Source: Thermodesulfomicrobium sp. WS
GTDB lineage: Bacteria; Desulfobacterota; Desulfovibrionia; Desulfovibrionales; Desulfomicrobiaceae
NCBI RefSeq assembly: GCF_027925145.1
Contig: NZ_AP027130.1
Span: 1,736,001 to 1,800,000, forward strand
Length of the DNA stretch: 64,000 nucleotides
Direction of reading: 5' to 3'
The notes beneath the pieces were generated by a model, which was not told where the DNA came from, made no database searches, and was given only the letters and a program-made list of their open reading frames with translations. Positions 1-64,000 of the stretch are shown piece by piece. Positions within the stretch are counted from its first letter, which is position 1, and every line of letters begins with the position of its first letter. Made by a program: the position numbers and the translations under genes.

Positions 1-789
1 GGCTTTTCCACCAAGAACACCTCGGTGGCCTACTACGCGAGCCCAGCCATCGACACCGTGATCACAATCTTCATGCTCGCCTCGGGGATCAACTTCGCCC
101 TGTACTTTCAGACTATCCAGGGGCGCCCCCTGGCCCTGTGGCGCGACCCGGAATGCCGCTGCTTTCTGGGTATCGTCGCCCTGCTTACCGCCCTATGCAC
201 CTGGGACATCTGGAGGAGCGTGTACCCCTCCCTCTTGGAGAGTCTGCGCTACGCTGCATTTCAGGTGGTCTCCATCATCACCACCACCGGATTCGCCACC
301 GCGGATTTCGAGTCCTGGCCGCCCCTTTCCCAAGCCCTGCTCGTCCTCTGCATGTTTTTCGGCGCCTCCACCGGCAGCACCGGCGGCGGCATCAAGACCA
401 TGCGCCTCATGCTCCTTGCCAAACAGAGTCTGCGCGAGCTCTTCCGCCTCATCCATCCGCGCAGTGTGGTGCAGATCAAGCTCGGAGGCAAACCCGTGCC
501 CGCTGACGTGCAGGCCAGTGTGTGGGGATTTTTCACCCTCTATGCGCTGGTATTCGTGGCCGCGAGCCTTGTGCTCGCCCTCATGGGCCAGGACCTGGCC
601 ACGGCTTTTACCGCCGTGGCGGCCACCTTGGGGAACATCGGCCCAGGACTTGGCACCGTGGGGCCGGCAGAAAACTTCGCGCACCTGCCCATGGCCGCCA
701 AGTGGCTGCTTTCGCTGTGCATGCTTCTCGGACGCCTGGAGATCTATACGGTCCTCGTCCTCCTCGTCCCCGAGTTCTGGCGGCACTAG
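1..789 (+). CDS. trkH: Trk-type potassium uptake channel subunit TrkH, C-terminal part
   Basis: The reading frame is open from the first base, so the N-terminus lies outside the window. About 262 residues remain. Visible are several hydrophobic segments and three pore-loop signatures of the TrkH/KtrB family: TTTGFAT, the Gly-rich STGSTGGGIKT, and LGNIGPGLG. These glycines line the K+ selectivity filter in this family. The protein would sit in the inner membrane and work with a TrkA-type regulator. It converges on the downstream glycosyltransferase gene; the palindrome CTAG supplies both stop codons. Confidence 0.93.
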   Translation, partial: GFSTKNTSVAYYASPAIDTVITIFMLASGINFALYFQTIQGRPLALWRDPECRCFLGIVALLTALCTWDIWRSVYPSLLESLRYAAFQVVSIITTTGFATADFESWPPLSQALLVLCMFFGASTGSTGGGIKTMRLMLLAKQSLRELFRLIHPRSVVQIKLGGKPVPADVQASVWGFFTLYALVFVAASLVLALMGQDLATAFTAVAATLGNIGPGLGTVGPAENFAHLPMAAKWLLSLCMLLGRLEIYTVLVLLVPEFWRH

Positions 790-2225
790 CGCGCTTCGTT
801 GCCCTGGAGCCGGCTCGAAGCGGCCATGACCACCCAGTCTGCCCACGACACGGTGTGCAGGTCCGCCGCCTGCAAGCGCGCCTGCACCACCGCGGCGCGC
901 TTGCGCGCCACCACCGCCACACTGCCCGGAGCAAGCGGCCCCAGGGCATCGACTGCAACACGCTGCACCGGAATGCCGGCAGCATTGGCGTAGGCCTGCA
1001 AGCCGTAGAGTTCGTCTTCCTCTACGAAGAGCACCCTCTGGGGCGCACAGGACTGCACGACGCCGAAGAGCTGGCGCATGTTGGGGGTAAGCGGCACGTA
1101 TGTCAGCACGAGACGGCCGGCGAGGACGAGGACCAGCACGCCTGCCAGCATCCCGGACACAGTTCTCCCGGATAGCGGGGCGCGCGTCAGGGGGCCGGCC
1201 AGCATCACGACCAGGGGGATGGAAAGGGGCAGGACATAGAGCGGCAAGCGGCTCTTGGCCACAAAGAAGATCCCGAGGGGGATGAGCACCCATAAGGCCA
1301 AAAAATCCCGGCCGGGCCGCGCTCCCTGCTGCCACCATTGCCGCAAGGGAAGACGCGCCGTCAGCATCCACGGCAACGGTCCTGCGGCCAGAAGCGGCAG
1401 ATAGAGGACAAAAGGCTTCCACCACTGGGGGTTGCGGTGAAAAGTGTCCGAGGTAAGGCGCGCCACCACTTCCTGCCCCAACCAATAGGAGACCAACTCG
1501 GGATGCCGCAGGGCCTCGACAACGTACCAGCCAAGGCCCACCACCGCAAAAAGGCCGAGCCCAACCGCAGTGACCACAGGCCGATGGCGATGGCGCCACC
1601 AATGCCACGGGAGGATAGCCGCAAGCGGCACCAGGGCCGGCGGCCCCTTGGTGAGAAAGGCAAGGCCCCAGAAAAGCCCCATACCGGCAAGCCAGATGCG
1701 CGGCCGGGGCCGCTGCAGGCTCCCCAGATAGCAGGCCACAGCCAAGGTCTCCCACAGGGTCAGCAGTAAGTCGGTGGAAACAAAGGTGACTCCAAGCAGC
1801 GGCAAGAGCGAGGTCAAAGTCACCACCACCGCCCACCACGCCAACCGTGCATCCCCCCATTGACGGGCAAGGAGCACCACGGCCCCCACAAGGGCCAAAA
1901 ACACCACCGCCTGGGCCAGGCGTGCGCCCTCCTCCACCTGGCCCACAGCAGCCATGCCCGCGGCCAGCACCCAATAGGTGAGCGGCGGTTTGGTCCAGTG
2001 CGGCTTTCCATCCAAGGTGGGCTCCAGCCACTGGCCGCTTTGCAGCATCTCCTGGGCGCACAGGACGTAGCGGCCTTCAGTGGTCTCCAAAAGCCCGCGG
2101 GAGAGGTTCGCCCCAAAAGCCAAGGTCACCGCCACCATTGCCACGGCCAGCCAGGCGGCCAGCGGGTGCTGCGCCAGCCACGGCTGCGCGGCGGCAGGGC
2201 TATCGCTCCAAGGCTTCGGCGTCAT
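786..2225 (-). CDS. ArnT/PMT-like family 39 membrane glycosyltransferase
   Basis: A protein of about 479 residues with roughly ten hydrophobic segments. The N-terminal loop has the family pattern with TEGRY, a conserved Trp-Leu, and KPPLTYW, as in undecaprenyl- or dolichyl-phosphate sugar-dependent transferases (ArnT, PMT_2). The family moves a sugar from a lipid carrier to a periplasmic acceptor, often lipid A; the acceptor here is unknown. I chose the ATG at 2225 because it forms an ATGA overlap with the dctM stop; upstream in-frame ATGs exist but lie inside dctM. It is the last gene of the tetR-dctPQM unit. Confidence 0.82.
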   Translation of the reverse strand: MTPKPWSDSPAAAQPWLAQHPLAAWLAVAMVAVTLAFGANLSRGLLETTEGRYVLCAQEMLQSGQWLEPTLDGKPHWTKPPLTYWVLAAGMAAVGQVEEGARLAQAVVFLALVGAVVLLARQWGDARLAWWAVVVTLTSLLPLLGVTFVSTDLLLTLWETLAVACYLGSLQRPRPRIWLAGMGLFWGLAFLTKGPPALVPLAAILPWHWWRHRHRPVVTAVGLGLFAVVGLGWYVVEALRHPELVSYWLGQEVVARLTSDTFHRNPQWWKPFVLYLPLLAAGPLPWMLTARLPLRQWWQQGARPGRDFLALWVLIPLGIFFVAKSRLPLYVLPLSIPLVVMLAGPLTRAPLSGRTVSGMLAGVLVLVLAGRLVLTYVPLTPNMRQLFGVVQSCAPQRVLFVEEDELYGLQAYANAAGIPVQRVAVDALGPLAPGSVAVVARKRAAVVQARLQAADLHTVSWADWVVMAASSRLQGNEAR

Positions 2226-3538
2226 GGATGCAGCCATCGGGGAAGCACCAAGACGATTTCCGGCCACACGGTGATGAGCACGATCCCCACCAGCACCGCC
2301 ACCAAAAACGGCACGATGCCGCGAAAGATGGCCTCCAGGGTGATGAGCTCGCGCATGCCGGTGATGACCCCATAGACCACGTACACGTTGATGCCCACCG
2401 GCGGGGTGATGACCCCCATCTCAGTCACCAGGACAATGAGCACCCCAAACCAGATGGGGTCATACCCCAAGCCCGTGACCACGGGGTAGAACACCGGGAT
2501 GGTGAGCATGACCAGGGCAAGGGAGTCCATGAAGCAGCCGCCCACGAAATACACCGCCACGATGACCGCAAGGATCAGCACCGGCGGCAGGGCAAGGCCG
2601 CCAATCCAGCCCGCCACATCGAAAGGAATGCGGGTGACGGCCAAAAACTTGCCGAACACCGTGGCGCCGGCCACCAAAAAGAGCACCATGGTGGAGGTGC
2701 GCAGGGTTTCGTGCACGGATTTGAGGATCAAGGCCACGGTGAGCTGACGCTGGAGCACCCCGAGCACGAGCACCGCAAAGGCCCCTACGGCCGCAGCCTC
2801 GGTGGGCGTGAACCAGCCGCGGAAAAGCCCGGTCATGACCACGCCAAAGACCACCACGATGTCCACGAGCCCCCCGAGGGAGCGCAGCCGCTCGGCCCAA
2901 GAAGAGCGCTCTCCAGGCGGGCCCAAGGAAGGGTCGCGCCAGCACACCCAAGCGATGGCCACGAGGAAAAGCAGGGTAATGAGTATGGCCGGCAAGATCC
3001 CGGCCACGAAGAGCGCGCCGATGGACTGCTGGGTGAGCACGCCGTAGACGATCAGGACCACGCTCGGCGGCATGATCATGCCGAGCCCGCCGCCGGCAGC
3101 CACCGCACCGGCGGCCAGACGGTTGCGGTAGCCGAAGCGCTTCATCTCCGGGAAGGCCACCGTGGCCATGGTGGCCGCCGTGGCCGGACTCGATCCGCAC
3201 ACCGCGCCAAAAGCGGTGCAGGAGACCACCGTGGCCATGGCCAGTCCGCCGTGCACGTGTCCCAAAAAGCGGTAGGCGCAGGCAAAAAGACGCCGGCTGA
3301 TCCCGGCGTTGAAGGCCAGTTGCCCCATGAGCACGAAAAGCGGCACCGTGGAGAGATCGTACGAAGCAAAGGTCGTGTAGAGGCTGCGGGCAAGCATGCC
3401 GAGGCTTGCCGAGGGCGAGATGAGCACCGCAAAGCCTGCGGTCCCCACCACAGTCATGGCAAAGGCCACGGGCATACGCGTGGCAAAGAGCACAAGCATC
3501 ACCACGATGCCCACACATCCCGTCCATGCCGGGCTCAT
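2222..3538 (-). CDS. dctM: TRAP transporter large permease (DctM)
   Basis: About 438 residues, very hydrophobic throughout, with the DctM family pattern of 12 or so transmembrane segments. Recognisable stretches are GxPVAFAM near the N-terminus, the GSSPATAATMATVAFPEM region and the GLGMIMPPSVVLIVYG region. It is the ion-coupled translocation subunit of a TRAP uptake system for an organic acid. The start at 3538 overlaps the dctQ stop in an ATGA. A longer reading frame upstream exists only as an overlap with dctQ. The dctM stop overlaps the next gene in the same way, so the three are translationally coupled. Confidence 0.94.
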   Translation of the reverse strand: MSPAWTGCVGIVVMLVLFATRMPVAFAMTVVGTAGFAVLISPSASLGMLARSLYTTFASYDLSTVPLFVLMGQLAFNAGISRRLFACAYRFLGHVHGGLAMATVVSCTAFGAVCGSSPATAATMATVAFPEMKRFGYRNRLAAGAVAAGGGLGMIMPPSVVLIVYGVLTQQSIGALFVAGILPAILITLLFLVAIAWVCWRDPSLGPPGERSSWAERLRSLGGLVDIVVVFGVVMTGLFRGWFTPTEAAAVGAFAVLVLGVLQRQLTVALILKSVHETLRTSTMVLFLVAGATVFGKFLAVTRIPFDVAGWIGGLALPPVLILAVIVAVYFVGGCFMDSLALVMLTIPVFYPVVTGLGYDPIWFGVLIVLVTEMGVITPPVGINVYVVYGVITGMRELITLEAIFRGIVPFLVAVLVGIVLITVWPEIVLVLPRWLHP

Positions 3539-4008
3539 GCGTCCCTCCGGCGCAGCCAGGCGATGAACTCGAAAGCCATGAGGAGCGCGGTCAGCGCCAG
3601 ACCTGCGGCAAGCAGCCCCACCACAGCGCCTTCCGGCCAGCCCAGGTTGAGCGAGACCTCGCTCGAACGCCATTTGGTCACGGCATAGGCGCCCACCGCC
3701 CAGGCCATGACCAGCCAGAGTCCCAACGAACCGAGATCACGGACAAATTTCAGGCGCCGCTGCCAGCGCGGCGGCAGGCGCCGTACCACGAGCTCCACGC
3801 CGATGTGGGCCCGGTGCTCCTGGCAATAGGGGAGACTCGCCGCCACCACGGCCACGCACAGAAAGGCCACCATCTCTTCCGCGCCAAAGAGCGGCACCCC
3901 TGCAAGCCGCCCCACCACACTCACCACGGTGACGGCCATCATCAGGAGCACCGCGGCCGTGGCCACAGCGCGGGTCAGGCGTATCACCATCTCCTGCACT
4001 CGCTGCAT
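3535..4008 (-). CDS. dctQ: TRAP transporter small permease (DctQ)
   Basis: A protein of about 157 residues with four predicted transmembrane helices, the normal size of DctQ. The GAEEMVAFLCVAVVAASLPYC segment matches the conserved second helix of the family. The ATG at 4008 was chosen because a GGGGAG ribosome site lies about 10 nt upstream and the first helix follows directly; a longer in-frame extension is unlikely. It bridges DctP and DctM in the transporter. It lies 97 nt downstream of dctP, and that gap contains a strong hairpin. Confidence 0.92.
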   Translation of the reverse strand: MQRVQEMVIRLTRAVATAAVLLMMAVTVVSVVGRLAGVPLFGAEEMVAFLCVAVVAASLPYCQEHRAHIGVELVVRRLPPRWQRRLKFVRDLGSLGLWLVMAWAVGAYAVTKWRSSEVSLNLGWPEGAVVGLLAAGLALTALLMAFEFIAWLRRRDA

Positions 4009-4030
4009 TGACTTGCATTCTCCCCAAGCG

Positions 4031-4060
4031 CATGCGGCAGAGGACCTCCCCTGCCGCATG
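4031..4060 (-). other. Intergenic hairpin between dctP and dctQ
   Basis: CATGCGGCAG and CTGCCGCATG form a perfect 10-bp stem with a 10-nt loop. There is no U-tract, so it is more likely an mRNA-stabilising or processing element than a terminator. Such structures often raise the level of the binding-protein message over the permease message; that role here is inference. Confidence 0.6.
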
Positions 4061-4105
4061 GGTTTGTCCGCCCTCGCCAGCACGCAGACCACCAAGCGTG
4101 CCGGG

Positions 4106-5095
4106 TTAGCGGAGCCGCTCCTTGACGAAGGAAACCAGCCCTGCGCCGTCGAGGCCCGCCTTCTGACAGGCCTCGATATACTGGGCAAGCACCGGCTCCA
4201 TGGCCGCCCGCCACCGCCCTTCTTCTTCCGTGCTCAGGGTGATGATCTTTTTGCCTTTTTCCAAAAAGAATTCCCGGCCTTCGCGGTCGCTTTCGTCCCA
4301 GGCCGCGCCATGCTTGGCGGCCCATTCCTGGCAGAGGGCGGTGATGGTGCGCTGGTGCTCGGCAGGGATGCGCTCCCAGGCGGCCTTGTTCATGGCCACG
4401 AAAAAGACCGTGGTGTAGGCCGTGGCCCGGGTGTCGATCATGAAGTCCACCACCTCGGCCATCTTCCAGCCCTTGTTGGTCTCCACAGGATACATGCTCC
4501 CATCCACCACCCGCTTTTGCAGGGCCTGGTAGGCGTCGTTCATGGGCATGGCCACCGGGCTTGCACCCAAGGCCGCCACCACGGCGGCACTGGATCCTGT
4601 GGCGCGGATCTTGAGGCCGGAGACGTCCTCCAAGCGGGTCACGGGTTTACCCGCAGTGTGGAGGATCCCCGGTCCATGGGCGTGCACGTAGAGCATATGC
4701 ACGGCCTCCACTTCCTTGGGGGCAAAGCGCGCCAAGGCCTCATTGGCGACGCGGGTGGCCAAGGCCCCGGAGGGGTAGCCCAAGGGCAAATCCAGCCCCG
4801 AGAGCAACGGGAAACGCCCCTTGGTATAGGCGAACGCGGACATGGCGATATCCGAAATCCCTTCCACCACGCCGTCATAGGCGTTTTGCGGCTTGGTCAG
4901 CGTGCCGCCGGGGTAGTAGTCGATGACTACGGCGCCGCCGGTGCGTCGCGCCACTTCCTGACACCACTCTTCCGCCAGCTTGGACTGCACATGGGTGGGG
5001 GGAAAGAAGTTGCTGTAGGTCAACCGGATGGGCTGCGCCCACGCCGAAGCTGCGGCACTTACCGCCAGCAGGAAAAAAACGATCCGCGCCATCAT
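4106..5095 (-). CDS. dctP: TRAP transporter periplasmic solute-binding protein (DctP)
   Basis: About 329 residues with a cleavable signal peptide (hydrophobic run ending in ASAWAQ). The family features are clear: the TYSNFFPPTH start, the YYPGGTL segment, and the conserved Arg in LKIRATGSS that normally salt-bridges the carboxylate of the ligand. It therefore probably captures an organic acid and delivers it to DctQM. The ATG at 5095 has GGAGG four bases upstream and forms an ATGA overlap with tetR; a second ATG follows immediately. The ligand cannot be named from sequence; keto acids, C4-dicarboxylates or halogenated acids are options. Confidence 0.94.
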   Translation of the reverse strand: MMARIVFFLLAVSAAASAWAQPIRLTYSNFFPPTHVQSKLAEEWCQEVARRTGGAVVIDYYPGGTLTKPQNAYDGVVEGISDIAMSAFAYTKGRFPLLSGLDLPLGYPSGALATRVANEALARFAPKEVEAVHMLYVHAHGPGILHTAGKPVTRLEDVSGLKIRATGSSAAVVAALGASPVAMPMNDAYQALQKRVVDGSMYPVETNKGWKMAEVVDFMIDTRATAYTTVFFVAMNKAAWERIPAEHQRTITALCQEWAAKHGAAWDESDREGREFFLEKGKKIITLSTEEEGRWRAAMEPVLAQYIEACQKAGLDGAGLVSFVKERLR

Positions 5096-5757
5096 GATTC
5101 CTCCGAAAAAACAGCGTCCGGCCCCATGACCGGACGGTTTGGGGAAGCCTCTGCCTCCGGGCAAAGGGTGCGGGACGCCGCACATTCCAAGGCCAACTTC
5201 CGGGCGACCCGACAAAAATCCTCCCAATGGAGCACGCCGGTGCCCATGAGCTCATGGATCACAAAACCTTCGAACAACGCCGTGTTGAGGGCGCCCATGG
5301 CCTGACCGTCACAGCCCGGCGGCAGAAACGGGCCCACGAGCGCGGCAAAGATCTCGTTGGAAAGGCGATAGTGCGCCTCCGAGAGGCGGGCACGCAGCTC
5401 GGGCTTGCGCGCCGCATAGATGGTGAACTCCAAAAACACCAAAGACCAGCCGCGATCCTGGTGGATGCGGGCAAGGAAATCGAGCACGCCGTCCATCACC
5501 TCGGCAAGGCTGCGGGCCTCGCGCACCCGCGCGTCGCGCATGGCGCGGTACTGCCGCATCTTGCTGGCGATGATCTCCAGCATGAGCTCGTCCTTGCTCG
5601 GCCAGTAGCGGTAGAAATTGCCCTTGGCATAGCCTGCGGCCTCGGTGATCTCCTGCACCGTGGTAGCGAGATAGCCCTTCTCCACAAAGAGCCGCTGTGC
5701 GGCCTCCAAAAGCTCCTGCTGGGTCTGGGCGGATTTTTCCTGCTGCCTGCGAGCCAT
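5092..5757 (-). CDS. TetR/AcrR-family transcriptional regulator
   Basis: A 221-residue regulator. The N-terminal helix-turn-helix spans about residues 10-57 and ends in the typical GNFYRYWPSKDEL signature. The C-terminal ligand-binding half is unassigned. It is the first gene of the unit that continues into dctP through an ATGA overlap, so it likely controls its own expression and that of the TRAP transporter. A near-perfect palindrome lies 18 bp upstream of the start codon and is the probable operator. Confidence 0.93.
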   Translation of the reverse strand: MARRQQEKSAQTQQELLEAAQRLFVEKGYLATTVQEITEAAGYAKGNFYRYWPSKDELMLEIIASKMRQYRAMRDARVREARSLAEVMDGVLDFLARIHQDRGWSLVFLEFTIYAARKPELRARLSEAHYRLSNEIFAALVGPFLPPGCDGQAMGALNTALFEGFVIHELMGTGVLHWEDFCRVARKLALECAASRTLCPEAEASPNRPVMGPDAVFSEES

Positions 5758-5774
5758 GACACCTCGTCAAAAAA

Positions 5775-5787
5775 TGACCAATGGTCA
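5775..5787. promoter_or_regulatory. Probable TetR-family operator
   Basis: TGACCAATGGTCA is a perfect 13-bp palindrome flanked by A/T runs, typical of TetR-family operators. A second overlapping inverted pair (GGTCA, 5 nt, TGACC on the minus strand) lies next to it. A TTGACA-like -35 box on the minus strand is at 5823-5828 but the -10 is poor. Autoregulation of the tetR-dctPQM operon is inferred from position. Confidence 0.7.
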
Positions 5788-5852
5788 AAAGATGACCCGC
5801 GCTACCGCACGCCCCCACGGATTGTCAAACACCAACCTGGGCCTGATGAAGG

Positions 5853-6746
5853 TTACTGTGGGTCTGCGGCAAGGATGCGCTGGAGCTCCTCGATGGCCTG
5901 CTGCGCCACGCGCCGCCCCTCGGCAATGGCCTCGGAGGCGCGGTGGAACTCCAAAAGTCCCAAGTGTCCAAGCCTGGGGGCGAGCAGGACTTCCGGCGGG
6001 TCTCCCGCCATGCGGCTGCGGGTGATGCGGTCCTGGATGATGTTGACGCTGGCGGCCACGGCCTCGAAAAGGCTCGGCGGGTCGTCCGCGGCCATGCCGG
6101 GAAAGACGCTTTTGGCGTACTCGGTGATCCACGCCGGAAAGCGACCGTTTTTGCCGGACTCCGCCTTGCGGCGGCGAAGGTGTTTGCCCACGATGTCGGC
6201 GTTGAGGTTCACGGCCAAGACCACCTCCGCCCCCAGGGCGCGGCATACGGACACCGGCACCGGATTCACCAGCCCGCCGTCCACCAGCCACCGGCCGCGG
6301 TGGCGAATGGCCGGGAAAAGCCCGGGCAGGGCGATGGACGCCCAAACGGCATCCAGCACGCCGCCTTTTTTGAGCCAGATTTCCCGCCCGCTCTCCATGT
6401 CCGTGGCCACGGTGGCGAAACGCACCGGAAGATCGGCGATATCCAGGTGCTCCGGGGCGACGTGCTGGGCGAGAAAACGCCGCAGCCGGTCTGTGTCCAC
6501 CACGCCGCGCAAGGAAAAATCCAGCTCGAAGAACCGCGCCACCTCCAGCTTGGTCAACGACGTCACCCACGCGGTCAAGCGTTCCAGGTTGCCGCTTGCG
6601 TACGCCGCGCCCACCACCGCCCCGATGGAGGTGCCACACACCACCTGCGGCGCCAGGCCCGCCTCGGCAAGGGCCTGCAGCACACCGATATGCACCCACC
6701 CCCGGGCCGCCCCGCCGCCCAAGGCAACTGCCCATGTTGGAGCCAT
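5853..6746 (-). CDS. Patatin-like phospholipase/esterase (RssA-type)
   Basis: About 297 residues. The catalytic elements of bacterial patatins are all present: oxyanion loop GGGAARG near residue 10, nucleophile elbow GTSIG (Ser about residue 39), and the DGG motif containing the catalytic Asp. No signal peptide is seen, so it is cytosolic or peripheral. The substrate is probably an acyl lipid. The start at 6746 is preceded by GGAGGAATC. It sits alone, upstream of the tetR operon on the same strand and divergent from the histidine kinase gene. Confidence 0.92.
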   Translation of the reverse strand: MAPTWAVALGGGAARGWVHIGVLQALAEAGLAPQVVCGTSIGAVVGAAYASGNLERLTAWVTSLTKLEVARFFELDFSLRGVVDTDRLRRFLAQHVAPEHLDIADLPVRFATVATDMESGREIWLKKGGVLDAVWASIALPGLFPAIRHRGRWLVDGGLVNPVPVSVCRALGAEVVLAVNLNADIVGKHLRRRKAESGKNGRFPAWITEYAKSVFPGMAADDPPSLFEAVAASVNIIQDRITRSRMAGDPPEVLLAPRLGHLGLLEFHRASEAIAEGRRVAQQAIEELQRILAADPQ

Positions 6747-6867
6747 GATTCCTCCTTCCGTGTCCGACGGTTTGCGCCAACGATGCCTCCGCCGTCGTAC
6801 CTCCTTCGCCCACCAGGTCAATGCCCCGGCCTTGAAGCCTGCGGCCAAAGTCCGTACGTCTCCGCCC

Positions 6868-9297
6868 ATGGCACGGTTTTTCCGGTTCTTCGTCCTCCTC
6901 ATGCTGCTCACCTCCGCCGCCGCGGCGCACGGGGCGCGTCCCAGCGTGCTCGTGCTCCAGTCCTACCATCCCGGGCTCACCTGGACCGACGAGCTCACCC
7001 GCGGCATCCTCGATGCCTTTCGCGAAAAACTCCCCGATGCCCTCTTGTGGGTGGAATACCTCGACACCAAACGCAACCCCAGCCCCGAATACCTTGCCCG
7101 CCTGGCCGAACTCTTACGCGCCAAGCTCCATGGCCAGCGCTTCGACCTCATCCTGGCCTGCGACAATGTGGCCTTGGACTTCGTGCGCACCGAATTGGCC
7201 CCGCACTTTCCGCAGGCCGCGGTGGTCTTTTGCGGAGTCAATGGTTTTACGCCCGGCATGCTCGCTGGCTTTGCCCGCGTCACGGGCCTCACGGAAACCC
7301 CGGCCCTGGCCGAGACCATCCGCCTGGCCTTGCGTCTGCATCCCGATACCCGGGAATTTGTCGTCATCGGCGGTGACCTGGTCTCCCCGGACGACATCAC
7401 GGACCGGGAACTGCGCGCCACTGCCCCCCAATTTGCACCCGTCACCTTCACCTTCTGGAACAACCTGGACGCCGCCACCTTGCGCCAGCGCCTGCCCACT
7501 CTCAGCGCAGGCCAGGTGATCCTGGTACACGGCGTGCTGCGCAATGAAGAGGGCATCCTCCTCGATTACCGAGACAAAAACCGTTTTCTCGCCCAGTACG
7601 CCCAGGTCCCCATCTACGGCTTCTGGGACTTCGAGCTGGGCAGCGGCTGCCTTGGCGGGGTCATGATCGAGGCCTACGCCCACGGCCACGCCGCCGGGAC
7701 CATGGCAGCAGAGGTCCTTGGCACCGGCACCCTGCCGCCGGTGGTGGAAAAGACCCCCACGGTGCCCATGTTCGACGACCGCCAACTGCTCCGCTTCGGC
7801 ATCCCGCACGCCAAGCTTCCCCCCGATTCCCGCATCCTCTTTGCGCCGCCTCGGTTCTACAGCATCCCCAAGGAATGGACCTGGGCCGCCGCCCTCGGGG
7901 TGGCGCTTTTGTGCGCCATGCTCGCCCTGTCCATGCTGGCCTTGCGCCTGCGCCGCGCCTCCCAGGCGGCCCTGGAGCGCCACGCCGCCCACCTGGAGCT
8001 GGCGGTGGCCGAACGCACCCGCCACCTGCGCGAGGCCAACGCCGAGCTGGAGCGGGAGGTGGCCGAGCGCATCCAGGCGGAAAACGCCCTGCGCAAGGCC
8101 CAGGCCGGGCTCACCATCGAAGTGGAGCGCCGCACCCGGGACCTGGCCTTCGAAATCGAGCAGCGCCGCCAGACCGAGGCCCTGCTGCGCGACCGCGAGG
8201 CCAAGGCCCGGGCCTTGCTCGACGCCCCCTCCGAGTCCCTGTTCCTGGTGGACGAAGATGGGGTCATCCTCGAGATCAACGACGCCGCGGCCCAGCGCAT
8301 CGGCGGCAACCGCGAGTCGCTCCTGGGCATGCGTCTTGCGGACGTGCTCGACGAAGCCTTGGCCGCCACCTGCCACATGGCCATGGCCACGGCGCTCGCC
8401 ACCGGCGAAGTCCAAAGCGTGAGCCAAACCGGCCCTCCCCGAGACTACGACATCCGCGTCACTTTGGCGCGCCCCCAGGACAGCACCCGCGGACGCCTGG
8501 CCATCTTCCTGGCCGACGTCACCGAGACCCGGCGGCTCAGCCGCCAAGTGCTGCTTTTGGACAAGATCACCTCCCTCGGCCGCATGGCCGCAGGGCTGGC
8601 CCATGAGATCCGAAACCCCCTCTCCGGCATCCTCGGCTACCTCTATGCCCTGGAGGCCATGGCGCAGGAGCTTCCCGAAGAGACGGCGCGCACGCTTGGC
8701 TCCCTCACCGCCAAACTGGGCGCCGCTGCCGGCAAGATCGAGGCGGTCATCCGCCGGGTCCTCGACTTCTCCAAGCCTTCGACGCCCCATTTCCAGCACC
8801 TCGACCTGCGCAATCCCGTCACCGAGGCGGTGGGGCTCATGGCCACCACGCTGCGCAAGCACGGGGTCGAGCTCCAGACCGAGCTTCCCCCCGATCCTGT
8901 CTGGGTGCGGGGCGACCCCACCCTGCTCGAACAATTGGTGGTCAACCTCGCCGACAACGCTGCCCGGGCGGCCCGAGTGGTCCCCAACCGACGCCCACGC
9001 CTGCGCATCACGGTGGAAAAGGACGCCGCCCACGCCCGCCTCAGCGTGGAAGACAGCGGTCCCGGGGTGCCCGCCCAAGACAGGGAGCGCATCTTCGACC
9101 CCTTCTACACCACCGCCGTGGACGGCACCGGCATCGGGCTCTCCATCGTGCAGCGCATCCTGGCGGACCACGGCGGCGCAGTCCAGGTCACCGACAGTCC
9201 CCTGGGCGGCGCGGCCTTCCTCGTGGAACTTCCGACTTCCTCCCCTCGCACGCCCATTCCCCCTCACGGATGTCCTCCATGCACCTCAGTATCCTGA
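6868..9297 (+). CDS. Membrane histidine kinase with periplasmic ABC-type binding domain and PAS
   Basis: About 809 residues. Order: signal peptide (1-24), a periplasmic domain like the ABC_sub_bind (TrpX-like) proteins starting RPSVLVLQSYHPG (about 26-320), one transmembrane helix (about 338-362), a long charged coiled coil (365-445), a PAS domain (about 447-555), HisKA with GLAHEIRNPL (His579), and an HATPase domain with NLADNA, DSGPGVP and GTGIGLSIV. The ligand is probably a small molecule bound outside the membrane. It overlaps the following response regulator by 28 nt, so the two form a two-component pair. No strong ribosome site precedes the ATG; the signal peptide decided the start. Confidence 0.9.
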   Translation: MARFFRFFVLLMLLTSAAAAHGARPSVLVLQSYHPGLTWTDELTRGILDAFREKLPDALLWVEYLDTKRNPSPEYLARLAELLRAKLHGQRFDLILACDNVALDFVRTELAPHFPQAAVVFCGVNGFTPGMLAGFARVTGLTETPALAETIRLALRLHPDTREFVVIGGDLVSPDDITDRELRATAPQFAPVTFTFWNNLDAATLRQRLPTLSAGQVILVHGVLRNEEGILLDYRDKNRFLAQYAQVPIYGFWDFELGSGCLGGVMIEAYAHGHAAGTMAAEVLGTGTLPPVVEKTPTVPMFDDRQLLRFGIPHAKLPPDSRILFAPPRFYSIPKEWTWAAALGVALLCAMLALSMLALRLRRASQAALERHAAHLELAVAERTRHLREANAELEREVAERIQAENALRKAQAGLTIEVERRTRDLAFEIEQRRQTEALLRDREAKARALLDAPSESLFLVDEDGVILEINDAAAQRIGGNRESLLGMRLADVLDEALAATCHMAMATALATGEVQSVSQTGPPRDYDIRVTLARPQDSTRGRLAIFLADVTETRRLSRQVLLLDKITSLGRMAAGLAHEIRNPLSGILGYLYALEAMAQELPEETARTLGSLTAKLGAAAGKIEAVIRRVLDFSKPSTPHFQHLDLRNPVTEAVGLMATTLRKHGVELQTELPPDPVWVRGDPTLLEQLVVNLADNAARAARVVPNRRPRLRITVEKDAAHARLSVEDSGPGVPAQDRERIFDPFYTTAVDGTGIGLSIVQRILADHGGAVQVTDSPLGGAAFLVELPTSSPRTPIPPHGCPPCTSVS

Positions 9298-10682
9298 TCA
9301 TCGACGATGAAGAGTCCATCCGCGACAGTCTCGCCCTGACCCTGGGCCGGGACTACCAGGTAGCCACCGCGGCTACGGCCGGCCAGGGCCTGGAACTCGC
9401 CCACCAGGAGCCCCCGGACATCGTGCTCCTCGACATTGGGCTGCCGGACCAAAGCGGTTTGGAGATCATGCCCAAGCTGCGGGCATTGGCCCCACACGCG
9501 GCCATCATCGTCATCACGGCTTACGAAGACGTGCGCACCGCCATCTGCGCCATGAAGGCCGGGGCCGTGGACTATCTGGTCAAACCGGTACGCCTGGAGG
9601 CCCTTTCGGCCGTGCTTGGCCGCACCGCCAGTTTCCTGCGCCTGGGCAAAGAAACGCGGCTGCTCCAAGAACGGGCACTGCGCGAACACATGCCCTTTTT
9701 CATCGCCGAAAGCGACGCCATCACCGCAGTCATGGACCTGGTGGGCCGCGTGGCCCAAAGCCCGGACACCCCGGTGCTCGTAGAGGGCGAGACCGGCACG
9801 GGCAAAGAACTCCTCGCCAGCGCCATCCACCTGCGCAGCCCGCTGTTCCGCGGCCCGCTGGTGAGCCTCAACTGCGCGGCCATCCCGCGGGATCTGGTGG
9901 AAAGCGAACTCTTCGGCTACGCGCCCGGCGCCTTCAGCGGGGCGGAACGCCGCGGCAAGACCGGACTCGTGGCCACGGCCGACGGCGGCACCCTGTTTCT
10001 CGACGAAGTGGGAGAACTGCCCCTGGAGGTCCAGGCCAAGCTCCTGCGCTTCGTGCAAAGCGGCGAATTCTACCCCGTGGGCGCCACGCGGCCGCGCACG
10101 GTGCAAACCCGCATCATCGCCGCCACCAACCGTAACCTCGAAGAATGCGTCGCCCAAGGCACCTTCCGCCAGGACCTCTTCTTCCGCCTGGCAGTGGTGC
10201 GCATCCGCGTGCCCTCCCTGGCGGAGCGCCAAGGAGACATCCTCCCCATGGCCCGGGCCTTTCTCCACGAATTCGCCACCAAGTTCGGCAGAGAACTCAC
10301 CGGACTGACCCCGGAGGCCGAAGCCTGCCTGCTTGCCCACTCCTGGCCCGGCAACGTGCGCGAACTCAAAAACCTCATGGAGCGTGCCGCGCTGCTGGCC
10401 CGCGGGCCCCAAATCACCCCCGAGGACCTGGGGCTCGAAGCACCCTCCCGGCAGCCGGCAACCACCCTGCCGCCGCTGCCGCCTGAGGGGTTGGATCTGC
10501 CCCGGTTGCTTGCCCAGGTGGAGCGCCACTATCTCTCCCAGGCCCTGGCCCGCACCCAGGGCAACGAATCCCAAGCCGCCCGCCTGCTGCAGCTCACCCG
10601 AGACACCTTCCGCTACCGCCGCGCCAAACTGTTCAGTGGCGACGCCCCCGACGCGCCGACTCCTCCTGCGGAAGACAAATAG
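9270..10682 (+). CDS. NtrC-family sigma-54 response regulator
   Basis: A 470-residue regulator. Receiver domain: acidic pair near residue 12, phospho-acceptor Asp55 in VLLDIGLPD, conserved Lys in LVKP. The AAA+ domain has Walker A GETGTGKE, Walker B GGTLFLDE and the arginine-finger region. The sigma-54 contact loop reads GAFSGA, with Ser in place of the usual Thr. A Fis-type helix-turn-helix (NESQAARLLQLTRDTFRYR) closes the protein. It acts as an enhancer-binding activator. A second ATG three codons in is also possible. The target promoter is not obvious nearby. Confidence 0.93.
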   Translation: MSSMHLSILIIDDEESIRDSLALTLGRDYQVATAATAGQGLELAHQEPPDIVLLDIGLPDQSGLEIMPKLRALAPHAAIIVITAYEDVRTAICAMKAGAVDYLVKPVRLEALSAVLGRTASFLRLGKETRLLQERALREHMPFFIAESDAITAVMDLVGRVAQSPDTPVLVEGETGTGKELLASAIHLRSPLFRGPLVSLNCAAIPRDLVESELFGYAPGAFSGAERRGKTGLVATADGGTLFLDEVGELPLEVQAKLLRFVQSGEFYPVGATRPRTVQTRIIAATNRNLEECVAQGTFRQDLFFRLAVVRIRVPSLAERQGDILPMARAFLHEFATKFGRELTGLTPEAEACLLAHSWPGNVRELKNLMERAALLARGPQITPEDLGLEAPSRQPATTLPPLPPEGLDLPRLLAQVERHYLSQALARTQGNESQAARLLQLTRDTFRYRRAKLFSGDAPDAPTPPAEDK

Positions 10683-10823
10683 GCCCCCACGGGGGGCTGC
10701 CCCTCAGGCCCATGCCGGGATGGGAGCGCCGCCCGTTCAGAGGTCCTCACCGCCTGCATTGATACCGGCAGATGGCCAATTCCAGCCACTGCAGAAGGCA
10801 AACAGCACCCGCACGGCGCTGGT

Positions 10824-11366
10824 CTATGTGCGCGGCGGGGTGACTGCGGCATGAATCCCCCCCTCGCGGCATTGGGGACAAACCGTGTAGAAGACCCGGT
10901 ACTGGCCAGGAGTGCCAGGATCCGGATCCACCCATTGCCCGTGCTGCTGCACCCGGCAACACACGCTGCACCGAGGCATCGCCATCCCCTGGCCCCGCCC
11001 AAACTCGAACTGCACGGGCTCTCGGGGCTCCAGGGCGAGGATGTGGTGCTCCACCCGCACCAGCAGCCCGCTGGGCTCGGGGATGACGCGCATGCGCATA
11101 AAGCGCTTGTACTGTGGGCAATCGCAGCGATAGGGCCGCTCTTGCGGTTTCCTCGTTATGCGCACCACGTTGACGATGGCATCCAACCACATGCGCGTGG
11201 GGTCCCCGCTGACGAAGCGCCACAGCGGCTGCCCCTGCACGGCTGCGGCCAGCATGCCGTCTCCGCCATTGGCCCGGGCAAACTGATCCCAGACGTCGTT
11301 GACCTGGACGATACGATCCTGGGCATCCAACCAATAGATGACGGGATCTCCAAGCTGTTCTTCCAT
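10824..11366 (-). CDS. Small PAS-like protein with C-terminal cysteine pairs
   Basis: About 180 residues. The N-terminus (IYWLDAQDRIVQVNDVWDQFA) resembles a PAS fold. Downstream are CDCP, CSVCC and CPQC groups that could hold a metal or form disulfides. There is no membrane segment and no output domain. The start at 11366 is supported by a GGGAGGGGG ribosome site. It is divergent from the hydantoinase-like gene. Function unknown; a redox or metal-sensing adaptor is a guess. Confidence 0.7.
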   Translation of the reverse strand: MEEQLGDPVIYWLDAQDRIVQVNDVWDQFARANGGDGMLAAAVQGQPLWRFVSGDPTRMWLDAIVNVVRITRKPQERPYRCDCPQYKRFMRMRVIPEPSGLLVRVEHHILALEPREPVQFEFGRGQGMAMPRCSVCCRVQQHGQWVDPDPGTPGQYRVFYTVCPQCREGGIHAAVTPPRT

Positions 11367-11558
11367 ACCCCCTCCCTTTGGGCGGCCCCAGATCCGGTGA
11401 TGGCCGCTCATTGCCCTCTGGCTTTCCCCCATGCCTTGGGGATCGATTTCCACAAATTCCCTCCCGTATCAACCGTGCGCCGATTTTTCCAAGCCTCTGC
11501 CCCAAAGGAGATGGGCGCCCCTTTACGGCCATGGGCTTGCGCCGTAGAGAGGCCGCCC

Positions 11559-13214
11559 ATGACACACATCATCGGCATCGATACCGGCGGCACCTCCACC
11601 GACGCCGCCCTGGTGGATGCAAACGGCCGTGTGTGCGCCACCGCCAAGGTGCCCACCCGGCGTGCGGCGGTGGAGACCTCCATCCTCGCGGCCCTCGAGA
11701 CGGTGCGGGCCGCGCTGCCGGATCCCCAGGCGGAGCTTACCATCGCCCTGTCCACCACCTTGGCCACCAACGCCTTGGTGGAAGGCCGCGGCGCGGAGGT
11801 AGGACTGATCGTCATCGGCGCGCCCAAGGCCCTGCGGCTGCCTGCAGCCTTGGTCTGCCACGTGCCCGGCGGCCACAAGGCCCGCGGCATCGAGCACGAA
11901 CCCTTGGGCCTTGAGGTGCTGCTCGAAGGCGTCACCGCCATGCGCGGCCACGTGGACGCCTACGCGGTGGCGGCCCTGCTCTCCTTTGCCGACCCCAGCC
12001 ACGAGGAAGTGGCGGCCCGGGCCATCGCCCTGGTGGACCCCAAGCCGGTGTTCTGCTCCCACCAGGCAAGCGGCCGGCCGGGGCTCAAGGAGCGCGCCGC
12101 CACCGCCCTGGCCAATGCCCAGCTTCTGCCCATCATGGAAGGCTTTGTGGCGCGCATGGAGCGCGTGCTTCCCCGCCAAGGCGGCCGGGTCTTTTTGGTA
12201 CGCGGCGACGCCACGGCCATGGACCTTGCCGAGGCAAGGCGCCACGCAGCCCACACCGCGGCCAGCGGGCCTGCGGCCACGGCCTTGTGGGGAGCGGCAA
12301 TGCACCGCGATGCCGTGGTCGTGGACGTGGGCGGCACCACCACGGATATTGCCCTCGTCGCCGAAGGCCGTCCGGTCATCGCCCCCCAGGGGCTCACCAT
12401 GGCCGGACTCTCCACCCATGTACCGGCAGTGGACACCGACACCGTCGGCGTGGGCGGCGACAGCCTGGTGGAAGTATGCGGAGAGACCCTCGCCATCGGC
12501 CCCCAGCGGGTGACGCCCCTGTGCCGCGTACCTGCCTTGAACCTCTCCCTGCCACATCCGCGCACCTGGCTGGGCCCCGGCCCCGGACGGCTGCTCGTCC
12601 TGCCCCGTTCCGACCACCAACTCGCCCAAGCCCCCACCACTGCCAAGGCGGCCACCGGGACGGCCGTCTGGCGCTGGCTTTTGGCGCGGGGGCCGGCCAC
12701 CTGGGGGGAACTTCGCCGCGGCCTCGATGTGCCGGAGGCACGACTGGAGGCCGCCCTCGCCTGGCTGGAGGCCCAGGGGCTGGTGGTCATCACCGGGCTT
12801 ACCCCCACGGACTGCCTCCACGCCCAGGGCACCCTGGATCTCTGGGACCGCGGGCTCGCGCAAGCCGGCGTGGATATCCTGGCCCAGGCCCAGGGTCTAA
12901 AGGCATCGAAACTCGCGCAGCGCATCCTCGATACCGCCGCATCGCGCATCACGCAGGCCATCGTCCACGCGCTGGGCATGCGCCACGGCGGCCCGGCCCT
13001 GGCTGCGGCCCTGAACACCCACGCCGGGCCCTACCTGGAGCTCAGCGTACGCCTGCGCCTTCCTCTGGTGGGCATGGGTGCGGCGGCCCCCTATCTTTTG
13101 CCTCCCGTGGCCAAGGCCCTGGGCACGGAACTCATCATCCCCGCGCATGCGGCCTCGGGAAACGCCATCGGCGCAGCCCTGGCGGCCCTGCGCCAGCACC
13201 AAGGAGAAGAGTGA
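11559..13214 (+). CDS. Hydantoinase/oxoprolinase-family protein (HyuA-like)
   Basis: About 551 residues with ASKHA-type nucleotide-binding signatures: N-terminal IGIDTGGTSTDAALVD and internal VVDVGGTTTDIALV, both typical of hydantoinase/N-methylhydantoinase A proteins. These enzymes use ATP to open cyclic amides, normally with a B subunit. No HyuB gene is present here, and the C-terminal third (after about residue 350) does not look like standard HyuA. It may act on another substrate. It is followed after 2 nt by a small gene and then a PurQ-type gene, forming a likely operon. Confidence 0.8.
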   Translation: MTHIIGIDTGGTSTDAALVDANGRVCATAKVPTRRAAVETSILAALETVRAALPDPQAELTIALSTTLATNALVEGRGAEVGLIVIGAPKALRLPAALVCHVPGGHKARGIEHEPLGLEVLLEGVTAMRGHVDAYAVAALLSFADPSHEEVAARAIALVDPKPVFCSHQASGRPGLKERAATALANAQLLPIMEGFVARMERVLPRQGGRVFLVRGDATAMDLAEARRHAAHTAASGPAATALWGAAMHRDAVVVDVGGTTTDIALVAEGRPVIAPQGLTMAGLSTHVPAVDTDTVGVGGDSLVEVCGETLAIGPQRVTPLCRVPALNLSLPHPRTWLGPGPGRLLVLPRSDHQLAQAPTTAKAATGTAVWRWLLARGPATWGELRRGLDVPEARLEAALAWLEAQGLVVITGLTPTDCLHAQGTLDLWDRGLAQAGVDILAQAQGLKASKLAQRILDTAASRITQAIVHALGMRHGGPALAAALNTHAGPYLELSVRLRLPLVGMGAAAPYLLPPVAKALGTELIIPAHAASGNAIGAALAALRQHQGEE

Positions 13215-13216
13215 CC

Positions 13217-13564
13217 ATGGAATTTCGCGAGCAAAGCTTCGCCGCTGCCCTGGAAGTGGCCAGTGAATGCGAGACCGCCACTGTGGTCCACGCCTGGATC
13301 CCCGGCGGCCCGGGATACGTGGTCCACGCCTGGGCGGAAGTGGACGAGGCGGTGTACGACCTTACCGAATCCAACCAGCCCTTTGCCAAGGCGGACTACT
13401 ACGCCCGCTTCGGCGTTCAGGAGTCGCGCATCTGGCGCTACGACCGGGTGACCTTTTTCACCCTGGTGGCCGAGCACGGAAGCTTCGGACCTTTCGAGCC
13501 GGCGCTGCAGCCCTTGACCTGCGCCCAGGAGCCGCCCCTTGCCTCCACGGCGTCCACCGACTAG
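13217..13564 (+). CDS. Conserved hypothetical protein, 115 residues
   Basis: A short acidic soluble protein with many aromatic residues (VVHAWIPGGPGYVVHAWAEVD, then ADYYARFGVQ). I do not recognise a family. The ATG is 2 nt after the hydantoinase-like stop, with an AAGGAG site upstream, so it is translated from the same message. The next gene, 27 nt on, is a PurQ-type amidotransferase. Its repeated AW(I/A) segment at residues 25-42 may be a beta-hairpin. Confidence 0.72.
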   Translation: MEFREQSFAAALEVASECETATVVHAWIPGGPGYVVHAWAEVDEAVYDLTESNQPFAKADYYARFGVQESRIWRYDRVTFFTLVAEHGSFGPFEPALQPLTCAQEPPLASTASTD

Positions 13565-13591
13565 GAAAAGCCAAACTTCAGGGAGAACGAC

Positions 13592-14401
13592 ATGCGGGTA
13601 CACGCCCTTGTGGTCACGGGATACGGGACCAATTGCGAACAGGAATGCGCCTACGCCGCCCAAAAGGCCGGCGCCGATGCGGTCACCATCGCCTTTTTCT
13701 TCGACCTCTTGGCCGAACGGGTGCGGCTGACGGACTTTCAATTCCTCATCCTGCCGGGCGGGTTTCTCGATGGCGACGATCTGGGCGCCGCCCAAGCCGC
13801 GGCCGTGCGCTGGCGCCATGCCCGCACCCACAGCGGCCAGAGTCTGGTGGACGACCTCGCCGCTTTCCTGGACAACGGCGGCATCATCCTCGGCATCTGC
13901 AACGGCTTCCAGCTGCTCGTGAAGCTGGGACTCTTGCCGGGCCTGGACGGTCAGCGCTTCGTGCGCCAGGTCTCCCTGGGCCACAACGATTCCGCCCGCT
14001 TCGAGGACCGCTGGGTCAGCTTGCGGATCGATCCGGCCTCGCCGTGCGTCTTCACCCAAGGGCTCGAAGGCATTCTGGAGATGCCCGTGCGCCACGGCGA
14101 GGGCAAACTCATCGCCGCCAGCCCGGAAATCCTCTCCCGCATCCAAGCGGATCACCTCGCCCCGGTGGCCTACTGCGACCCCGCCACCGGCCTGCCCACC
14201 CAGGACTACCCGGCCAACCCCAACGGCTCGCCCATGGGCATTGCCGGCCTCACGGACCCCACCGGCCGCATCTTCGGCCTCATGCCCCACCCCGAGGCCT
14301 TCAACCACTTCACCAACCATCCGCGCTGGACTCGGGGCGAACGCCCGCGTCTGGGGCTGGAAATCTTCGCCCGGGGCATCGAGTATCTGCGTACACGTTG
14401 A
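13592..14401 (+). CDS. purQ: PurQ-type phosphoribosylformylglycinamidine synthase glutaminase subunit
   Basis: A 269-residue class I glutamine amidotransferase. The catalytic triad is visible: nucleophile Cys in GILGICNGFQLL, and His-Pro-Glu in GLMPHPEAF. The N-terminus (ALVVTGYGTNCEQECAYA) is that of PurQ. In the two-subunit FGAM synthase it releases ammonia from glutamine for the PurL subunit. PurL and PurS are not in this window. It is slightly longer than typical short PurQ (about 225-235 residues). Confidence 0.88.
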   Translation: MRVHALVVTGYGTNCEQECAYAAQKAGADAVTIAFFFDLLAERVRLTDFQFLILPGGFLDGDDLGAAQAAAVRWRHARTHSGQSLVDDLAAFLDNGGIILGICNGFQLLVKLGLLPGLDGQRFVRQVSLGHNDSARFEDRWVSLRIDPASPCVFTQGLEGILEMPVRHGEGKLIAASPEILSRIQADHLAPVAYCDPATGLPTQDYPANPNGSPMGIAGLTDPTGRIFGLMPHPEAFNHFTNHPRWTRGERPRLGLEIFARGIEYLRTR

Positions 14402-14421
14402 CAACCAGAGCCCACCCCCGT

Positions 14422-14925
14422 ATGGACTCCTTCCCGTTGCACGGCACCGACCCTTGGGAACCCTTCATGGCAGAAGCCCTCAAGGAAGCCCAAGAGGCCG
14501 AGCGACTCGGGGAAGTGCCGGTGGGTGCGGTGGTGGTGCGTGAGGGAAAGATCCTCGCCCATGCCGGCAATCGGGTCATCACCCAGCACGATCCCACGGC
14601 CCACGCGGAGATCCTGGCCCTGCGCCAGGCCGCGGCGCGGGAAGGCAATTTCCGCCTTCCGGGATGTGTGCTCGTCGTCACTTTGGAGCCGTGTTTGATG
14701 TGCCTGGGCGCCATCATTCACGCCCGGCTGGCCGGAGTGGTGTTCGCCGCCCGAGACCCCAAGGCAGGCTGCCTGGGAAGCCGCATGCACAGCGCCGACG
14801 TCTCGTGGAGCAACCACCACTTCTGGGTGCGCGAAGGCGTGCTCGCCCAGCCCTGCAGCGCACTGCTCACTGCGTTCTTTGAATCCCGCCGATCCCTGCG
14901 GAGAGGTAGCGAAGCCCGGTCGTAA
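14422..14925 (+). CDS. tadA: tRNA-specific adenosine deaminase TadA
   Basis: A 167-residue zinc deaminase with HAE (zinc His and catalytic Glu) and EPCLMC (two zinc Cys), plus the VPVGAVVV start. TadA converts A34 to inosine in tRNA-Arg(ACG). The gene runs into the tRNA-Ser gene: the last nine codons lie inside the tRNA acceptor stem and D-arm. The alternative of a general nucleoside deaminase is less likely because of the length and the C-terminal FFxxRR tail. Confidence 0.92.
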   Translation: MDSFPLHGTDPWEPFMAEALKEAQEAERLGEVPVGAVVVREGKILAHAGNRVITQHDPTAHAEILALRQAAAREGNFRLPGCVLVVTLEPCLMCLGAIIHARLAGVVFAARDPKAGCLGSRMHSADVSWSNHHFWVREGVLAQPCSALLTAFFESRRSLRRGSEARS

Positions 14926-14995
14926 CGCGCTCGACTCGAAATCGAGTTACGGACTCATACTCCGTACGTGGGTTCAAATCCCACCCTCTCCGCCA
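14900..14995 (+). tRNA. tRNA-Ser(CGA)
   Basis: The acceptor GGAGAGG (14900-14906) pairs with CCTCTCC (14985-14991), followed by G73 and encoded CCA. Anticodon loop CTCGAAA gives CGA. The long variable arm (TACGGA/TCCGTA) and T-arm GTGGG/CCCAC confirm a type II serine tRNA. Its first 26 nt overlap the tadA coding sequence. A run of six T follows the CCA and may end transcription. Confidence 0.95.
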
Positions 14996-14999
14996 TTTT

Positions 15000-15210
15000 T
15001 TCCTTGCAACTCAACGACTTGATTCAATCTTTTCTCCAAGATCTCCGCTGGGGATAACCCTGGGGCAACCCGCGGATGGGGGCATCCCGCCATTTCAGGC
15101 AATACTTGACACCGCTCGCTCAACGGAAGGCGCGCCCTATGATGGGCCACTGTCCGACGGCGCAGGATATCCTCAGACGCGCCGCCGGGGTTCTGCCGGG
15201 ATGTGTATCG
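15000..15210. other. Non-coding debris downstream of tRNA-Ser
   Basis: No gene was recognised between the tRNA and the transposase fragment. A segment around 15215-15240 (TTTTTTGGACACG on plus) resembles the terminal end of an insertion sequence. Together with the fragment that follows it marks an old insertion at the tRNA 3' side. Confidence 0.4.
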
Positions 15211-15455
15211 GTCTACGGTTTTTTGGACACGTTTTTCCGCCACGTTTGCGGCCTGTTTCTGGATGGCCCGCACCGCTGACGGAGTCTTGGAGCCGTGGCG
15301 TCCAATGATCCATTCCCGGTTGTACGTGTCCTGGAACTCCAAGAGGGCGAGGCGGCCTTCACCGTGTCGAACCGCCGAATCCAGAGCAGGTTCTCCTGCA
15401 AGGTCCGAACGAACCGCTCCGCGATGCCGTTGCCTTGGGGCTCTCCCCTCTGTAC
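15211..15455 (-). pseudogene. Transposase integrase-core fragment, frameshifted
   Basis: Two minus-strand frames together give the C-terminal end of an rve-type transposase: GNGIAERFVRTLQENLLW (with the third catalytic Glu) in one frame, then LALLEFQDTYNREWIIGRHG in the other. A frameshift lies near 15357. The catalytic Asp region upstream is missing. It is therefore a dead remnant, most like IS481/IS3-type elements. It abuts the deaminase gene. Confidence 0.75.
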
Positions 15456-15481
15456 CAATGCCAGTAGACACCTGCAGGGCT

Positions 15482-15919
15482 TCAGACCCCGACGTCCTCG
15501 TTCCAAAGCTCCGGGTTTTCGGCAATAAATCGCTCCATCAGCTCGATGCAACGGCTATCCTGCAGCACCTGAACCTCGACGCCCCGCGAACGGAGCAGCT
15601 CTTCTTCGCCCATAAAGGTGCGGTTCTCGCCGATGATTACCTTGGGGATACCGTAGAGGAGAATCGCGCCGCTGCACATCGGGCAGGGTGACAGGGTGGT
15701 GTACAGTACCGATTCGCGATACACCTGCGCTGGCTGCCGCCCGGCATTTTCCAGGGCATCCATCTCGCCGTGCAGGATGGCACTCCCCTTTTGCACCCGC
15801 CGGTTGTGCCCCCGGCCGATGATCCGGCCTTTATGGACCAGCACCGCCCCGATCGGAATTCCACCTTCATCGTAACCCTGTTTTGCTTCATCAAACGCCG
15901 CCTGCATGAAAATGTCCAT
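15482..15919 (-). CDS. Cytosine/nucleoside deaminase family protein
   Basis: About 145 residues of the CDA fold with zinc motif HGEMDAL and SPCPMCSGAILLYGIPKVIIGE. The layout resembles yeast-type cytosine deaminase more than TadA. It probably deaminates a free base such as cytosine or guanine. The ATG at 15919 has GGAGGTG eight bases upstream, which favours it over an ATG five codons earlier. Base composition is visibly lower in GC than the neighbours. It has its own promoter-like sequence in the 160-nt gap below the permease gene. Confidence 0.88.
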   Translation of the reverse strand: MDIFMQAAFDEAKQGYDEGGIPIGAVLVHKGRIIGRGHNRRVQKGSAILHGEMDALENAGRQPAQVYRESVLYTTLSPCPMCSGAILLYGIPKVIIGENRTFMGEEELLRSRGVEVQVLQDSRCIELMERFIAENPELWNEDVGV

Positions 15920-15985
15920 ACAGCACACCTCCATGAATAGTTGAAGTCGTGTTCAGCGCAGACCATGCATCAGACATTAAGAGAC

Positions 15986-16013
15986 AAAATACAACATACA
16001 AATCTATTGTAAA
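15986..16013 (-). promoter_or_regulatory. Promoter-like sequence before the deaminase gene
   Basis: On the minus strand TTTACA and TATTTT are separated by 16 nt in an A/T-rich stretch, about 65 nt before the deaminase start. This fits a sigma-70 promoter and suggests that deaminase and permease genes are not strictly one operon. Confidence 0.45.
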
Positions 16014-16079
16014 ATGCTCAGCCAGGGAAATCGCATTGAGCATCTCGGAACGATGCCCAGCAATGCACCTCCTGCTTCC

Positions 16080-17294
16080 TTATTTCCAGTGTTCTATCTC
16101 GGCCGAGATATCCAGCATGCCCAGCTCCTGCCCCGCCTCCAGCAGGAAAAACAGGCAAAACAACAGCAGCATGGCGATACCCAGCTTTTTTTGCCGTGGC
16201 GTCCGGGCGTTGCGCAGGGCGATGATGCAGGGCAGGATTCCGAACAGGGTGACAATGCCAAAGCCGCCGGCAATGTCTATCGCCTTCAAAAAGATGTCTG
16301 GGTAGACCAGGGCGATCAACAGCGGCGGGCCAAAGGAGAAGGCCCGGCTCAAAAGCGGGTTGACCCGGCCCAAGTGGTGGCTGATCAGGTCGTCCATGAA
16401 CCCGATGAGCCCCATACCGTTGCTCAGATAGGCGGTGGTAATGGCAGCCACGGCAAAACATCCGGCCAGCAGGAGGAAGGTTGATGAGTGGATCGCCTCG
16501 GCCAGGGGGACCGTGGCCGGCAGGTTTTTCTGAAAGGCGTTGATCAGGCCAATGGGGCTGGTATCCAGCGGCAGCACGCCGATCCCCACCAAAAGCCAGG
16601 TGCCGTTCATCAGAAACCCCATCACCATTCCCACCAGCATGGTGCGGTTGATCACCCGCTGATCCCATTGAAGACTGCGGCAGATCGCCGGGATGATGTT
16701 GTGGAAATGGAAGGCGGTCACCAGGATCGGGATGCCGCAGACAAACAGCGACCAGTTGGTATGGGCCAGGTTTTCTGCCCTGACATGGATACCGGCCATA
16801 CCGGCGATCACCACAAAAGCGGCGCACTTGATCACCACCAAAAGCGAGATGTACTTCATGATGGTGTCCACCGAGGCCAGCGAGATCAGCGCGGTTATGG
16901 CAAAGAACCCCAGCATCAGCCAGCTCGGTGACACCTGGATGGCGAGCAGTCTGGTGATGATAGTAGTGATACCGGTCAGATAGGCGGTCAAGAGCCCGTA
17001 GAGGATCACCAAGTTGGCCGCCACGGCGACCCATTTGCCCGCAGTCCCCAGATAGGTCTGGTACAGGGAGGGGTAGTTGAAGGTCTCTTCCTGGCGCCGG
17101 GCCGCCTCACCCCCCAGGATCACTGCCGAATAGTACATGGCGGCACTGGTGACAAACAGCCCGATCAGCGACGGCACGAATCCGGCCAGTCCGGTGTTGA
17201 TCGGCAGCGCTAGGATACCGGCGCCGATCAGGTTGCCCACAATCAGAAACCCGATGCTGATGATCTTGAGCACGGATGGTGGAACGGTCTGCAT
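16080..17294 (-). CDS. Aromatic amino acid permease (HAAAP/Trp-Tyr family)
   Basis: About 404 residues with eleven or so membrane segments. The N-terminal GNLIGAGILALPINTGLAG matches the hydroxy/aromatic amino acid permease family (TyrP, Mtr, TnaB). It would import tryptophan, tyrosine or a related compound by proton symport. The start at 17294 has AAAGGAG upstream. Together with the deaminase and transposase remnant it forms a lower-GC islet between tRNA-Ser and ackA. Confidence 0.85.
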   Translation of the reverse strand: MQTVPPSVLKIISIGFLIVGNLIGAGILALPINTGLAGFVPSLIGLFVTSAAMYYSAVILGGEAARRQEETFNYPSLYQTYLGTAGKWVAVAANLVILYGLLTAYLTGITTIITRLLAIQVSPSWLMLGFFAITALISLASVDTIMKYISLLVVIKCAAFVVIAGMAGIHVRAENLAHTNWSLFVCGIPILVTAFHFHNIIPAICRSLQWDQRVINRTMLVGMVMGFLMNGTWLLVGIGVLPLDTSPIGLINAFQKNLPATVPLAEAIHSSTFLLLAGCFAVAAITTAYLSNGMGLIGFMDDLISHHLGRVNPLLSRAFSFGPPLLIALVYPDIFLKAIDIAGGFGIVTLFGILPCIIALRNARTPRQKKLGIAMLLLFCLFFLLEAGQELGMLDISAEIEHWK

Positions 17295-17477
17295 GGTCGG
17301 TCTCCTTTCAGCCTCAGTTCGGCATTCGGCGCGACTTCTCCTTGCATCGTCTTTTACGAGTTGGAACGCCAAACTACGGTGAGGAGGGTATCTCACAGCA
17401 ATGACCGCATCGCAACCGTTGGGAAACAAAAAATGGGGCTTCTGCTTTCTTGGCCAGCGCTCCGAGGCACAAGCCAC

Positions 17478-17520
17478 AAAAAAAGCCTGGGCCGGGCGGG
17501 AAACGCCGCCAGACCCAGGC
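17478..17520 (-). terminator. Rho-independent terminator of the pta-ackA unit
   Basis: On the minus strand a long GC stem (GCCTGGGTC...GGCCCAGGC, with a GGCGG/CCGCC upper part) is followed by seven T. It lies 17 nt after the ackA stop. Confidence 0.92.
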
Positions 17521-17536
17521 CGGAGGCAGGGCGCGC

Positions 17537-18751
17537 TTAGAGCGAGTTTTCCAGGACCGCCACCGTGGCCTGGGCGATCTCCAGTTCCTCGTTAGTGGGG
17601 ATGACCCAGATTTGTACGCGGCTCGTTGGGGCGTGTACCGCCGTGGCCGCGCCCTTGCGGCCGGCGTTGGCCGCCTCGTCCAGGACGATGCCCAGATGCT
17701 CCAAGTCCTGACACACCATGCGACGGACGATGTCGTCGTTCTCGCCGATGCCAGCGGTAAAGACGATGGCATCCAAGGGCCCGGTGACCGTCAGATAGGC
17801 GCCCAAAAACTTGCGGATCCGGCCCACGAACATCTCCAGGGCCAAACGCGCACGCTCGTCACCCGCGGCTGCCGCCTCATGGATGTCGCGCATGTCGTTT
17901 TTGCCGCAAATCCCCTTCAGCCCGCTCTCCTTGTTCAGGATGGCGTCCATCTGGTCCACGTTGTAGCCTTTTTCCTTCATGAGGAAGAAGACGATGGCCG
18001 GGTCGATGTCGCCGCTGCGGGTGCCCATCATGAGCCCCGAGAGCGGGGTCATGCCCATGGTGGTATCCACGCACCGGCCCTGACGAACGGCGGCCATGCT
18101 GCACCCATTGCCGAGGTGCAGCGTTACCAGGTTCACGGCATCCATGGGTTTGCCCATGAGACGGGCGGCCTCGCGGGTCACGTAGCGGTGCGAGGTGCCA
18201 TGAAAACCGTAGCGCCGCACGCGCATTTCCTCGTAGAAATGATACGGGATCGGGTACAGATAGGCGGCCGGCGGCATGGTCTGGTGGAATTCGGTGTCGA
18301 ACACCGCCACCTGCGGGGCGTGGGGGAAGAGCTCCAGCGCCGCCTCGATGCCCACCAGGTTGGCGGGATTGTGCAAGGGGCTCAGCTGGAAGTTGGCGCG
18401 AATCTGGGCAATGACCTCCGGGGTGATGCGGGTGCTCTGCACCAAAGTCTCCCCGCCCTGCACCACGCGGTGACCGATAGCCTGAATGGCGTCTCGGGAA
18501 GCAATGACCCCATGCTCAGGATGCACGAGCAAGGCAACCGCCTGATCCATGGCCACACGGTGGTCAGGGAAAGGCATGTCCATGGATGTTTTGGCCTCGT
18601 TTTGTTGGCCAGGATATTTTTTATGGGTGATGCGGCCCATGGTTTCACCAATGCGCTCCACAACCCCTGATGCCACTGCCTGGCGCTTATCCATATCCAA
18701 AAGCTGATATTTGAGGGAAGAACTTCCCGAATTGATCACGAAAACATACAT
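17537..18751 (-). CDS. ackA: Acetate kinase
   Basis: A 404-residue ASKHA kinase of normal length. Visible are VINSGSSSLKYQ at the N-terminus, FDTEFHQTMP, the RRYGFHGTSHRYV block and GIGENDD near the C-terminus. It makes ATP and acetate from acetyl phosphate delivered by Pta. The ATG at 18751 has AAGGAG seven bases upstream. It follows pta after 81 nt, but a terminator lies in that gap. Confidence 0.97.
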   Translation of the reverse strand: MYVFVINSGSSSLKYQLLDMDKRQAVASGVVERIGETMGRITHKKYPGQQNEAKTSMDMPFPDHRVAMDQAVALLVHPEHGVIASRDAIQAIGHRVVQGGETLVQSTRITPEVIAQIRANFQLSPLHNPANLVGIEAALELFPHAPQVAVFDTEFHQTMPPAAYLYPIPYHFYEEMRVRRYGFHGTSHRYVTREAARLMGKPMDAVNLVTLHLGNGCSMAAVRQGRCVDTTMGMTPLSGLMMGTRSGDIDPAIVFFLMKEKGYNVDQMDAILNKESGLKGICGKNDMRDIHEAAAAGDERARLALEMFVGRIRKFLGAYLTVTGPLDAIVFTAGIGENDDIVRRMVCQDLEHLGIVLDEAANAGRKGAATAVHAPTSRVQIWVIPTNEELEIAQATVAVLENSL

Positions 18752-18779
18752 AATCCATCTCCTTTCCATGGGGTGATAT

Positions 18780-18811
18780 AAAAAAAGCGGCACGAGACCA
18801 AGTCATGCCGC
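18780..18811 (-). terminator. Terminator between pta and ackA
   Basis: On the minus strand GCGGCATGA and TCGTGCCGC form a 9-bp stem (one G-U pair) with a 7-nt loop, followed by seven T. It lies just after pta and before the ackA ribosome site, so ackA expression is probably attenuated. Confidence 0.85.
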
Positions 18812-18832
18812 CTGGATATGCGAGAAAAGCAG

Positions 18833-20947
18833 CTAATCCTGCTGCGCGATGATCCCCTTTTCCGCCTGGGCCTGGATGGCGGTAATGGCCACGGTATTGA
18901 CGATATCCGGTACCAAGCAGCCGCGGGAGAGGTCATTGACCGGCTTTTTGAGGCCCTGGAGCACCGGACCGATGGCCACGGCGTTGGCCGCCCGCTGCAC
19001 GGCCTTGTAGGTATTGTTGCCGGTATTGAGGTCCGGGAAGATGAACACCGTGGCCCGGCCGGCCACCGGGCTTCCGGGAAGCTTCTTTTGCGCCACCTCC
19101 GGATCGATGGCCGCATCGTACTGGATGGGGCCTTCGATGAGCAGCTCCGGCGCCCGCTCGCGAGCGATGCGCGTGGCCTCGATGACCAGGTCCACATCGC
19201 TGCCCGCCCCTGAGTCTCCGGTGGAATACGACAACATGGCCACCCGCGGCTCGATGCCGAACACCCGGGCAGTCTCGGCGGAGTTGATGGCGATCTCCGC
19301 CAGCTGCTGGGGATTGGGATTGGGGTTCACGGCGCAGTCGCCGAATACCAGCACCCGATCCTTGAGGCACATGAAAAACACACTGGATACAATGGAAATA
19401 CCGGGCTTGGTCTTGATGATCTGCAGCGCCGGCCGAATGGTGTGCGCCGTGGTGTTGATGGCGCCTGAGACCATACCATCGGCCTTGCCCAAATACACCA
19501 TCATGGTCCCAAAATAGGTGGGATCCATCATGCAATCACAAGCAAGTTCCCGCGATACTCCTTTGCTTTTGCGGAGTTCATGGAATGTTTCGATGTATTC
19601 TTCGAGATCCGGACTCTTGGATGGATCGATGAGCTGCACGGCATCGAGATTGAGACCCATCTGGGAAATCTTGGAATGGATGGTGGGAATATCACCCAAA
19701 ATAGTCAGGTCCACGACACCACGACGCATCAGGATATCTGCAGCCCGCAGGATCCGTTCATCAGAGCCTTCGGGAAGCACAATGTGCTGGCGGTGTGCTT
19801 TGGCCTTCTCGATGAGGCTATACTCGAACATCTGCGGCGTCACCTTGGTGGATTTGCGGGTATTGAGGCGCGAGCGCATCTCCACCGTATCCACATTCTC
19901 CTCAAAGACACCGAGAGCGGAAGCGATCTTCTTCTGGTTGTCGGGCTCAATCTTGCCGTACATGTTGTAGAGGCGCCGGGCGGTCTGGAACGTGGCCTCC
20001 TTGCCCAAAAGCACCGGTACGGGCACGCCGGTCCAGCCCTCCACCAGACGCGCCACGTTGCGATCCGGCCGGATGCCGCCGGTAAGCAGAATTCCGGCGA
20101 TGTCGGGATACGCTGCGGACAGCCGCGAGGCCAAGGCGCTCACGATGATGTCCGAGCGATCGCCCGGAGTCACCACCAGACTCCCCTTTTCGATGTAGTC
20201 GAGGAAATTGCCGATCTGCATGGCCGCCACCACGATGTCTTCCACCTGGGTCTCCAGGTTGTCGCGACCGTAGAGCACCTCAGCGCCCACCCATTTCATC
20301 ACGTCAGCCATAGTAGGCTTGCCGAGCACCGCCACTTCGGGGATGAGATAGAGTAATACGTCCATCCGCGCGAGGCTTTGGCGCAAGGCAATGCGCAGGG
20401 CCTCGCGGTCGGCCACCGCCACCCGGTTGACGATAATACCGAGGATATCCACCGCCTTTTCCGAAAAAGATTCCAGCGACAACTTGGTGGAGCTGATGAT
20501 CTCGTGCTCGGTTTTCTGGCAGGCATTGACCACCACGAGCAAAGGACTTCCCAAGTTGGCGGCGATGTCGGCATTGATGTCGAACTCGAAGGCCGGAGAG
20601 CCGCCTTCAAAGTCCGTCCCCTCAAGGAGCACAAAGTCACACTTGGATTCCAGCTCCTTGTATTTGTTGATGATGCGCTCCATGAGCAGGGCGTGCTGTC
20701 CGGCATTCACCATCTCTTTGGCCTGACGCATGGTCAGGGCGTACGTTTCTTCATATTGTAGACCAAGATAGAATTGGGACAACACCAAGTCGATATCATG
20801 GTCTTTCTTGCCAGATTCATCGTTGATTATCGGACGAAAAAAACCAACGCGACGAATGTCGCGAAGGAGCATTTGCATGACACCAAGCACAATCGCGGAC
20901 TTTCCACTCCGTGCTTCCGTGGCCGTTATATAGAGACTTTTTGCCAT
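18833..20947 (-). CDS. pta: Phosphate acetyltransferase, long form
   Basis: A 704-residue protein with the full long-Pta plan: N-terminal P-loop BioD-like domain (ATEARSGKS near residue 10), a DRTGG domain (about 220-330) and the C-terminal PTA_PTB catalytic domain (from about 370; SYSTGDSGAGSDVD and NPNPNPQQLAEIA). It turns acetyl-CoA into acetyl phosphate. The N-terminal domains are regulatory in known long Pta. It has its own upstream region after a terminator that closes the lactate genes. Confidence 0.97.
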   Translation of the reverse strand: MAKSLYITATEARSGKSAIVLGVMQMLLRDIRRVGFFRPIINDESGKKDHDIDLVLSQFYLGLQYEETYALTMRQAKEMVNAGQHALLMERIINKYKELESKCDFVLLEGTDFEGGSPAFEFDINADIAANLGSPLLVVVNACQKTEHEIISSTKLSLESFSEKAVDILGIIVNRVAVADREALRIALRQSLARMDVLLYLIPEVAVLGKPTMADVMKWVGAEVLYGRDNLETQVEDIVVAAMQIGNFLDYIEKGSLVVTPGDRSDIIVSALASRLSAAYPDIAGILLTGGIRPDRNVARLVEGWTGVPVPVLLGKEATFQTARRLYNMYGKIEPDNQKKIASALGVFEENVDTVEMRSRLNTRKSTKVTPQMFEYSLIEKAKAHRQHIVLPEGSDERILRAADILMRRGVVDLTILGDIPTIHSKISQMGLNLDAVQLIDPSKSPDLEEYIETFHELRKSKGVSRELACDCMMDPTYFGTMMVYLGKADGMVSGAINTTAHTIRPALQIIKTKPGISIVSSVFFMCLKDRVLVFGDCAVNPNPNPQQLAEIAINSAETARVFGIEPRVAMLSYSTGDSGAGSDVDLVIEATRIARERAPELLIEGPIQYDAAIDPEVAQKKLPGSPVAGRATVFIFPDLNTGNNTYKAVQRAANAVAIGPVLQGLKKPVNDLSRGCLVPDIVNTVAITAIQAQAEKGIIAQQD

Positions 20948-20978
20948 AGCGCCCTCATGGATGCACCTAGACTTGTCA

Positions 20979-20994
20979 TTGTTTGTATAAACAA
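20979..20994 (-). promoter_or_regulatory. Inverted repeat over the probable pta promoter
   Basis: TTGTTTGTATAAACAA has 6-nt inverted arms around four bases. On the minus strand it contains TATACA, a good -10 box, 31-47 nt before the pta start; a poor -35 (TTGTGT) lies 16 nt upstream. It resembles redox-type operators such as Rex sites but its spacing is 2 bp shorter than the Rex consensus. Operator role is inferred. Confidence 0.45.
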
Positions 20995-21008
20995 ATCAAT
21001 CAAGAACA

Positions 21009-21043
21009 CAAAAACATGGGGAACAAGGATATTCTTGTTCCCC
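21009..21043 (-). terminator. Terminator after the lactate dehydrogenase FeS gene
   Basis: A perfect 10-bp stem (GGGGAACAAG/CTTGTTCCCC, 6-nt loop) starts 8 nt after the stop at 21051. On the minus strand it is followed by ATGTTTTTGTG, a modest U-rich tail. It separates the por-lctP-dld-FeS message from pta-ackA. Confidence 0.75.
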
Positions 21044-21050
21044 TCTATGA

Positions 21051-22340
21051 TTACAATGATTCTGCGTACACTTCAATAAAATGCTTCACCGCTACACGAT
21101 CTCCGTGTTGCGAGAGCATATCCGAGATTTGCAGCATGCAGGCAGGACACCCCGTGGCCACCACATCCGCTCCCGAAGCCACGATATTGTTGCGTTTCTG
21201 CGTACCAATATCCTTGGAGAGGTCATAGTGCTGGAGATTGAAACTGCCGCCACACCCGCAGCAGCGGTCGGCCTCGGCCATTTCCACGAACTGCACCTTG
21301 GGATTGGAGCGCAGCAGCGCCCGCGGCTGCTCGCTCACCTTGAGGGATTTCTTCAAGTGGCACGGGTCGTGGTAGGTCACCCGCGTGCCGCTGCCTTGCG
21401 TCGGGACCTCCACATGGAGCACGTCCACGAGAAACTGGCCGATGTCCATGGTGCGCTCGGCCATGGCCTGGATGCGGTCGCGCAAGGACTCCTTCTTGTC
21501 ACCGCTCATAAGCGGCCAGATCTCATGGATGGTCGCCGAACAGGTGGCACAGGGAGTAAGCAGGTAGTCGAAGTGCTCCTTCTCGAAGAGCTCGAGGTTG
21601 TGGAGCACCAATTGATCGAAGGACTCCTTGTCGCCCGAGGACAAGGCCGGGATGCCGCAGCAGGCCTGGCCAGCGGGCAGATACACGCCCACCTCGTGGT
21701 GCTCCAGCACCTTGAGGGCCGCCTGCCCCACCTGGGGATAGATCTTGTCCACCACGCAGCCTGGGAAAAAGGCCACACGGTAGCCGCTTTTGCCCGGACG
21801 GGTGCTCATGGACGGCACCAATTTACGCAGCGGCTTTTTGGCCAAAGGCATGAAGTGGCGGCCTCCGATGACCGGGGCCTGAATGCGGGCGCACGACGAG
21901 CCGATGACGTCGCTGGCCGGCTTGGTGAACAGCCCCTGGAACTTGGAGGCCACGTCCAAGAGGCTGTTGAACAGGGCCGGCTTGGTGAGCAGTCCCTTGA
22001 AGATGGCCTTCTTGGTGGGTGAAAGTCCCATGTAGGTGTTCACGATGACCCGGGCCTTGAGGAAGATGTCGAGCACCTTCACTCCGCTGGGACAATTGGC
22101 CGCGCAGGAGCCGCACAAGAGGCACATGTTGAGTTTTTGCTGCACGCCTTCGGCGTCGCGGATCATCTCGTGGGCCAGGTCTTCCAGAAGGGCGATCTTT
22201 CCCCGGGCAACGTCGCCTTCGCGCATGGTCTCGGCAAACACCGGACAGACCGCCTGGCACATGCCGCACTTCATGCAGGCGACCATCTGGTCGTCCAGCT
22301 CCATGAGCATGCGGGCCAGGGAATGGAGATCCTGCGTCAT
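21051..22340 (-). CDS. D-lactate dehydrogenase iron-sulfur subunit (GlcF/CCG type)
   Basis: About 429 residues. Two N-terminal 4Fe-4S motifs (CMKCGMCQAVCP and CLLCGSCAANCP) are followed by two cysteine-rich CCG domains (FFPGC...CCG and YHDPCHLKK...CCGCGG). It accepts electrons from the flavoprotein encoded upstream and passes them toward the membrane pool. The start is 1 nt after the dld stop, so the pair is coupled. In Desulfovibrio vulgaris the same order (GlcD-like, FeS) is known for lactate oxidation. Confidence 0.93.
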   Translation of the reverse strand: MTQDLHSLARMLMELDDQMVACMKCGMCQAVCPVFAETMREGDVARGKIALLEDLAHEMIRDAEGVQQKLNMCLLCGSCAANCPSGVKVLDIFLKARVIVNTYMGLSPTKKAIFKGLLTKPALFNSLLDVASKFQGLFTKPASDVIGSSCARIQAPVIGGRHFMPLAKKPLRKLVPSMSTRPGKSGYRVAFFPGCVVDKIYPQVGQAALKVLEHHEVGVYLPAGQACCGIPALSSGDKESFDQLVLHNLELFEKEHFDYLLTPCATCSATIHEIWPLMSGDKKESLRDRIQAMAERTMDIGQFLVDVLHVEVPTQGSGTRVTYHDPCHLKKSLKVSEQPRALLRSNPKVQFVEMAEADRCCGCGGSFNLQHYDLSKDIGTQKRNNIVASGADVVATGCPACMLQISDMLSQHGDRVAVKHFIEVYAESL

Positions 22341-22341
22341 G

Positions 22342-23730
22342 CTAGCCTCCGATGACCTTGCCAGGGTTGAGGAGATACTTGGGATCCACGGCCTTCTTGA
22401 TGGTGCGCGAATAGATGATGGTCGCGCGGGTGGTCTCCTTTTCGAGCCACTTGGCCTTGGCCAGGCCGATGCCATGCTCCCCGGACAAGGTGCCGCCCAA
22501 GGACAGGGCCACGTCGAAGATCTCGTCCACGGCCAGTTCCACGCGGTGGAACTCTTCCTTGTCCCGCCGGTCGGTGAGGATGGTGGGATGAAGATTGCCG
22601 TCGCCGGCATGGCCGAAGGTACCGATCTGCAGGCGGTACTTCTCCGCAATCTTGTTGATGGCCCGAATCATGGCCGGGATCTGGCTCCGCGGCACGGTGG
22701 CGTCTTCGAGCACCGTGGTGGGACGGGCGCGGGCCAGGGCCGGCAGGGCGTTACGCCGCGCCTCCCACAGCTTGTTCTTTTCCGCAGCGTCCTTGGCCAG
22801 CACCACCCGGCGGGCACCTTCTTGCTTGCAGATATCGACCACCTTGGCGGCATCGTCTTCCACCAGGGCCTGATGGCCGCCGTCCACCTCAATGAGCAAG
22901 ATGGCCGCGGCGTCGGTGGGCAGTCCTGCCTTGGTGAAGGCCTCCACGTAATTGATGGTGGCATTATCGAGCAGCTCCAAGGTGCAGGGCACGATCTTGG
23001 CGGCGATGATGGCAGCCACGGTCTGCGAGGCCTTGTCGATGTCGTCGAACTCCGCCAGCATAGCCTTGGAGGCCACCGGCGGCGGCACCAGCTTCAAAAT
23101 GATCTGGTCGAAGACCCCCAAGGTCCCCTCAGAGCCCACCATGAGCTGACTGATGTTGAGGCCGGTGACGCATTTGACGGTCTTGCCGCCGGATTTGACG
23201 TACTCGCCCTGGGCGTTCCAGAAATTGACGCCCATGACATAGTCTTTGGTGACTCCGTATTTGAGGCCGCGCAGGCCGCCGGCGTTTTCGCTCACATTGC
23301 CGCCCAAGGTGGACACGGCCTGGGACCCTGGGTCCGGAGGATAGAAGAGCCCGCGCTTGGCCACCTCTGCGGCGAACTTGGCCGTGACCACGCCAGGCTC
23401 CACCACCGCATAGAGGTCCTGCTCGTTGATTTCGAGAATCTTGTTGAGGCCGTTGGTGAGGATGACCACGCCCTTTTCCTTGGTGGGGATGGTGCCGCCG
23501 CTCAAGTTGGTCCCCGCGCCGCGCACGGTGATGGGGAGGTCGTTCTCGAAGCACAGGGCCACGGTTTTGCCCAACTGCTCGCTGGTCGTCGGGCGCAGCA
23601 CCAATTCCGGCACCACGGGCTCCAGCACCGCGGCGTCATACGCATAGGAATGGCGGTCCGCCTCGCTATCGAGGACATTTTCCTTACCGAGCAAGGTCTG
23701 GAAGGCCGAGAGCAGACTCGTGGAAATCAT
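22342..23730 (-). CDS. FAD-linked D-lactate dehydrogenase (GlcD-like)
   Basis: About 462 residues of the FAD_binding_4/FAD-oxidase_C family. The FAD loop reads RGAGTNLSGGTIP, and PDPGSQAVSTLGGNVSENAGG is diagnostic. The C-terminal HAGDGNLHPTIL and GTLSGEHGIGLAKA match the lactate/glycolate oxidase subfamily. It oxidises lactate to pyruvate. I chose the ATG at 23730 because AAGGAG lies six bases upstream; the ATG two codons earlier overlaps that site. It works with the FeS protein next to it. Confidence 0.93.
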   Translation of the reverse strand: MISTSLLSAFQTLLGKENVLDSEADRHSYAYDAAVLEPVVPELVLRPTTSEQLGKTVALCFENDLPITVRGAGTNLSGGTIPTKEKGVVILTNGLNKILEINEQDLYAVVEPGVVTAKFAAEVAKRGLFYPPDPGSQAVSTLGGNVSENAGGLRGLKYGVTKDYVMGVNFWNAQGEYVKSGGKTVKCVTGLNISQLMVGSEGTLGVFDQIILKLVPPPVASKAMLAEFDDIDKASQTVAAIIAAKIVPCTLELLDNATINYVEAFTKAGLPTDAAAILLIEVDGGHQALVEDDAAKVVDICKQEGARRVVLAKDAAEKNKLWEARRNALPALARARPTTVLEDATVPRSQIPAMIRAINKIAEKYRLQIGTFGHAGDGNLHPTILTDRRDKEEFHRVELAVDEIFDVALSLGGTLSGEHGIGLAKAKWLEKETTRATIIYSRTIKKAVDPKYLLNPGKVIGG

Positions 23731-23762
23731 GAACATCTCCTTGAAAAAAACAGGGGATGAAA

Positions 23763-23786
23763 GGCCCCAGGGACGACCCTGGGGCC
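23763..23786 (-). other. Hairpin between lctP and dld
   Basis: GGCCCCAGGG and CCCTGGGGCC form a perfect 10-bp stem with a 4-nt loop, 16 nt after the lctP stop. The following minus-strand bases are TTTCATCCCC, too weak for a clear terminator. It is probably an mRNA end or processing element. Confidence 0.65.
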
Positions 23787-23802
23787 GGACTAACCATGGA
23801 AT

Positions 23803-25515
23803 TTAGAAGAGGTGTGGCAAAAACACGAAGCTCATGAGCCCTGCCACAATGCCGACCACCACGCCGTAGAGCACGAAGGGCCAGAAGGTACGTCTGAGAA
23901 TGAGCCCCTCACGGCCAATGAGCCCTGTCACGGCACAGGCCGCCACGATGTTGTGAATGCACACCATGTTGCCCATGGCGCCGCCAGCCACCTGAGCAGC
24001 CACAATGATCTGCCGCGGCAAAGCCAAAGTCTGGGCCACGCCCCATTGGAACTCAGCAAAGAGCAGGTTCGACACCGTATTCGATCCAGTGATAAAAGCC
24101 CCAAGCCCACCCACATAGGAGGCAAGGAATGGCCAGGCATTCCCGGCAAAAGCCGCCACCGCCTTGGCCATGGCCAACGGCATGGACGGATAGTTATTGG
24201 GATTGAGGGCTGCGTCCGCCACACCGGAGCCACGGAAGATGGACACCAAGGCCACGGCGGCAAAGAGCGCAATGGTCGGGGCCTTCATCTTGGCAAAAGA
24301 CTCGGTCCACGCCTTTTTCACGGCATCACCACTCATGCCGTGGAGGAAGATGGTCAAGATCGCCACGAGAGTGAAGGGAATAGTCCCCGGCAGGTAGAGA
24401 TAGTCGATGGATGCAGACACACCCTTGTACCCGAGAAGATCCGTGAAGCCGATCTTCTGGGCCGAAAGCCAAGCCTTGAGTCCCAAGGCCGGCACACGAG
24501 TGGCCACCAGGATCAGGCCGATGATGACATACGGCAGCCACGCCCTGAACTGGCTCATGTGCTCCTTGAACTGGCAGGAGGTATCACACTGAATGGACCC
24601 GGTCCACTCGGGATCCCAGCGATCCTGTGGGCCAAAGTCCCACACCGTTTCCGGCATACAGAAACCCGCCTTGGCGCCAGCCACGATAATGCCTAGCCCC
24701 AAGAGACCGCCGATGAGCGAAGGGAACTCCGGACCCATAAGCCACGCCAAGCCGACATACGGCACGGCAAAGGCCACCGCGGCGAACACACAGAACTTCC
24801 AGGCGGCAAAGCCTTCAGACCAAGATTTGTTCTGGCCGTAAAAACGGGTGAGAAAACCCAGCATGAAGATGGGCAGGATGAAAATCATCCCCAGATGCAT
24901 GAGGGAAACCCATTGTCCCATGACTTTGGCGAAGGAGGCGAAATCCGTGAAATTGAGACCGGGCGTTGCCGCATCGGCCGCTTCCTTGACCAATGGAGCC
25001 AAAAATTTGAGGCCGATGAGGATGGGGGTGCCCACAGCGCCAAAGGACACGCAGAAGGAATTGAACACCAAGCAGATGACGGCAGCGGCGAGAGGCGGGA
25101 ACCCGAGTGCCAAAAGCAACGGCGCGGCCAGGGCTGCCGGCGTTCCAAAGCCTGCGGCACCCTCGATGAAAGCGGCGAACATGTAGCCGATGATGATGGC
25201 CTGGATGCGCTTGTCGCGGCTGATGTTCTGCATGCCATACTGGATGGTCTCCATGCCACCCGAATACTTGAGGGTATACAAGATGATGATGGCGCCGAAC
25301 ACGATGATGAGCACGCCGATGGCCACGATGATGCCCTGAAGCGACAACGCGGCAATATAGCCCACTGGCAATTGCCATACCAAAAGGGCGCTCAGCGCGC
25401 ACACCAACCAGGCAAGGGGCATCGCCTTGGTCGATGGCCAACGCATGCCGACCATGAGGACCAATGCCACGAGGATGGGCAAGAATGCCACCAGAGCCAA
25501 TGCAGGAATAGACAT
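23803..25515 (-). CDS. lctP: L-lactate permease (LctP family)
   Basis: About 570 residues with some 13-14 membrane segments. The AAGFGTPAALAAPLLLALGFPPLAA block and the C-terminal GSNTVSNLLFAEFQWGVA with MGNMVCIHNIVAACA are hallmarks of the LctP family. It imports lactate with protons. The ATG at 25515 follows GGAGGGAAAC. It lies between por and dld, as in other Desulfovibrio lactate clusters. Confidence 0.96.
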   Translation of the reverse strand: MSIPALALVAFLPILVALVLMVGMRWPSTKAMPLAWLVCALSALLVWQLPVGYIAALSLQGIIVAIGVLIIVFGAIIILYTLKYSGGMETIQYGMQNISRDKRIQAIIIGYMFAAFIEGAAGFGTPAALAAPLLLALGFPPLAAAVICLVFNSFCVSFGAVGTPILIGLKFLAPLVKEAADAATPGLNFTDFASFAKVMGQWVSLMHLGMIFILPIFMLGFLTRFYGQNKSWSEGFAAWKFCVFAAVAFAVPYVGLAWLMGPEFPSLIGGLLGLGIIVAGAKAGFCMPETVWDFGPQDRWDPEWTGSIQCDTSCQFKEHMSQFRAWLPYVIIGLILVATRVPALGLKAWLSAQKIGFTDLLGYKGVSASIDYLYLPGTIPFTLVAILTIFLHGMSGDAVKKAWTESFAKMKAPTIALFAAVALVSIFRGSGVADAALNPNNYPSMPLAMAKAVAAFAGNAWPFLASYVGGLGAFITGSNTVSNLLFAEFQWGVAQTLALPRQIIVAAQVAGGAMGNMVCIHNIVAACAVTGLIGREGLILRRTFWPFVLYGVVVGIVAGLMSFVFLPHLF

Positions 25516-25544
25516 GTTTCCCTCCACAAGTGATCACCAATACG

Positions 25545-25580
25545 GCCCCTGCCCAGACTCCCCCAAGCCTGGGCAGGGGC
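25545..25580 (-). other. Hairpin between por and lctP
   Basis: GCCCCTGCCCAG and CTGGGCAGGGGC form a perfect 12-bp stem with a 12-nt loop, right after the por stop. No U-tract follows on the minus strand, so it is more likely a stability or processing signal than a terminator. Confidence 0.65.
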
Positions 25581-25590
25581 AGACCTCTAC

Positions 25591-29334
<3,744 letters not shown>

Positions 29335-29703
29335 CTACTCAAAAAACACAAAAATATGCCATCACCCCCTTGGCGGTATCCTTGCGTGATCTTCTGAAAA
29401 AAAAGACAGACATCGGACAAGATGGTTTGGCAGTGCCATAATGCGCGTTTTTTGCAATCGGGAAACGGTAACTGGTTTGCAAGAAACGGTGGAATTACCC
29501 GCGCCGCCCACCGTCTGATTTTCCAGACGCAGGAATCGTCCTGAGGCTGCCCCAGCGATCCCCGCGCGTCACAACGACACAAAAACGAGACATACGGACC
29601 CACCTGCATCCGCGCCTGCACCCCAGCCCTCAAAATAACATCTTGAAAAAAAATAAAAAACAAATCTCTTCGCGCTCCTGGATCCCGACCGAGGACCCCA
29701 GTC

Positions 29704-29732
29704 TTGACAGGAACGTTTTTTGCTTAAAAAAT
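29704..29732 (+). promoter_or_regulatory. Promoter-like sequence for the 72-residue orphan gene
   Basis: TTGACA is a perfect -35 box. At 17 nt a weak -10 (AAAAAT) follows in an A/T-rich run. It lies 32-60 nt before the start codon of the small gene. Confidence 0.45.
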
Positions 29733-29763
29733 TATTGTTGAATACGCAACCAAGGAGATTTGT

Positions 29764-29982
29764 ATGCGCGGCAAGCTCATCACCAAGCATGGACATATGG
29801 CTGATCTTCGCCCCTCGGAAACCATGCAGCTTTCCCGGCTGCTCACCCCCATACAGCGCGAGCAGTTGCTCGAAGGCGAATCGGTACTCGTCAAGCGGGA
29901 ATACACCCTGGACTCGTGGAAAGAATATTGGCTGCGTTCCGACGCCCAGCCTATCCGCCATCACAGGCAAGGGCATTCCTAA
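29764..29982 (+). CDS. Small hypothetical protein, 72 residues
   Basis: A basic, soluble 72-residue protein with no recognised domain. It has an AAGGAG site six bases before the ATG and a TTGACA box upstream, so it is probably translated. The centre (LSRLLTPIQREQLLEGESVLVKREYTLDSWKEYWLRSDAQ) could form helices. It is divergent from por. Function unknown. Confidence 0.6.
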   Translation: MRGKLITKHGHMADLRPSETMQLSRLLTPIQREQLLEGESVLVKREYTLDSWKEYWLRSDAQPIRHHRQGHS

Positions 29983-30127
29983 ACGGACGAGTTTCCGGCC
30001 TTGTGCAGCACCCCAAAGGCGCTTCCGGACACCAAAAATGCAGAAGGCGAGCCCTAGAGTCCGGGGGCAAAGCGCGGCCTGCCCTCCCATGAGGGGGCGG
30101 GCCATCACAAGAGGCAAGATACGCACA

Positions 30128-30161
30128 AAGGCCCTTCTCGGAGATCTTCGAGAAGGGCCTT
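30128..30161 (-). terminator. Terminator of the tRNA-Lys pair
   Basis: AAGGCCCTTCTCG and CGAGAAGGGCCTT form a perfect 13-bp stem with an 8-nt loop, 8 nt beyond the CCA end of the second tRNA-Lys. The symmetric A/T ends make it possibly bidirectional. Confidence 0.8.
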
Positions 30162-30168
30162 CCATTCG

Positions 30169-30244
30169 TGGTGGGCCACCAAGGAATCGAACCTTGAACC
30201 TGCTGATTAAGAGTCAGATGCTCTACCAATTGAGCTAGTGGCCC
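30169..30244 (-). tRNA. tRNA-Lys(CTT), downstream copy
   Basis: Acceptor GGGCCAC/GTGGCCC, T-loop TTCGATT and encoded CCA are visible. The anticodon loop CTCTTAA gives CTT. This copy appears identical to the neighbouring one over its 76 bases. Confidence 0.94.
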
Positions 30245-30261
30245 CAAGGGGGGAGTATCGC

Positions 30262-30337
30262 TGGTGGGCCACCAAGGAATCGAACCTTGAACCTGCTGAT
30301 TAAGAGTCAGATGCTCTACCAATTGAGCTAGTGGCCC
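30262..30337 (-). tRNA. tRNA-Lys(CTT), upstream copy
   Basis: Same sequence as the other copy, 17 nt apart, with CCA encoded. The pair is a tandem duplication transcribed from one promoter and closed by the hairpin at 30128-30161. Confidence 0.94.
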
Positions 30338-30353
30338 GTGCGAACGGAGGCAT

Positions 30354-30382
30354 CCCATAGGCAAGCCCCCGACCACTGTCAA
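30354..30382 (-). promoter_or_regulatory. Promoter of the tRNA-Lys genes
   Basis: On the minus strand TTGACA (30377-30382) and TATGGG (30354-30359) are separated by exactly 17 nt, about 17 nt upstream of the first tRNA base. Confidence 0.65.
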
Positions 30383-30616
30383 CTGTTTTTCCAGTGTGTG
30401 TTACCGGACAATGATATTGTCACTCTGGCTGGGACAATAGAAATGTCATCCCATGAAGACACTAGGTAACGTATTCATGAAGGCGAAGGAAGCGCGGCGA
30501 GCGTTGGTGACCCTGCAGGCAGTGGCGTCCTCTGCTTTCCTTTGATCTCGGATCCCCCCATCCCGGGCCTTGCCGGAAAATATCCTTTGCCTCTACGAGC
30601 AAGGCCGGAGGTCACC

Positions 30617-32425
30617 GTGCGGAACTGGACAATCCCCATTACCCTTGGACTCGTGCTTCTCCTCGCCACGGCCGCCATGGCCGCCGAGGAGCCTGTGGAT
30701 ATCAATCTCGTGCTCGTGCGCGCTCCCGAAGGGAATTTCGCCGTGCTCGAGCTCACCCCGCACCCTGGCTGGCACGCCTATGCCAATACCCCCGGTCCCA
30801 GCGGCTTTCCCACGCATGTGGATGCCCGATTAAACGACACACAGCTTGCGGCCCTCTATCCTCCAGGCATCCCCACCCCGGATCCTCTCTCCCCTGGAGC
30901 CACGGCGCTCCTCTATACCGGCGCCACCCCCATCTTCCTTGCGCTTCCCCAAACCCAGGGGGAGCTCCAGGTGGCGGTGCGTATGCTGCTCTGCTCAGAC
31001 ACCACCTGTCAGCCGGTACGCCGAAAGCTCCAAACCCGTATCACCGAGGCGGCCCTGGCTGCAGCACGCACGCCCCAAGACACCCCGTGGTGGGACCTCT
31101 ATGCCCACTCCCTTCCTGAGGCCAAGCCCCAAGCTGCACCCGTGCCGCCACACACCACGACGCCTCCCGAACCCCGTGCCCTGGAGTCTGCCTTTACCGT
31201 GCGGGTCTTCGATCCCGGACTCGAAGTCCATAGCCTTGGTGCAGCCATTCCCCTTGCCCTGCTCGCAGGATTTATTCTCAACCTCATGCCCTGCGTGCTC
31301 CCGGTTATCGGGCTCAAGTTGCGCGGGCTCATGCCCACTGCCCACAAAGACTCCCCATCCCGCGCCTTTCGGGTCCACAATCTGGCCTTTGCCGCAGGGA
31401 TCATCTCCTTTTTTTGTATTTTGGCCCTCGCCATCGGCGTCACAGGCATGGCATGGGGACAAATCTTCCAAAACCCCAACGCCATCACCGCGCTCGCCAT
31501 CCTCGTCTTCCTCCTGGCCATGAGCCTTTTTGGGCTCATCAGCCTTCCCCTGCTGAGCCTCAAGGCCAAGCCGCAACCAGGGTATATGCCTGGCCCCATC
31601 GACTCCTTCACCACCGGACTTCTCGCCACCCTGCTGGCAACGCCATGCAGCGGCCCCTTCCTCGGAGGGGTTTTGGCCTGGGCCCTTATCCAGCCGACCC
31701 TGGTCATTGTCACGGTATTGGCGTGTGTGGGAATAGGCATGGCGAGCCCGTATCTGGTACTCGCGGCAGCCCCGGGACTCATGCGCATCTTCCCCCGCCC
31801 TGGGGCCTGGATGGAGTACCTGGAAATCGGCTTAGGCTTCTTTCTTCTGGGCACGACCATCTATCTCTTGGGGCTGCTCCCCCAAGACCGCATCCTGCCG
31901 ACACTCGCCTTTTTATGGATATGCGCCTTCTGCGCCTGGGTGTGGGGACACTGGGGGGGGCTCCATCAACCCACTTCCGTGCGCCTTTTCTGGCGTGGCA
32001 CAGCCCTGATGGTGGCCGCCCTTGGCGCATGGATCTTTTTGGTCCCCACAACCACCCCAAACCCATGGCAGCCCTTTGACCGCCAGCGCTTCGAGACCCT
32101 GCGGCACACCACCCCGCTACTTCTCGACTTTACTGCGGATTGGTGCCCCAACTGCAAATTCTTGGAAAAAACCGTGCTCACCGCCAAGGCAAGCACCGCC
32201 ATCGCCCAGCGTTACGGCGCGGTGCTCATGCGCGTGGACCTCACCCACGAAGACCCACAGGCCATGGAACTCCTCGCCGCCCTGGGATCCCGCTCCATTC
32301 CTGTGCTTGCGATCTTTTCTCCCTCACGACCGCAAAGCCCGCTCCTCCTGCGCGACCTCTTTTCTCAAGCCACCCTGGAGCGGGCCCTGGAGCAGGAATG
32401 GGAGGGGCTCCCGCCAAATCAGTAG
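30617..32425 (+). CDS. dsbD: Thiol:disulfide interchange protein DsbD
   Basis: About 602 residues starting at GTG, supported by GGAGGTCACC. Signal peptide, then an N-terminal DsbD-alpha domain with the pair in CSDTTC, an eight-helix core with the two membrane cysteines in LMPCVLP and ATPCSGP, and a C-terminal thioredoxin domain with WCPNC. It carries electrons from cytosolic thioredoxin to the periplasm, for cytochrome c maturation and disulfide repair. All six key cysteines are present. Confidence 0.95.
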   Translation: MRNWTIPITLGLVLLLATAAMAAEEPVDINLVLVRAPEGNFAVLELTPHPGWHAYANTPGPSGFPTHVDARLNDTQLAALYPPGIPTPDPLSPGATALLYTGATPIFLALPQTQGELQVAVRMLLCSDTTCQPVRRKLQTRITEAALAAARTPQDTPWWDLYAHSLPEAKPQAAPVPPHTTTPPEPRALESAFTVRVFDPGLEVHSLGAAIPLALLAGFILNLMPCVLPVIGLKLRGLMPTAHKDSPSRAFRVHNLAFAAGIISFFCILALAIGVTGMAWGQIFQNPNAITALAILVFLLAMSLFGLISLPLLSLKAKPQPGYMPGPIDSFTTGLLATLLATPCSGPFLGGVLAWALIQPTLVIVTVLACVGIGMASPYLVLAAAPGLMRIFPRPGAWMEYLEIGLGFFLLGTTIYLLGLLPQDRILPTLAFLWICAFCAWVWGHWGGLHQPTSVRLFWRGTALMVAALGAWIFLVPTTTPNPWQPFDRQRFETLRHTTPLLLDFTADWCPNCKFLEKTVLTAKASTAIAQRYGAVLMRVDLTHEDPQAMELLAALGSRSIPVLAIFSPSRPQSPLLLRDLFSQATLERALEQEWEGLPPNQ

Positions 32426-32465
32426 GCCCGAAGCCCACGTTGGTATGGCGACCTGCCGCACCGCC

Positions 32466-33113
32466 TCACCCCACGGCCCACAGCACCGCCAAATAGTGAA
32501 AGACGCTGCCTGCCACCACAAAACCGTGCCACACGGCGTGGTGGTACGGCAGGCGTTTCCACACATAAAACGGCACCCCAGCCGTGTAGGCCACGCCACC
32601 GGCAAGCAGGCACCACCGACTCTCCGGAGAAAGGGCGGCGAACAAGGCGCGTCCCGCCACCAAACACAGCCAGCCCATGCCCACGTACATGACGATGGAA
32701 AGCCGGCGAAAACGCTCAAAACACAGGCACTTGGCGGCAATGCCCGCTATGGCCAACCCCCAGATGGCGGCGCACAAGGCAAATCCCTGCGCCGAGCGCA
32801 AGACGCCCACCGTAAACGGGGTGTAGGTGCCGGCGATGAGTCCAAAGATGGCGCAATGGTCGATCACCCGCAGCACGCGCTTGATCTGGGGGGATACAAT
32901 GGCGTGATAGAGCGTGGACGCCGTATAGAGCACCGTCATGGTCAAACCAAACACCACCCCCGCGGTGGCATGCCAGGGGTCTCCCACTGACGCGGCCCGG
33001 GCAACGAGGATCCCCAATCCCACGAGAGCCCCCAGGGCTGCCAGACCGTGGATGGTCGCATGGGCGATTTCCTCTCCCAGGCTATAGTGTTTGAGGGAAA
33101 TAGACACCATCAT
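32466..33113 (-). CDS. Hemolysin III family membrane protein (PAQR/YqfA type)
   Basis: About 215 residues with seven membrane segments. HxxHG in the first helix (EEIAHATIHGLAALG), STLYHA and the C-terminal HHAVWHGFVVAGSVFHY are the zinc-ligand positions of the PAQR superfamily. Function in bacteria is poorly known; hydrolase activity or membrane homeostasis is suggested. Two consecutive ATGs could be the start; the upstream one overlaps the NYN gene's stop. It converges on dsbD. Confidence 0.88.
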   Translation of the reverse strand: MMVSISLKHYSLGEEIAHATIHGLAALGALVGLGILVARAASVGDPWHATAGVVFGLTMTVLYTASTLYHAIVSPQIKRVLRVIDHCAIFGLIAGTYTPFTVGVLRSAQGFALCAAIWGLAIAGIAAKCLCFERFRRLSIVMYVGMGWLCLVAGRALFAALSPESRWCLLAGGVAYTAGVPFYVWKRLPYHHAVWHGFVVAGSVFHYLAVLWAVG

Positions 33114-33736
33114 CCCTCCTCGAAACTGGAGGCGCGCTCATCCTCCCGAATGTTTTCCAGCGTATCGGCCACATCATTGAGCCAGTAGATATGATCCGCG
33201 CGGCATTGCAACTCCGAGGACACCCCATCGCGAAACACCGCGAGTTCGATGCGTTTGCCGCTACTGCCCAAATAATCCACCACATCGGCAAGGTCCGCAT
33301 CCCCGGAAGAGAGCACGAGCGTCTCATAGTACGCAGCAAGACTGAGGGCACGAAAGGCAATGCCCACATCCACGCCTTTTTGGATCTCGTTATACACGCG
33401 GTGGGGAGCGCCATTTTCTTCTTGATGCTGACAGCGTAGGCTGACCTTCTGGCCACACTCTTCACAGTATGCCTTGTCTGCCCGTTGCTGCCGAAGGGGA
33501 TAGATCTGGGTGATGATCTTCGGGCCATAAGGCGGGCCACTGCGCAGCCAACGGTGGAAATTGTCCTGCGCGTCGCTGGGAGGATTGGGACTGGCGTTGA
33601 AATAATAGGCCCTCCAGATGGGGCCTTGCCGTTCCAAGTAATGCCGCAACTTCAGATAGCTGAATTCATATCCAGGACGCACGCTATGGCGGGCGTTGAA
33701 CAAATACCCGGCATCAATGAGCCACAGTCGAGACAC
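33110..33736 (-). CDS. NYN-domain (LabA/DUF88) protein with a Cys cluster
   Basis: A 208-residue protein of the PIN-like NYN family. The acidic residues expected for metal binding are in LIDAGYLFN, KGVDVGIAFRA and SSGDADLADVVDYL. An insert with CEECGQ...RCQHQ could bind zinc. NYN proteins are likely RNases. The GTG start has GGAGGAACC before it. The gene overlaps the hemolysin-III gene by four bases, so the two are co-translated. Confidence 0.85.
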   Translation of the reverse strand: MSRLWLIDAGYLFNARHSVRPGYEFSYLKLRHYLERQGPIWRAYYFNASPNPPSDAQDNFHRWLRSGPPYGPKIITQIYPLRQQRADKAYCEECGQKVSLRCQHQEENGAPHRVYNEIQKGVDVGIAFRALSLAAYYETLVLSSGDADLADVVDYLGSSGKRIELAVFRDGVSSELQCRADHIYWLNDVADTLENIREDERASSFEEG

Positions 33737-33775
33737 GGTTCCTCCTCACCAGCGACGGTATCTCCGCCGCCTGCG

Positions 33776-34999
33776 TCACGCAAGAAATACCGGGCCGATA
33801 GTCTCGCCCGTAAGGCGCACTCCGCCGGTCTCCGTCACCACCAAGGTGTCTTCCACCCCAACCATGCCAAGCCCGGGAATGCCCAGTTTGGGCTCCAAGG
33901 CCAACGTCATCCCCGCTTCCAAGGGTTCGTCAAAGCCAGGGGCAATGACCGGCCATTCGTCCACCGCCAGGCCAATACCGTGCCCCACGAAGCCTACTTT
34001 GTTGCGCCCAAGGCCCATGAACCCCTCGCCCAGACCTACGCGGAGCGCCTTTTGCACCGCCATACGGTACAAATCCGCGGGGATCGCCCCCGGCACCAAA
34101 CGCGCGGCGAGTTCCATCTGGATTTCCTCGCAGAGCTCCTGGGCGCGGCGGGCCGCCTCCGGCACCACGGTCTGCGAGGCCCAATACACCTGCGTCTTGT
34201 CGGTATGATACCCTTCCACACAAAAGCCGCAATCCACCGCCAAGGGCTGATCCTCCTGCCACACCGTGCCGGCGTACCCGAGAAGCGGCACGGCTGGATG
34301 CACGCCACGCACCCCAAGCGGCCCATTGAAGGCACTGGGATAGTTTCCCGAATCTCCAGCGCTCACATGGCCCAAAAAGATCTCCTCCCCCTGGCCCTGC
34401 ATACGCATATGCCCATGATGGCCGTGGGCGAAAAAGCACTGCCATACGGCCTGGGCGATTTGCCACTCACTCATGCCAGGCCGGATGTGCTCGGGCAGCA
34501 TTTCCGTGAGCGCACGATGATGGCGGGTGCCCGCAAGGCGCATCTTGGCAAGCTCCCAAGGGGTTTTCACGGCCCGTGTCCGGGCCAAGGCCCCGTCGGC
34601 GGCCTCGATCTGCACCTGGGGGAGCTTGCGGGAGAGCACCTCACCCATGGCCCACGAAAGCCCCTGCATCTCCGCCCCCACCCGCTTTCCTAAGGGAGAG
34701 CCGGCCTCACGCAGGAGGCCTTCCAACTGGGAAAAGGACTTGAATTCCCCGACAGCACTCCATGGAGATTCCAACCAGGCCCGCTCCACGCCGCGGCGGC
34801 ACAGCAGCACCGGGGTCCCTTCCCGCGGCACCCAGGCCACGCCCTGGGCCAAGGAGCCCGTAAGATAGTAGAGATTCACTCGCGAAAAGACGAGCAGCCC
34901 ATCCAGATGGGGGTAGTCCCGCTCCAGGAAAAAACGCAACCGCGCAAGGCGCTGGGCGCTCTCTTCCTCGGGGAGGCGTTCCAATGCTTCGAAATGCAT
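33776..34999 (-). CDS. M24 family metallopeptidase (Xaa-Pro aminopeptidase-like)
   Basis: About 407 residues with a creatinase/prolidase N-domain and a pita-bread C-domain. The five metal ligands are visible: two Asp in VDCGFCVEGYHTDKT, His in GHGIG, Glu in LEPKLG and Glu in GVEDTLVV. It should remove an N-terminal residue before proline or cleave X-Pro dipeptides. The ATG lies one base after the mqnC stop. A longer upstream frame only overlaps mqnC. Confidence 0.92.
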   Translation of the reverse strand: MHFEALERLPEEESAQRLARLRFFLERDYPHLDGLLVFSRVNLYYLTGSLAQGVAWVPREGTPVLLCRRGVERAWLESPWSAVGEFKSFSQLEGLLREAGSPLGKRVGAEMQGLSWAMGEVLSRKLPQVQIEAADGALARTRAVKTPWELAKMRLAGTRHHRALTEMLPEHIRPGMSEWQIAQAVWQCFFAHGHHGHMRMQGQGEEIFLGHVSAGDSGNYPSAFNGPLGVRGVHPAVPLLGYAGTVWQEDQPLAVDCGFCVEGYHTDKTQVYWASQTVVPEAARRAQELCEEIQMELAARLVPGAIPADLYRMAVQKALRVGLGEGFMGLGRNKVGFVGHGIGLAVDEWPVIAPGFDEPLEAGMTLALEPKLGIPGLGMVGVEDTLVVTETGGVRLTGETIGPVFLA

Positions 35000-35000
35000 A

Positions 35001-36029
35001 TCAGCCCTCGATAATGGTATAGTCCATGGTACGGCGTTTGGGAATAAATCCGGCACGCTCCACAAGCATGCGCAGTTCCGGCTCCGGCAGGCGAAAATGC
35101 ACGCCCGCAGCGGCCACCACGTTTTCTTCGATCATGGTGGAGCCGAAGTCATTGGCCCCCCACCACAGGGCCAGTTGGCCCACATGCGGCCCTTGCGTTA
35201 CCCAGGATGCCTGAATGTTCGGGAAATTATCCAAATACAGGCGGCTCAAGGCCAAAAATCGGAGATACTCGTGGGAGGAGACCTCAGCAGCAGCGATCTG
35301 GGTGTTTTTCGGCTGGAACGTCCAGGGGATGAAGGCCGTGAACCCGCCGGTCTTGTCTTGCAGGGCGCGCAACCGCTCCAGGTGCTCCAGCCGCTGGGCC
35401 ATGGTCTCGCCAACGCCAAACATCATGGTGGCCGTGGTCCGCATGCCCAAGGCATGGGCCGCTTCCATGACTGCCAACCACTGGGCCGCCGTACATTTAC
35501 GCGGAGACACCCGCGCCCGCACCGCGTCCACCAAGATCTCCGCCCCGCCGCCCGGCATGGAATCGAGCCCCGCCTGCCGCAGCCGCTCCAGCACCTCGGT
35601 CACAGACCGCCCTTCCTGCTGACTCAAAAACCAGATTTCCGGCGGAGAAAAGCCGTGGACCGCTACCTGGGGATATGCCCCTTTGATGGTGCGAAGCATC
35701 GCCTCGTACCATGACAGGGGAAGGTCAGGATGCATCCCGCCTTGCAGCAGAATCTGATACCCGCCGAGATCCACCGTTTCCTGGATTTTGGCGAGCAGCT
35801 GCTCGGTGGAAAGCACGTAGCCTTCCGGGTCTCCTGGTGGACGATAAAAGGCACAAAAGCGGCATCCGCAGGAGCAGATATTGGTGTAATTGATATTGCG
35901 ATCCACGATGTACGTCACCACAGGGTCTGGATGCAGCTCCATGCGGCGCTGGTGCGCCAAGCGCCCCAGACTGAACACATCGTGCATGTCCCAAAGATAC
36001 AGGGCCCGGGCGGGCGTCAGTCGTTCCAT
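35001..36029 (-). CDS. mqnC: Cyclic dehypoxanthine futalosine synthase MqnC
   Basis: About 342 residues, a radical SAM enzyme. The cluster motif is C-x3-C-x2-C in NICSCGCRFCAFYR (Cys 55, 59, 62 counted from the alternative longer start), followed by LQGGMHPDLPLSWYE and HGFSPPEI. This is the MqnC signature of the futalosine menaquinone route. It cyclises dehypoxanthine futalosine. MqnA, D and E are not in this window. Start: GAGG five bases before ATG. Confidence 0.92.
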   Translation of the reverse strand: MERLTPARALYLWDMHDVFSLGRLAHQRRMELHPDPVVTYIVDRNINYTNICSCGCRFCAFYRPPGDPEGYVLSTEQLLAKIQETVDLGGYQILLQGGMHPDLPLSWYEAMLRTIKGAYPQVAVHGFSPPEIWFLSQQEGRSVTEVLERLRQAGLDSMPGGGAEILVDAVRARVSPRKCTAAQWLAVMEAAHALGMRTTATMMFGVGETMAQRLEHLERLRALQDKTGGFTAFIPWTFQPKNTQIAAAEVSSHEYLRFLALSRLYLDNFPNIQASWVTQGPHVGQLALWWGANDFGSTMIEENVVAAAGVHFRLPEPELRMLVERAGFIPKRRTMDYTIIEG

Positions 36030-36147
36030 AAGCACCTCGTGGAGGGATCGCTACCGGGGGCTGTTGGGGGCGGTCAAGCCCGGCTTGCCAAAGGCCATGG
36101 CCTGTGCTTGAAGCCCAGGGCACCGCCAGCAGACACAAGGAGGATGC

Positions 36148-36597
36148 ATGGACGTTTTTACGTGCCAGCGTTGTGGGCAGTGCTGCCAAGGCCAGGGCGG
36201 CATCGTCGTCTCCGCCCCGGAACGCCAGCGCCTGGCAGCCCATCTTGGCATGGAGGAAAGCGCCTTCACCGCCCAGTACGCCCAGCCCCAAGGCCGCAAG
36301 TGGGTACTGCGCTGCCGGGAGGATGGGTTTTGTGTCTTTTTCGTCAACGGAGTGGGCTGTGGGGTCCACGCGGCCAAGCCGGACATCTGCCGCGCCTGGC
36401 CGTTTTTCCGGGGCAATATCCTCGATGCCGTCAGTTGGGAACTGGCCCAAGACGCCTGTCCGGGGATCAATCCGGCTGCCGGCCACGCCCGCTTTGCCGA
36501 AGAAGGCCGCAGCTACCTCCGGAAACATGGACTGCTCAAAAGCGGGCGCGCCGATGAAGCCGCCGCCCTGGTACTGCCTCCGGAGGACGAGGCATGA
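36148..36597 (+). CDS. YkgJ-family cysteine-cluster protein
   Basis: A 149-residue protein with CQRCGQCC at the N-terminus, CRExGFC, GCGVHAAKPDICRAWPF and a late DACPG, the zinc/iron-chelating pattern of PF03692. It may bind a metal cluster; the role is unknown. AAGGAGG precedes the ATG. It overlaps the J-domain gene by four bases (ATGA). Confidence 0.9.
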   Translation: MDVFTCQRCGQCCQGQGGIVVSAPERQRLAAHLGMEESAFTAQYAQPQGRKWVLRCREDGFCVFFVNGVGCGVHAAKPDICRAWPFFRGNILDAVSWELAQDACPGINPAAGHARFAEEGRSYLRKHGLLKSGRADEAAALVLPPEDEA

Positions 36598-37325
36598 GCC
36601 GCCCCACCCTTTCCCAGTGCTACCGGCTGCTCGAAGTGCCTCCCAACGCGGATCTCGACGCGGTCAAGGCCGCGTACCGACGCCTGGCCTTCCGCTACCA
36701 CCCGGATCTGCACCCCGGAGACCGCAGCGCCGCAGAACGCTTCACCCGCATCAACGAGGCCTACGTCACCCTCAAGCGCCATCTGGAGCAGCCATCACGC
36801 TCCCAGACCCAAGGCCAACGGCACTATTCCGCAGAGACCATCTTCGAAGAAGAGGCCGCCAAGGCCCAGTCCACCAAAGGCACTTCCGGCCCGGAGTTCT
36901 TCTCCGCCCGCCACGAAGAAATCCTGCGCGATATCTTGAACGACCCCTTCGCCAAGCAGGTCTTCGAAGACATCTTCCGCAAACTGCGTACCGGCGCCAG
37001 CGTGGTGGAGGAAGGCAGCGCCGAGATGGGCGCACGGACCCCAAGCCCTGCCCCGACCTCGTTCAAGGAGCGCCTCCACAACTGGCTGCGCTCACAACTC
37101 GATGTGGAACACAGCATGGAGGTCCCGGCCCGCAACCTCGCCCCAGGCTCCCGGCTGCGCCTGTCCCTGCGCCTGCCGCTCTCGTGGCAGACGCGCACCG
37201 TCGAGCTCACCCTCCCCTGGGACTTCCGCTTGGGAAAGCCCATTCGGCTCAAGGGTCTTGGCCGTCGGCTTGGGCCGTGGCGGGGAGACCTCTATTTGCG
37301 GCTCTACGCCAAACTCCATTCCTAG
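36594..37325 (+). CDS. J-domain protein
   Basis: A 243-residue protein. The N-terminal J-domain (residues 5-68) has the HPD tripeptide in RYHPDLHPGD. It lacks the zinc-finger region of DnaJ, and the C-terminal part (about 155-243) is unassigned. It should stimulate DnaK at a specific client. It is co-translated with the YkgJ gene. Confidence 0.88.
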   Translation: MSRPTLSQCYRLLEVPPNADLDAVKAAYRRLAFRYHPDLHPGDRSAAERFTRINEAYVTLKRHLEQPSRSQTQGQRHYSAETIFEEEAAKAQSTKGTSGPEFFSARHEEILRDILNDPFAKQVFEDIFRKLRTGASVVEEGSAEMGARTPSPAPTSFKERLHNWLRSQLDVEHSMEVPARNLAPGSRLRLSLRLPLSWQTRTVELTLPWDFRLGKPIRLKGLGRRLGPWRGDLYLRLYAKLHS

Positions 37326-37332
37326 CGGGTCT

Positions 37333-37782
37333 CTAGAGCACACGATCCACCACCAGATGACTCGCATACCCGAGCACCGTGGCGGCGTAGTACGGACCCA
37401 AGGAAAGGGGCGGCCAGGAAAAAAGCCAGGCGGCCACCCCCAGCACCGCAAGCGGCACCACCAGTGCCGCCCACCAGCGATGCGTCCATCCCCGATGCGC
37501 CCCCATGGCGGGCAGCATGGCCACCAGCCCCAAGACCGCGGCCCAACGCACCTGGCCGGAAAGCAGCAAGGCGGCGTCCAGCACAAACAAGGCAGCGTAG
37601 AAAAAACGTCGGGCCTTGGAATCGGTATCTACGTCCGGAAACACCGATCCCAAGGCCACGCATGCGGCAAGGGCGGCCAGCGATGCCGGCGAAGGATCGA
37701 AACGGTACGTGCTGCGCAGCACGTACCACGCCCCTGCTCCAAGACTTATGCCACAAACCAGATGCGCGCGGGTACCGGGCAT
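37333..37782 (-). CDS. YdjM-family membrane protein (PF04307-like)
   Basis: A 149-residue protein with four hydrophobic segments. It has the metal-dependent hydrolase-like pattern: H in TRAHLVCG, FPDVDTDSKARR, HRGWTHRWW and GYASHLVVDRVL. The family is annotated as LexA-regulated or inner-membrane hydrolase. The start codon overlaps the SufB-like stop in TAATG. Confidence 0.82.
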   Translation of the reverse strand: MPGTRAHLVCGISLGAGAWYVLRSTYRFDPSPASLAALAACVALGSVFPDVDTDSKARRFFYAALFVLDAALLLSGQVRWAAVLGLVAMLPAMGAHRGWTHRWWAALVVPLAVLGVAAWLFSWPPLSLGPYYAATVLGYASHLVVDRVL

Positions 37783-38960
37783 TACATGGCGTCGTGGGCG
37801 TCCAGTTCGGCGATGGTGGCGTCGATGGATTCCCGCAATTCCTGTGGCAGCCCCATGATCTCCACATTGAGAAAACCGCGCACGATGGTGGCGGTGGCCT
37901 CGTCTTCATCCAGTCCACGCGCCATGAGATATTCGATCTCTTCTTGGGCGATCTTCCCCACCGCGGCTTCGTGCGAAAGCTCCACGCCCGCGCGGGTGCC
38001 TCGCAGCTCCGGGATGGCGTGAATGATGCCGCCGCTTCCCAGAATGAGTCCCTTACATTCGAGATGCCCCCGTGCGGGCACGGCATTGCCGATGATCTCG
38101 CCCCGAGCGATGATGGTGCCGCCGGTGGTGATGGTGCGGGAGACGATCTCGCCCCGAGTGCCTGGGGCATTGAGGACGATGCGGTTGCCCGTATCCACAT
38201 GCGATCCCGAAGGCGCCACGATCACCGAATTGAACCGCGCCACCGCCCCCGGGCCATTGAGATGGATGGTGGGATACGACTGCACGGAGCGCACTTCCTT
38301 GAGCAGCACGTAGTTACTCAAAAAGACACCGTCTTCTTCCACGATGCCCACGGTGCGCGGCCGCACTGCGACTTCTTTGCCCCAGTTGTGCACCATGGTG
38401 AAGGTGAGTTTCCCGCCGCGCTTGATGTAAAATTCCGAAATACCGAGGTGCAGCGCGGAAGATACCCCATGCGAAGTGGCGCACCCGGTGATGATGTGCA
38501 CCTCGGCGCCTTCTTCCACCACCACGATATTGTGGACGTTCTGCCCAACCGCATCGCCCTTGATAAAGAGACAAGTCTGCACTGGTTCTTCCACATGGAC
38601 GCCAGGCTGCACGCGGATGAAATATCCACCATGCAGTGGCTCCTGGCGCGCAGCACGGGTAAAATCATCCTTGTCCGGGTCCACGGCGCGCCAGAAATAT
38701 TCCGGCAAACCGTTGTAGCGATCCAGGGCTTTTTGGATGGGCAAGACCTCCACTCCAGGACGGGCAGAGGAACAATGCACCGGGGCATGGTCAAACTGCA
38801 AGAACGTCCCAGCCCGCGGGGAGTCCACATCCACCCCAACCATGCGCAGCTCATGCTTTTCCGTGGCGTCGAGGCTCTTTGGGTCATCCACCGTTGATGG
38901 ATTTTTTCCCTGAAAAAGAAAGGCGTTCAAGTCCACCTGAGGGGTCTTTAGTTCAGGCAT
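37782..38960 (-). CDS. SufB/SufD-family scaffold protein (minimal Suf system)
   Basis: About 392 residues of the SufB/SufD beta-helix family, with the conserved C-terminal ATIVRGFLN and EIEYLMARGL blocks and an acidic N-terminal part. It pairs with SufC encoded just upstream; no SufS, SufU or second SufB/D lies near. The two-gene layout is that of the minimal SmsCB/SufBC systems of anaerobes and archaea. The ATG at 38960 has AAGGAG eight bases upstream and overlaps sufC by 13 nt. Confidence 0.9.
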   Translation of the reverse strand: MPELKTPQVDLNAFLFQGKNPSTVDDPKSLDATEKHELRMVGVDVDSPRAGTFLQFDHAPVHCSSARPGVEVLPIQKALDRYNGLPEYFWRAVDPDKDDFTRAARQEPLHGGYFIRVQPGVHVEEPVQTCLFIKGDAVGQNVHNIVVVEEGAEVHIITGCATSHGVSSALHLGISEFYIKRGGKLTFTMVHNWGKEVAVRPRTVGIVEEDGVFLSNYVLLKEVRSVQSYPTIHLNGPGAVARFNSVIVAPSGSHVDTGNRIVLNAPGTRGEIVSRTITTGGTIIARGEIIGNAVPARGHLECKGLILGSGGIIHAIPELRGTRAGVELSHEAAVGKIAQEEIEYLMARGLDEDEATATIVRGFLNVEIMGLPQELRESIDATIAELDAHDAM

Positions 38961-39715
38961 CGGATGCACTCCTTGTAGCCGTACTTGGAGATGTGGTCCA
39001 AAATATCCCGCGGCCGCGTGGGGCGGGTGTCACAGCACAAGACCCCCTGATACATCACCTGGCCGCGATCGGCGTTGACGTAGTCCAAGATATATCCGGT
39101 GTGTGTGATGATGAGTCCCGAGGTCGTATTGCGGCGCCGCAGATCGCGCATGCTCATCTCCGGGGTGGGATCCGCAGTCTTGTCGAGCAAGGCGCGTACG
39201 GTACGCCCGATGAGCGCCATGTTTTCCAAATCCACGCCCGATTCCGGCTCGTCGAAGAGCACCAGGCTTGGGTCCTGGGCCATGAGCTGCAAGAGTTCCG
39301 AACGCTTGATCTCGCCTCCGGAAAAGCCGGCATTGATGTCGCGGTCCAAAAAGGTCTCGAAATGCACCCGGCGCGCCAAAGTCTCTATGTCCACCTCCCG
39401 CCCCCGGGCGCAAAGCCGCACCAAATCCCGGGTCTTGAGGCCATGGATGGTGGGCGGACGCTGGAAGGACATCCCGATTCCCCGGCGCGCCCGCTCGAAA
39501 ATGGGCAGATGGGTGATATCCTCTCCCTTGAACACGATCCGGCCCTCGGTGACCTCATAGCCGGAAAATCCCATCAGAGTCATGAGCAGCGTGGTCTTTC
39601 CCGACCCATTGGGGCCAAAGAGGATAAACGTCTCTCCTTCTTCGATGACAAGGTTGATCCCTTTGAGGACCTCCTTGCCGCCCACACGCACGTGGAGGTT
39701 TTCAATACGGAGCAT
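38948..39715 (-). CDS. sufC: SufC-type ABC ATPase
   Basis: About 255 residues: Walker A GPNGSGKTT, signature FSGGEIKRSE, Walker B LVLFDEPESGVD. It hydrolyses ATP to drive cluster assembly on the SufB-like scaffold. The signature is that of SufC rather than a transporter. The start at 39715 was chosen by the MLRIENLHV pattern; a longer in-frame stretch has no support. Confidence 0.93.
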   Translation of the reverse strand: MLRIENLHVRVGGKEVLKGINLVIEEGETFILFGPNGSGKTTLLMTLMGFSGYEVTEGRIVFKGEDITHLPIFERARRGIGMSFQRPPTIHGLKTRDLVRLCARGREVDIETLARRVHFETFLDRDINAGFSGGEIKRSELLQLMAQDPSLVLFDEPESGVDLENMALIGRTVRALLDKTADPTPEMSMRDLRRRNTTSGLIITHTGYILDYVNADRGQVMYQGVLCCDTRPTRPRDILDHISKYGYKECIRCLN

Positions 39716-39803
39716 ATGGCAATCCTTGCGAGCTAAATGTCCCAAACACGCCCCAGAAGGCAAAGGGCCGTTAGACGAGGGGCCGAGGAAAGTCCAGCAT
39801 CCC

Positions 39804-39842
39804 AAAAACATCAAGGGCCGGCAGGTTTCCCCGCCAGCCCTT
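39804..39842 (-). terminator. Terminator of the tol-pal operon
   Basis: On the minus strand AAGGGC-T-GGC...GCC-G-GCCCTT forms a long stem with few mismatches and an AAA-containing loop, then GATGTTTTTGG. It lies 24 nt after the pal stop. Confidence 0.8.
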
Positions 39843-39865
39843 GGACATGTCACCCCACCAGGAGA

Positions 39866-40375
39866 CTACTGCGCGCGGAACTCGTCACGACGGTTCTTGG
39901 ACCAGCAAGCCTCGTTTTTCTCGGTGCAGGTGGGCCGCTCTTCGCCGTAGCTGATGGTCTGGATGCGGCTCGCGTCCACACCGGAGAGGGCCAGAAAATC
40001 CTTGGCAGCGCGGGCACGACGCTCACCCAGGGCCATGTTGTACTCATTGGTGCCGCGTTCATCGCAATGGCCCTCAATGACCAACATGATGGAAGGATTG
40101 GCCTTCATCAGCTGGGCTTTCTCGGTGAGGATCTGGCGGGATTCCTGCGACAGCTCATTGGAGTCGAAGGCAAAGTAAATCCGGTTGGCCTGGATCTTCT
40201 CGATGGCCATCATCTTCTGGCGCTCTGCTTCCGTCAGGCCGCCCTGGCTGCCCGCACCGGTGGAAGCGGAAGCCGAGGCACCCGCCGGGGTAGAGCTCAC
40301 CTTCTTCGCGCAACCGCCAGCCACCATCAAACCCATGGCCAACAAAGCCACACCCAACAGTCCGAAACGTTTCAT
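39866..40375 (-). CDS. pal: Peptidoglycan-associated lipoprotein Pal
   Basis: About 169 residues. A lipoprotein signal (MKRFGLLGVALLAMGLMVAGGC, lipid Cys22, with Ala at -3) is followed by an Ala/Ser/Thr linker and an OmpA-type domain with FDSNEL and GHCDERGTNEYNMALGERRA, which binds meso-DAP peptidoglycan. The outer-membrane anchor of Tol-Pal. It is preceded by GGAGGAAG. Confidence 0.95.
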   Translation of the reverse strand: MKRFGLLGVALLAMGLMVAGGCAKKVSSTPAGASASASTGAGSQGGLTEAERQKMMAIEKIQANRIYFAFDSNELSQESRQILTEKAQLMKANPSIMLVIEGHCDERGTNEYNMALGERRARAAKDFLALSGVDASRIQTISYGEERPTCTEKNEACWSKNRRDEFRAQ

Positions 40376-40424
40376 AGCAACTTCCTCCTGAGACAATTTT
40401 TTGGAAAACATACCCAAATACACC

Positions 40425-41744
40425 TTATAACTTCCCCCAGGCCGGAGAAAAACTCTCTCCCGGTCCGGTTGGGATCAAAATAGGTTCATCGCCGTGCTTG
40501 GTGGTCACATAGATCTGATACCCGCCAGCACGACTCGAGGCAAAGGCGATAAAGTACCCATCCGGGGACCACGAAGGATCTTCATCACTCCCTGGCCCAA
40601 AAGTCAATTGCCGTTCCACCCCTGAAGTCAAATCCGCCAAAAACAATTTGTGATACCCATTGATGAGATGCGAATACACCACGAGTTTGCCGTCCGGACT
40701 GATGGAGGGAGCAGTGTTGTATTTGCCATCAAAGGACACCCGAGAGACGGCGCCAGAGGTAAGATCTTTGATAAAGACCTGGGGATTGCCAAGTCGATTG
40801 GACACAAACGCCATCTTCGAGCCCGTTTGATCGAAATCCGGAGACACGTCAATTCCCCAATTCTGCTCGAGCACCCGGGCAATGGAAAAATCCGGGTTCA
40901 ACTCATAGATGTCCGGGCTGCCGCCCATATCCAAGGTGACGGCAATGGTGCCCCGGGCGGTAAAAGTCGGCGAAATCACCGTGGCACCCGGCATCTTGAG
41001 CCGCCGCAGCTCACGGGTCTGGCGGTTCCATTCACAAATGGAGTGGCCTTTCTCATCTAGGAAGGCGAAGACCAATTTTTGTCCGTCATGAGACCAGGAG
41101 GGGCTCATGCACACCCCATTGAGATTGGTGAGCTGCTGCACTCCAACACCCTGGGCCGTGGACATGAAGATCTGCTTGCGCTGGCCATCCCGCTTCACGA
41201 ACGCCAAATTGGAGCGGAAAAAATCCCCGCGGCCGGTAAGCGCCTCCATGAGGTCCGCGCAAAAACGCGCCGCCACCTCCGGCAATTGCTGACGATTTTG
41301 CACCGTATAACCGCGCCCGACGATCAACCTGCCGCTGAAGACTTCATAGGCGCGCAGTTCCACGTCGCCCAATCCTCCGGACCGGGGCTGCCACGCTGCA
41401 GTCACCAGGACGTCGACCCGGGAAAGCTTGAAGCGTTGGAAATCGATATTGGGGGCCACATACCCCCCGGGCGAAGAGCCGCCCACCACATCCCGGCCCG
41501 ACACCATGGAAAAAAACGGCAAGAACGCGCAATTGCTTTGGATATATTGCTGCAAGGTGGCCGGGGCGTTTTCCGGCACTGCCGTAAGCGGGGTGCTCGC
41601 CTCTCGGGGCAAGGGGTCGGCAATAAAGACGTTGATCTTCGTTTGGCCGGGGCCATAGATGTCGACGGTAAGGACGTCACCTGCCCACACCGGCATGGGC
41701 AGCAGCACCATCTGAAGCAATATACAAAGAAGGACAGAACGCAC
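40425..41744 (-). CDS. tolB: Tol-Pal translocation protein TolB
   Basis: A 439-residue periplasmic protein with signal peptide (hydrophobic run ending PVWAG) and a C-terminal beta-propeller of WD40-like repeats (SPSWSHDGQKLVF, SPDFDQTGSKMAFVS, APSISPDGKLVVY, DPSWSPDGYFIAF). It binds Pal. The GTG start has GAGGAG eight bases upstream. It lies between tolA and pal. Confidence 0.95.
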   Translation of the reverse strand: MRSVLLCILLQMVLLPMPVWAGDVLTVDIYGPGQTKINVFIADPLPREASTPLTAVPENAPATLQQYIQSNCAFLPFFSMVSGRDVVGGSSPGGYVAPNIDFQRFKLSRVDVLVTAAWQPRSGGLGDVELRAYEVFSGRLIVGRGYTVQNRQQLPEVAARFCADLMEALTGRGDFFRSNLAFVKRDGQRKQIFMSTAQGVGVQQLTNLNGVCMSPSWSHDGQKLVFAFLDEKGHSICEWNRQTRELRRLKMPGATVISPTFTARGTIAVTLDMGGSPDIYELNPDFSIARVLEQNWGIDVSPDFDQTGSKMAFVSNRLGNPQVFIKDLTSGAVSRVSFDGKYNTAPSISPDGKLVVYSHLINGYHKLFLADLTSGVERQLTFGPGSDEDPSWSPDGYFIAFASSRAGGYQIYVTTKHGDEPILIPTGPGESFSPAWGKL

Positions 41745-41757
41745 GGATAGATCTCCT

Positions 41758-42750
41758 CTACTCGAGGCTATGGAAAGTAATCACGATTTTCGGACCAATG
41801 CCTGCTGGCAAAGGGGGCAGGGCCTCGGTATCCTGAATGGCCCGCAGCACCGAGGCGTCATAGTCCGCCCGACCGGAACTCTGCAACAAACGGGCAGCCA
41901 TAATTTGGCCATTGGGGGCGACCGTCAACTCCACGGTAGCGACCATATCCACAGAGCCAATACGAGGAAAGCGCCAATTGGGTCGGATCAAGGCCACTGC
42001 TTGCTGGGCGTAACCGCCCCCGAGCCCGCCGCCTGTGTCCGCATCGCCGCGACCGTCACCCGTACCTGAGCCCGTCCCCGTGCCTGCCCCCGAGCCCACA
42101 CTGCCCCGCACCTCTGCCAAGGCCGCCTGCAAGGCATCCGTAGCGGCACCACTCCCTGTGCCGCCCTTCACCCCGGCTTCCTTGCGGGCGCTTTGCAACG
42201 CTTCAGCGACAATATCCTTGGCGCTCTTGGTGGCATTGGTACTCGCCGTCGCGTTTTTGGCCTCCGCCTTGGCGGTGGCGTTCTTCGCAAGCTCGTCTTT
42301 TTTCTTGGCCTCTTCTTTCTTGGCTTCTTCTTCTTTTTTAGCCGTTTCCTTTTTGGGCTCTTCCTTCGGCGGCTCGGTCTTCGGTGCCTCCTTGGGCTTT
42401 TCCTCTTTCTGCGCGGTCTTGGTGGCGTTTTCCGCAGGAATGGGGGCTACCTCTTTGGGCAACTCCTTTTTCACCGCCTTGGGCGGTGCCGGCGGTTCTT
42501 CCACTGTGGCCGGCTTCGGCGCGGGTTTGGCCGCAGCCTCAGGGGCAGGCGCCGGGGCCGGGGCAGGAGACGGTTTCGGCTTACTGCCCGCACCCGCCTT
42601 GGCCGGAGCCCCAAGCAAGCTCACTTCGTAGACCGGCTGGTCCAAATCAATGCGGATATGCCGCTCCGAAGGAGCCCACAAAGCGAGCAAAAGCACGGCA
42701 ACGTGAAGCCCTACGGACAAAAGGGCACTGATCGGACGCAACATCTTCAC
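41758..42750 (-). CDS. tolA: TolA-like envelope protein with TonB C-domain
   Basis: About 330 residues. One N-terminal membrane helix is followed by a long Pro/Ala/Lys/Glu-rich linker (about 50-180), a Gly-rich stretch and a TonB/TolA C-terminal domain (WRFPRIGSVDMVATVELTVAPNGQ). It connects the TolQR motor to TolB and Pal. GTG at 42750 or ATG two codons later may be the start. Confidence 0.88.
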   Translation of the reverse strand: MKMLRPISALLSVGLHVAVLLLALWAPSERHIRIDLDQPVYEVSLLGAPAKAGAGSKPKPSPAPAPAPAPEAAAKPAPKPATVEEPPAPPKAVKKELPKEVAPIPAENATKTAQKEEKPKEAPKTEPPKEEPKKETAKKEEEAKKEEAKKKDELAKNATAKAEAKNATASTNATKSAKDIVAEALQSARKEAGVKGGTGSGAATDALQAALAEVRGSVGSGAGTGTGSGTGDGRGDADTGGGLGGGYAQQAVALIRPNWRFPRIGSVDMVATVELTVAPNGQIMAARLLQSSGRADYDASVLRAIQDTEALPPLPAGIGPKIVITFHSLE

Positions 42751-42761
42751 GGCACCACGGC

Positions 42762-43166
42762 CTAACGAGTCTCTTCCGGCTCAGCCACCACGCCGAGTTT
42801 TTGAATGCCAGCGGAACGGATCTCGGCCATGACCTTGACGACGATGCCGTAAGCCACTTCCTTGTCCGCCTGCAAATACAGCATCCGATCCTTGGCAATC
42901 CCCATGCGCTTGAGTTGCCCAGCCAGATTGGCCAACTCCACGGGATATTTGTCCAGCTTCACCGTTCCATCTTTCCGCACATGGAGCACCACGGCCTCGC
43001 TATCCTCGGGCAAGGTCTCCACAGTCTTGGTCTCGGGCAAATCCACTTCCACCCCCTGGGTGAGCATGGGGGCCGTCACCATGAAGATAATGAGCAAAAC
43101 CAACATGACATCCACAAACGGGGTCACGTTGATCTCGGCGATAAGACCGCCACGATGGGTGTGCAT
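42762..43166 (-). CDS. tolR: TolR/ExbD proton-channel subunit
   Basis: A 134-residue protein with one membrane helix carrying the essential Asp in [23 protein letters not shown]. The periplasmic part is short. With TolQ it uses proton motive force. It starts 3 nt after the tolQ stop. Confidence 0.94.
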
Positions 43167-43169
43167 GTC

Positions 43170-43976
43170 TTACTCCCGCTTCCCGAGCCAGGGAAGCTCC
43201 AACTGGGCGCGGTTCAAAAAGTCCACGATAAAGTGTTCCATGTGCGACTGAATCGTGCCCAACATACCGGTAAACGTATTATACGCCAAAGAAGCTGGAA
43301 TGGCCACGCCCAACCCGATGGCTGTGGCCACCAACGCCTCGGAGATGCCCGGCGCCACGGCGGCCAGGGCTGCGGTCTTCATCTGCCCGATGGCATGGAA
43401 AGAGTTGAGGATCCCCCATACCGTACCAAAAAGGCCAATGAACGGCGATGCGTTGGCGCAGGTGGCCAGGAAGGTCATGGTACGCGAAAGCTCGGTGATC
43501 AGCCCATGCACCCCTTGCTGCAGGACGCGCTCCAAGTTCTCGCCAGCCACGCGAAATTTCAGGTTCGGATGAATGGTCGACTTTTCCAGCCGTTTGAGCT
43601 CCGCAATACCCAGCTTGGCCACAGGATAAAGGCATGACCCCGATTGCTCGCGCAAGATCTGCACCCCATCGGCCAGATTGGCGGCCCCCAAGAAGAGCTC
43701 TCGTTCGCGCATGGTACGCAAACGGTAGAGGTTGAGCTGGATCACCTTGAAGAAGATGATGGACCAGCTGATGAGCGACATCAGCACCAAGAGCAGAAGG
43801 ACGCCCTGCACCACCCAAGTGGCGTTGGCCACCATGTGCCAAAAGTCGAACTCCGGCACCCCTCCAGCGATCGGAAGCCCCCCCATGGGCTGCCCCATTT
43901 CCAGGGCCTGCCCGGTCACGCCCGTGCCGTTGGTCATAGGCCCTACCCCAGTTTCTACCTGTACTGCGCCTTGCAT
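43170..43976 (-). CDS. tolQ: TolQ/ExbB proton-channel subunit
   Basis: About 268 residues with three membrane helices. The MotA/ExbB core is visible ([26 protein letters not shown] and [23 protein letters not shown]). It carries an unusual Gly/Met-rich N-terminal extension of about 45 residues before the first helix. It is first in tolQ-R-A-B-pal. Confidence 0.94.
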
Positions 43977-44052
43977 ATTCGTGCCTCTGTCGCTGGTGTT
44001 CTTGAGTGTATAATGCGATGGGGCAAACAATCCCCCACAAAGCTGCGCGCTC

Positions 44053-44709
44053 TTATACCTGGAGCTTGCGGCATGCAAGAGTCCAGGCGTGAGTTTGGCA
44101 GGCGCGCCACTCCACTTCCCCCATGCCCGCCCCCAAAGCCACGGCCCGCAGCCCCCCGGGGCCCAAGAGTTCCCCTTCCTGGTGCGCCCCGCTGCTCACC
44201 ACTACCGGCGCGCCGTGCTGCCTGGCCAAACGCCACACATGCCCATTGGCCAAACAATGCCCTGGCTGGGCAGTGAGCATCAACGCCGTCTTCGTCTGCG
44301 CCGCGCGCGCCGCTTCGGCCTCAGCGAGCAAGCCGGGGTGCGCAAGGATATCCGCCCCAGCCTCAATGGCCGCCAAATTGGTGCCTGGCACGGCCGCGTT
44401 TCCCATCCCTTCGCCGTGCACCAGCACCAACCCCGCGCCCAAACGCCGAGCCCGGGCTACCTCCTCGGCCAAGGCGGCAGGCGGGGCACCCGTCAACTCC
44501 ACGGCCGCCACCACCATCAGGTCCCAGAGAGCGGAATACGCCCGCGCAAGCTCTTGGATCTGCTCCAAGGTACGCGCCATGGTGACACCATCGGCGTGCT
44601 CCGCCAAGGCCACGGCCCGCAGCCCCAGCATGTGGGCGCGGGCAAGCATGGCCGCGGGCGTGGACCTGCCATCGGACAGGCAGGAATGCAGGCAAAGATC
44701 GGCGATCAC
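44053..44709 (-). CDS. PHP-domain-like protein with degenerate metal motif
   Basis: A 218-residue protein similar to the PHP phosphoesterase fold. The usual first motif DLHxHSxxSDG reads DLCLHSCLSDG, with Cys for the first metal His. Other motifs appear as AEHAD, VHGEG and DILAHPGLL. It may have altered or lost phosphatase activity. The GTG start overlaps the stop of the DUF151 gene (GTGA), so expression is coupled. Confidence 0.75.
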   Translation of the reverse strand: MIADLCLHSCLSDGRSTPAAMLARAHMLGLRAVALAEHADGVTMARTLEQIQELARAYSALWDLMVVAAVELTGAPPAALAEEVARARRLGAGLVLVHGEGMGNAAVPGTNLAAIEAGADILAHPGLLAEAEAARAAQTKTALMLTAQPGHCLANGHVWRLARQHGAPVVVSSGAHQEGELLGPGGLRAVALGAGMGEVEWRACQTHAWTLACRKLQV

Positions 44710-45197
44710 ATCTTATACTTGATGTCGTCGAGGGAGTATTTGGCCAGGATTTCGGTCCATTTTTCGCTCGACTCGTCGGTCAGGACCTCCTGAAAATCCT
44801 GGTTGGTGCGGGCCGCGCCTGCCGCAAGCACCTCAGGGGCGACAAAGATCCCTGCCTTGGCGCGCAGGGCCAGCGCCACCCCGTCCGAGGGCCGGCAGTC
44901 GATGCGCACCCGTTCCTCGCCGCGGGCAAGGACGAGCTCCGCGTAGTACGTCCCCTCCACCACAGAGACGATCTCCACCGCCATCAAGGTAAACCCCAAT
45001 TTTTCCACCACCGACAGCAAAAGGTCATGGGTCATGGGGCGAGGCGGCGTGAGGTTATTGAGGGCCATGGAAATGGCCATGGCCTCCATGGCCCCGATCC
45101 AAATGGGAAAAATAGCGTCCTCTTCGCTTTTGAGAATCAAGATGGGCACCTGGGAATCTTCATCCAAGGCCAGCCCAAACACCTGCATGGCTACCAT
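44706..45197 (-). CDS. DUF151 bifunctional-nuclease family protein
   Basis: About 163 residues. The core ILKSEEDAIFPIWIGAMEAMAISMAL and DCRPSDGVALALRAKAGIFVAPEVL are hallmarks of PF02577 (BFN domain), reported as nuclease in plants and a structural protein in Thermotoga. The start overlaps the miaB stop by 7 nt, with a GGGGGAA site upstream. Confidence 0.9.
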   Translation of the reverse strand: MVAMQVFGLALDEDSQVPILILKSEEDAIFPIWIGAMEAMAISMALNNLTPPRPMTHDLLLSVVEKLGFTLMAVEIVSVVEGTYYAELVLARGEERVRIDCRPSDGVALALRAKAGIFVAPEVLAAGAARTNQDFQEVLTDESSEKWTEILAKYSLDDIKYKM

Positions 45198-46519
45198 GGT
45201 TCCCCCATCATCTCCCCGCGCAGGGCGTGTTTCGTGGACTCCTGCACCTGCACCCGCACCAAGCGGCCGGCCAAGTTCGCACGCGCCGCAGGAAAATGCA
45301 CGATGCGCCCTCCGCCGTCCCGCCCCATCCACCAGGGCACAGTTCCATCCTGCGATCGGCTTTGCCCTTCCACCAACACCTCCACCTCCCGACCCACCTG
45401 GGCCGCAAGGTCACGCGCCGTGCATTGGCCAAGGGTCTCTTGAAGCAGGGCCAGGCGGCGGGCCTTCTCCTCCTCCGGGACCTTGAAGGGGAGCTTCTCG
45501 GCGCGGGTGCCTGGCCGGTCCGAATACTTGAAGGAAAACCCCGAAGCAAAGCCCACTTCCTCCACCAAGCGCACGGTATCGGCGAAATCCGCGGCACTCT
45601 CTCCGGGAAACCCCACGATAAGATCCGTCGTCAGAGCGATCTCCGGCCGCGCCGCCCGCAGGGCGGCCACGGTTTCCAGATATTTTTCCCGGGTGTAGCG
45701 CCGCCCCATAGCCGCCAACACCGCATTGGACCCGGACTGTACCGGCAGGTGCACGTGCGGACAAAGGTTGGGCAGATCCGCAAAGGCGGCCACCACCTCC
45801 GGGGCGATGTCCTTGGGGTGCGAGGTGGTAAAACGCAGGCGCATGAGCCCTGGGATGGCCGCCACTTGCCGGAGCAGCGCGGCGAAGCTCGTGCCATCAC
45901 CACTGGCATCCTGGCCAAAGCTATTGACGTTCTGCCCAAGGAGGGTGATCTCCCGCACCCCTCGCGCCACCAGGTCCTGACACTCGGCCACCACTGCGGC
46001 GGCCCGGCGCGACTTCTGCCGTCCGCGGGTATAGGGCACGATGCAGTAGGCGCAAAAATTGTCGCACCCTTGCATGATGGAGACGTACGCCTGGGCAGGC
46101 ACGGCGTCTGGCAAATTTCCCTCCCGCTCCGGGTAGACCTCGGCGAAATCAAGAAGGCTCAGGCGCCGCCCCGGATGCTGGGCCAGCCGCAGCAAGGCGT
46201 CCGGCACCATGCTCGTGCCATCGGTGCCAAACACCAGGCGCACGCCCGGAAACCGCTGCCACAGGGTCTCGCCCAATTGCTGGGCCACGCATCCGCCCAC
46301 GGCCACGAAGCCGTCTGCTCCCAAGCGCGGGGCAAGACGCCCCAGCACGGAGTAGACTTTGTGCTCCGGCTTTTCCCGCACACTGCAGGTCAGCACGATA
46401 AAGACCTGCGCGTCCTCTTCCGAGGTCTCCTCCCAGCCACGGGCGATCAAGGCGTGGGAAAGCCACGAGGCATCGGCCTCATTCATCTGACAGCCCATCA
46501 CAATACGATGAAAACGCAC
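45191..46519 (-). CDS. miaB: tRNA methylthiotransferase MiaB
   Basis: A 442-residue radical SAM enzyme: UPF0004 domain (Cys in MGCQMN, LTCSVRE, VGGCVAQ), radical SAM motif CDNFCAYC with IVPYTRGRQKSR, and a C-terminal TRAM domain. It adds the methylthio group to i6A37 of tRNA. GTG start. The MGCQMN start and PYTRGRQKSR favour MiaB over MtaB or RimO. Confidence 0.94.
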   Translation of the reverse strand: MRFHRIVMGCQMNEADASWLSHALIARGWEETSEEDAQVFIVLTCSVREKPEHKVYSVLGRLAPRLGADGFVAVGGCVAQQLGETLWQRFPGVRLVFGTDGTSMVPDALLRLAQHPGRRLSLLDFAEVYPEREGNLPDAVPAQAYVSIMQGCDNFCAYCIVPYTRGRQKSRRAAAVVAECQDLVARGVREITLLGQNVNSFGQDASGDGTSFAALLRQVAAIPGLMRLRFTTSHPKDIAPEVVAAFADLPNLCPHVHLPVQSGSNAVLAAMGRRYTREKYLETVAALRAARPEIALTTDLIVGFPGESAADFADTVRLVEEVGFASGFSFKYSDRPGTRAEKLPFKVPEEEKARRLALLQETLGQCTARDLAAQVGREVEVLVEGQSRSQDGTVPWWMGRDGGGRIVHFPAARANLAGRLVRVQVQESTKHALRGEMMGEPW

Positions 46520-46522
46520 CGC

Positions 46523-46843
46523 TTACCTCTGATGTGCTGCAGCACACTGGTCTTCCAACCACTCCAAAAACGGCGGGTGGCCATAGTGCATATCCCAACC
46601 GATAACGCACGGCACCGCATACGGGTGCATGGCCACGATGCGCTGGCGGGCGGCCTCCACCACATGCCGGCAGGTCTTGACCAGGAGAACCACTTCCTGG
46701 GTCTCTTCGATGGCCTCCTCCCACCAGTACATGGAGCGCATGCCCGGCAGGATATTGACACACGCCGCCTCCCTGTTTTCCAAGAGCGCCCGGCCCACGG
46801 TCTTGGCCGTGGCTTCATCCGGAACCGTGACATAGAGAATCAC

Positions 46844-46855
<12 letters not shown>
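46523..46855 (-). CDS. cutA: CutA1 divalent-ion tolerance protein
   Basis: A 110-residue trimeric CutA1-type protein: VTVPDEATAKTVGRALLENREAACVNILPG, YWWEEAIEE and EVVLLVKT are the family blocks. Its true function is unclear. ATG is preceded by GGGAGGCGTG. It is just upstream of miaB on the same strand. Its 5' end overlaps the start of nth on the other strand. Confidence 0.95.
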
Positions 46856-48579
<1,724 letters not shown>

Positions 48580-48695
48580 CCGCAGCGCGCTGCGCCGCCC
48601 GTCTCCTTGCCTGCAGCGGTGCACGATTGCCAACAGCACCAGGCGAAAATCCTTTTGCCGATGGAGTGGCGTGGTGAAATTATAATCTTTATTTA

Positions 48696-49493
48696 CTAGA
48701 AAAGTTGAAGCATTTTACCGATGAATCCAATCATGGAGATGGCCGAAAAGGTCATGGCAAAAGTGAACATGCGCATCATTTGACTGCGGTTCTCCCGCAA
48801 CCCTTCGTCGATGCGACGGTCAATGCGTTCGATGAGCTTATCCAATTTACTGTCCATCTGTTCGAAGCGTTTGCCCATGCGGTCTTCAAGATGTTTGATC
48901 TCCTCCCGTACAGCGTCAAACTGCGCATCCACCTGCTCGAAACGCTTATCCACCTGCTCGAAACGCTTGTTCATGCGGTCTTCAAGATCCTTGATCTCCG
49001 CACGCACGGCGACAAACTGCGCATCCACCTGCTCGAAGCGCTTGTCCACCTGCTCGAAGCGCTTGTTCATGCGGTCTTCAAGATCCTTGATCTCCGCACG
49101 CACGGCGACAAACTGCGCATCCACCTGCTCGAAACGCTTGTCCACCTGCTCGAAACGCTTGTTCATGCGGTCTTCAAGATCCTTGATCTCCGCACGCACG
49201 GCGACAAACTGCGCATCCACCTGCTCGAAACGCTTGTTCATGCGGTCTTCAAGATCCTTGATCTCCGCACGCACGGCGACAAACTGCGCATCCACCTGCT
49301 CGAAGCGCTTGTCCATGCGAGTTTCCAGGTTTTTGATGTCCTCTTTGATCTCATTGACCTGGTATTGCAGATTGTCGAACCGGCTCTCGAAATATTTCGA
49401 GGTGGGGATGATATTCGCAATCAAGACATCAATGGTTTTAGGGTCAAGCGTCAACTCATGATGGGATGCGGGATTGTGGCGTTCTTCGGTCAT
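48696..49493 (-). CDS. Repeat-rich coiled-coil protein with C-terminal membrane helix
   Basis: A 265-residue protein. Residues 1-59 are a lead-in (LTLDPKTIDVLIANII). Residues 60-205 hold five repeats of MNKRFEQVD...DLEDR, 25 residues each, with an extra heptad KRFEQVD in the last three (32 residues). A divergent sixth unit and an amphipathic stretch lead to a single membrane helix at about 240-262. It is likely a membrane-anchored trimeric or dimeric rod. GC is lower than the surroundings. GAGGAG precedes the ATG. It lies inside a partial duplication of tgt. Confidence 0.85.
   Translation of the reverse strand: MTEERHNPASHHELTLDPKTIDVLIANIIPTSKYFESRFDNLQYQVNEIKEDIKNLETRMDKRFEQVDAQFVAVRAEIKDLEDRMNKRFEQVDAQFVAVRAEIKDLEDRMNKRFEQVDKRFEQVDAQFVAVRAEIKDLEDRMNKRFEQVDKRFEQVDAQFVAVRAEIKDLEDRMNKRFEQVDKRFEQVDAQFDAVREEIKHLEDRMGKRFEQMDSKLDKLIERIDRRIDEGLRENRSQMMRMFTFAMTFSAISMIGFIGKMLQLF
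48879..49316 (-). repeat. Tandem in-frame DNA repeat, 75/96-bp units
   Basis: Five units encode residues 60-205 of the coiled-coil protein: two of 75 bp and three of 96 bp. The 21-bp difference is one heptad. Nearly identical units suggest recent expansion. Confidence 0.92.
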
Positions 49494-49633
49494 GGACCAT
49501 GCTCCTCGGGGCTTTTTTTCGTGGCTGCCTTCACCGCTGCTGCACCGGCTTTGAAAAACACATAATGAATCCGCATCAGGGCGTCAAACAACAGGCGCTG
49601 GCGCCCCACAAAGGCAAGCGCTCGCCCCTCGCG

Positions 49634-49749
49634 AATCTGGTCTATTTCCTGGAACTCATGGAGCGGGTGCGACCGCCATCAAGACCGGGATCCTCGCCCA
49701 GCTCCAGGCGGAAATCGAAGCCCTCTCCCACCGCTCGCCGCGGGCATAA
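49634..49749 (+). pseudogene. Degenerate second copy of the tgt 3' end
   Basis: The stretch matches tgt 48475-48579, with about 15 differences in 105 bases by eye, including one deleted base (near 49671) that shifts frame. In the restored frame it reads LVYFLELMERVR...QLQAEIEALSHRSPRA followed by TAA. It is followed by a strong terminator, so this may be the original tgt end, displaced by the coiled-coil insertion. Confidence 0.82.
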
Positions 49750-49769
49750 CGCCAGCACACACTCCGCCA

Positions 49770-49797
49770 AAAACCCGGGGAGGGGCCCCCGGGTTTT
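49770..49797. terminator. Strong, probably bidirectional terminator
   Basis: AAAACCCGGGG and CCCCGGGTTTT form an 11-bp stem with a short G-rich loop. It lies after the tgt-like remnant and also serves the minus-strand small gene that ends at 49825. Confidence 0.82.
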
Positions 49798-49824
49798 GAT
49801 GATGAAGCACGCCTCAAGGTGCCG

Positions 49825-50028
49825 CTAGCCCCACGAATCCATAATCGTGCCTCGCCCCGTGTACACAGGCAAAAGCACGTCCTGCTGAAAATCGTAGAGC
49901 GAGCTTGCCCCCCGATGCTGCCGCTGCCATTGGTGCATGGTGTTCAAGGTCTTGGTCACCACCATGGCCCCTACGGTCTGACGGTCCAGCCCGGTCACCT
50001 CCTGCCACTGCGCGTCCACTTGCACCAT
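49825..50028 (-). CDS. Small hypothetical protein, 67 residues
   Basis: A 67-residue soluble protein. The central helix (DRQTVGAMVVTKTLNTMHQ) faintly resembles the small YjfB motility family, but this is weak. A GGAGGTGGGG site precedes the ATG at 50028. It follows murA on the same strand. Function unknown. Confidence 0.65.
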   Translation of the reverse strand: MVQVDAQWQEVTGLDRQTVGAMVVTKTLNTMHQWQRQHRGASSLYDFQQDVLLPVYTGRGTIMDSWG

Positions 50029-50114
50029 ACCCCACCTCCTGGATGCGAGGGTTATATGCCCTCCATAGCACTCCAACCACCCATCAGGCAAGGGGAGAAG
50101 CCAAAAACCGCTCC

Positions 50115-51371
50115 TTATTCCTTCTCCCGGCGGATGCAGGCGCCCACGGCAGCGAGCTTGCGCTCCATGGCCTCGTAGCCGCGGTCCAAGTGGTAGATAC
50201 GCCGCACCACCGTGGTGCCCTGGACAGCAAGCCCGGCGAGCACCAGACAGGCGCTGGCCCGCAGGTCCGAGGCCATGACCAGCGCGCCGGTGAGACGCTG
50301 CACCCCGCGCACCACGGCCGTCTGTCCCGCCAAGGTGATGTGCGCGCCCAGACGGCAGAGCTCCGGCACGTGCATGAAGCGGTTTTCAAAAATCCCTTCC
50401 GTAATGGTGCCTGCGCCCTGGGAGACGGTCATGAGCGCCATGATCTGGGCCTGCATGTCCGTGGGAAACCCTGGATAGGGCTGGGTAGTGACATCCTGGC
50501 ACATCAGCGGGCCGGTGGCCTCCGCCACCACCACGTCCCCGCGCGCCTCGATACGCATGCCCATTTCCCGCAGCTTGGCGGTGACGGCGTCCAAGGCCGC
50601 CAGCGGGCAGTGCTCCAACTCCAGGCGCCCCCGGGTGATGCCTGCGGCCACCAGGTAGGTGCCGGCCTCGATGCGGTCGGGCATGACCTGGTAGCAACAT
50701 CCCGCAAGGCGCGGCACCCCTTCGATGCGCACCACGCTACTGCCATGGCCGCTGATACGCGCCCCGCAGGCGCGCAAGAACTCCGCCAGGTCCACGATTT
50801 CCGGCTCCCGGGCGGCGTTTTCGATGACGGTCTCTCCGTCGGCCAAGACCGCGGCCATGATGAGGTTCTCCGTGCCGCCCACGGTGGGAAAATCCAAGAG
50901 GATATGGGCGCCGTGCAGACCGTCCGGACAGGAGCCGACGATATCGCCGTGCTCCAGGGAAAACCGGGCCCCCATCTTTTCCAGTCCCTTGAGATGCATA
51001 TCCACCGGCCGGGCGCCGATGGCGCACCCTCCAGGCAGGGCCACTCGCGCCGTACCCAAGCGGGCCAGCAGGGGCCCCAAACACAAGACCGAGGCGCGCA
51101 TGGTGCGCACCAGGTCATACGGGGCCTCCGGCCGCAGGTCACAGGCGTGGATCACGACGTCCCCGCCCGCCTCGCGCTCCGCCCGGCACCCCAAGAGGCC
51201 AAGGAGCTGGATGGTGGTGTCGATATCGCGCAGACACGGCACATTGCCGATCCGCACCGGCTCATCCGCCAAGGTGGCGGCCAGAAGGATAGGCAGGGCG
51301 GCGTTCTTGGAGCCGCTTACCGCAATGCGGCCATCCAGCGGGCGGCCGCCTTCGATGACAAATCGATCCAT
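50115..51371 (-). CDS. murA: UDP-GlcNAc 1-carboxyvinyltransferase MurA
   Basis: A 418-residue enzyme. Lys22 in SGSKNA and the PEP-binding Cys116 in [11 protein letters not shown] mark MurA; RxD-type residues are seen later. It makes enolpyruvyl-UDP-GlcNAc, the first peptidoglycan step, and is the fosfomycin target when Cys is present. It starts 15 nt after the VOC gene stop. Confidence 0.97.
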
Positions 51372-51386
51372 GAAACACCCTCTTCC

Positions 51387-51959
51387 TTATTTGAGAATCC
51401 TGCGGCGAATCATCTCCCCTTCTCCAGGATACACGGTACGATCGGCAGCAACTTCTCCGTGGGGCCATACCTCTGGCCGCGGGGTGCTGCCTTCCGTGGC
51501 TGCTGCCGGCGGATGGGTATCGGTCAAGACAGGATGGCGGCGCACGTCACATTCCGGCACCGGCCAGCTGAACTCGATGGGGATGTTGTTGGGGTCAAAG
51601 GCGTACACCGAAAGGATGAACCCATGGTCGATCACCTCGGATACCCAGAAGCCTGCGGCCTCCAGCCGGGCCTTGACTTCCCACAGGTCGTCCTTCTCGG
51701 CCACGCCGATGGAGACGTGATCAAAGGCCACCGGGCCGCGCACCGGCACGCCATGGTCCTTCTCCGCGACTGGCTCCACCCCGGGCCACTCGAAAAAGGC
51801 GATCATGTCGTACTCGGAAATCTGGAAAAAATAGTGGCGATATCCCGGGTGCCCAAGGCTCACCACCATGGGCATGCCCAAAAGGTCCCGCCAGAAGCGG
51901 ATGGTCCTTTGCATGTCCGCAGTCACCAAGGCCAAGTGGTTGATACCGGTATACCGCAC
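51387..51959 (-). CDS. VOC/glyoxalase-superfamily protein with C-terminal extension
   Basis: About 190 residues. Two beta-alpha-beta modules have metal positions His in GINHLALV and Glu in FFEWPG, then His in FDHVSIGV and Glu in PIEFSW. A Pro-rich tail of 40 residues follows. It may be a dioxygenase or lyase; no substrate is evident. The GTG start has AGGAGG eight bases upstream. Confidence 0.85.
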   Translation of the reverse strand: MRYTGINHLALVTADMQRTIRFWRDLLGMPMVVSLGHPGYRHYFFQISEYDMIAFFEWPGVEPVAEKDHGVPVRGPVAFDHVSIGVAEKDDLWEVKARLEAAGFWVSEVIDHGFILSVYAFDPNNIPIEFSWPVPECDVRRHPVLTDTHPPAAATEGSTPRPEVWPHGEVAADRTVYPGEGEMIRRRILK

Positions 51960-51981
51960 CGCACGCCTCCTGATGAAGAAC

Positions 51982-52009
51982 AAAAAAGGCAGAACCTCCA
52001 GGTTCTGCC
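51982..52009 (-). terminator. Terminator of tRNA-His
   Basis: On the minus strand GGCAGAACC/GGTTCTGCC forms a perfect 9-bp stem with a 4-nt loop, then six T. It lies just after the tRNA and before the VOC gene. Confidence 0.9.
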
Positions 52010-52022
52010 GTGCGTCTTGTTT

Positions 52023-52099
52023 TGGGGTGGATGACGCGACTTGAACGCGCGACCGCCTGGGCCACAACCAGGAGCTCCACCAACTGAGCTACATCCACC
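52023..52099 (-). tRNA. tRNA-His(GTG)
   Basis: Acceptor GTGGATG/CATCCAC with an extra G at -1 (52099), discriminator C and encoded CCA. The anticodon loop TTGTGGC gives GTG. All arms pair. Confidence 0.95.
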
Positions 52100-52230
52100 A
52101 CATCCTCGCGGCGTCCGCCGTCGAGGCGCTCTCTTTGGCCGAAGTCCCCCCTGCTCGTCAAGGAGTTTTCTGCATGAGCACCCAAGTCGCCGTCCACTTC
52201 CCAGGCTGGGCCTGGATGCCCCTGCCGCTG

Positions 52231-54771
52231 CTACACGGCAAGGGCCGTCACGATGCGATCCAAAACAGCCATGAGCTGATGGATATCGAGAGGTTTGGTC
52301 AAAAAGTACCCCATGCCCGCATCCCGGGCCCGAGCCTCGTCTTCGGGAAGGGCATGGGCGGTGAGCGCCACCAAGGGCATGGCGGCCATGCCGGCAAACT
52401 CTGGATAACTGCGAATGGCGCGGGCGGTCTGCAAACCGTCCATCTCCGGCATCTGGATGTCCAAGAAGGCCACGTCATAATGGTCTGCACGCAGCCGCGC
52501 CAACGCCTCCAAACCATTGACCGCCTCCTCCACGTGGCAGCCCAATTTTTGCAGCAATGCCCGGGCCATGAAACGGTTGACGTCGTCGTCCTCCACCACG
52601 AGCACCTTGAGGCCGTATTGCGGCAGGCCCTCGTGCGAGGACGACATCGTCTCTTCGGCCGGCGGCGCAACCCGCCGGGCAGGCACGCAGACCGCAATCC
52701 AAAATCCTTCGCCCGGGGCCGTATCCACGGTGATGGTCCCACCCATGAACTCCACCAGGCGCTTGACCACGGCAAGCCCCAGCCCCGCGCCCTGATACTT
52801 GCGGGTCAGGGAGGCGTCTTCCTGGCGGAAGCGCTCGAAGGCGCGGGGCAGATGGGCGGCAATCATGCCGATACCCGTGTCTTCCACCTGCAACAGCAGG
52901 CGCTGCCGGCCATCGGCGCTGGTGAGCGCATCCACACGCACCACCACCTCTCCGTGAGGGGTAAACTTGGCGGCGTTGCCCACCAGATTCATGAGGATCT
53001 GCCGCAGCCGTGCGGCATCGCTCTCCACCCACAGGTGCTCTTCGGCCTCCAGCCGCAATTCCACGCCGCTTCGCTGCGCCTGGGTGCGCACCAAGGCCAA
53101 GGCGTGGTTTGCCACGTCCACTACGTCCACAGGAGCGCGCTGCGCGGCAAACCCGGCGGCAGCGCGGCTGAGTTCCAGGATATCCGTGAGCACCCGCAAG
53201 AGATTGCGGGCAGAATCCAGGGCCACGGCCACCTGCTCCGCCTGCTGCGGCGGGAGGTTTTCCAGGCGCAGCAGTTGCAGCACGCCCATGATGCCGTTCA
53301 AGGGAGTGCGCAGCTCATGGCTCATGTTGGCAAGAAACTCGTCCTTCATGCGGCTGGCCTCTTCGGCCTGGCGGCGGGCTTCCTCCTGGGCGCGCAGGAG
53401 CTTCTCCCGTTCGGTGACGTCCACCAGCGATACCACGCCGTAGAGGCGCCCCTGCTGCCGCAAAGGCACAAAGGCATACTCCACGATGCGCCCGGAGGGC
53501 AGTTCCATGACCCCGCGCTGGGAGTGGCCGGCCAGCACCGCCACTCCAAAGGGCCAGCTCCAAGAAGGACTCTGCCAGAGGGGCGCGCCGGAGCCATCAT
53601 CCAAGAGCACCCGTGCGGCCTCGTTGACCAAAACCGGCCGCCCCATGGCGTCCAGACCCAAGATCCCCTCGGCCACGCTCTCCAAGATCGAGCGGTTGAG
53701 GGAGGCCAAGGCCTGCACATGGGCCAGTTGGTCCTCCAGATTGAGGTTGAGCTGGACATTGTCCAACTCCCGTTGGCGCACCTCCTGCGCCATATGGTTC
53801 AGGCTCTCGGCCAGGGCGTCCAATTCCAGCATGCCGGGCGGTCGCACCCGGGCGTCGTACTCACCGGCGGCCACGGCCGAGGCCTGCCGCGCCATGTCGT
53901 CAAGGCATTGCGTCACCCAATGGGCAAGGCCCCGGGCCACCAGGCCTCCCACGATCAGGCCGATCCCCCCCAATAGGGCAAAAAAGGAGGCCCCCCACAG
54001 CACCGGACGGCGCAGGCTCTCCTTGGAAAGACGCACCACAACCAGCCACCCCACTGGCTGGATCCGCCCTGCAGCCCCCAAGAATCGGGCATCCTCCACC
54101 TCGCGAATCCCCCAGTCTTCAAGGTCGACGACCGACCCAAACCACGTATCTATCTGGCGCTCCAGCACACGCCTTGCCTCGGGGTGGGCAATGAGACGGC
54201 CCTGGTGGTCCGCCATGGCCACCTCCACGTGCGCCGACGAAAAGCTTCGCACCAGTTTCTGAACACTGCGTAAATCCAAGGCTGCAAGCAGGACGCCGTC
54301 GCCGCCCTGTACCCCTATCTCCACACTCGGAGCGCCCGAGCGCGGATCCACGAGAACGTCGGAAATATACGCCCCATGCTGCCATGTCCCGACCACTCCT
54401 GGATGCCGGGAGAGATCCCAGCCCACAAGCCCGGGATCCGAACTCGCCTGCACGATCCCATCCCGGCCGACCACCAGCAGGCGGGAGAACTGGGGATAGA
54501 GGTGCTCCAAACGCACGACTTCTTCCTGCAGACGCACCGCAGGAATCCGCTCCAAGTCCTGCAGGCAGGTATGCAGCGTCGCCTGAGCGAGGAGCAACGC
54601 ATCCTGGCTGGCCTGCACCGCCACCCGGACGATGTCTTGGCAATGGTCTTCGGCCACGGAGCGCACATGCAGCCACCACAAGGCAGAGCCCATCAGGACG
54701 AGCACCACGGCGCCGACAGTAAGAAGCGCGACCACCCGCCGCAGCACAAACTGGAAGAAGCTCTGCGTCAC
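52231..54771 (-). CDS. Hybrid sensor histidine kinase with dCache-like, HAMP, PAS and REC domains
   Basis: A 846-residue protein. One N-terminal helix (10-34), a periplasmic Cache-type sensor (about 37-255), a second helix (about 258-285), HAMP, a PAS domain (about 360-455), HisKA with MSHELRTPLN, HATPase (NLVGNAAKF, DTGIGM, GAGLGLAVV) and a C-terminal receiver with Asp in FLDIQMPEMDG. It ends a four-gene unit after two binding-protein lipoproteins. The GTG start overlaps the preceding stop. No Hpt or output domain is seen. Confidence 0.93.
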   Translation of the reverse strand: MTQSFFQFVLRRVVALLTVGAVVLVLMGSALWWLHVRSVAEDHCQDIVRVAVQASQDALLLAQATLHTCLQDLERIPAVRLQEEVVRLEHLYPQFSRLLVVGRDGIVQASSDPGLVGWDLSRHPGVVGTWQHGAYISDVLVDPRSGAPSVEIGVQGGDGVLLAALDLRSVQKLVRSFSSAHVEVAMADHQGRLIAHPEARRVLERQIDTWFGSVVDLEDWGIREVEDARFLGAAGRIQPVGWLVVVRLSKESLRRPVLWGASFFALLGGIGLIVGGLVARGLAHWVTQCLDDMARQASAVAAGEYDARVRPPGMLELDALAESLNHMAQEVRQRELDNVQLNLNLEDQLAHVQALASLNRSILESVAEGILGLDAMGRPVLVNEAARVLLDDGSGAPLWQSPSWSWPFGVAVLAGHSQRGVMELPSGRIVEYAFVPLRQQGRLYGVVSLVDVTEREKLLRAQEEARRQAEEASRMKDEFLANMSHELRTPLNGIMGVLQLLRLENLPPQQAEQVAVALDSARNLLRVLTDILELSRAAAGFAAQRAPVDVVDVANHALALVRTQAQRSGVELRLEAEEHLWVESDAARLRQILMNLVGNAAKFTPHGEVVVRVDALTSADGRQRLLLQVEDTGIGMIAAHLPRAFERFRQEDASLTRKYQGAGLGLAVVKRLVEFMGGTITVDTAPGEGFWIAVCVPARRVAPPAEETMSSSHEGLPQYGLKVLVVEDDDVNRFMARALLQKLGCHVEEAVNGLEALARLRADHYDVAFLDIQMPEMDGLQTARAIRSYPEFAGMAAMPLVALTAHALPEDEARARDAGMGYFLTKPLDIHQLMAVLDRIVTALAV

Positions 54772-55871
54772 GGCGTCTCCTCAAGGGGTTCGTAGCGACC
54801 ATCGCGCACCACCACCAAGCGATAGTCGTGGATCGCATCGCCGGTGGCATCAAAGCGGATCTCCCGCTCCAGCCCTTGGTACACGGGCACTGCCAAGACG
54901 GCCTCTTTGATGGCCGCCCCGGTCAATCCCTGGGCGCGGCCCATGGCGTCCAGAAGGATCCGGGCCGCGTCATAGCTCCAAATAGCGGCAAAGGAAGGCT
55001 GCCGACTGTAGCGCTGCTGAAAGGAATCCTGAAACCGGGACATCTCTGCGGAAGGCCGCATATCGTTACCCACGAGCACCATGCCCTCCACGGCCCTGCC
55101 GCCTAGGGGAATCAGGTCCGTGGTCTGGGCCCATTTGGCAGCCACCAGCCGCGCACCTACCCCGGCCTTCCGCAACTCCTGGGCCATGGCCGCAGCGTGC
55201 AGGGAATTGGAGACCAGAACGACCGCCTCCGGGGCCAAGGCACGGATACGCGCTGCCAGACTTGGGGCGTCGAAGGGATCGCCTTGTCCGTAGGTCAACG
55301 TCTGGCCGGAAAGCCCCAGCGGCCGAGCGGTGTGCCAAAAGGCCGCCGCCACGTCGTTGGTGTACTCGGCGTTGTCCGCGTCCTGCACCAGGACGACCTG
55401 GGCGGCCCCCTGGACGTGGAGATGGCGCGCCAGCACCCCCCCCTGGTCTGCGGCCTTGGCGATGGAGCGCACCAACATGTCGTCACGGCCGGAAAGCAGT
55501 TCCGTGGACATGGTGGGCGAAAAGAAGAGGATCTCCGGGTGGCGCTCCATGGCCGCCAAGGTCACCCGGGCGTGCCGGCTCACCATGGGCCCGAGGATCG
55601 CCACCACCCCTTGGGAAGCGACCTCTTCCAGGGCTGCGGCGCAATCCACCTCATCGGTGCCGGCGTCGCGGACCACCACCTCCACCGGCCGGCCGTGGAT
55701 GCCGCCCTTGGCCGCCACCTCCGCCACGGCCAGAAGCACCGCGTCCCGGCCATCCACCCCCAATTCCGCATACGGCCCGGTGAGTCCTGCCACGAATCCG
55801 ATACGCACCGGAGGGGCATCACAGGCCACCACCAGCAACGCCGCCCAAAAACACCACACCACGCGCATCAT
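54768..55871 (-). CDS. LivK-like periplasmic binding lipoprotein, second copy
   Basis: A 367-residue type I binding protein (Peripla_BP_6). A lipoprotein signal ends LVVACDAPP, with Asp after the lipid Cys. VRIGFVAGLTGPYAELG and VVVRDAG are the family start; the fold continues to LDAMGRAQGL and VYQGLEREIRFDA. The N-lobe and extreme C-terminus are nearly the same as in the gene before; the middle differs. No permease or ATPase is nearby, so it likely signals to the kinase. Confidence 0.92.
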   Translation of the reverse strand: MMRVVWCFWAALLVVACDAPPVRIGFVAGLTGPYAELGVDGRDAVLLAVAEVAAKGGIHGRPVEVVVRDAGTDEVDCAAALEEVASQGVVAILGPMVSRHARVTLAAMERHPEILFFSPTMSTELLSGRDDMLVRSIAKAADQGGVLARHLHVQGAAQVVLVQDADNAEYTNDVAAAFWHTARPLGLSGQTLTYGQGDPFDAPSLAARIRALAPEAVVLVSNSLHAAAMAQELRKAGVGARLVAAKWAQTTDLIPLGGRAVEGMVLVGNDMRPSAEMSRFQDSFQQRYSRQPSFAAIWSYDAARILLDAMGRAQGLTGAAIKEAVLAVPVYQGLEREIRFDATGDAIHDYRLVVVRDGRYEPLEETP

Positions 55872-57004
55872 AAGCCCTCCACGGGACGAAAGGATCCGTC
55901 CGCCACCTTCAGGAGCTGATAATCATAGAGGATATCACCGAAGGCATCGAAGCGGATCTCCCGCTCCAACCCCTGATACACCGGCACGGCCAAAATGGCC
56001 TCCTTGATGGCAGCTCCTTCCAGACGCTTGGCCCGGGCCATGGCATCGAACAGGATGGAGACACAGTCATAGGTCCATACCGCGCCGTACGAGGGCTGTC
56101 GGCCATAGCGCCGCTGGAACGCCTCCTTGAACGGCGTCAGCTTGGGGCCAGCGCGCCAGGCGTTGCCCACCACCAAGAGACCTTGCATGTCCGCCGCCTC
56201 GGCCACTTCCGGGACCCCGGCCCATTTGGACGAGAGCAGAGGCAGATCCGGCCGGTGGGCACGCAGGGCGCGCACCAGGGCCATGGTCTGGGGGGCATTT
56301 GCCGCCAGCACCACGGCCTGCGGCTGGTACGTCAGGGCCTCCGCAGCCAAGGCATCTGCAGGACAGCCCTGCGAGCCCGCATAGCGCACAGTCTGCACGA
56401 CCTGTACTCCCCAGCGCCCTCCAGCGGAACGCAGGCCCAGCACAACGTCTCCGGTATAGGCTGCATTGCCCGTATCCTGAATGACCACGATCCGCAGCCA
56501 GCCTTGCTGGGCGGCATACGCGGCCATGAGCGCCCCTTCGTCCTCGGCCTTGGCGATGGAACGCACAAACATGTCGTCGCGGCCAGAAAGGAGACTCGTG
56601 GACATGGTGGGAGAAAAGAAGAGCACCTGCGGGTGACGCCCCATGGCCGCCAAAGTCACCTGGGCGTGGCGGCTCAGCATGGGGCCCACGAGGGCCACCA
56701 CCCCCTGATCGGCGACGTCATCCAACGCCACGGCGCATGCCGCCGCATCCATGCCGGCATCGCGCACCACCACCTCCACGGGACGGCCCTGGATTCCCCC
56801 CTTGGCGTTGGCCTCAGCCGCGGCCAGGAGCACCGCGTCCCGGCCGTCCACTCCAAGATCCGCATACGGCCCCGTCAGCTCCCCCACGAAGCCAATGCGC
56901 ACCGGAGGGGAATCGCAACCGATACCAGACAGTATCACTAAAAAGAAAAAAATATACTTGACGAATAGATAATTTTCTGAAAAAGGAGTTCGCACAGCCC
57001 ACAT
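55868..57004 (-). CDS. LivK-like periplasmic binding lipoprotein, first copy
   Basis: About 378 residues with signal LVILSGIGCDSPP; the lipobox has Gly at -3, a little unusual, and Asp follows the Cys. The fold matches the adjacent paralog. A longer start exists, but the ATG at 57004 has GGAGGTTGCAG before it. Its end overlaps the second copy in ATGA. Confidence 0.91.
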   Translation of the reverse strand: MWAVRTPFSENYLFVKYIFFFLVILSGIGCDSPPVRIGFVGELTGPYADLGVDGRDAVLLAAAEANAKGGIQGRPVEVVVRDAGMDAAACAVALDDVADQGVVALVGPMLSRHAQVTLAAMGRHPQVLFFSPTMSTSLLSGRDDMFVRSIAKAEDEGALMAAYAAQQGWLRIVVIQDTGNAAYTGDVVLGLRSAGGRWGVQVVQTVRYAGSQGCPADALAAEALTYQPQAVVLAANAPQTMALVRALRAHRPDLPLLSSKWAGVPEVAEAADMQGLLVVGNAWRAGPKLTPFKEAFQRRYGRQPSYGAVWTYDCVSILFDAMARAKRLEGAAIKEAILAVPVYQGLEREIRFDAFGDILYDYQLLKVADGSFRPVEGL

Positions 57005-57020
57005 CTGCAACCTCCTACCC

Positions 57021-57044
57021 ACCCTCCCTCCGGGGAGGGTTTTT
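57021..57044 (+). other. Hairpin with U-tract reading on the plus strand
   Basis: ACCCTCC and GGAGGGT pair with a 6-nt loop and are followed by TTTTT on the plus strand. No plus-strand gene ends here; on the minus strand it is only a weak hairpin between the TPR gene and the first binding protein. Confidence 0.35.
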
Positions 57045-57868
57045 CATGTCCCCTGGGCCCGGGCCACGGCGCGGGCCAGTTTTGCCGCCTCCTGGTGCCG
57101 GGGGTTGAGGGAGAGGCAAATGCGCACGGCGTTGGCGGCGTGCTCCAGCTTGCCGGCCTCGTACATGGCCCGACCGAGATTGAAATACAGGTTTTCGTCG
57201 TCCGGGCAGATTTCCAAGGCGCGGGTATAGTAGCGCTCGGCCTCGTCGTAGAGTTTTTGCTTGCGCAGGGCGATGCCGAATTCGTTGAACAGGTGCTTGT
57301 GGGCTGGGTCCATGAAGCCGTCGAGGCTCACCAAATGCTCGAACACTGTTTGCGCCTTTTCCGGCTGACCGTACTGGAGATAGGTGAGCCCCAGGCCGAA
57401 GAGGGCGCGCACGTTGTCTTCGTCCATGGCCAGGGCGCGGTTGTATTCGAGTTCCGCCGAGTACGGCTGCCCGTTTTTGCGATGGCGGTCGCCGCGGGCG
57501 ATGGTCTTGCGCAGCTCCACCATGGCCGGCCGGATCTTCTTGAGAAAGACGTCCACTTCCGGCTGGTACTGCGTCACCAACTCGGCAAGGGTGATCTCCT
57601 GAGGCTTGCCCACCGGCAGCCAATGGTCGTTGAGGGTCTGCAGGGCCAAGACATCGTCGTCCACCTGCCGGGCATAGTAGTAGACGGTGCTCTCTTCCTT
57701 GCGACTCGTCGTGCCCGTGCCGATCTTGATCTCCTGGCGCTTGGAGCAGGCGCACTCCAACCCCAAATCCGCGGCGGTGCAGTACTGGGAGAGTTGCTCC
57801 AGCGTATAGGCCTCTTGGCCGCCCGCCTCGGCCTCACGCAATTGCGGTGCAGAACAGATATTTTCCAT
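57044..57868 (-). CDS. TPR-repeat protein
   Basis: About 274 residues. An N-terminal part with a possible Cys-x-Cys pair (LECACS) is followed by a stretch of unknown type, then about four TPR repeats (from about residue 125: AELEYNRALAMDEDNVRALFGLGLTYLQYG, then AERYYTRALEICPDDENLYFNLGRAMYEAG). It may serve as an adaptor. It lies 39 nt upstream of the two binding lipoproteins and may be part of that operon, though no strong promoter is visible between. Confidence 0.8.
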   Translation of the reverse strand: MENICSAPQLREAEAGGQEAYTLEQLSQYCTAADLGLECACSKRQEIKIGTGTTSRKEESTVYYYARQVDDDVLALQTLNDHWLPVGKPQEITLAELVTQYQPEVDVFLKKIRPAMVELRKTIARGDRHRKNGQPYSAELEYNRALAMDEDNVRALFGLGLTYLQYGQPEKAQTVFEHLVSLDGFMDPAHKHLFNEFGIALRKQKLYDEAERYYTRALEICPDDENLYFNLGRAMYEAGKLEHAANAVRICLSLNPRHQEAAKLARAVARAQGT

Positions 57869-58008
57869 AGGTCCCTATGTGGTGCTGTTGAGCAGCCCCT
57901 TTTCCCAACGGACGCGCCGCGCTCCAGACGCGGATACAACTCGCGGCCTTGAGATCATCCATATCGAGTATCCGCCTCCACCGCAACGCCCTCCCTTGGC
58001 AACCACGC

Positions 58009-58055
58009 AAAAAACAAACGGGTCTGTCCGGAAGGGGCTTTTCCGAACAGACCCG
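58009..58055 (-). terminator. Terminator after the 147-residue gene
   Basis: On the minus strand CGGGTCTGT...ACAGACCCG with further pairing (CGGAA/TTCCG) makes a long stem, then TTTGTTTTTTG. It ends the DUF493-hypothetical unit. Confidence 0.88.
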
Positions 58056-58079
58056 CCATGGGGCAGGGCGGTGCATCCG

Positions 58080-58523
58080 TCACGCCACGGCGTGCACCGG
58101 CCCGCGACGGGCTGCGGCCAGACGCTGGAGGACACCCAAGGCAGACTCCAGGCGGTCGGCCATCAGGCTGTTGCCTTGGGTCGTGGCATGGGCAAGGCGG
58201 GCCTCGAATTCCGCTATCCAGTCCACCCGCCCGGCGGCATCGGCGCGGGTGCGAAGTCCACCGGCCCCGGCGGCAGGGTCTTGGGACAACGTCGCGCATT
58301 GCTCCACGGTGATGACCCCGGCGTCACACAGCGCCTGGGCGACCTGGGCAAGCTCTGCCGGGGTGGCAGCGCGCACATCGAGACGGCTTGCTGCTGCATG
58401 CCATGGCGAAGGGACGGGCGCCGAGGCGTGCGCCTTGGGAGCGGCAGCCGAAGCAGTAAGGGAGCGGATCAACGAAAACGCGGTATTGGCAATGCCAAGG
58501 GCGGCCAGGGGGGCGATGGTCAT
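58080..58523 (-). CDS. Hypothetical protein, 147 residues
   Basis: A 147-residue, Ala-rich protein. The N-terminus is hydrophobic (TIAPLAALGIANTAFSLIRSL) and may anchor it. The middle (TPAELAQVAQALCDAGVITVEQCATL) looks helical. No family recognised. The ATG follows GGAGGAAAGCCC. It shares a unit with the DUF493 gene. Confidence 0.68.
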   Translation of the reverse strand: MTIAPLAALGIANTAFSLIRSLTASAAAPKAHASAPVPSPWHAAASRLDVRAATPAELAQVAQALCDAGVITVEQCATLSQDPAAGAGGLRTRADAAGRVDWIAEFEARLAHATTQGNSLMADRLESALGVLQRLAAARRGPVHAVA

Positions 58524-58595
58524 GGGCTTTCCTCCGCACGGCAAGGATTGCCGTTTGCCTGGAAGAAAAGCACAAAGCGGGCCAAGAGCAACGGG

Positions 58596-58847
58596 CTACA
58601 GCAAGAAGCGCACCCCCGGACAGGAGGAAAGGCTGTGGGCCAGGACGTCCAAGTGGTCGCGGCTCGGCACCACCACCCGCACGCTGTAGGTGACGTATTT
58701 CCCGCCCCGGGAAGCGCGGCCGCGCACCGGACGCTGCGCATACCCATAGCGGTCGAGCACCTTGCCGATGGCGCTTTGGGTGGCGGGGGTGTCCTCGGCG
58801 ATCACGCGAAACTCCCAAGCCAAGGGAAACTCCAATTCCAATTGCAT
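58596..58847 (-). CDS. DUF493 family protein (YbeD-like)
   Basis: An 83-residue ferredoxin-fold protein: LEFPLAWEFRVIAED and GKYVTYSVRVVVPSRDHLDVLAHSLSSCPGVRFLL match PF04359. The family is probably allosteric, function unknown. A strong GAGGAGGAG site precedes the ATG. Confidence 0.9.
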   Translation of the reverse strand: MQLELEFPLAWEFRVIAEDTPATQSAIGKVLDRYGYAQRPVRGRASRGGKYVTYSVRVVVPSRDHLDVLAHSLSSCPGVRFLL

Positions 58848-58968
58848 AGACTCCTCCTCGTGGCCGCGGCCTTTTGGAGAAAACCCTGCCCCCCGTCAAG
58901 GCGGCCTCGAACGCTTGCGCCGGACACGCATCTTCCGCCAAGAACGCGTTTTTGCACGCGTACCGGCG

Positions 58969-58997
58969 TTGACACCCCATCGTCCTCTCCCTAGAAC
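58969..58997 (+). promoter_or_regulatory. Promoter of the 59-61 kb operon
   Basis: TTGACA and TAGAAC are separated by exactly 17 nt, and the start codon lies 44 nt after the -10. This is a good sigma-70 promoter in otherwise GC-rich DNA. Confidence 0.75.
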
Positions 58998-59040
58998 CAT
59001 TCCGGCCACGGCCCCACGCCCTGCTTGCAAGGATCAAAGC

Positions 59041-59952
59041 ATGTATCTCGAAGATTCCGAAGACACCGCGGTGCTTCCCGAAGGCCGAGCCAAAGAGCTC
59101 AAGCTCTTCACCGTCTGTCTCAAAAAGTTCATCCGCAAGGTTTTTGAGCACATGGTGGCCACCCGCTTTGCCTCCTGGCAGGAGCTGGCCATCCATGAGC
59201 AAGACGGCATGGTGTACCCCATCTACAACTACGTGCTCGACCGCGATGACCCGCGGTGTGCGTCCTTCTACCCCGAGCACGGCCTGGATTTGGACAACGG
59301 CCAGATCCTCCTGGCCGACCTGTCCGTCTCCGCCATCCTGGAGGAAGAAGGGGCCGTGGGCCTCGAGTTCTATCTCTACGAGACCACGTCCATCGTCCCC
59401 TTTGTGTGCGACAACTTCGAGGCCATCCAGCACGAACGGCCGAGCATGAGCCATTTCCGCCGCGCGGAAGACGCAGACTTCGAGGCCCTTTACGAAGAGC
59501 TCAAAAGAAGCAACCTCTTCGATGACCTCTATTACGAGCTCAACAAATCCATCCTGCTCATCGAACTGAGCGAACGCGAGATCCTCACCGATATGAAGCA
59601 GGAGGCATTACGCATCCTCGCCGGGGTCTTCAGCCGGGCAAAATCCATCACCAACCTCAGCACCATCGCCAACACGGACATCAAAGAGTGTCGCCTCGAC
59701 TTCACCGCCGACGATCGCCGCTTCTCCGTGGTGGTGCTCAACGGGCACGACGCATTCAACAACCCCGTGTATTCCTCGGTGATGACCTTGCCGGAATACA
59801 AATCCATCGCCCATTACGTGGATTTGGATACGTGGTACGAAAAACTGGTCAAGGTCCTGCGGGCCAAGAATGTGGACAACCCCGAGGCCGTCATCCTCGA
59901 CGCCCTGCGCCCCCTGGACCGCCCGGTGCGCACCGCAACCCCCAAACCTTAA
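59041..59952 (+). CDS. Conserved hypothetical protein, 303 residues
   Basis: A soluble, acidic protein of about 303 residues. No domain recognised; an alpha/beta mix is likely (LLIELSEREIL, RRFSVVVLNGHDAF). The start is set by AAGGATC and the promoter above. It precedes the adenosine-specific kinase gene by 9 nt, so they are probably co-expressed. Confidence 0.75.
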   Translation: MYLEDSEDTAVLPEGRAKELKLFTVCLKKFIRKVFEHMVATRFASWQELAIHEQDGMVYPIYNYVLDRDDPRCASFYPEHGLDLDNGQILLADLSVSAILEEEGAVGLEFYLYETTSIVPFVCDNFEAIQHERPSMSHFRRAEDADFEALYEELKRSNLFDDLYYELNKSILLIELSEREILTDMKQEALRILAGVFSRAKSITNLSTIANTDIKECRLDFTADDRRFSVVVLNGHDAFNNPVYSSVMTLPEYKSIAHYVDLDTWYEKLVKVLRAKNVDNPEAVILDALRPLDRPVRTATPKP

Positions 59953-59961
59953 GGAGCACCC

Positions 59962-60444
59962 ATGGAGCTCTCCCTCGTCCCCATCCACAATCCGGCCCAA
60001 GACAACGTCATCCTCGGCATGTCCCATTTCATCAAGACCGTGGAGGACGTCCACGAGGCCATCGTGAGCACCGTGCCGCGGGCCCGCTTTGGTCTGGCCT
60101 TTTGCGAGGCCTCGGACCGCTGTCTGGTACGGCTTACCGGAACGGACGACGAACTCATCGCCCTGGCCCGGGACAATGCCTTGGCCATTGGCGCGGGGCA
60201 CAGCTTCGTCCTCTTTCTGCGGGACATGTACCCCATCAACATCCTGCGCACCCTCAGACAGGTGCCTGAAATGGTGCGTTTTTTCTGCGCCACCGCCAAC
60301 CCCGTGCAGGTGATCGTGGCAAAGACCGATCAGGGTAGGGGCATTCTCGGCGTGGTGGACGGATTTTCTCCCAAGGGCGTGGAAGGCCCGGACGACGTGG
60401 AGAAGCGCCGGGCATTCTTGCGCACCATCGGCTACAAATTTTAA
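59962..60444 (+). CDS. Adenosine-specific kinase family protein
   Basis: A 160-residue protein of PF04008. Its markers are VEDVHEAIVSTVPRARFGLAFCEASDRCLVR and NPVQVIVAKTDQGRGILGVVDG. Members are known from thermophiles and archaea; the biochemical role is poorly settled. It lies between a hypothetical gene and a TrxB-like gene. Confidence 0.88.
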   Translation: MELSLVPIHNPAQDNVILGMSHFIKTVEDVHEAIVSTVPRARFGLAFCEASDRCLVRLTGTDDELIALARDNALAIGAGHSFVLFLRDMYPINILRTLRQVPEMVRFFCATANPVQVIVAKTDQGRGILGVVDGFSPKGVEGPDDVEKRRAFLRTIGYKF

Positions 60445-60454
60445 GGAGGCTCGT

Positions 60455-61357
60455 GTGGACCAACACGTAGACGTTCTCATCATCGGCCAGGGCCCGGCCG
60501 GACTTTCCGCCGCCATCTACACCGCCCGCGCCGGCATGGATACGCTCATTCTGGGCTGCGCGCCCAAGGTGGCCGGAGACTACGCCATCGACAACTACTT
60601 CGGCTTTACCGAGACCATTTCGGGTAAGGAGCTCATCGAGCGCGGCCGCATCCAGGCGGCCAAGTTCGGGGCGGAAATCCGCTGCGAGCGGGTGCTCTCC
60701 ATCCACCTCCTCGACGACGGCAGCTTCGAAGCGGTGACCGAAGCCGGCACGGTCCATGCCCAGGCCATCATCCTCGCCACGGGCGTGTCCCGCGTGCGGC
60801 CCAATATCCCGGACCTTGCCCGCTTCGAGGGCAAGGGCGTATCCTATTGTGTGAGCTGCGACGGCTATTTCGTGCGCGGCAAGCCCGTGCTCGTGGTGGG
60901 AGAAGGCAATTTCGCCGCCAACCAGGCCCTGGAGCTGCTGCAATACACCCTCAAGGTCACCCTGTGCACCCAAGGGAAAGAACCCGCCATGAACGCGGAT
61001 TTCCGCCGCCGCCTGGAAGAGGCGAACATCCCCATCCGCACCACGAGCATCCAGGCCCTGGAAGGCGACAAGTTCCTGGAGCAGGTGCGCTTCGATGACG
61101 GCACCACCCTGGACGTGGACGGTCTGTTCGTGGCCATGGGGGAGGCCTCCTCCTCGGACTTTGCCTACACCCTGGGGCTGACGCGCAACGGGGTCTTTTT
61201 GGAGGCCGACTGCGAGCAGCGCACCAACGTCCCTGGGGTCTTCGCCGCCGGCGACTGTGTCGGGCGCTTTCTCCAAATCAGTGTGGCTGTGGGCGAAGGG
61301 GCCATCGCCGCCAGATCCGCCATCGACTACGTCAAAAAACGGCGCAAACAGCCTTGA
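60455..61357 (+). CDS. Thioredoxin-reductase-like flavoprotein
   Basis: A 300-residue FAD protein. FAD motif GQGPAGLSAAIYTARAG, redox pair in YCVSCDGYF, second dinucleotide motif VVGEGNFAANQAL, and C-terminal NVPGVFAAGDCVG are present. The usual HRRxxxR NADPH motif is absent (CTQGKEPAMNADFRRR), so it may use NADH or ferredoxin. GTG start with AAGGAGG. Confidence 0.88.
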   Translation: MDQHVDVLIIGQGPAGLSAAIYTARAGMDTLILGCAPKVAGDYAIDNYFGFTETISGKELIERGRIQAAKFGAEIRCERVLSIHLLDDGSFEAVTEAGTVHAQAIILATGVSRVRPNIPDLARFEGKGVSYCVSCDGYFVRGKPVLVVGEGNFAANQALELLQYTLKVTLCTQGKEPAMNADFRRRLEEANIPIRTTSIQALEGDKFLEQVRFDDGTTLDVDGLFVAMGEASSSDFAYTLGLTRNGVFLEADCEQRTNVPGVFAAGDCVGRFLQISVAVGEGAIAARSAIDYVKKRRKQP

Positions 61358-61367
61358 CGCTCCCCCA

Positions 61368-61391
61368 GGCCGCGCCCTAACCAGCGCGGCC
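61368..61391 (+). other. GC hairpin between trxB-like gene and tRNA-Met
   Basis: GGCCGCGC and GCGCGGCC form a perfect 8-bp stem with an 8-nt loop. No U-tract follows, so a terminator is uncertain; it may separate the mRNA from the tRNA. Confidence 0.5.
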
Positions 61392-61396
61392 ACAGC

Positions 61397-61472
61397 GGGC
61401 CCATAGCTCAACTGGCAGAGCCCCCGGCTCATAACCGGATGGTTCCAGGTTCAAGCCCTGGTGGGCCCACCA
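61397..61472 (+). tRNA. tRNA-Met(CAT) (or tRNA-Ile2)
   Basis: Acceptor GGGCCCA/TGGGCCC, anticodon loop CTCATAA giving CAT, T-loop TTCAAGC and encoded CCA. The paired first base excludes the initiator tRNA. Elongator Met and lysidine-type Ile cannot be told apart here. Confidence 0.92.
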
Positions 61473-61500
61473 TCTTCGTCTCCACAAGGATCGCTCTCCC

Positions 61501-61989
61501 ATGGAACCTCTCCATATCCAAAGCTGCTACCCCCCGCAGTACCAGTGCTGCTACGGATGCGGGGTAAGCAACCCCCAGGCCCTGGGGGTTGCCACTTTCT
61601 GGGACGGTGCCGTCGGCCGCGCCACCTTTACCCCCAAGCCCGAACACACCGCTGTGCCGGGGTTCGTCTATGGCGGGCTTTTGGCCTCATTGGTGGACTG
61701 CCACGGCGTGGCCACCGCGGCGGCGGCCATCGCCGATGATCCCCGGCATCCGCCGCGGCTGGTGACCGCCTCCTTGCAGGTCCAGTTCCTCTGCCCCACC
61801 CCTCTCGGGCCGCCCCTCGAGCTGACCGCCCGTCTCACGGAACGTCGCGGCCGCAAGGCCGTGGTGCAGGTGGAGATCTCCGTCCAGGGGAGCGTGACCG
61901 TGCGCGGCGAGGTGGTGGCCGCCCCCATCCCGGCGCACATGGCGCACCAGGCCGCCCCGTCTTCCCCGTCGGCCCCGCTGACCGACTGA
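61501..61989 (+). CDS. PaaI-type thioesterase
   Basis: A 162-residue hotdog-fold protein. CYGCGVSNPQALG, VPGFVYGGLLASLVDCHGVATA (catalytic-type Asp) and the following strand VTASLQVQFLCPTPLG are typical of PF03061. It should hydrolyse an acyl-CoA. It starts with a weak AAGGATC site, 28 nt after tRNA-Met. Confidence 0.87.
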   Translation: MEPLHIQSCYPPQYQCCYGCGVSNPQALGVATFWDGAVGRATFTPKPEHTAVPGFVYGGLLASLVDCHGVATAAAAIADDPRHPPRLVTASLQVQFLCPTPLGPPLELTARLTERRGRKAVVQVEISVQGSVTVRGEVVAAPIPAHMAHQAAPSSPSAPLTD

Positions 61990-62027
61990 ACCCTCTCGAC
62001 AAACGGTCCATATTCTTCCTTGTCCAA

Positions 62028-62660
62028 TGTTGGGCCTTGTGTGGACCCGGGACATTACTTTTGAAACGAACAACTTTGGTTGCTTTGTTTGCCACCTTCG
62101 GAGTTTCTCAATAGGTGTCCTGTGGCCTAAAGCGCGTTGGTGAATGTGGTGATTGTCCGCCCAGAGGTATCGCATGAGCGTCTCTTGCAGGTCGGCTGCC
62201 GAAACAAAGCGCTCAGCGCGTAGAATCTCGGCAATGCGGCCGTTGAAGCGTTCTACCATCCCGTTGGTTTGCGGATGGCGGGGTTGGATGAGCCGATGCA
62301 CAATGCGTTTCTCACCACAGAGCTGATTAAACGAATGGCGTCCCGTAGGTTGGCGTTCGCCAGTAGCGCAAAAGCGGTCGGTGAACTCCTTTGAGAACCG
62401 TACGCGCTACAAATGGAGCGTTGGCAATGGCGTTTGCGAGAAAGCGTGTCGCGGCTTCAGCACTCTTATTCTCGTGGATTTCCAAATAGACCCAGCGCGT
62501 TGCCCGATCGATCGCGACAAAGAGGTAGCGGCGCTGCGCCTCATCGGGCATTTGCGGCAGGTATTTGACGTTGACGCGGTGACTGACCGAAGCGAGCGCT
62601 TGTTGGATCTCACGGCGAATCCGGGGTGTCGTTCGGGCATTGGCATGAATCCTGGGCATG
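62028..62660 (-). pseudogene. IS481-like transposase remnant
   Basis: Pieces in two minus-strand frames give an integrase core: VNVKYLPQMPDEAQRRYLFVAIDRATRW, then EFTDRFCATGERQ and HRLIQPRHPQTNGMVERFNGRI. The first catalytic Asp of the D-D-E triad is Asn (VNVKYL). A deletion near 62393 removes the second Asp and shifts the frame. The left end (TGTTGGG...CCCGGGACATTAC) looks like an IS481-type tip. Confidence 0.85.
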
Positions 62661-62956
62661 GCTCCGCTCCATCCTTCAATGCTTTCCGGCCTTGGAACAA
62701 GCGCTCAAGGAGCCGGTATGCTTCGAAGCGTTTCGCACGGCTTCGGGGCATATGATGCGGGACCTGACAGCTATTTCCTTCGCGCCCGTTATGGGCATCT
62801 CTTCCTTTACGAACGGCAACGCCCCACGGCGCCGCTTCCCGCGCTTTTTTCGCCGCCCAGCCGCTGATCCCAGCAGCCTTCAAGAAACCCACGCATACCG
62901 CCGCAGCGTGCACGAATCTTGCTAAAGTCTTCGGCAACCACCTTCTGGAGCTGTCC
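62661..62956. other. Degraded sequence between the IS remnant and fliJ
   Basis: No convincing gene. Long open frames on both strands are typical of GC-rich DNA. It may contain more IS debris. Confidence 0.4.
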
Positions 62957-63394
62957 ATGCCGCCCTTTCGCTTCCGTCTGCAGCAAGTCCTGAACTACCG
63001 CGAGCGCCTCGAAGACGAGGCCAAACTCGCCCTGGCCCAAGCGGAAAGCGCCCTGGCCATGGAACGCCTGCGCCTGAAGCGCCTCGAAGAGGACCTGGAA
63101 ACCGCACGCTTGGGCCTCTTGCAGGAGGCCCGGCGTGCGGCGGATTTCTGGCTCTGGCAGCCCTATATCCAACGCCTTACCGAACAACGCGCCGCCAGTC
63201 TGCGCCGCCTTGACGAGCTGGCTGCAGCCGTCGCATCCTGCCAAAAACAACTCCAGCAGCGCTCCATGGAGCGCCGCCTCGTGGACAAACTCCGCCACCG
63301 CCACCTGCAGCGACACACCTATGAAGAAAACCGCCGCGATCAATGTGCCCTCGACGAAACCGCGACCCTGGCATACTGCCGTCGGGATGACTAG
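62957..63394 (+). CDS. fliJ: Flagellar export protein FliJ
   Basis: A 145-residue, almost wholly coiled-coil protein with the FliJ start FRFRLQQVLNYRERLEDEAKLAL. It is part of the flagellar type III export chaperone-escort system. GGAG lies upstream. It overlaps the next gene by 8 nt. Confidence 0.88.
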   Translation: MPPFRFRLQQVLNYRERLEDEAKLALAQAESALAMERLRLKRLEEDLETARLGLLQEARRAADFWLWQPYIQRLTEQRAASLRRLDELAAAVASCQKQLQQRSMERRLVDKLRHRHLQRHTYEENRRDQCALDETATLAYCRRDD

Positions 63395-63947
63395 GCTTTT
63401 CGCCCTGCTGGCGCTCTTGGCCCTGGTGAAGCTTGGCGCCATTGCGACCCTCGCCTGGGCCCCGTCCCTGCCGGCACCCGCTCAAGCTGCGCAGGACAAT
63501 GCTTCGGCGCCGCCGGCCCCAGCCGCCCCCGCCGCCTCGCCCGCCAACGCATCCGATGACACGCCGCTCCCCGTGCGGCTCCAGGAACTGCGCGAGCGCG
63601 AACAGGCCTTGAACCAAAAAGAGGCCAGCCTGCGCGCCCTAGAAGAACAGCTGGACCGCAAACTCCAGGAGCTCAAGGCCCTCCAAGCCCAGGTGCAGGC
63701 GATGCTCGACAAGGCCGACGTGCTCAAGGACGAAAAGATCCGCCACCTGGTGGACGTCTACAGCAACATGAAGCCACAGCAGGCAGGCCAGACCCTGGAA
63801 TCTCTGGACGAAGCCATCGCCGTCAAAATCCTGGCAGGCATGACCGGACGCAAGGCCGGAGAAATCCTCTCCACCGTGCGGCCGGACAAGGCGGCCAAAC
63901 TCTCCGAGGCCCTCACCCGCCTGCAAACGCCCTTCGGGACCCAGTAG
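63387..63947 (+). CDS. MotE-like flagellar stator chaperone
   Basis: About 186 residues: one N-terminal membrane helix, a Pro/Ala-rich linker, a coiled coil (LQELREREQALNQKEASLRAL) and a C-terminal MgtE_N-like helix bundle (VDVYSNMKPQQAGQTLESLDEAIAVKILAGM). This matches the MotE type near fliJ. It may help stator assembly. Confidence 0.83.
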   Translation: MTRLFALLALLALVKLGAIATLAWAPSLPAPAQAAQDNASAPPAPAAPAASPANASDDTPLPVRLQELREREQALNQKEASLRALEEQLDRKLQELKALQAQVQAMLDKADVLKDEKIRHLVDVYSNMKPQQAGQTLESLDEAIAVKILAGMTGRKAGEILSTVRPDKAAKLSEALTRLQTPFGTQ

Positions 63948-64000
63948 TGCCGCGCATCCGCCTCATCCTGGCCTACACCGGAACCCACTACCATGGCTGG
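63947..64000 (+). CDS. truA: tRNA pseudouridine synthase A, N-terminal fragment
   Basis: Only 18 codons are in the window, starting at a GTG that shares a base with the previous stop (TAGTG). The start VPRIRLILAYTGTHYHGW matches the TruA N-terminus. The rest lies outside. Confidence 0.75.
   Translation, partial: MPRIRLILAYTGTHYHGW

Follow-up and report, generated by a model that had tools for sequence, protein, structure and literature searches.

Introduction

Bacterial transcripts that carry both a message and a tRNA include secG-leuU and tufB-tRNA of E. coli, in which the coding region stops short of the tRNA and both products can be obtained from one molecule. The tRNA is freed from such transcripts by processing, with RNase P cutting at the mature tRNA 5' end. 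In mitochondrial transcripts, the cut can leave U or UA at the end of the upstream message, and a poly(A) tail then completes the UAA stop. The tRNA punctuation of mitochondrial transcripts is treated in the part of PMC5474008 available to us. Overlaps between genes on the same strand, according to the accessible part of PMC3887535, arise by stop-codon replacement.

Here we describe a gene pair that resembles each of these systems and departs from each of them. In a 64,000-nucleotide stretch of DNA from Thermodesulfomicrobium sp. WS, hereafter the window, the gene for the tRNA adenosine deaminase TadA runs into a tRNA-Ser(CGA) gene and ends at a stop codon inside it. As in secG-leuU and tufB-tRNA, a protein gene and a tRNA gene would share one transcript from which the tRNA is freed by processing, but the tadA coding region, unlike theirs, continues into the tRNA. 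As in mitochondria, excision of the tRNA would determine where the upstream message ends; here, however, the cut would leave the C of codon 160, and C + AA specifies Gln, so a tadA message ending in ...CUG C could not be repaired by polyadenylation. As in the same-strand overlaps covered by the available part of PMC3887535, the upstream gene appears to have lost its stop and adopted one inside its neighbour. The pair differs from the overlaps described there in that the neighbour is a structural RNA and not a second reading frame, in that the captured stops are parts of a tRNA, and in that RNA processing would strip the captured stop from the message. The literature that we searched, mostly at the level of listings, yielded no account of a tadA-tRNA-Ser overlap, and the arrangement, although assembled from known parts, is true, recurrent and apparently unreported.

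Results

The tadA reading frame ends inside a tRNA-Ser(CGA) gene

The tadA gene (14422-14925, + strand) encodes a tRNA adenosine(34) deaminase of 167 amino acids, as judged from the ORF translation and from the NCBIfam equivalog NF008113 ('tRNA adenosine(34) deaminase TadA'), whose curated cut-off of 150 bits the protein passes with 160 bits. Twelve PDB sequences match it at E<=1e-20, the top one being the tRNA adenosine deaminase 2b3j (3e-40), and the zinc and catalytic motifs HAE (H61, A62, E63) and PCxxC (P90, C91, C94) occupy columns that are invariant among eight TadAs. The last residue of the conserved core is R157 (codon 14890-14892), which is invariant in all 122 TadAs aligned. Twenty nucleotides upstream of tadA lies a purQ-like GATase gene (13592-14401, + strand; GATase_5, 278.6 bits), which from its spacing is probably an earlier gene of the tadA transcript. 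A second deaminase gene, of the cytidine/deoxycytidylate family (87.5 bits), is found nearby at 15482-15934 on the - strand; its product, with 72 bits where TadA requires 150, falls well short of the equivalog cut-off.

The tRNA-Ser(CGA) gene (14900-14995, + strand), a class II tRNA gene with its CCA encoded, was identified by ARAGORN and by Rfam RF00005 (57.5 bits; gathering score, 29), with the CGA anticodon placed by ARAGORN at 14937-14939 (+ strand; position 38 of the tRNA gene). The predicted fold (-38.5 kcal/mol, z -3.71) has acceptor, anticodon, variable and T arms formed, and no second copy was found in the genome among 48 distinct tRNAs by ARAGORN and 52 Rfam matches. The tadA stop codon TAA (14923-14925, + strand) coincides with nucleotides 24-26 of the tRNA, in the D-arm. 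The two genes thus share 26 nt of the same strand (14900-14925, +), comprising the acceptor 5' strand and the first part of the D-arm, which the tadA frame reads as (R)RGSEARS-stop. The preliminary description had placed the tadA stop within the D-arm of a well-formed tRNA-Ser(CGA), and this is exactly what we find. It had also proposed that RNase P would cut the coding end of tadA. The position holds: the tRNA 5' end, and with it the expected cut (14899/14900, + strand), falls between nucleotides 478 and 479 of the coding sequence, one base into codon 160 (of 167); the cutting itself we infer from the established action of RNase P. Since the tRNA starts 7 nt after the end of the TadA core, the last eight residues of the protein are translated tRNA sequence, and they probably have no protein function of their own.

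We considered whether the overlap could exist on paper only, with the real tadA product ending earlier or in another frame. Such an annotation effect would fit the lack of protein-level conservation of the tail between lineages, but the window sequence contains no in-frame tadA stop before 14923, the frame is kept to the same stop in three of three congeners, and the invariant R157 already brings the core to within 7 nt of the tRNA; we regard this explanation as highly improbable. The same overlap of 26 nt is present in all three genomes of the genus code, in which the other TadAs are 95% and 74% identical to that of the window, and this excludes sequencing error as its cause.

On the other side of the tRNA, a search of the window for a second copy of the tRNA 3' end, as an attachment site would have it (<=3 mismatches), returned the gene itself as the sole match, and a search for similar plasmids gave no match. 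Reading frames 3' of the tRNA (14974-15551) look by eye like pieces of an IS3-type transposase; the frame tested among them had no Pfam match. Among relatives, the 3' end of tRNA-Ser(CGA) resembles an integration site: phage integrase genes begin within ~175 nt downstream of it in two genomes (L040, L043), int-alpA RNA lies within a few kb of the tRNA in two genomes, and several assemblies break right behind it (contig ends L005, L007, L012 and L021), with L062 also among the integration-site-like loci.

Supported overlaps of protein genes with tRNAs are rare elsewhere

To set this overlap against a background, we inspected other tRNA genes. In the window's genome, 8 of 48 distinct tRNAs have a same-strand ORF of at least 80 amino acids entering their 5' end. 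Besides tadA, four of the tRNA-overlapping ORFs were put to Pfam and gave no matches, and real genes in other frames (serine dehydratase, RtcB) compete with the overlapping frames found before Leu(taa) and Asp(gtc). In this genome tadA is the sole supported tRNA overlap among the frames tested, a set that excludes those at Lys(ttt) and Gly(gcc). The rtcB gene of this genome, which encodes an RNA ligase (L152:25-1392), is itself followed by tRNA-Asp at +105 nt. In three control genomes, 55 of 104 tRNAs have an ORF that ends <=300 nt upstream or overlaps; five of these ORFs overlap the tRNA and one of the five is Pfam-supported (1 of 55 ORF-tRNA pairs), rough figures that come from the loci of the 30 best-scoring tRNAs per control genome and a crude ORF caller. 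A Pfam-supported protein gene overlapping a tRNA 5' end is therefore rare elsewhere in these genomes. The supported case in the control genomes is a short GIY-YIG protein gene in G255 (L208:1254-1538) that extends 38 nt into the 5' part of tRNA-Asn.

The overlap recurs in different reading frames

In 29 of the 30 loci looked at first, tRNA-Ser(CGA) lies on the same strand 3' of tadA, in one case as far away as +621. We then surveyed 122 species, one genome each, defining a pair as a tRNA-Ser start <=400 nt from the end of the TadA core. The survey comprised 51 of 61 relatives (G019, G020, G036, G039, G040, G055, G056, G058 and G059 gave only weak or partial TadA matches and, like G043, were left out), 31 genomes from a set of 199 and 40 from a set of 109 with a match, the extra genomes having been chosen on score and family without knowledge of their tRNAs. 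A tRNA-Ser follows tadA in 83 of the 122 species (81 CGA, 2 GGA). Within the order the pair is present in 56 of 82 species, with an overlap in 20; when one large family (f5) is set aside, it is present in 39 of 41, the exceptions being G003 (345 nt of contig after tadA, with no tRNA found) and G048 (tRNA at +621). Outside the order but in the same phylum, 27 of 40 species have the pair and 11 the overlap.

Among the 83 species with the pair, the tadA stop lies upstream of the tRNA in 52 and inside it in 31, the two states that stop-codon replacement connects. The preliminary description had named upstream stops in relatives, a recently extended tail and separate transcripts as findings that would count against its reading. 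Comparison of tadA C-termini yielded the first and marked the window's tail as a lineage-specific extension; separate transcripts, by contrast, are not supported by the sequence, since no promoter-like signal precedes the tRNA in the window or elsewhere in its genus.

Overlaps occur in 11 of the 29 family codes with the pair and come in seven lengths: 26 nt in the window's genus (3/3), 10 nt in its sister genus (14/14), 24 nt shared by six families, and lengths of 34, 49, 56 and 59 nt among four further families. Every one of them closes at a stop triplet belonging to the tRNA (TAG, TAA or TGA), and the TadA tails are the tRNA translated according to frame: the window's genus has RGSEARS, its sister genus ER, and the six families GEVPKxx (for example, GEVPKWS). 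The tails of families f41 and f56 are tRNA read through the anticodon region, and in these families the tRNA begins 5 nt inside the core, such that the tRNA sequence itself supplies the codon for the last conserved arginine. In the sister genus the frame is intact in all 14 genomes, including one with an in-frame codon indel. Many non-overlapping relatives have a TadA that ends at or just past the FFxxRR core, and the tail therefore looks dispensable. That the tail is translated tRNA, varying with lineage by frame, argues for loss of the stop codon with capture of a stop borne by the tRNA, which explains the overlap best.

A tree of the 83 TadA cores requires at least seven changes of overlap state, or 11 if each length is treated as a state, a count that does not separate gain from loss. 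The window's genus and its sister genus form one supported clade, in which the overlap may be old and may have undergone a change of frame. Repeated origin of overlaps in different reading frames fits the passive loss of an old stop, and we consider the origin of the overlap to have been mostly passive.

The tadA-tRNA-Ser adjacency is older than the overlap

Elsewhere in the phylum, outside the window's order, tRNA-Ser(GGA) and the bacterial SRP RNA often come next after the pair (SRP RNA in 11 of 20 loci searched), with dnaX after the SRP RNA in five of five loci tested. The resulting order in relatives, [tRNA-Arg(ACG)]-tadA-tRNA-Ser(CGA)-[tRNA-Ser(GGA)-SRP RNA-dnaX], also appears in other phyla; inside the window's order, SRP RNA was found near tadA in none of 30 loci. 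The scr gene of Bacillus subtilis we take to be that of the SRP RNA. The B. subtilis gene order yaaJ(tadA)-scr-dnaX-yaaK-recR, given in the available part of PMC10454642, resembles the outgroup relatives of the window in placing tadA before SRP RNA and dnaX, whereas the window has no SRP RNA here and retains just tadA-tRNA-Ser(CGA). When all bacteria were considered, nine of the 80 best named loci had a same-strand tRNA-Ser <=400 nt behind tadA, including records of Acidobacteria, Blastocatellia, Peptococcaceae, Archangiaceae and Desulfuromonas, with overlaps in L318 (57 nt) and L347 (10 nt); Beta- and Gammaproteobacteria, which contribute many of the 80, include none with the pair within 400 nt. 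Because the pair spans several phyla, the adjacency is ancient and the overlap is a derived state of it.

The preliminary description had suggested that the overlap could link a tRNA-modifying enzyme with its tRNA. This idea is weakened by the identity of the bacterial TadA substrate, which according to the part of PMC10454642 at hand is tRNA-Arg(ACG), and not the tRNA-Ser(CGA) of the overlap; tRNA-Arg(ACG) is encoded in the window's genome (ARAGORN). As a separate observation, six cases from several phyla (L098, L115, L107, L318, L326 and L329) have a same-strand tRNA-Arg(ACG) immediately upstream of tadA, 30-67 nt away from the first conserved residue of TadA, and in L120, L316 and L328 it lies upstream on the opposite strand. 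In total, it is within 330 nt of tadA in 9 of 202 species or loci.

Promoter-like signals appear at wide gaps

We compared a promoter-like score for the 75 nt before the tRNA with shuffles of the same 75 nt. With E. coli-like promoter frequencies, and with gap classes set after seeing the data, gaps of at least 40 nt gave a mean z of 1.41, with 15 of 30 genomes at p<=0.05 (15 of these 30 belong to family f5), gaps of 0-39 nt a mean z of -0.20 (1 of 22), and overlaps a mean z of 0.33 (3 of 31). The window itself has a p of 0.86, and it and its two congeners score under the shuffle mean. A consensus scan found no promoter-like site at 14200-15200 of the window, where the expected number of 0.1 makes for a weak test, and no terminator-like site after the window's tRNA. 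The scarcity of promoter-like signals where the tRNA abuts or overlaps tadA, together with their frequent presence at wide gaps, suggests that in packed lineages tadA and the tRNA would lie on one shared transcript.

Alternatively, a promoter in the 3' part of tadA could drive the tRNA while tadA messages end elsewhere, making the overlap inconsequential. The signals just before the tRNA in wide-gap relatives lend themselves to this reading, as does the sister genus (g4), which belongs to the overlap class yet has a mildly positive mean z (0.96 over 14 genomes), and in which 11 of the 14 genomes share a weak GAAAAT-like element located 15 nt upstream of the tRNA; an internal promoter may exist there. 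The empty scan of the window and the scores of the window and its congeners point the other way, and we judge separate transcripts to be unlikely.

Leader pairing does not distinguish the overlaps

A selected regulatory role was weighed against passive origin. Under such regulation, RNase P processing would destroy the tadA message, so that tRNA maturation sets TadA output, or heavy translation of tadA would limit tRNA-Ser(CGA), and the link would keep the overlap in place. The occurrence of the overlap in more than one third of family codes with the pair (11/29) and its fixation in whole genera (3/3 and 14/14) are compatible with this, as are two pairs predicted in the window between leader nucleotides C-1 and G-2 and the 3' GC of GCCA; in E. 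coli, the kcat/Km of RNase P drops at a threshold of two such pairs, according to the available part of PMC9433436. Such pairing is, however, about equally common in overlaps, where 22 of 30 have two or more pairs, and at gaps of at least 40 nt, where 19 of 28 have two pairs, counts from which five rows without a readable CCA end were left out (G053, G044, G027, G028 and G303), and we reject slowing of RNase P by leader pairing as a trait specific to overlaps. Moreover, the frames and lengths of the overlaps vary without pattern, most species with the pair (52/83) do without an overlap, and TadA has no known action on tRNA-Ser(CGA). A regulatory role is possible but unsupported, and selection for it seems to us quite unlikely. 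The earlier suggestion that the overlap serves to limit tadA is likewise unsupported, given the species without overlap and the repeated origins in different frames.

Discussion

The explanation that we favor, and consider on balance probable as a whole, combines stop loss in an old and tightly packed gene pair, a stop supplied by the tRNA, a shared transcript and an either-or fate for each RNA. In a tightly packed tadA-tRNA-Ser(CGA) pair, tadA would have lost its own stop and come to use one in the tRNA. Such tRNA-Ser genes offer UAG at nucleotides 8-10, UAA in the D-arm and others further in, depending on frame, and with the tRNA set against the last needed tadA codons a stop loss would be repaired at once. 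The tRNA appears to lack a promoter of its own, and both genes are most likely carried by one transcript. On this RNA, ribosomes may translate the 5' part of the tRNA as far as the D-arm stop and hold the tRNA unfolded; or the tRNA may fold first, upon which RNase P would cut its 5' end and leave a stopless tadA message for ribosome rescue. As the cut removes the stop and the ribosome holds the tRNA open, each RNA would give either TadA or tRNA. We infer co-transcription, cutting by RNase P and this either-or fate, as well as tolerance of the cost of the overlap because little TadA is needed. A bolder version, in which the overlap is a repeatedly evolved switch, ribosomes and RNase P compete for the 26 nt, and the balance between wobble editing for arginine codons and the supply of the serine tRNA depends on translation load and tRNA maturation, is in our estimation quite unlikely.

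With a stop borrowed from a tRNA, one RNA would serve two mutually exclusive products, and the recurrence of the arrangement over many families provides natural replicates in which competition between translation and tRNA processing may be measured. It also accounts for the odd tails of TadA proteins in several families, such as GEVPKWS and RGSEARS, which are translated tRNA and not domains. Finally, the conserved neighbourhood, with tRNA-Arg(ACG) directly upstream of tadA in some phyla, offers a clear lead to the genomic arrangement of tRNA editing and tRNA supply.
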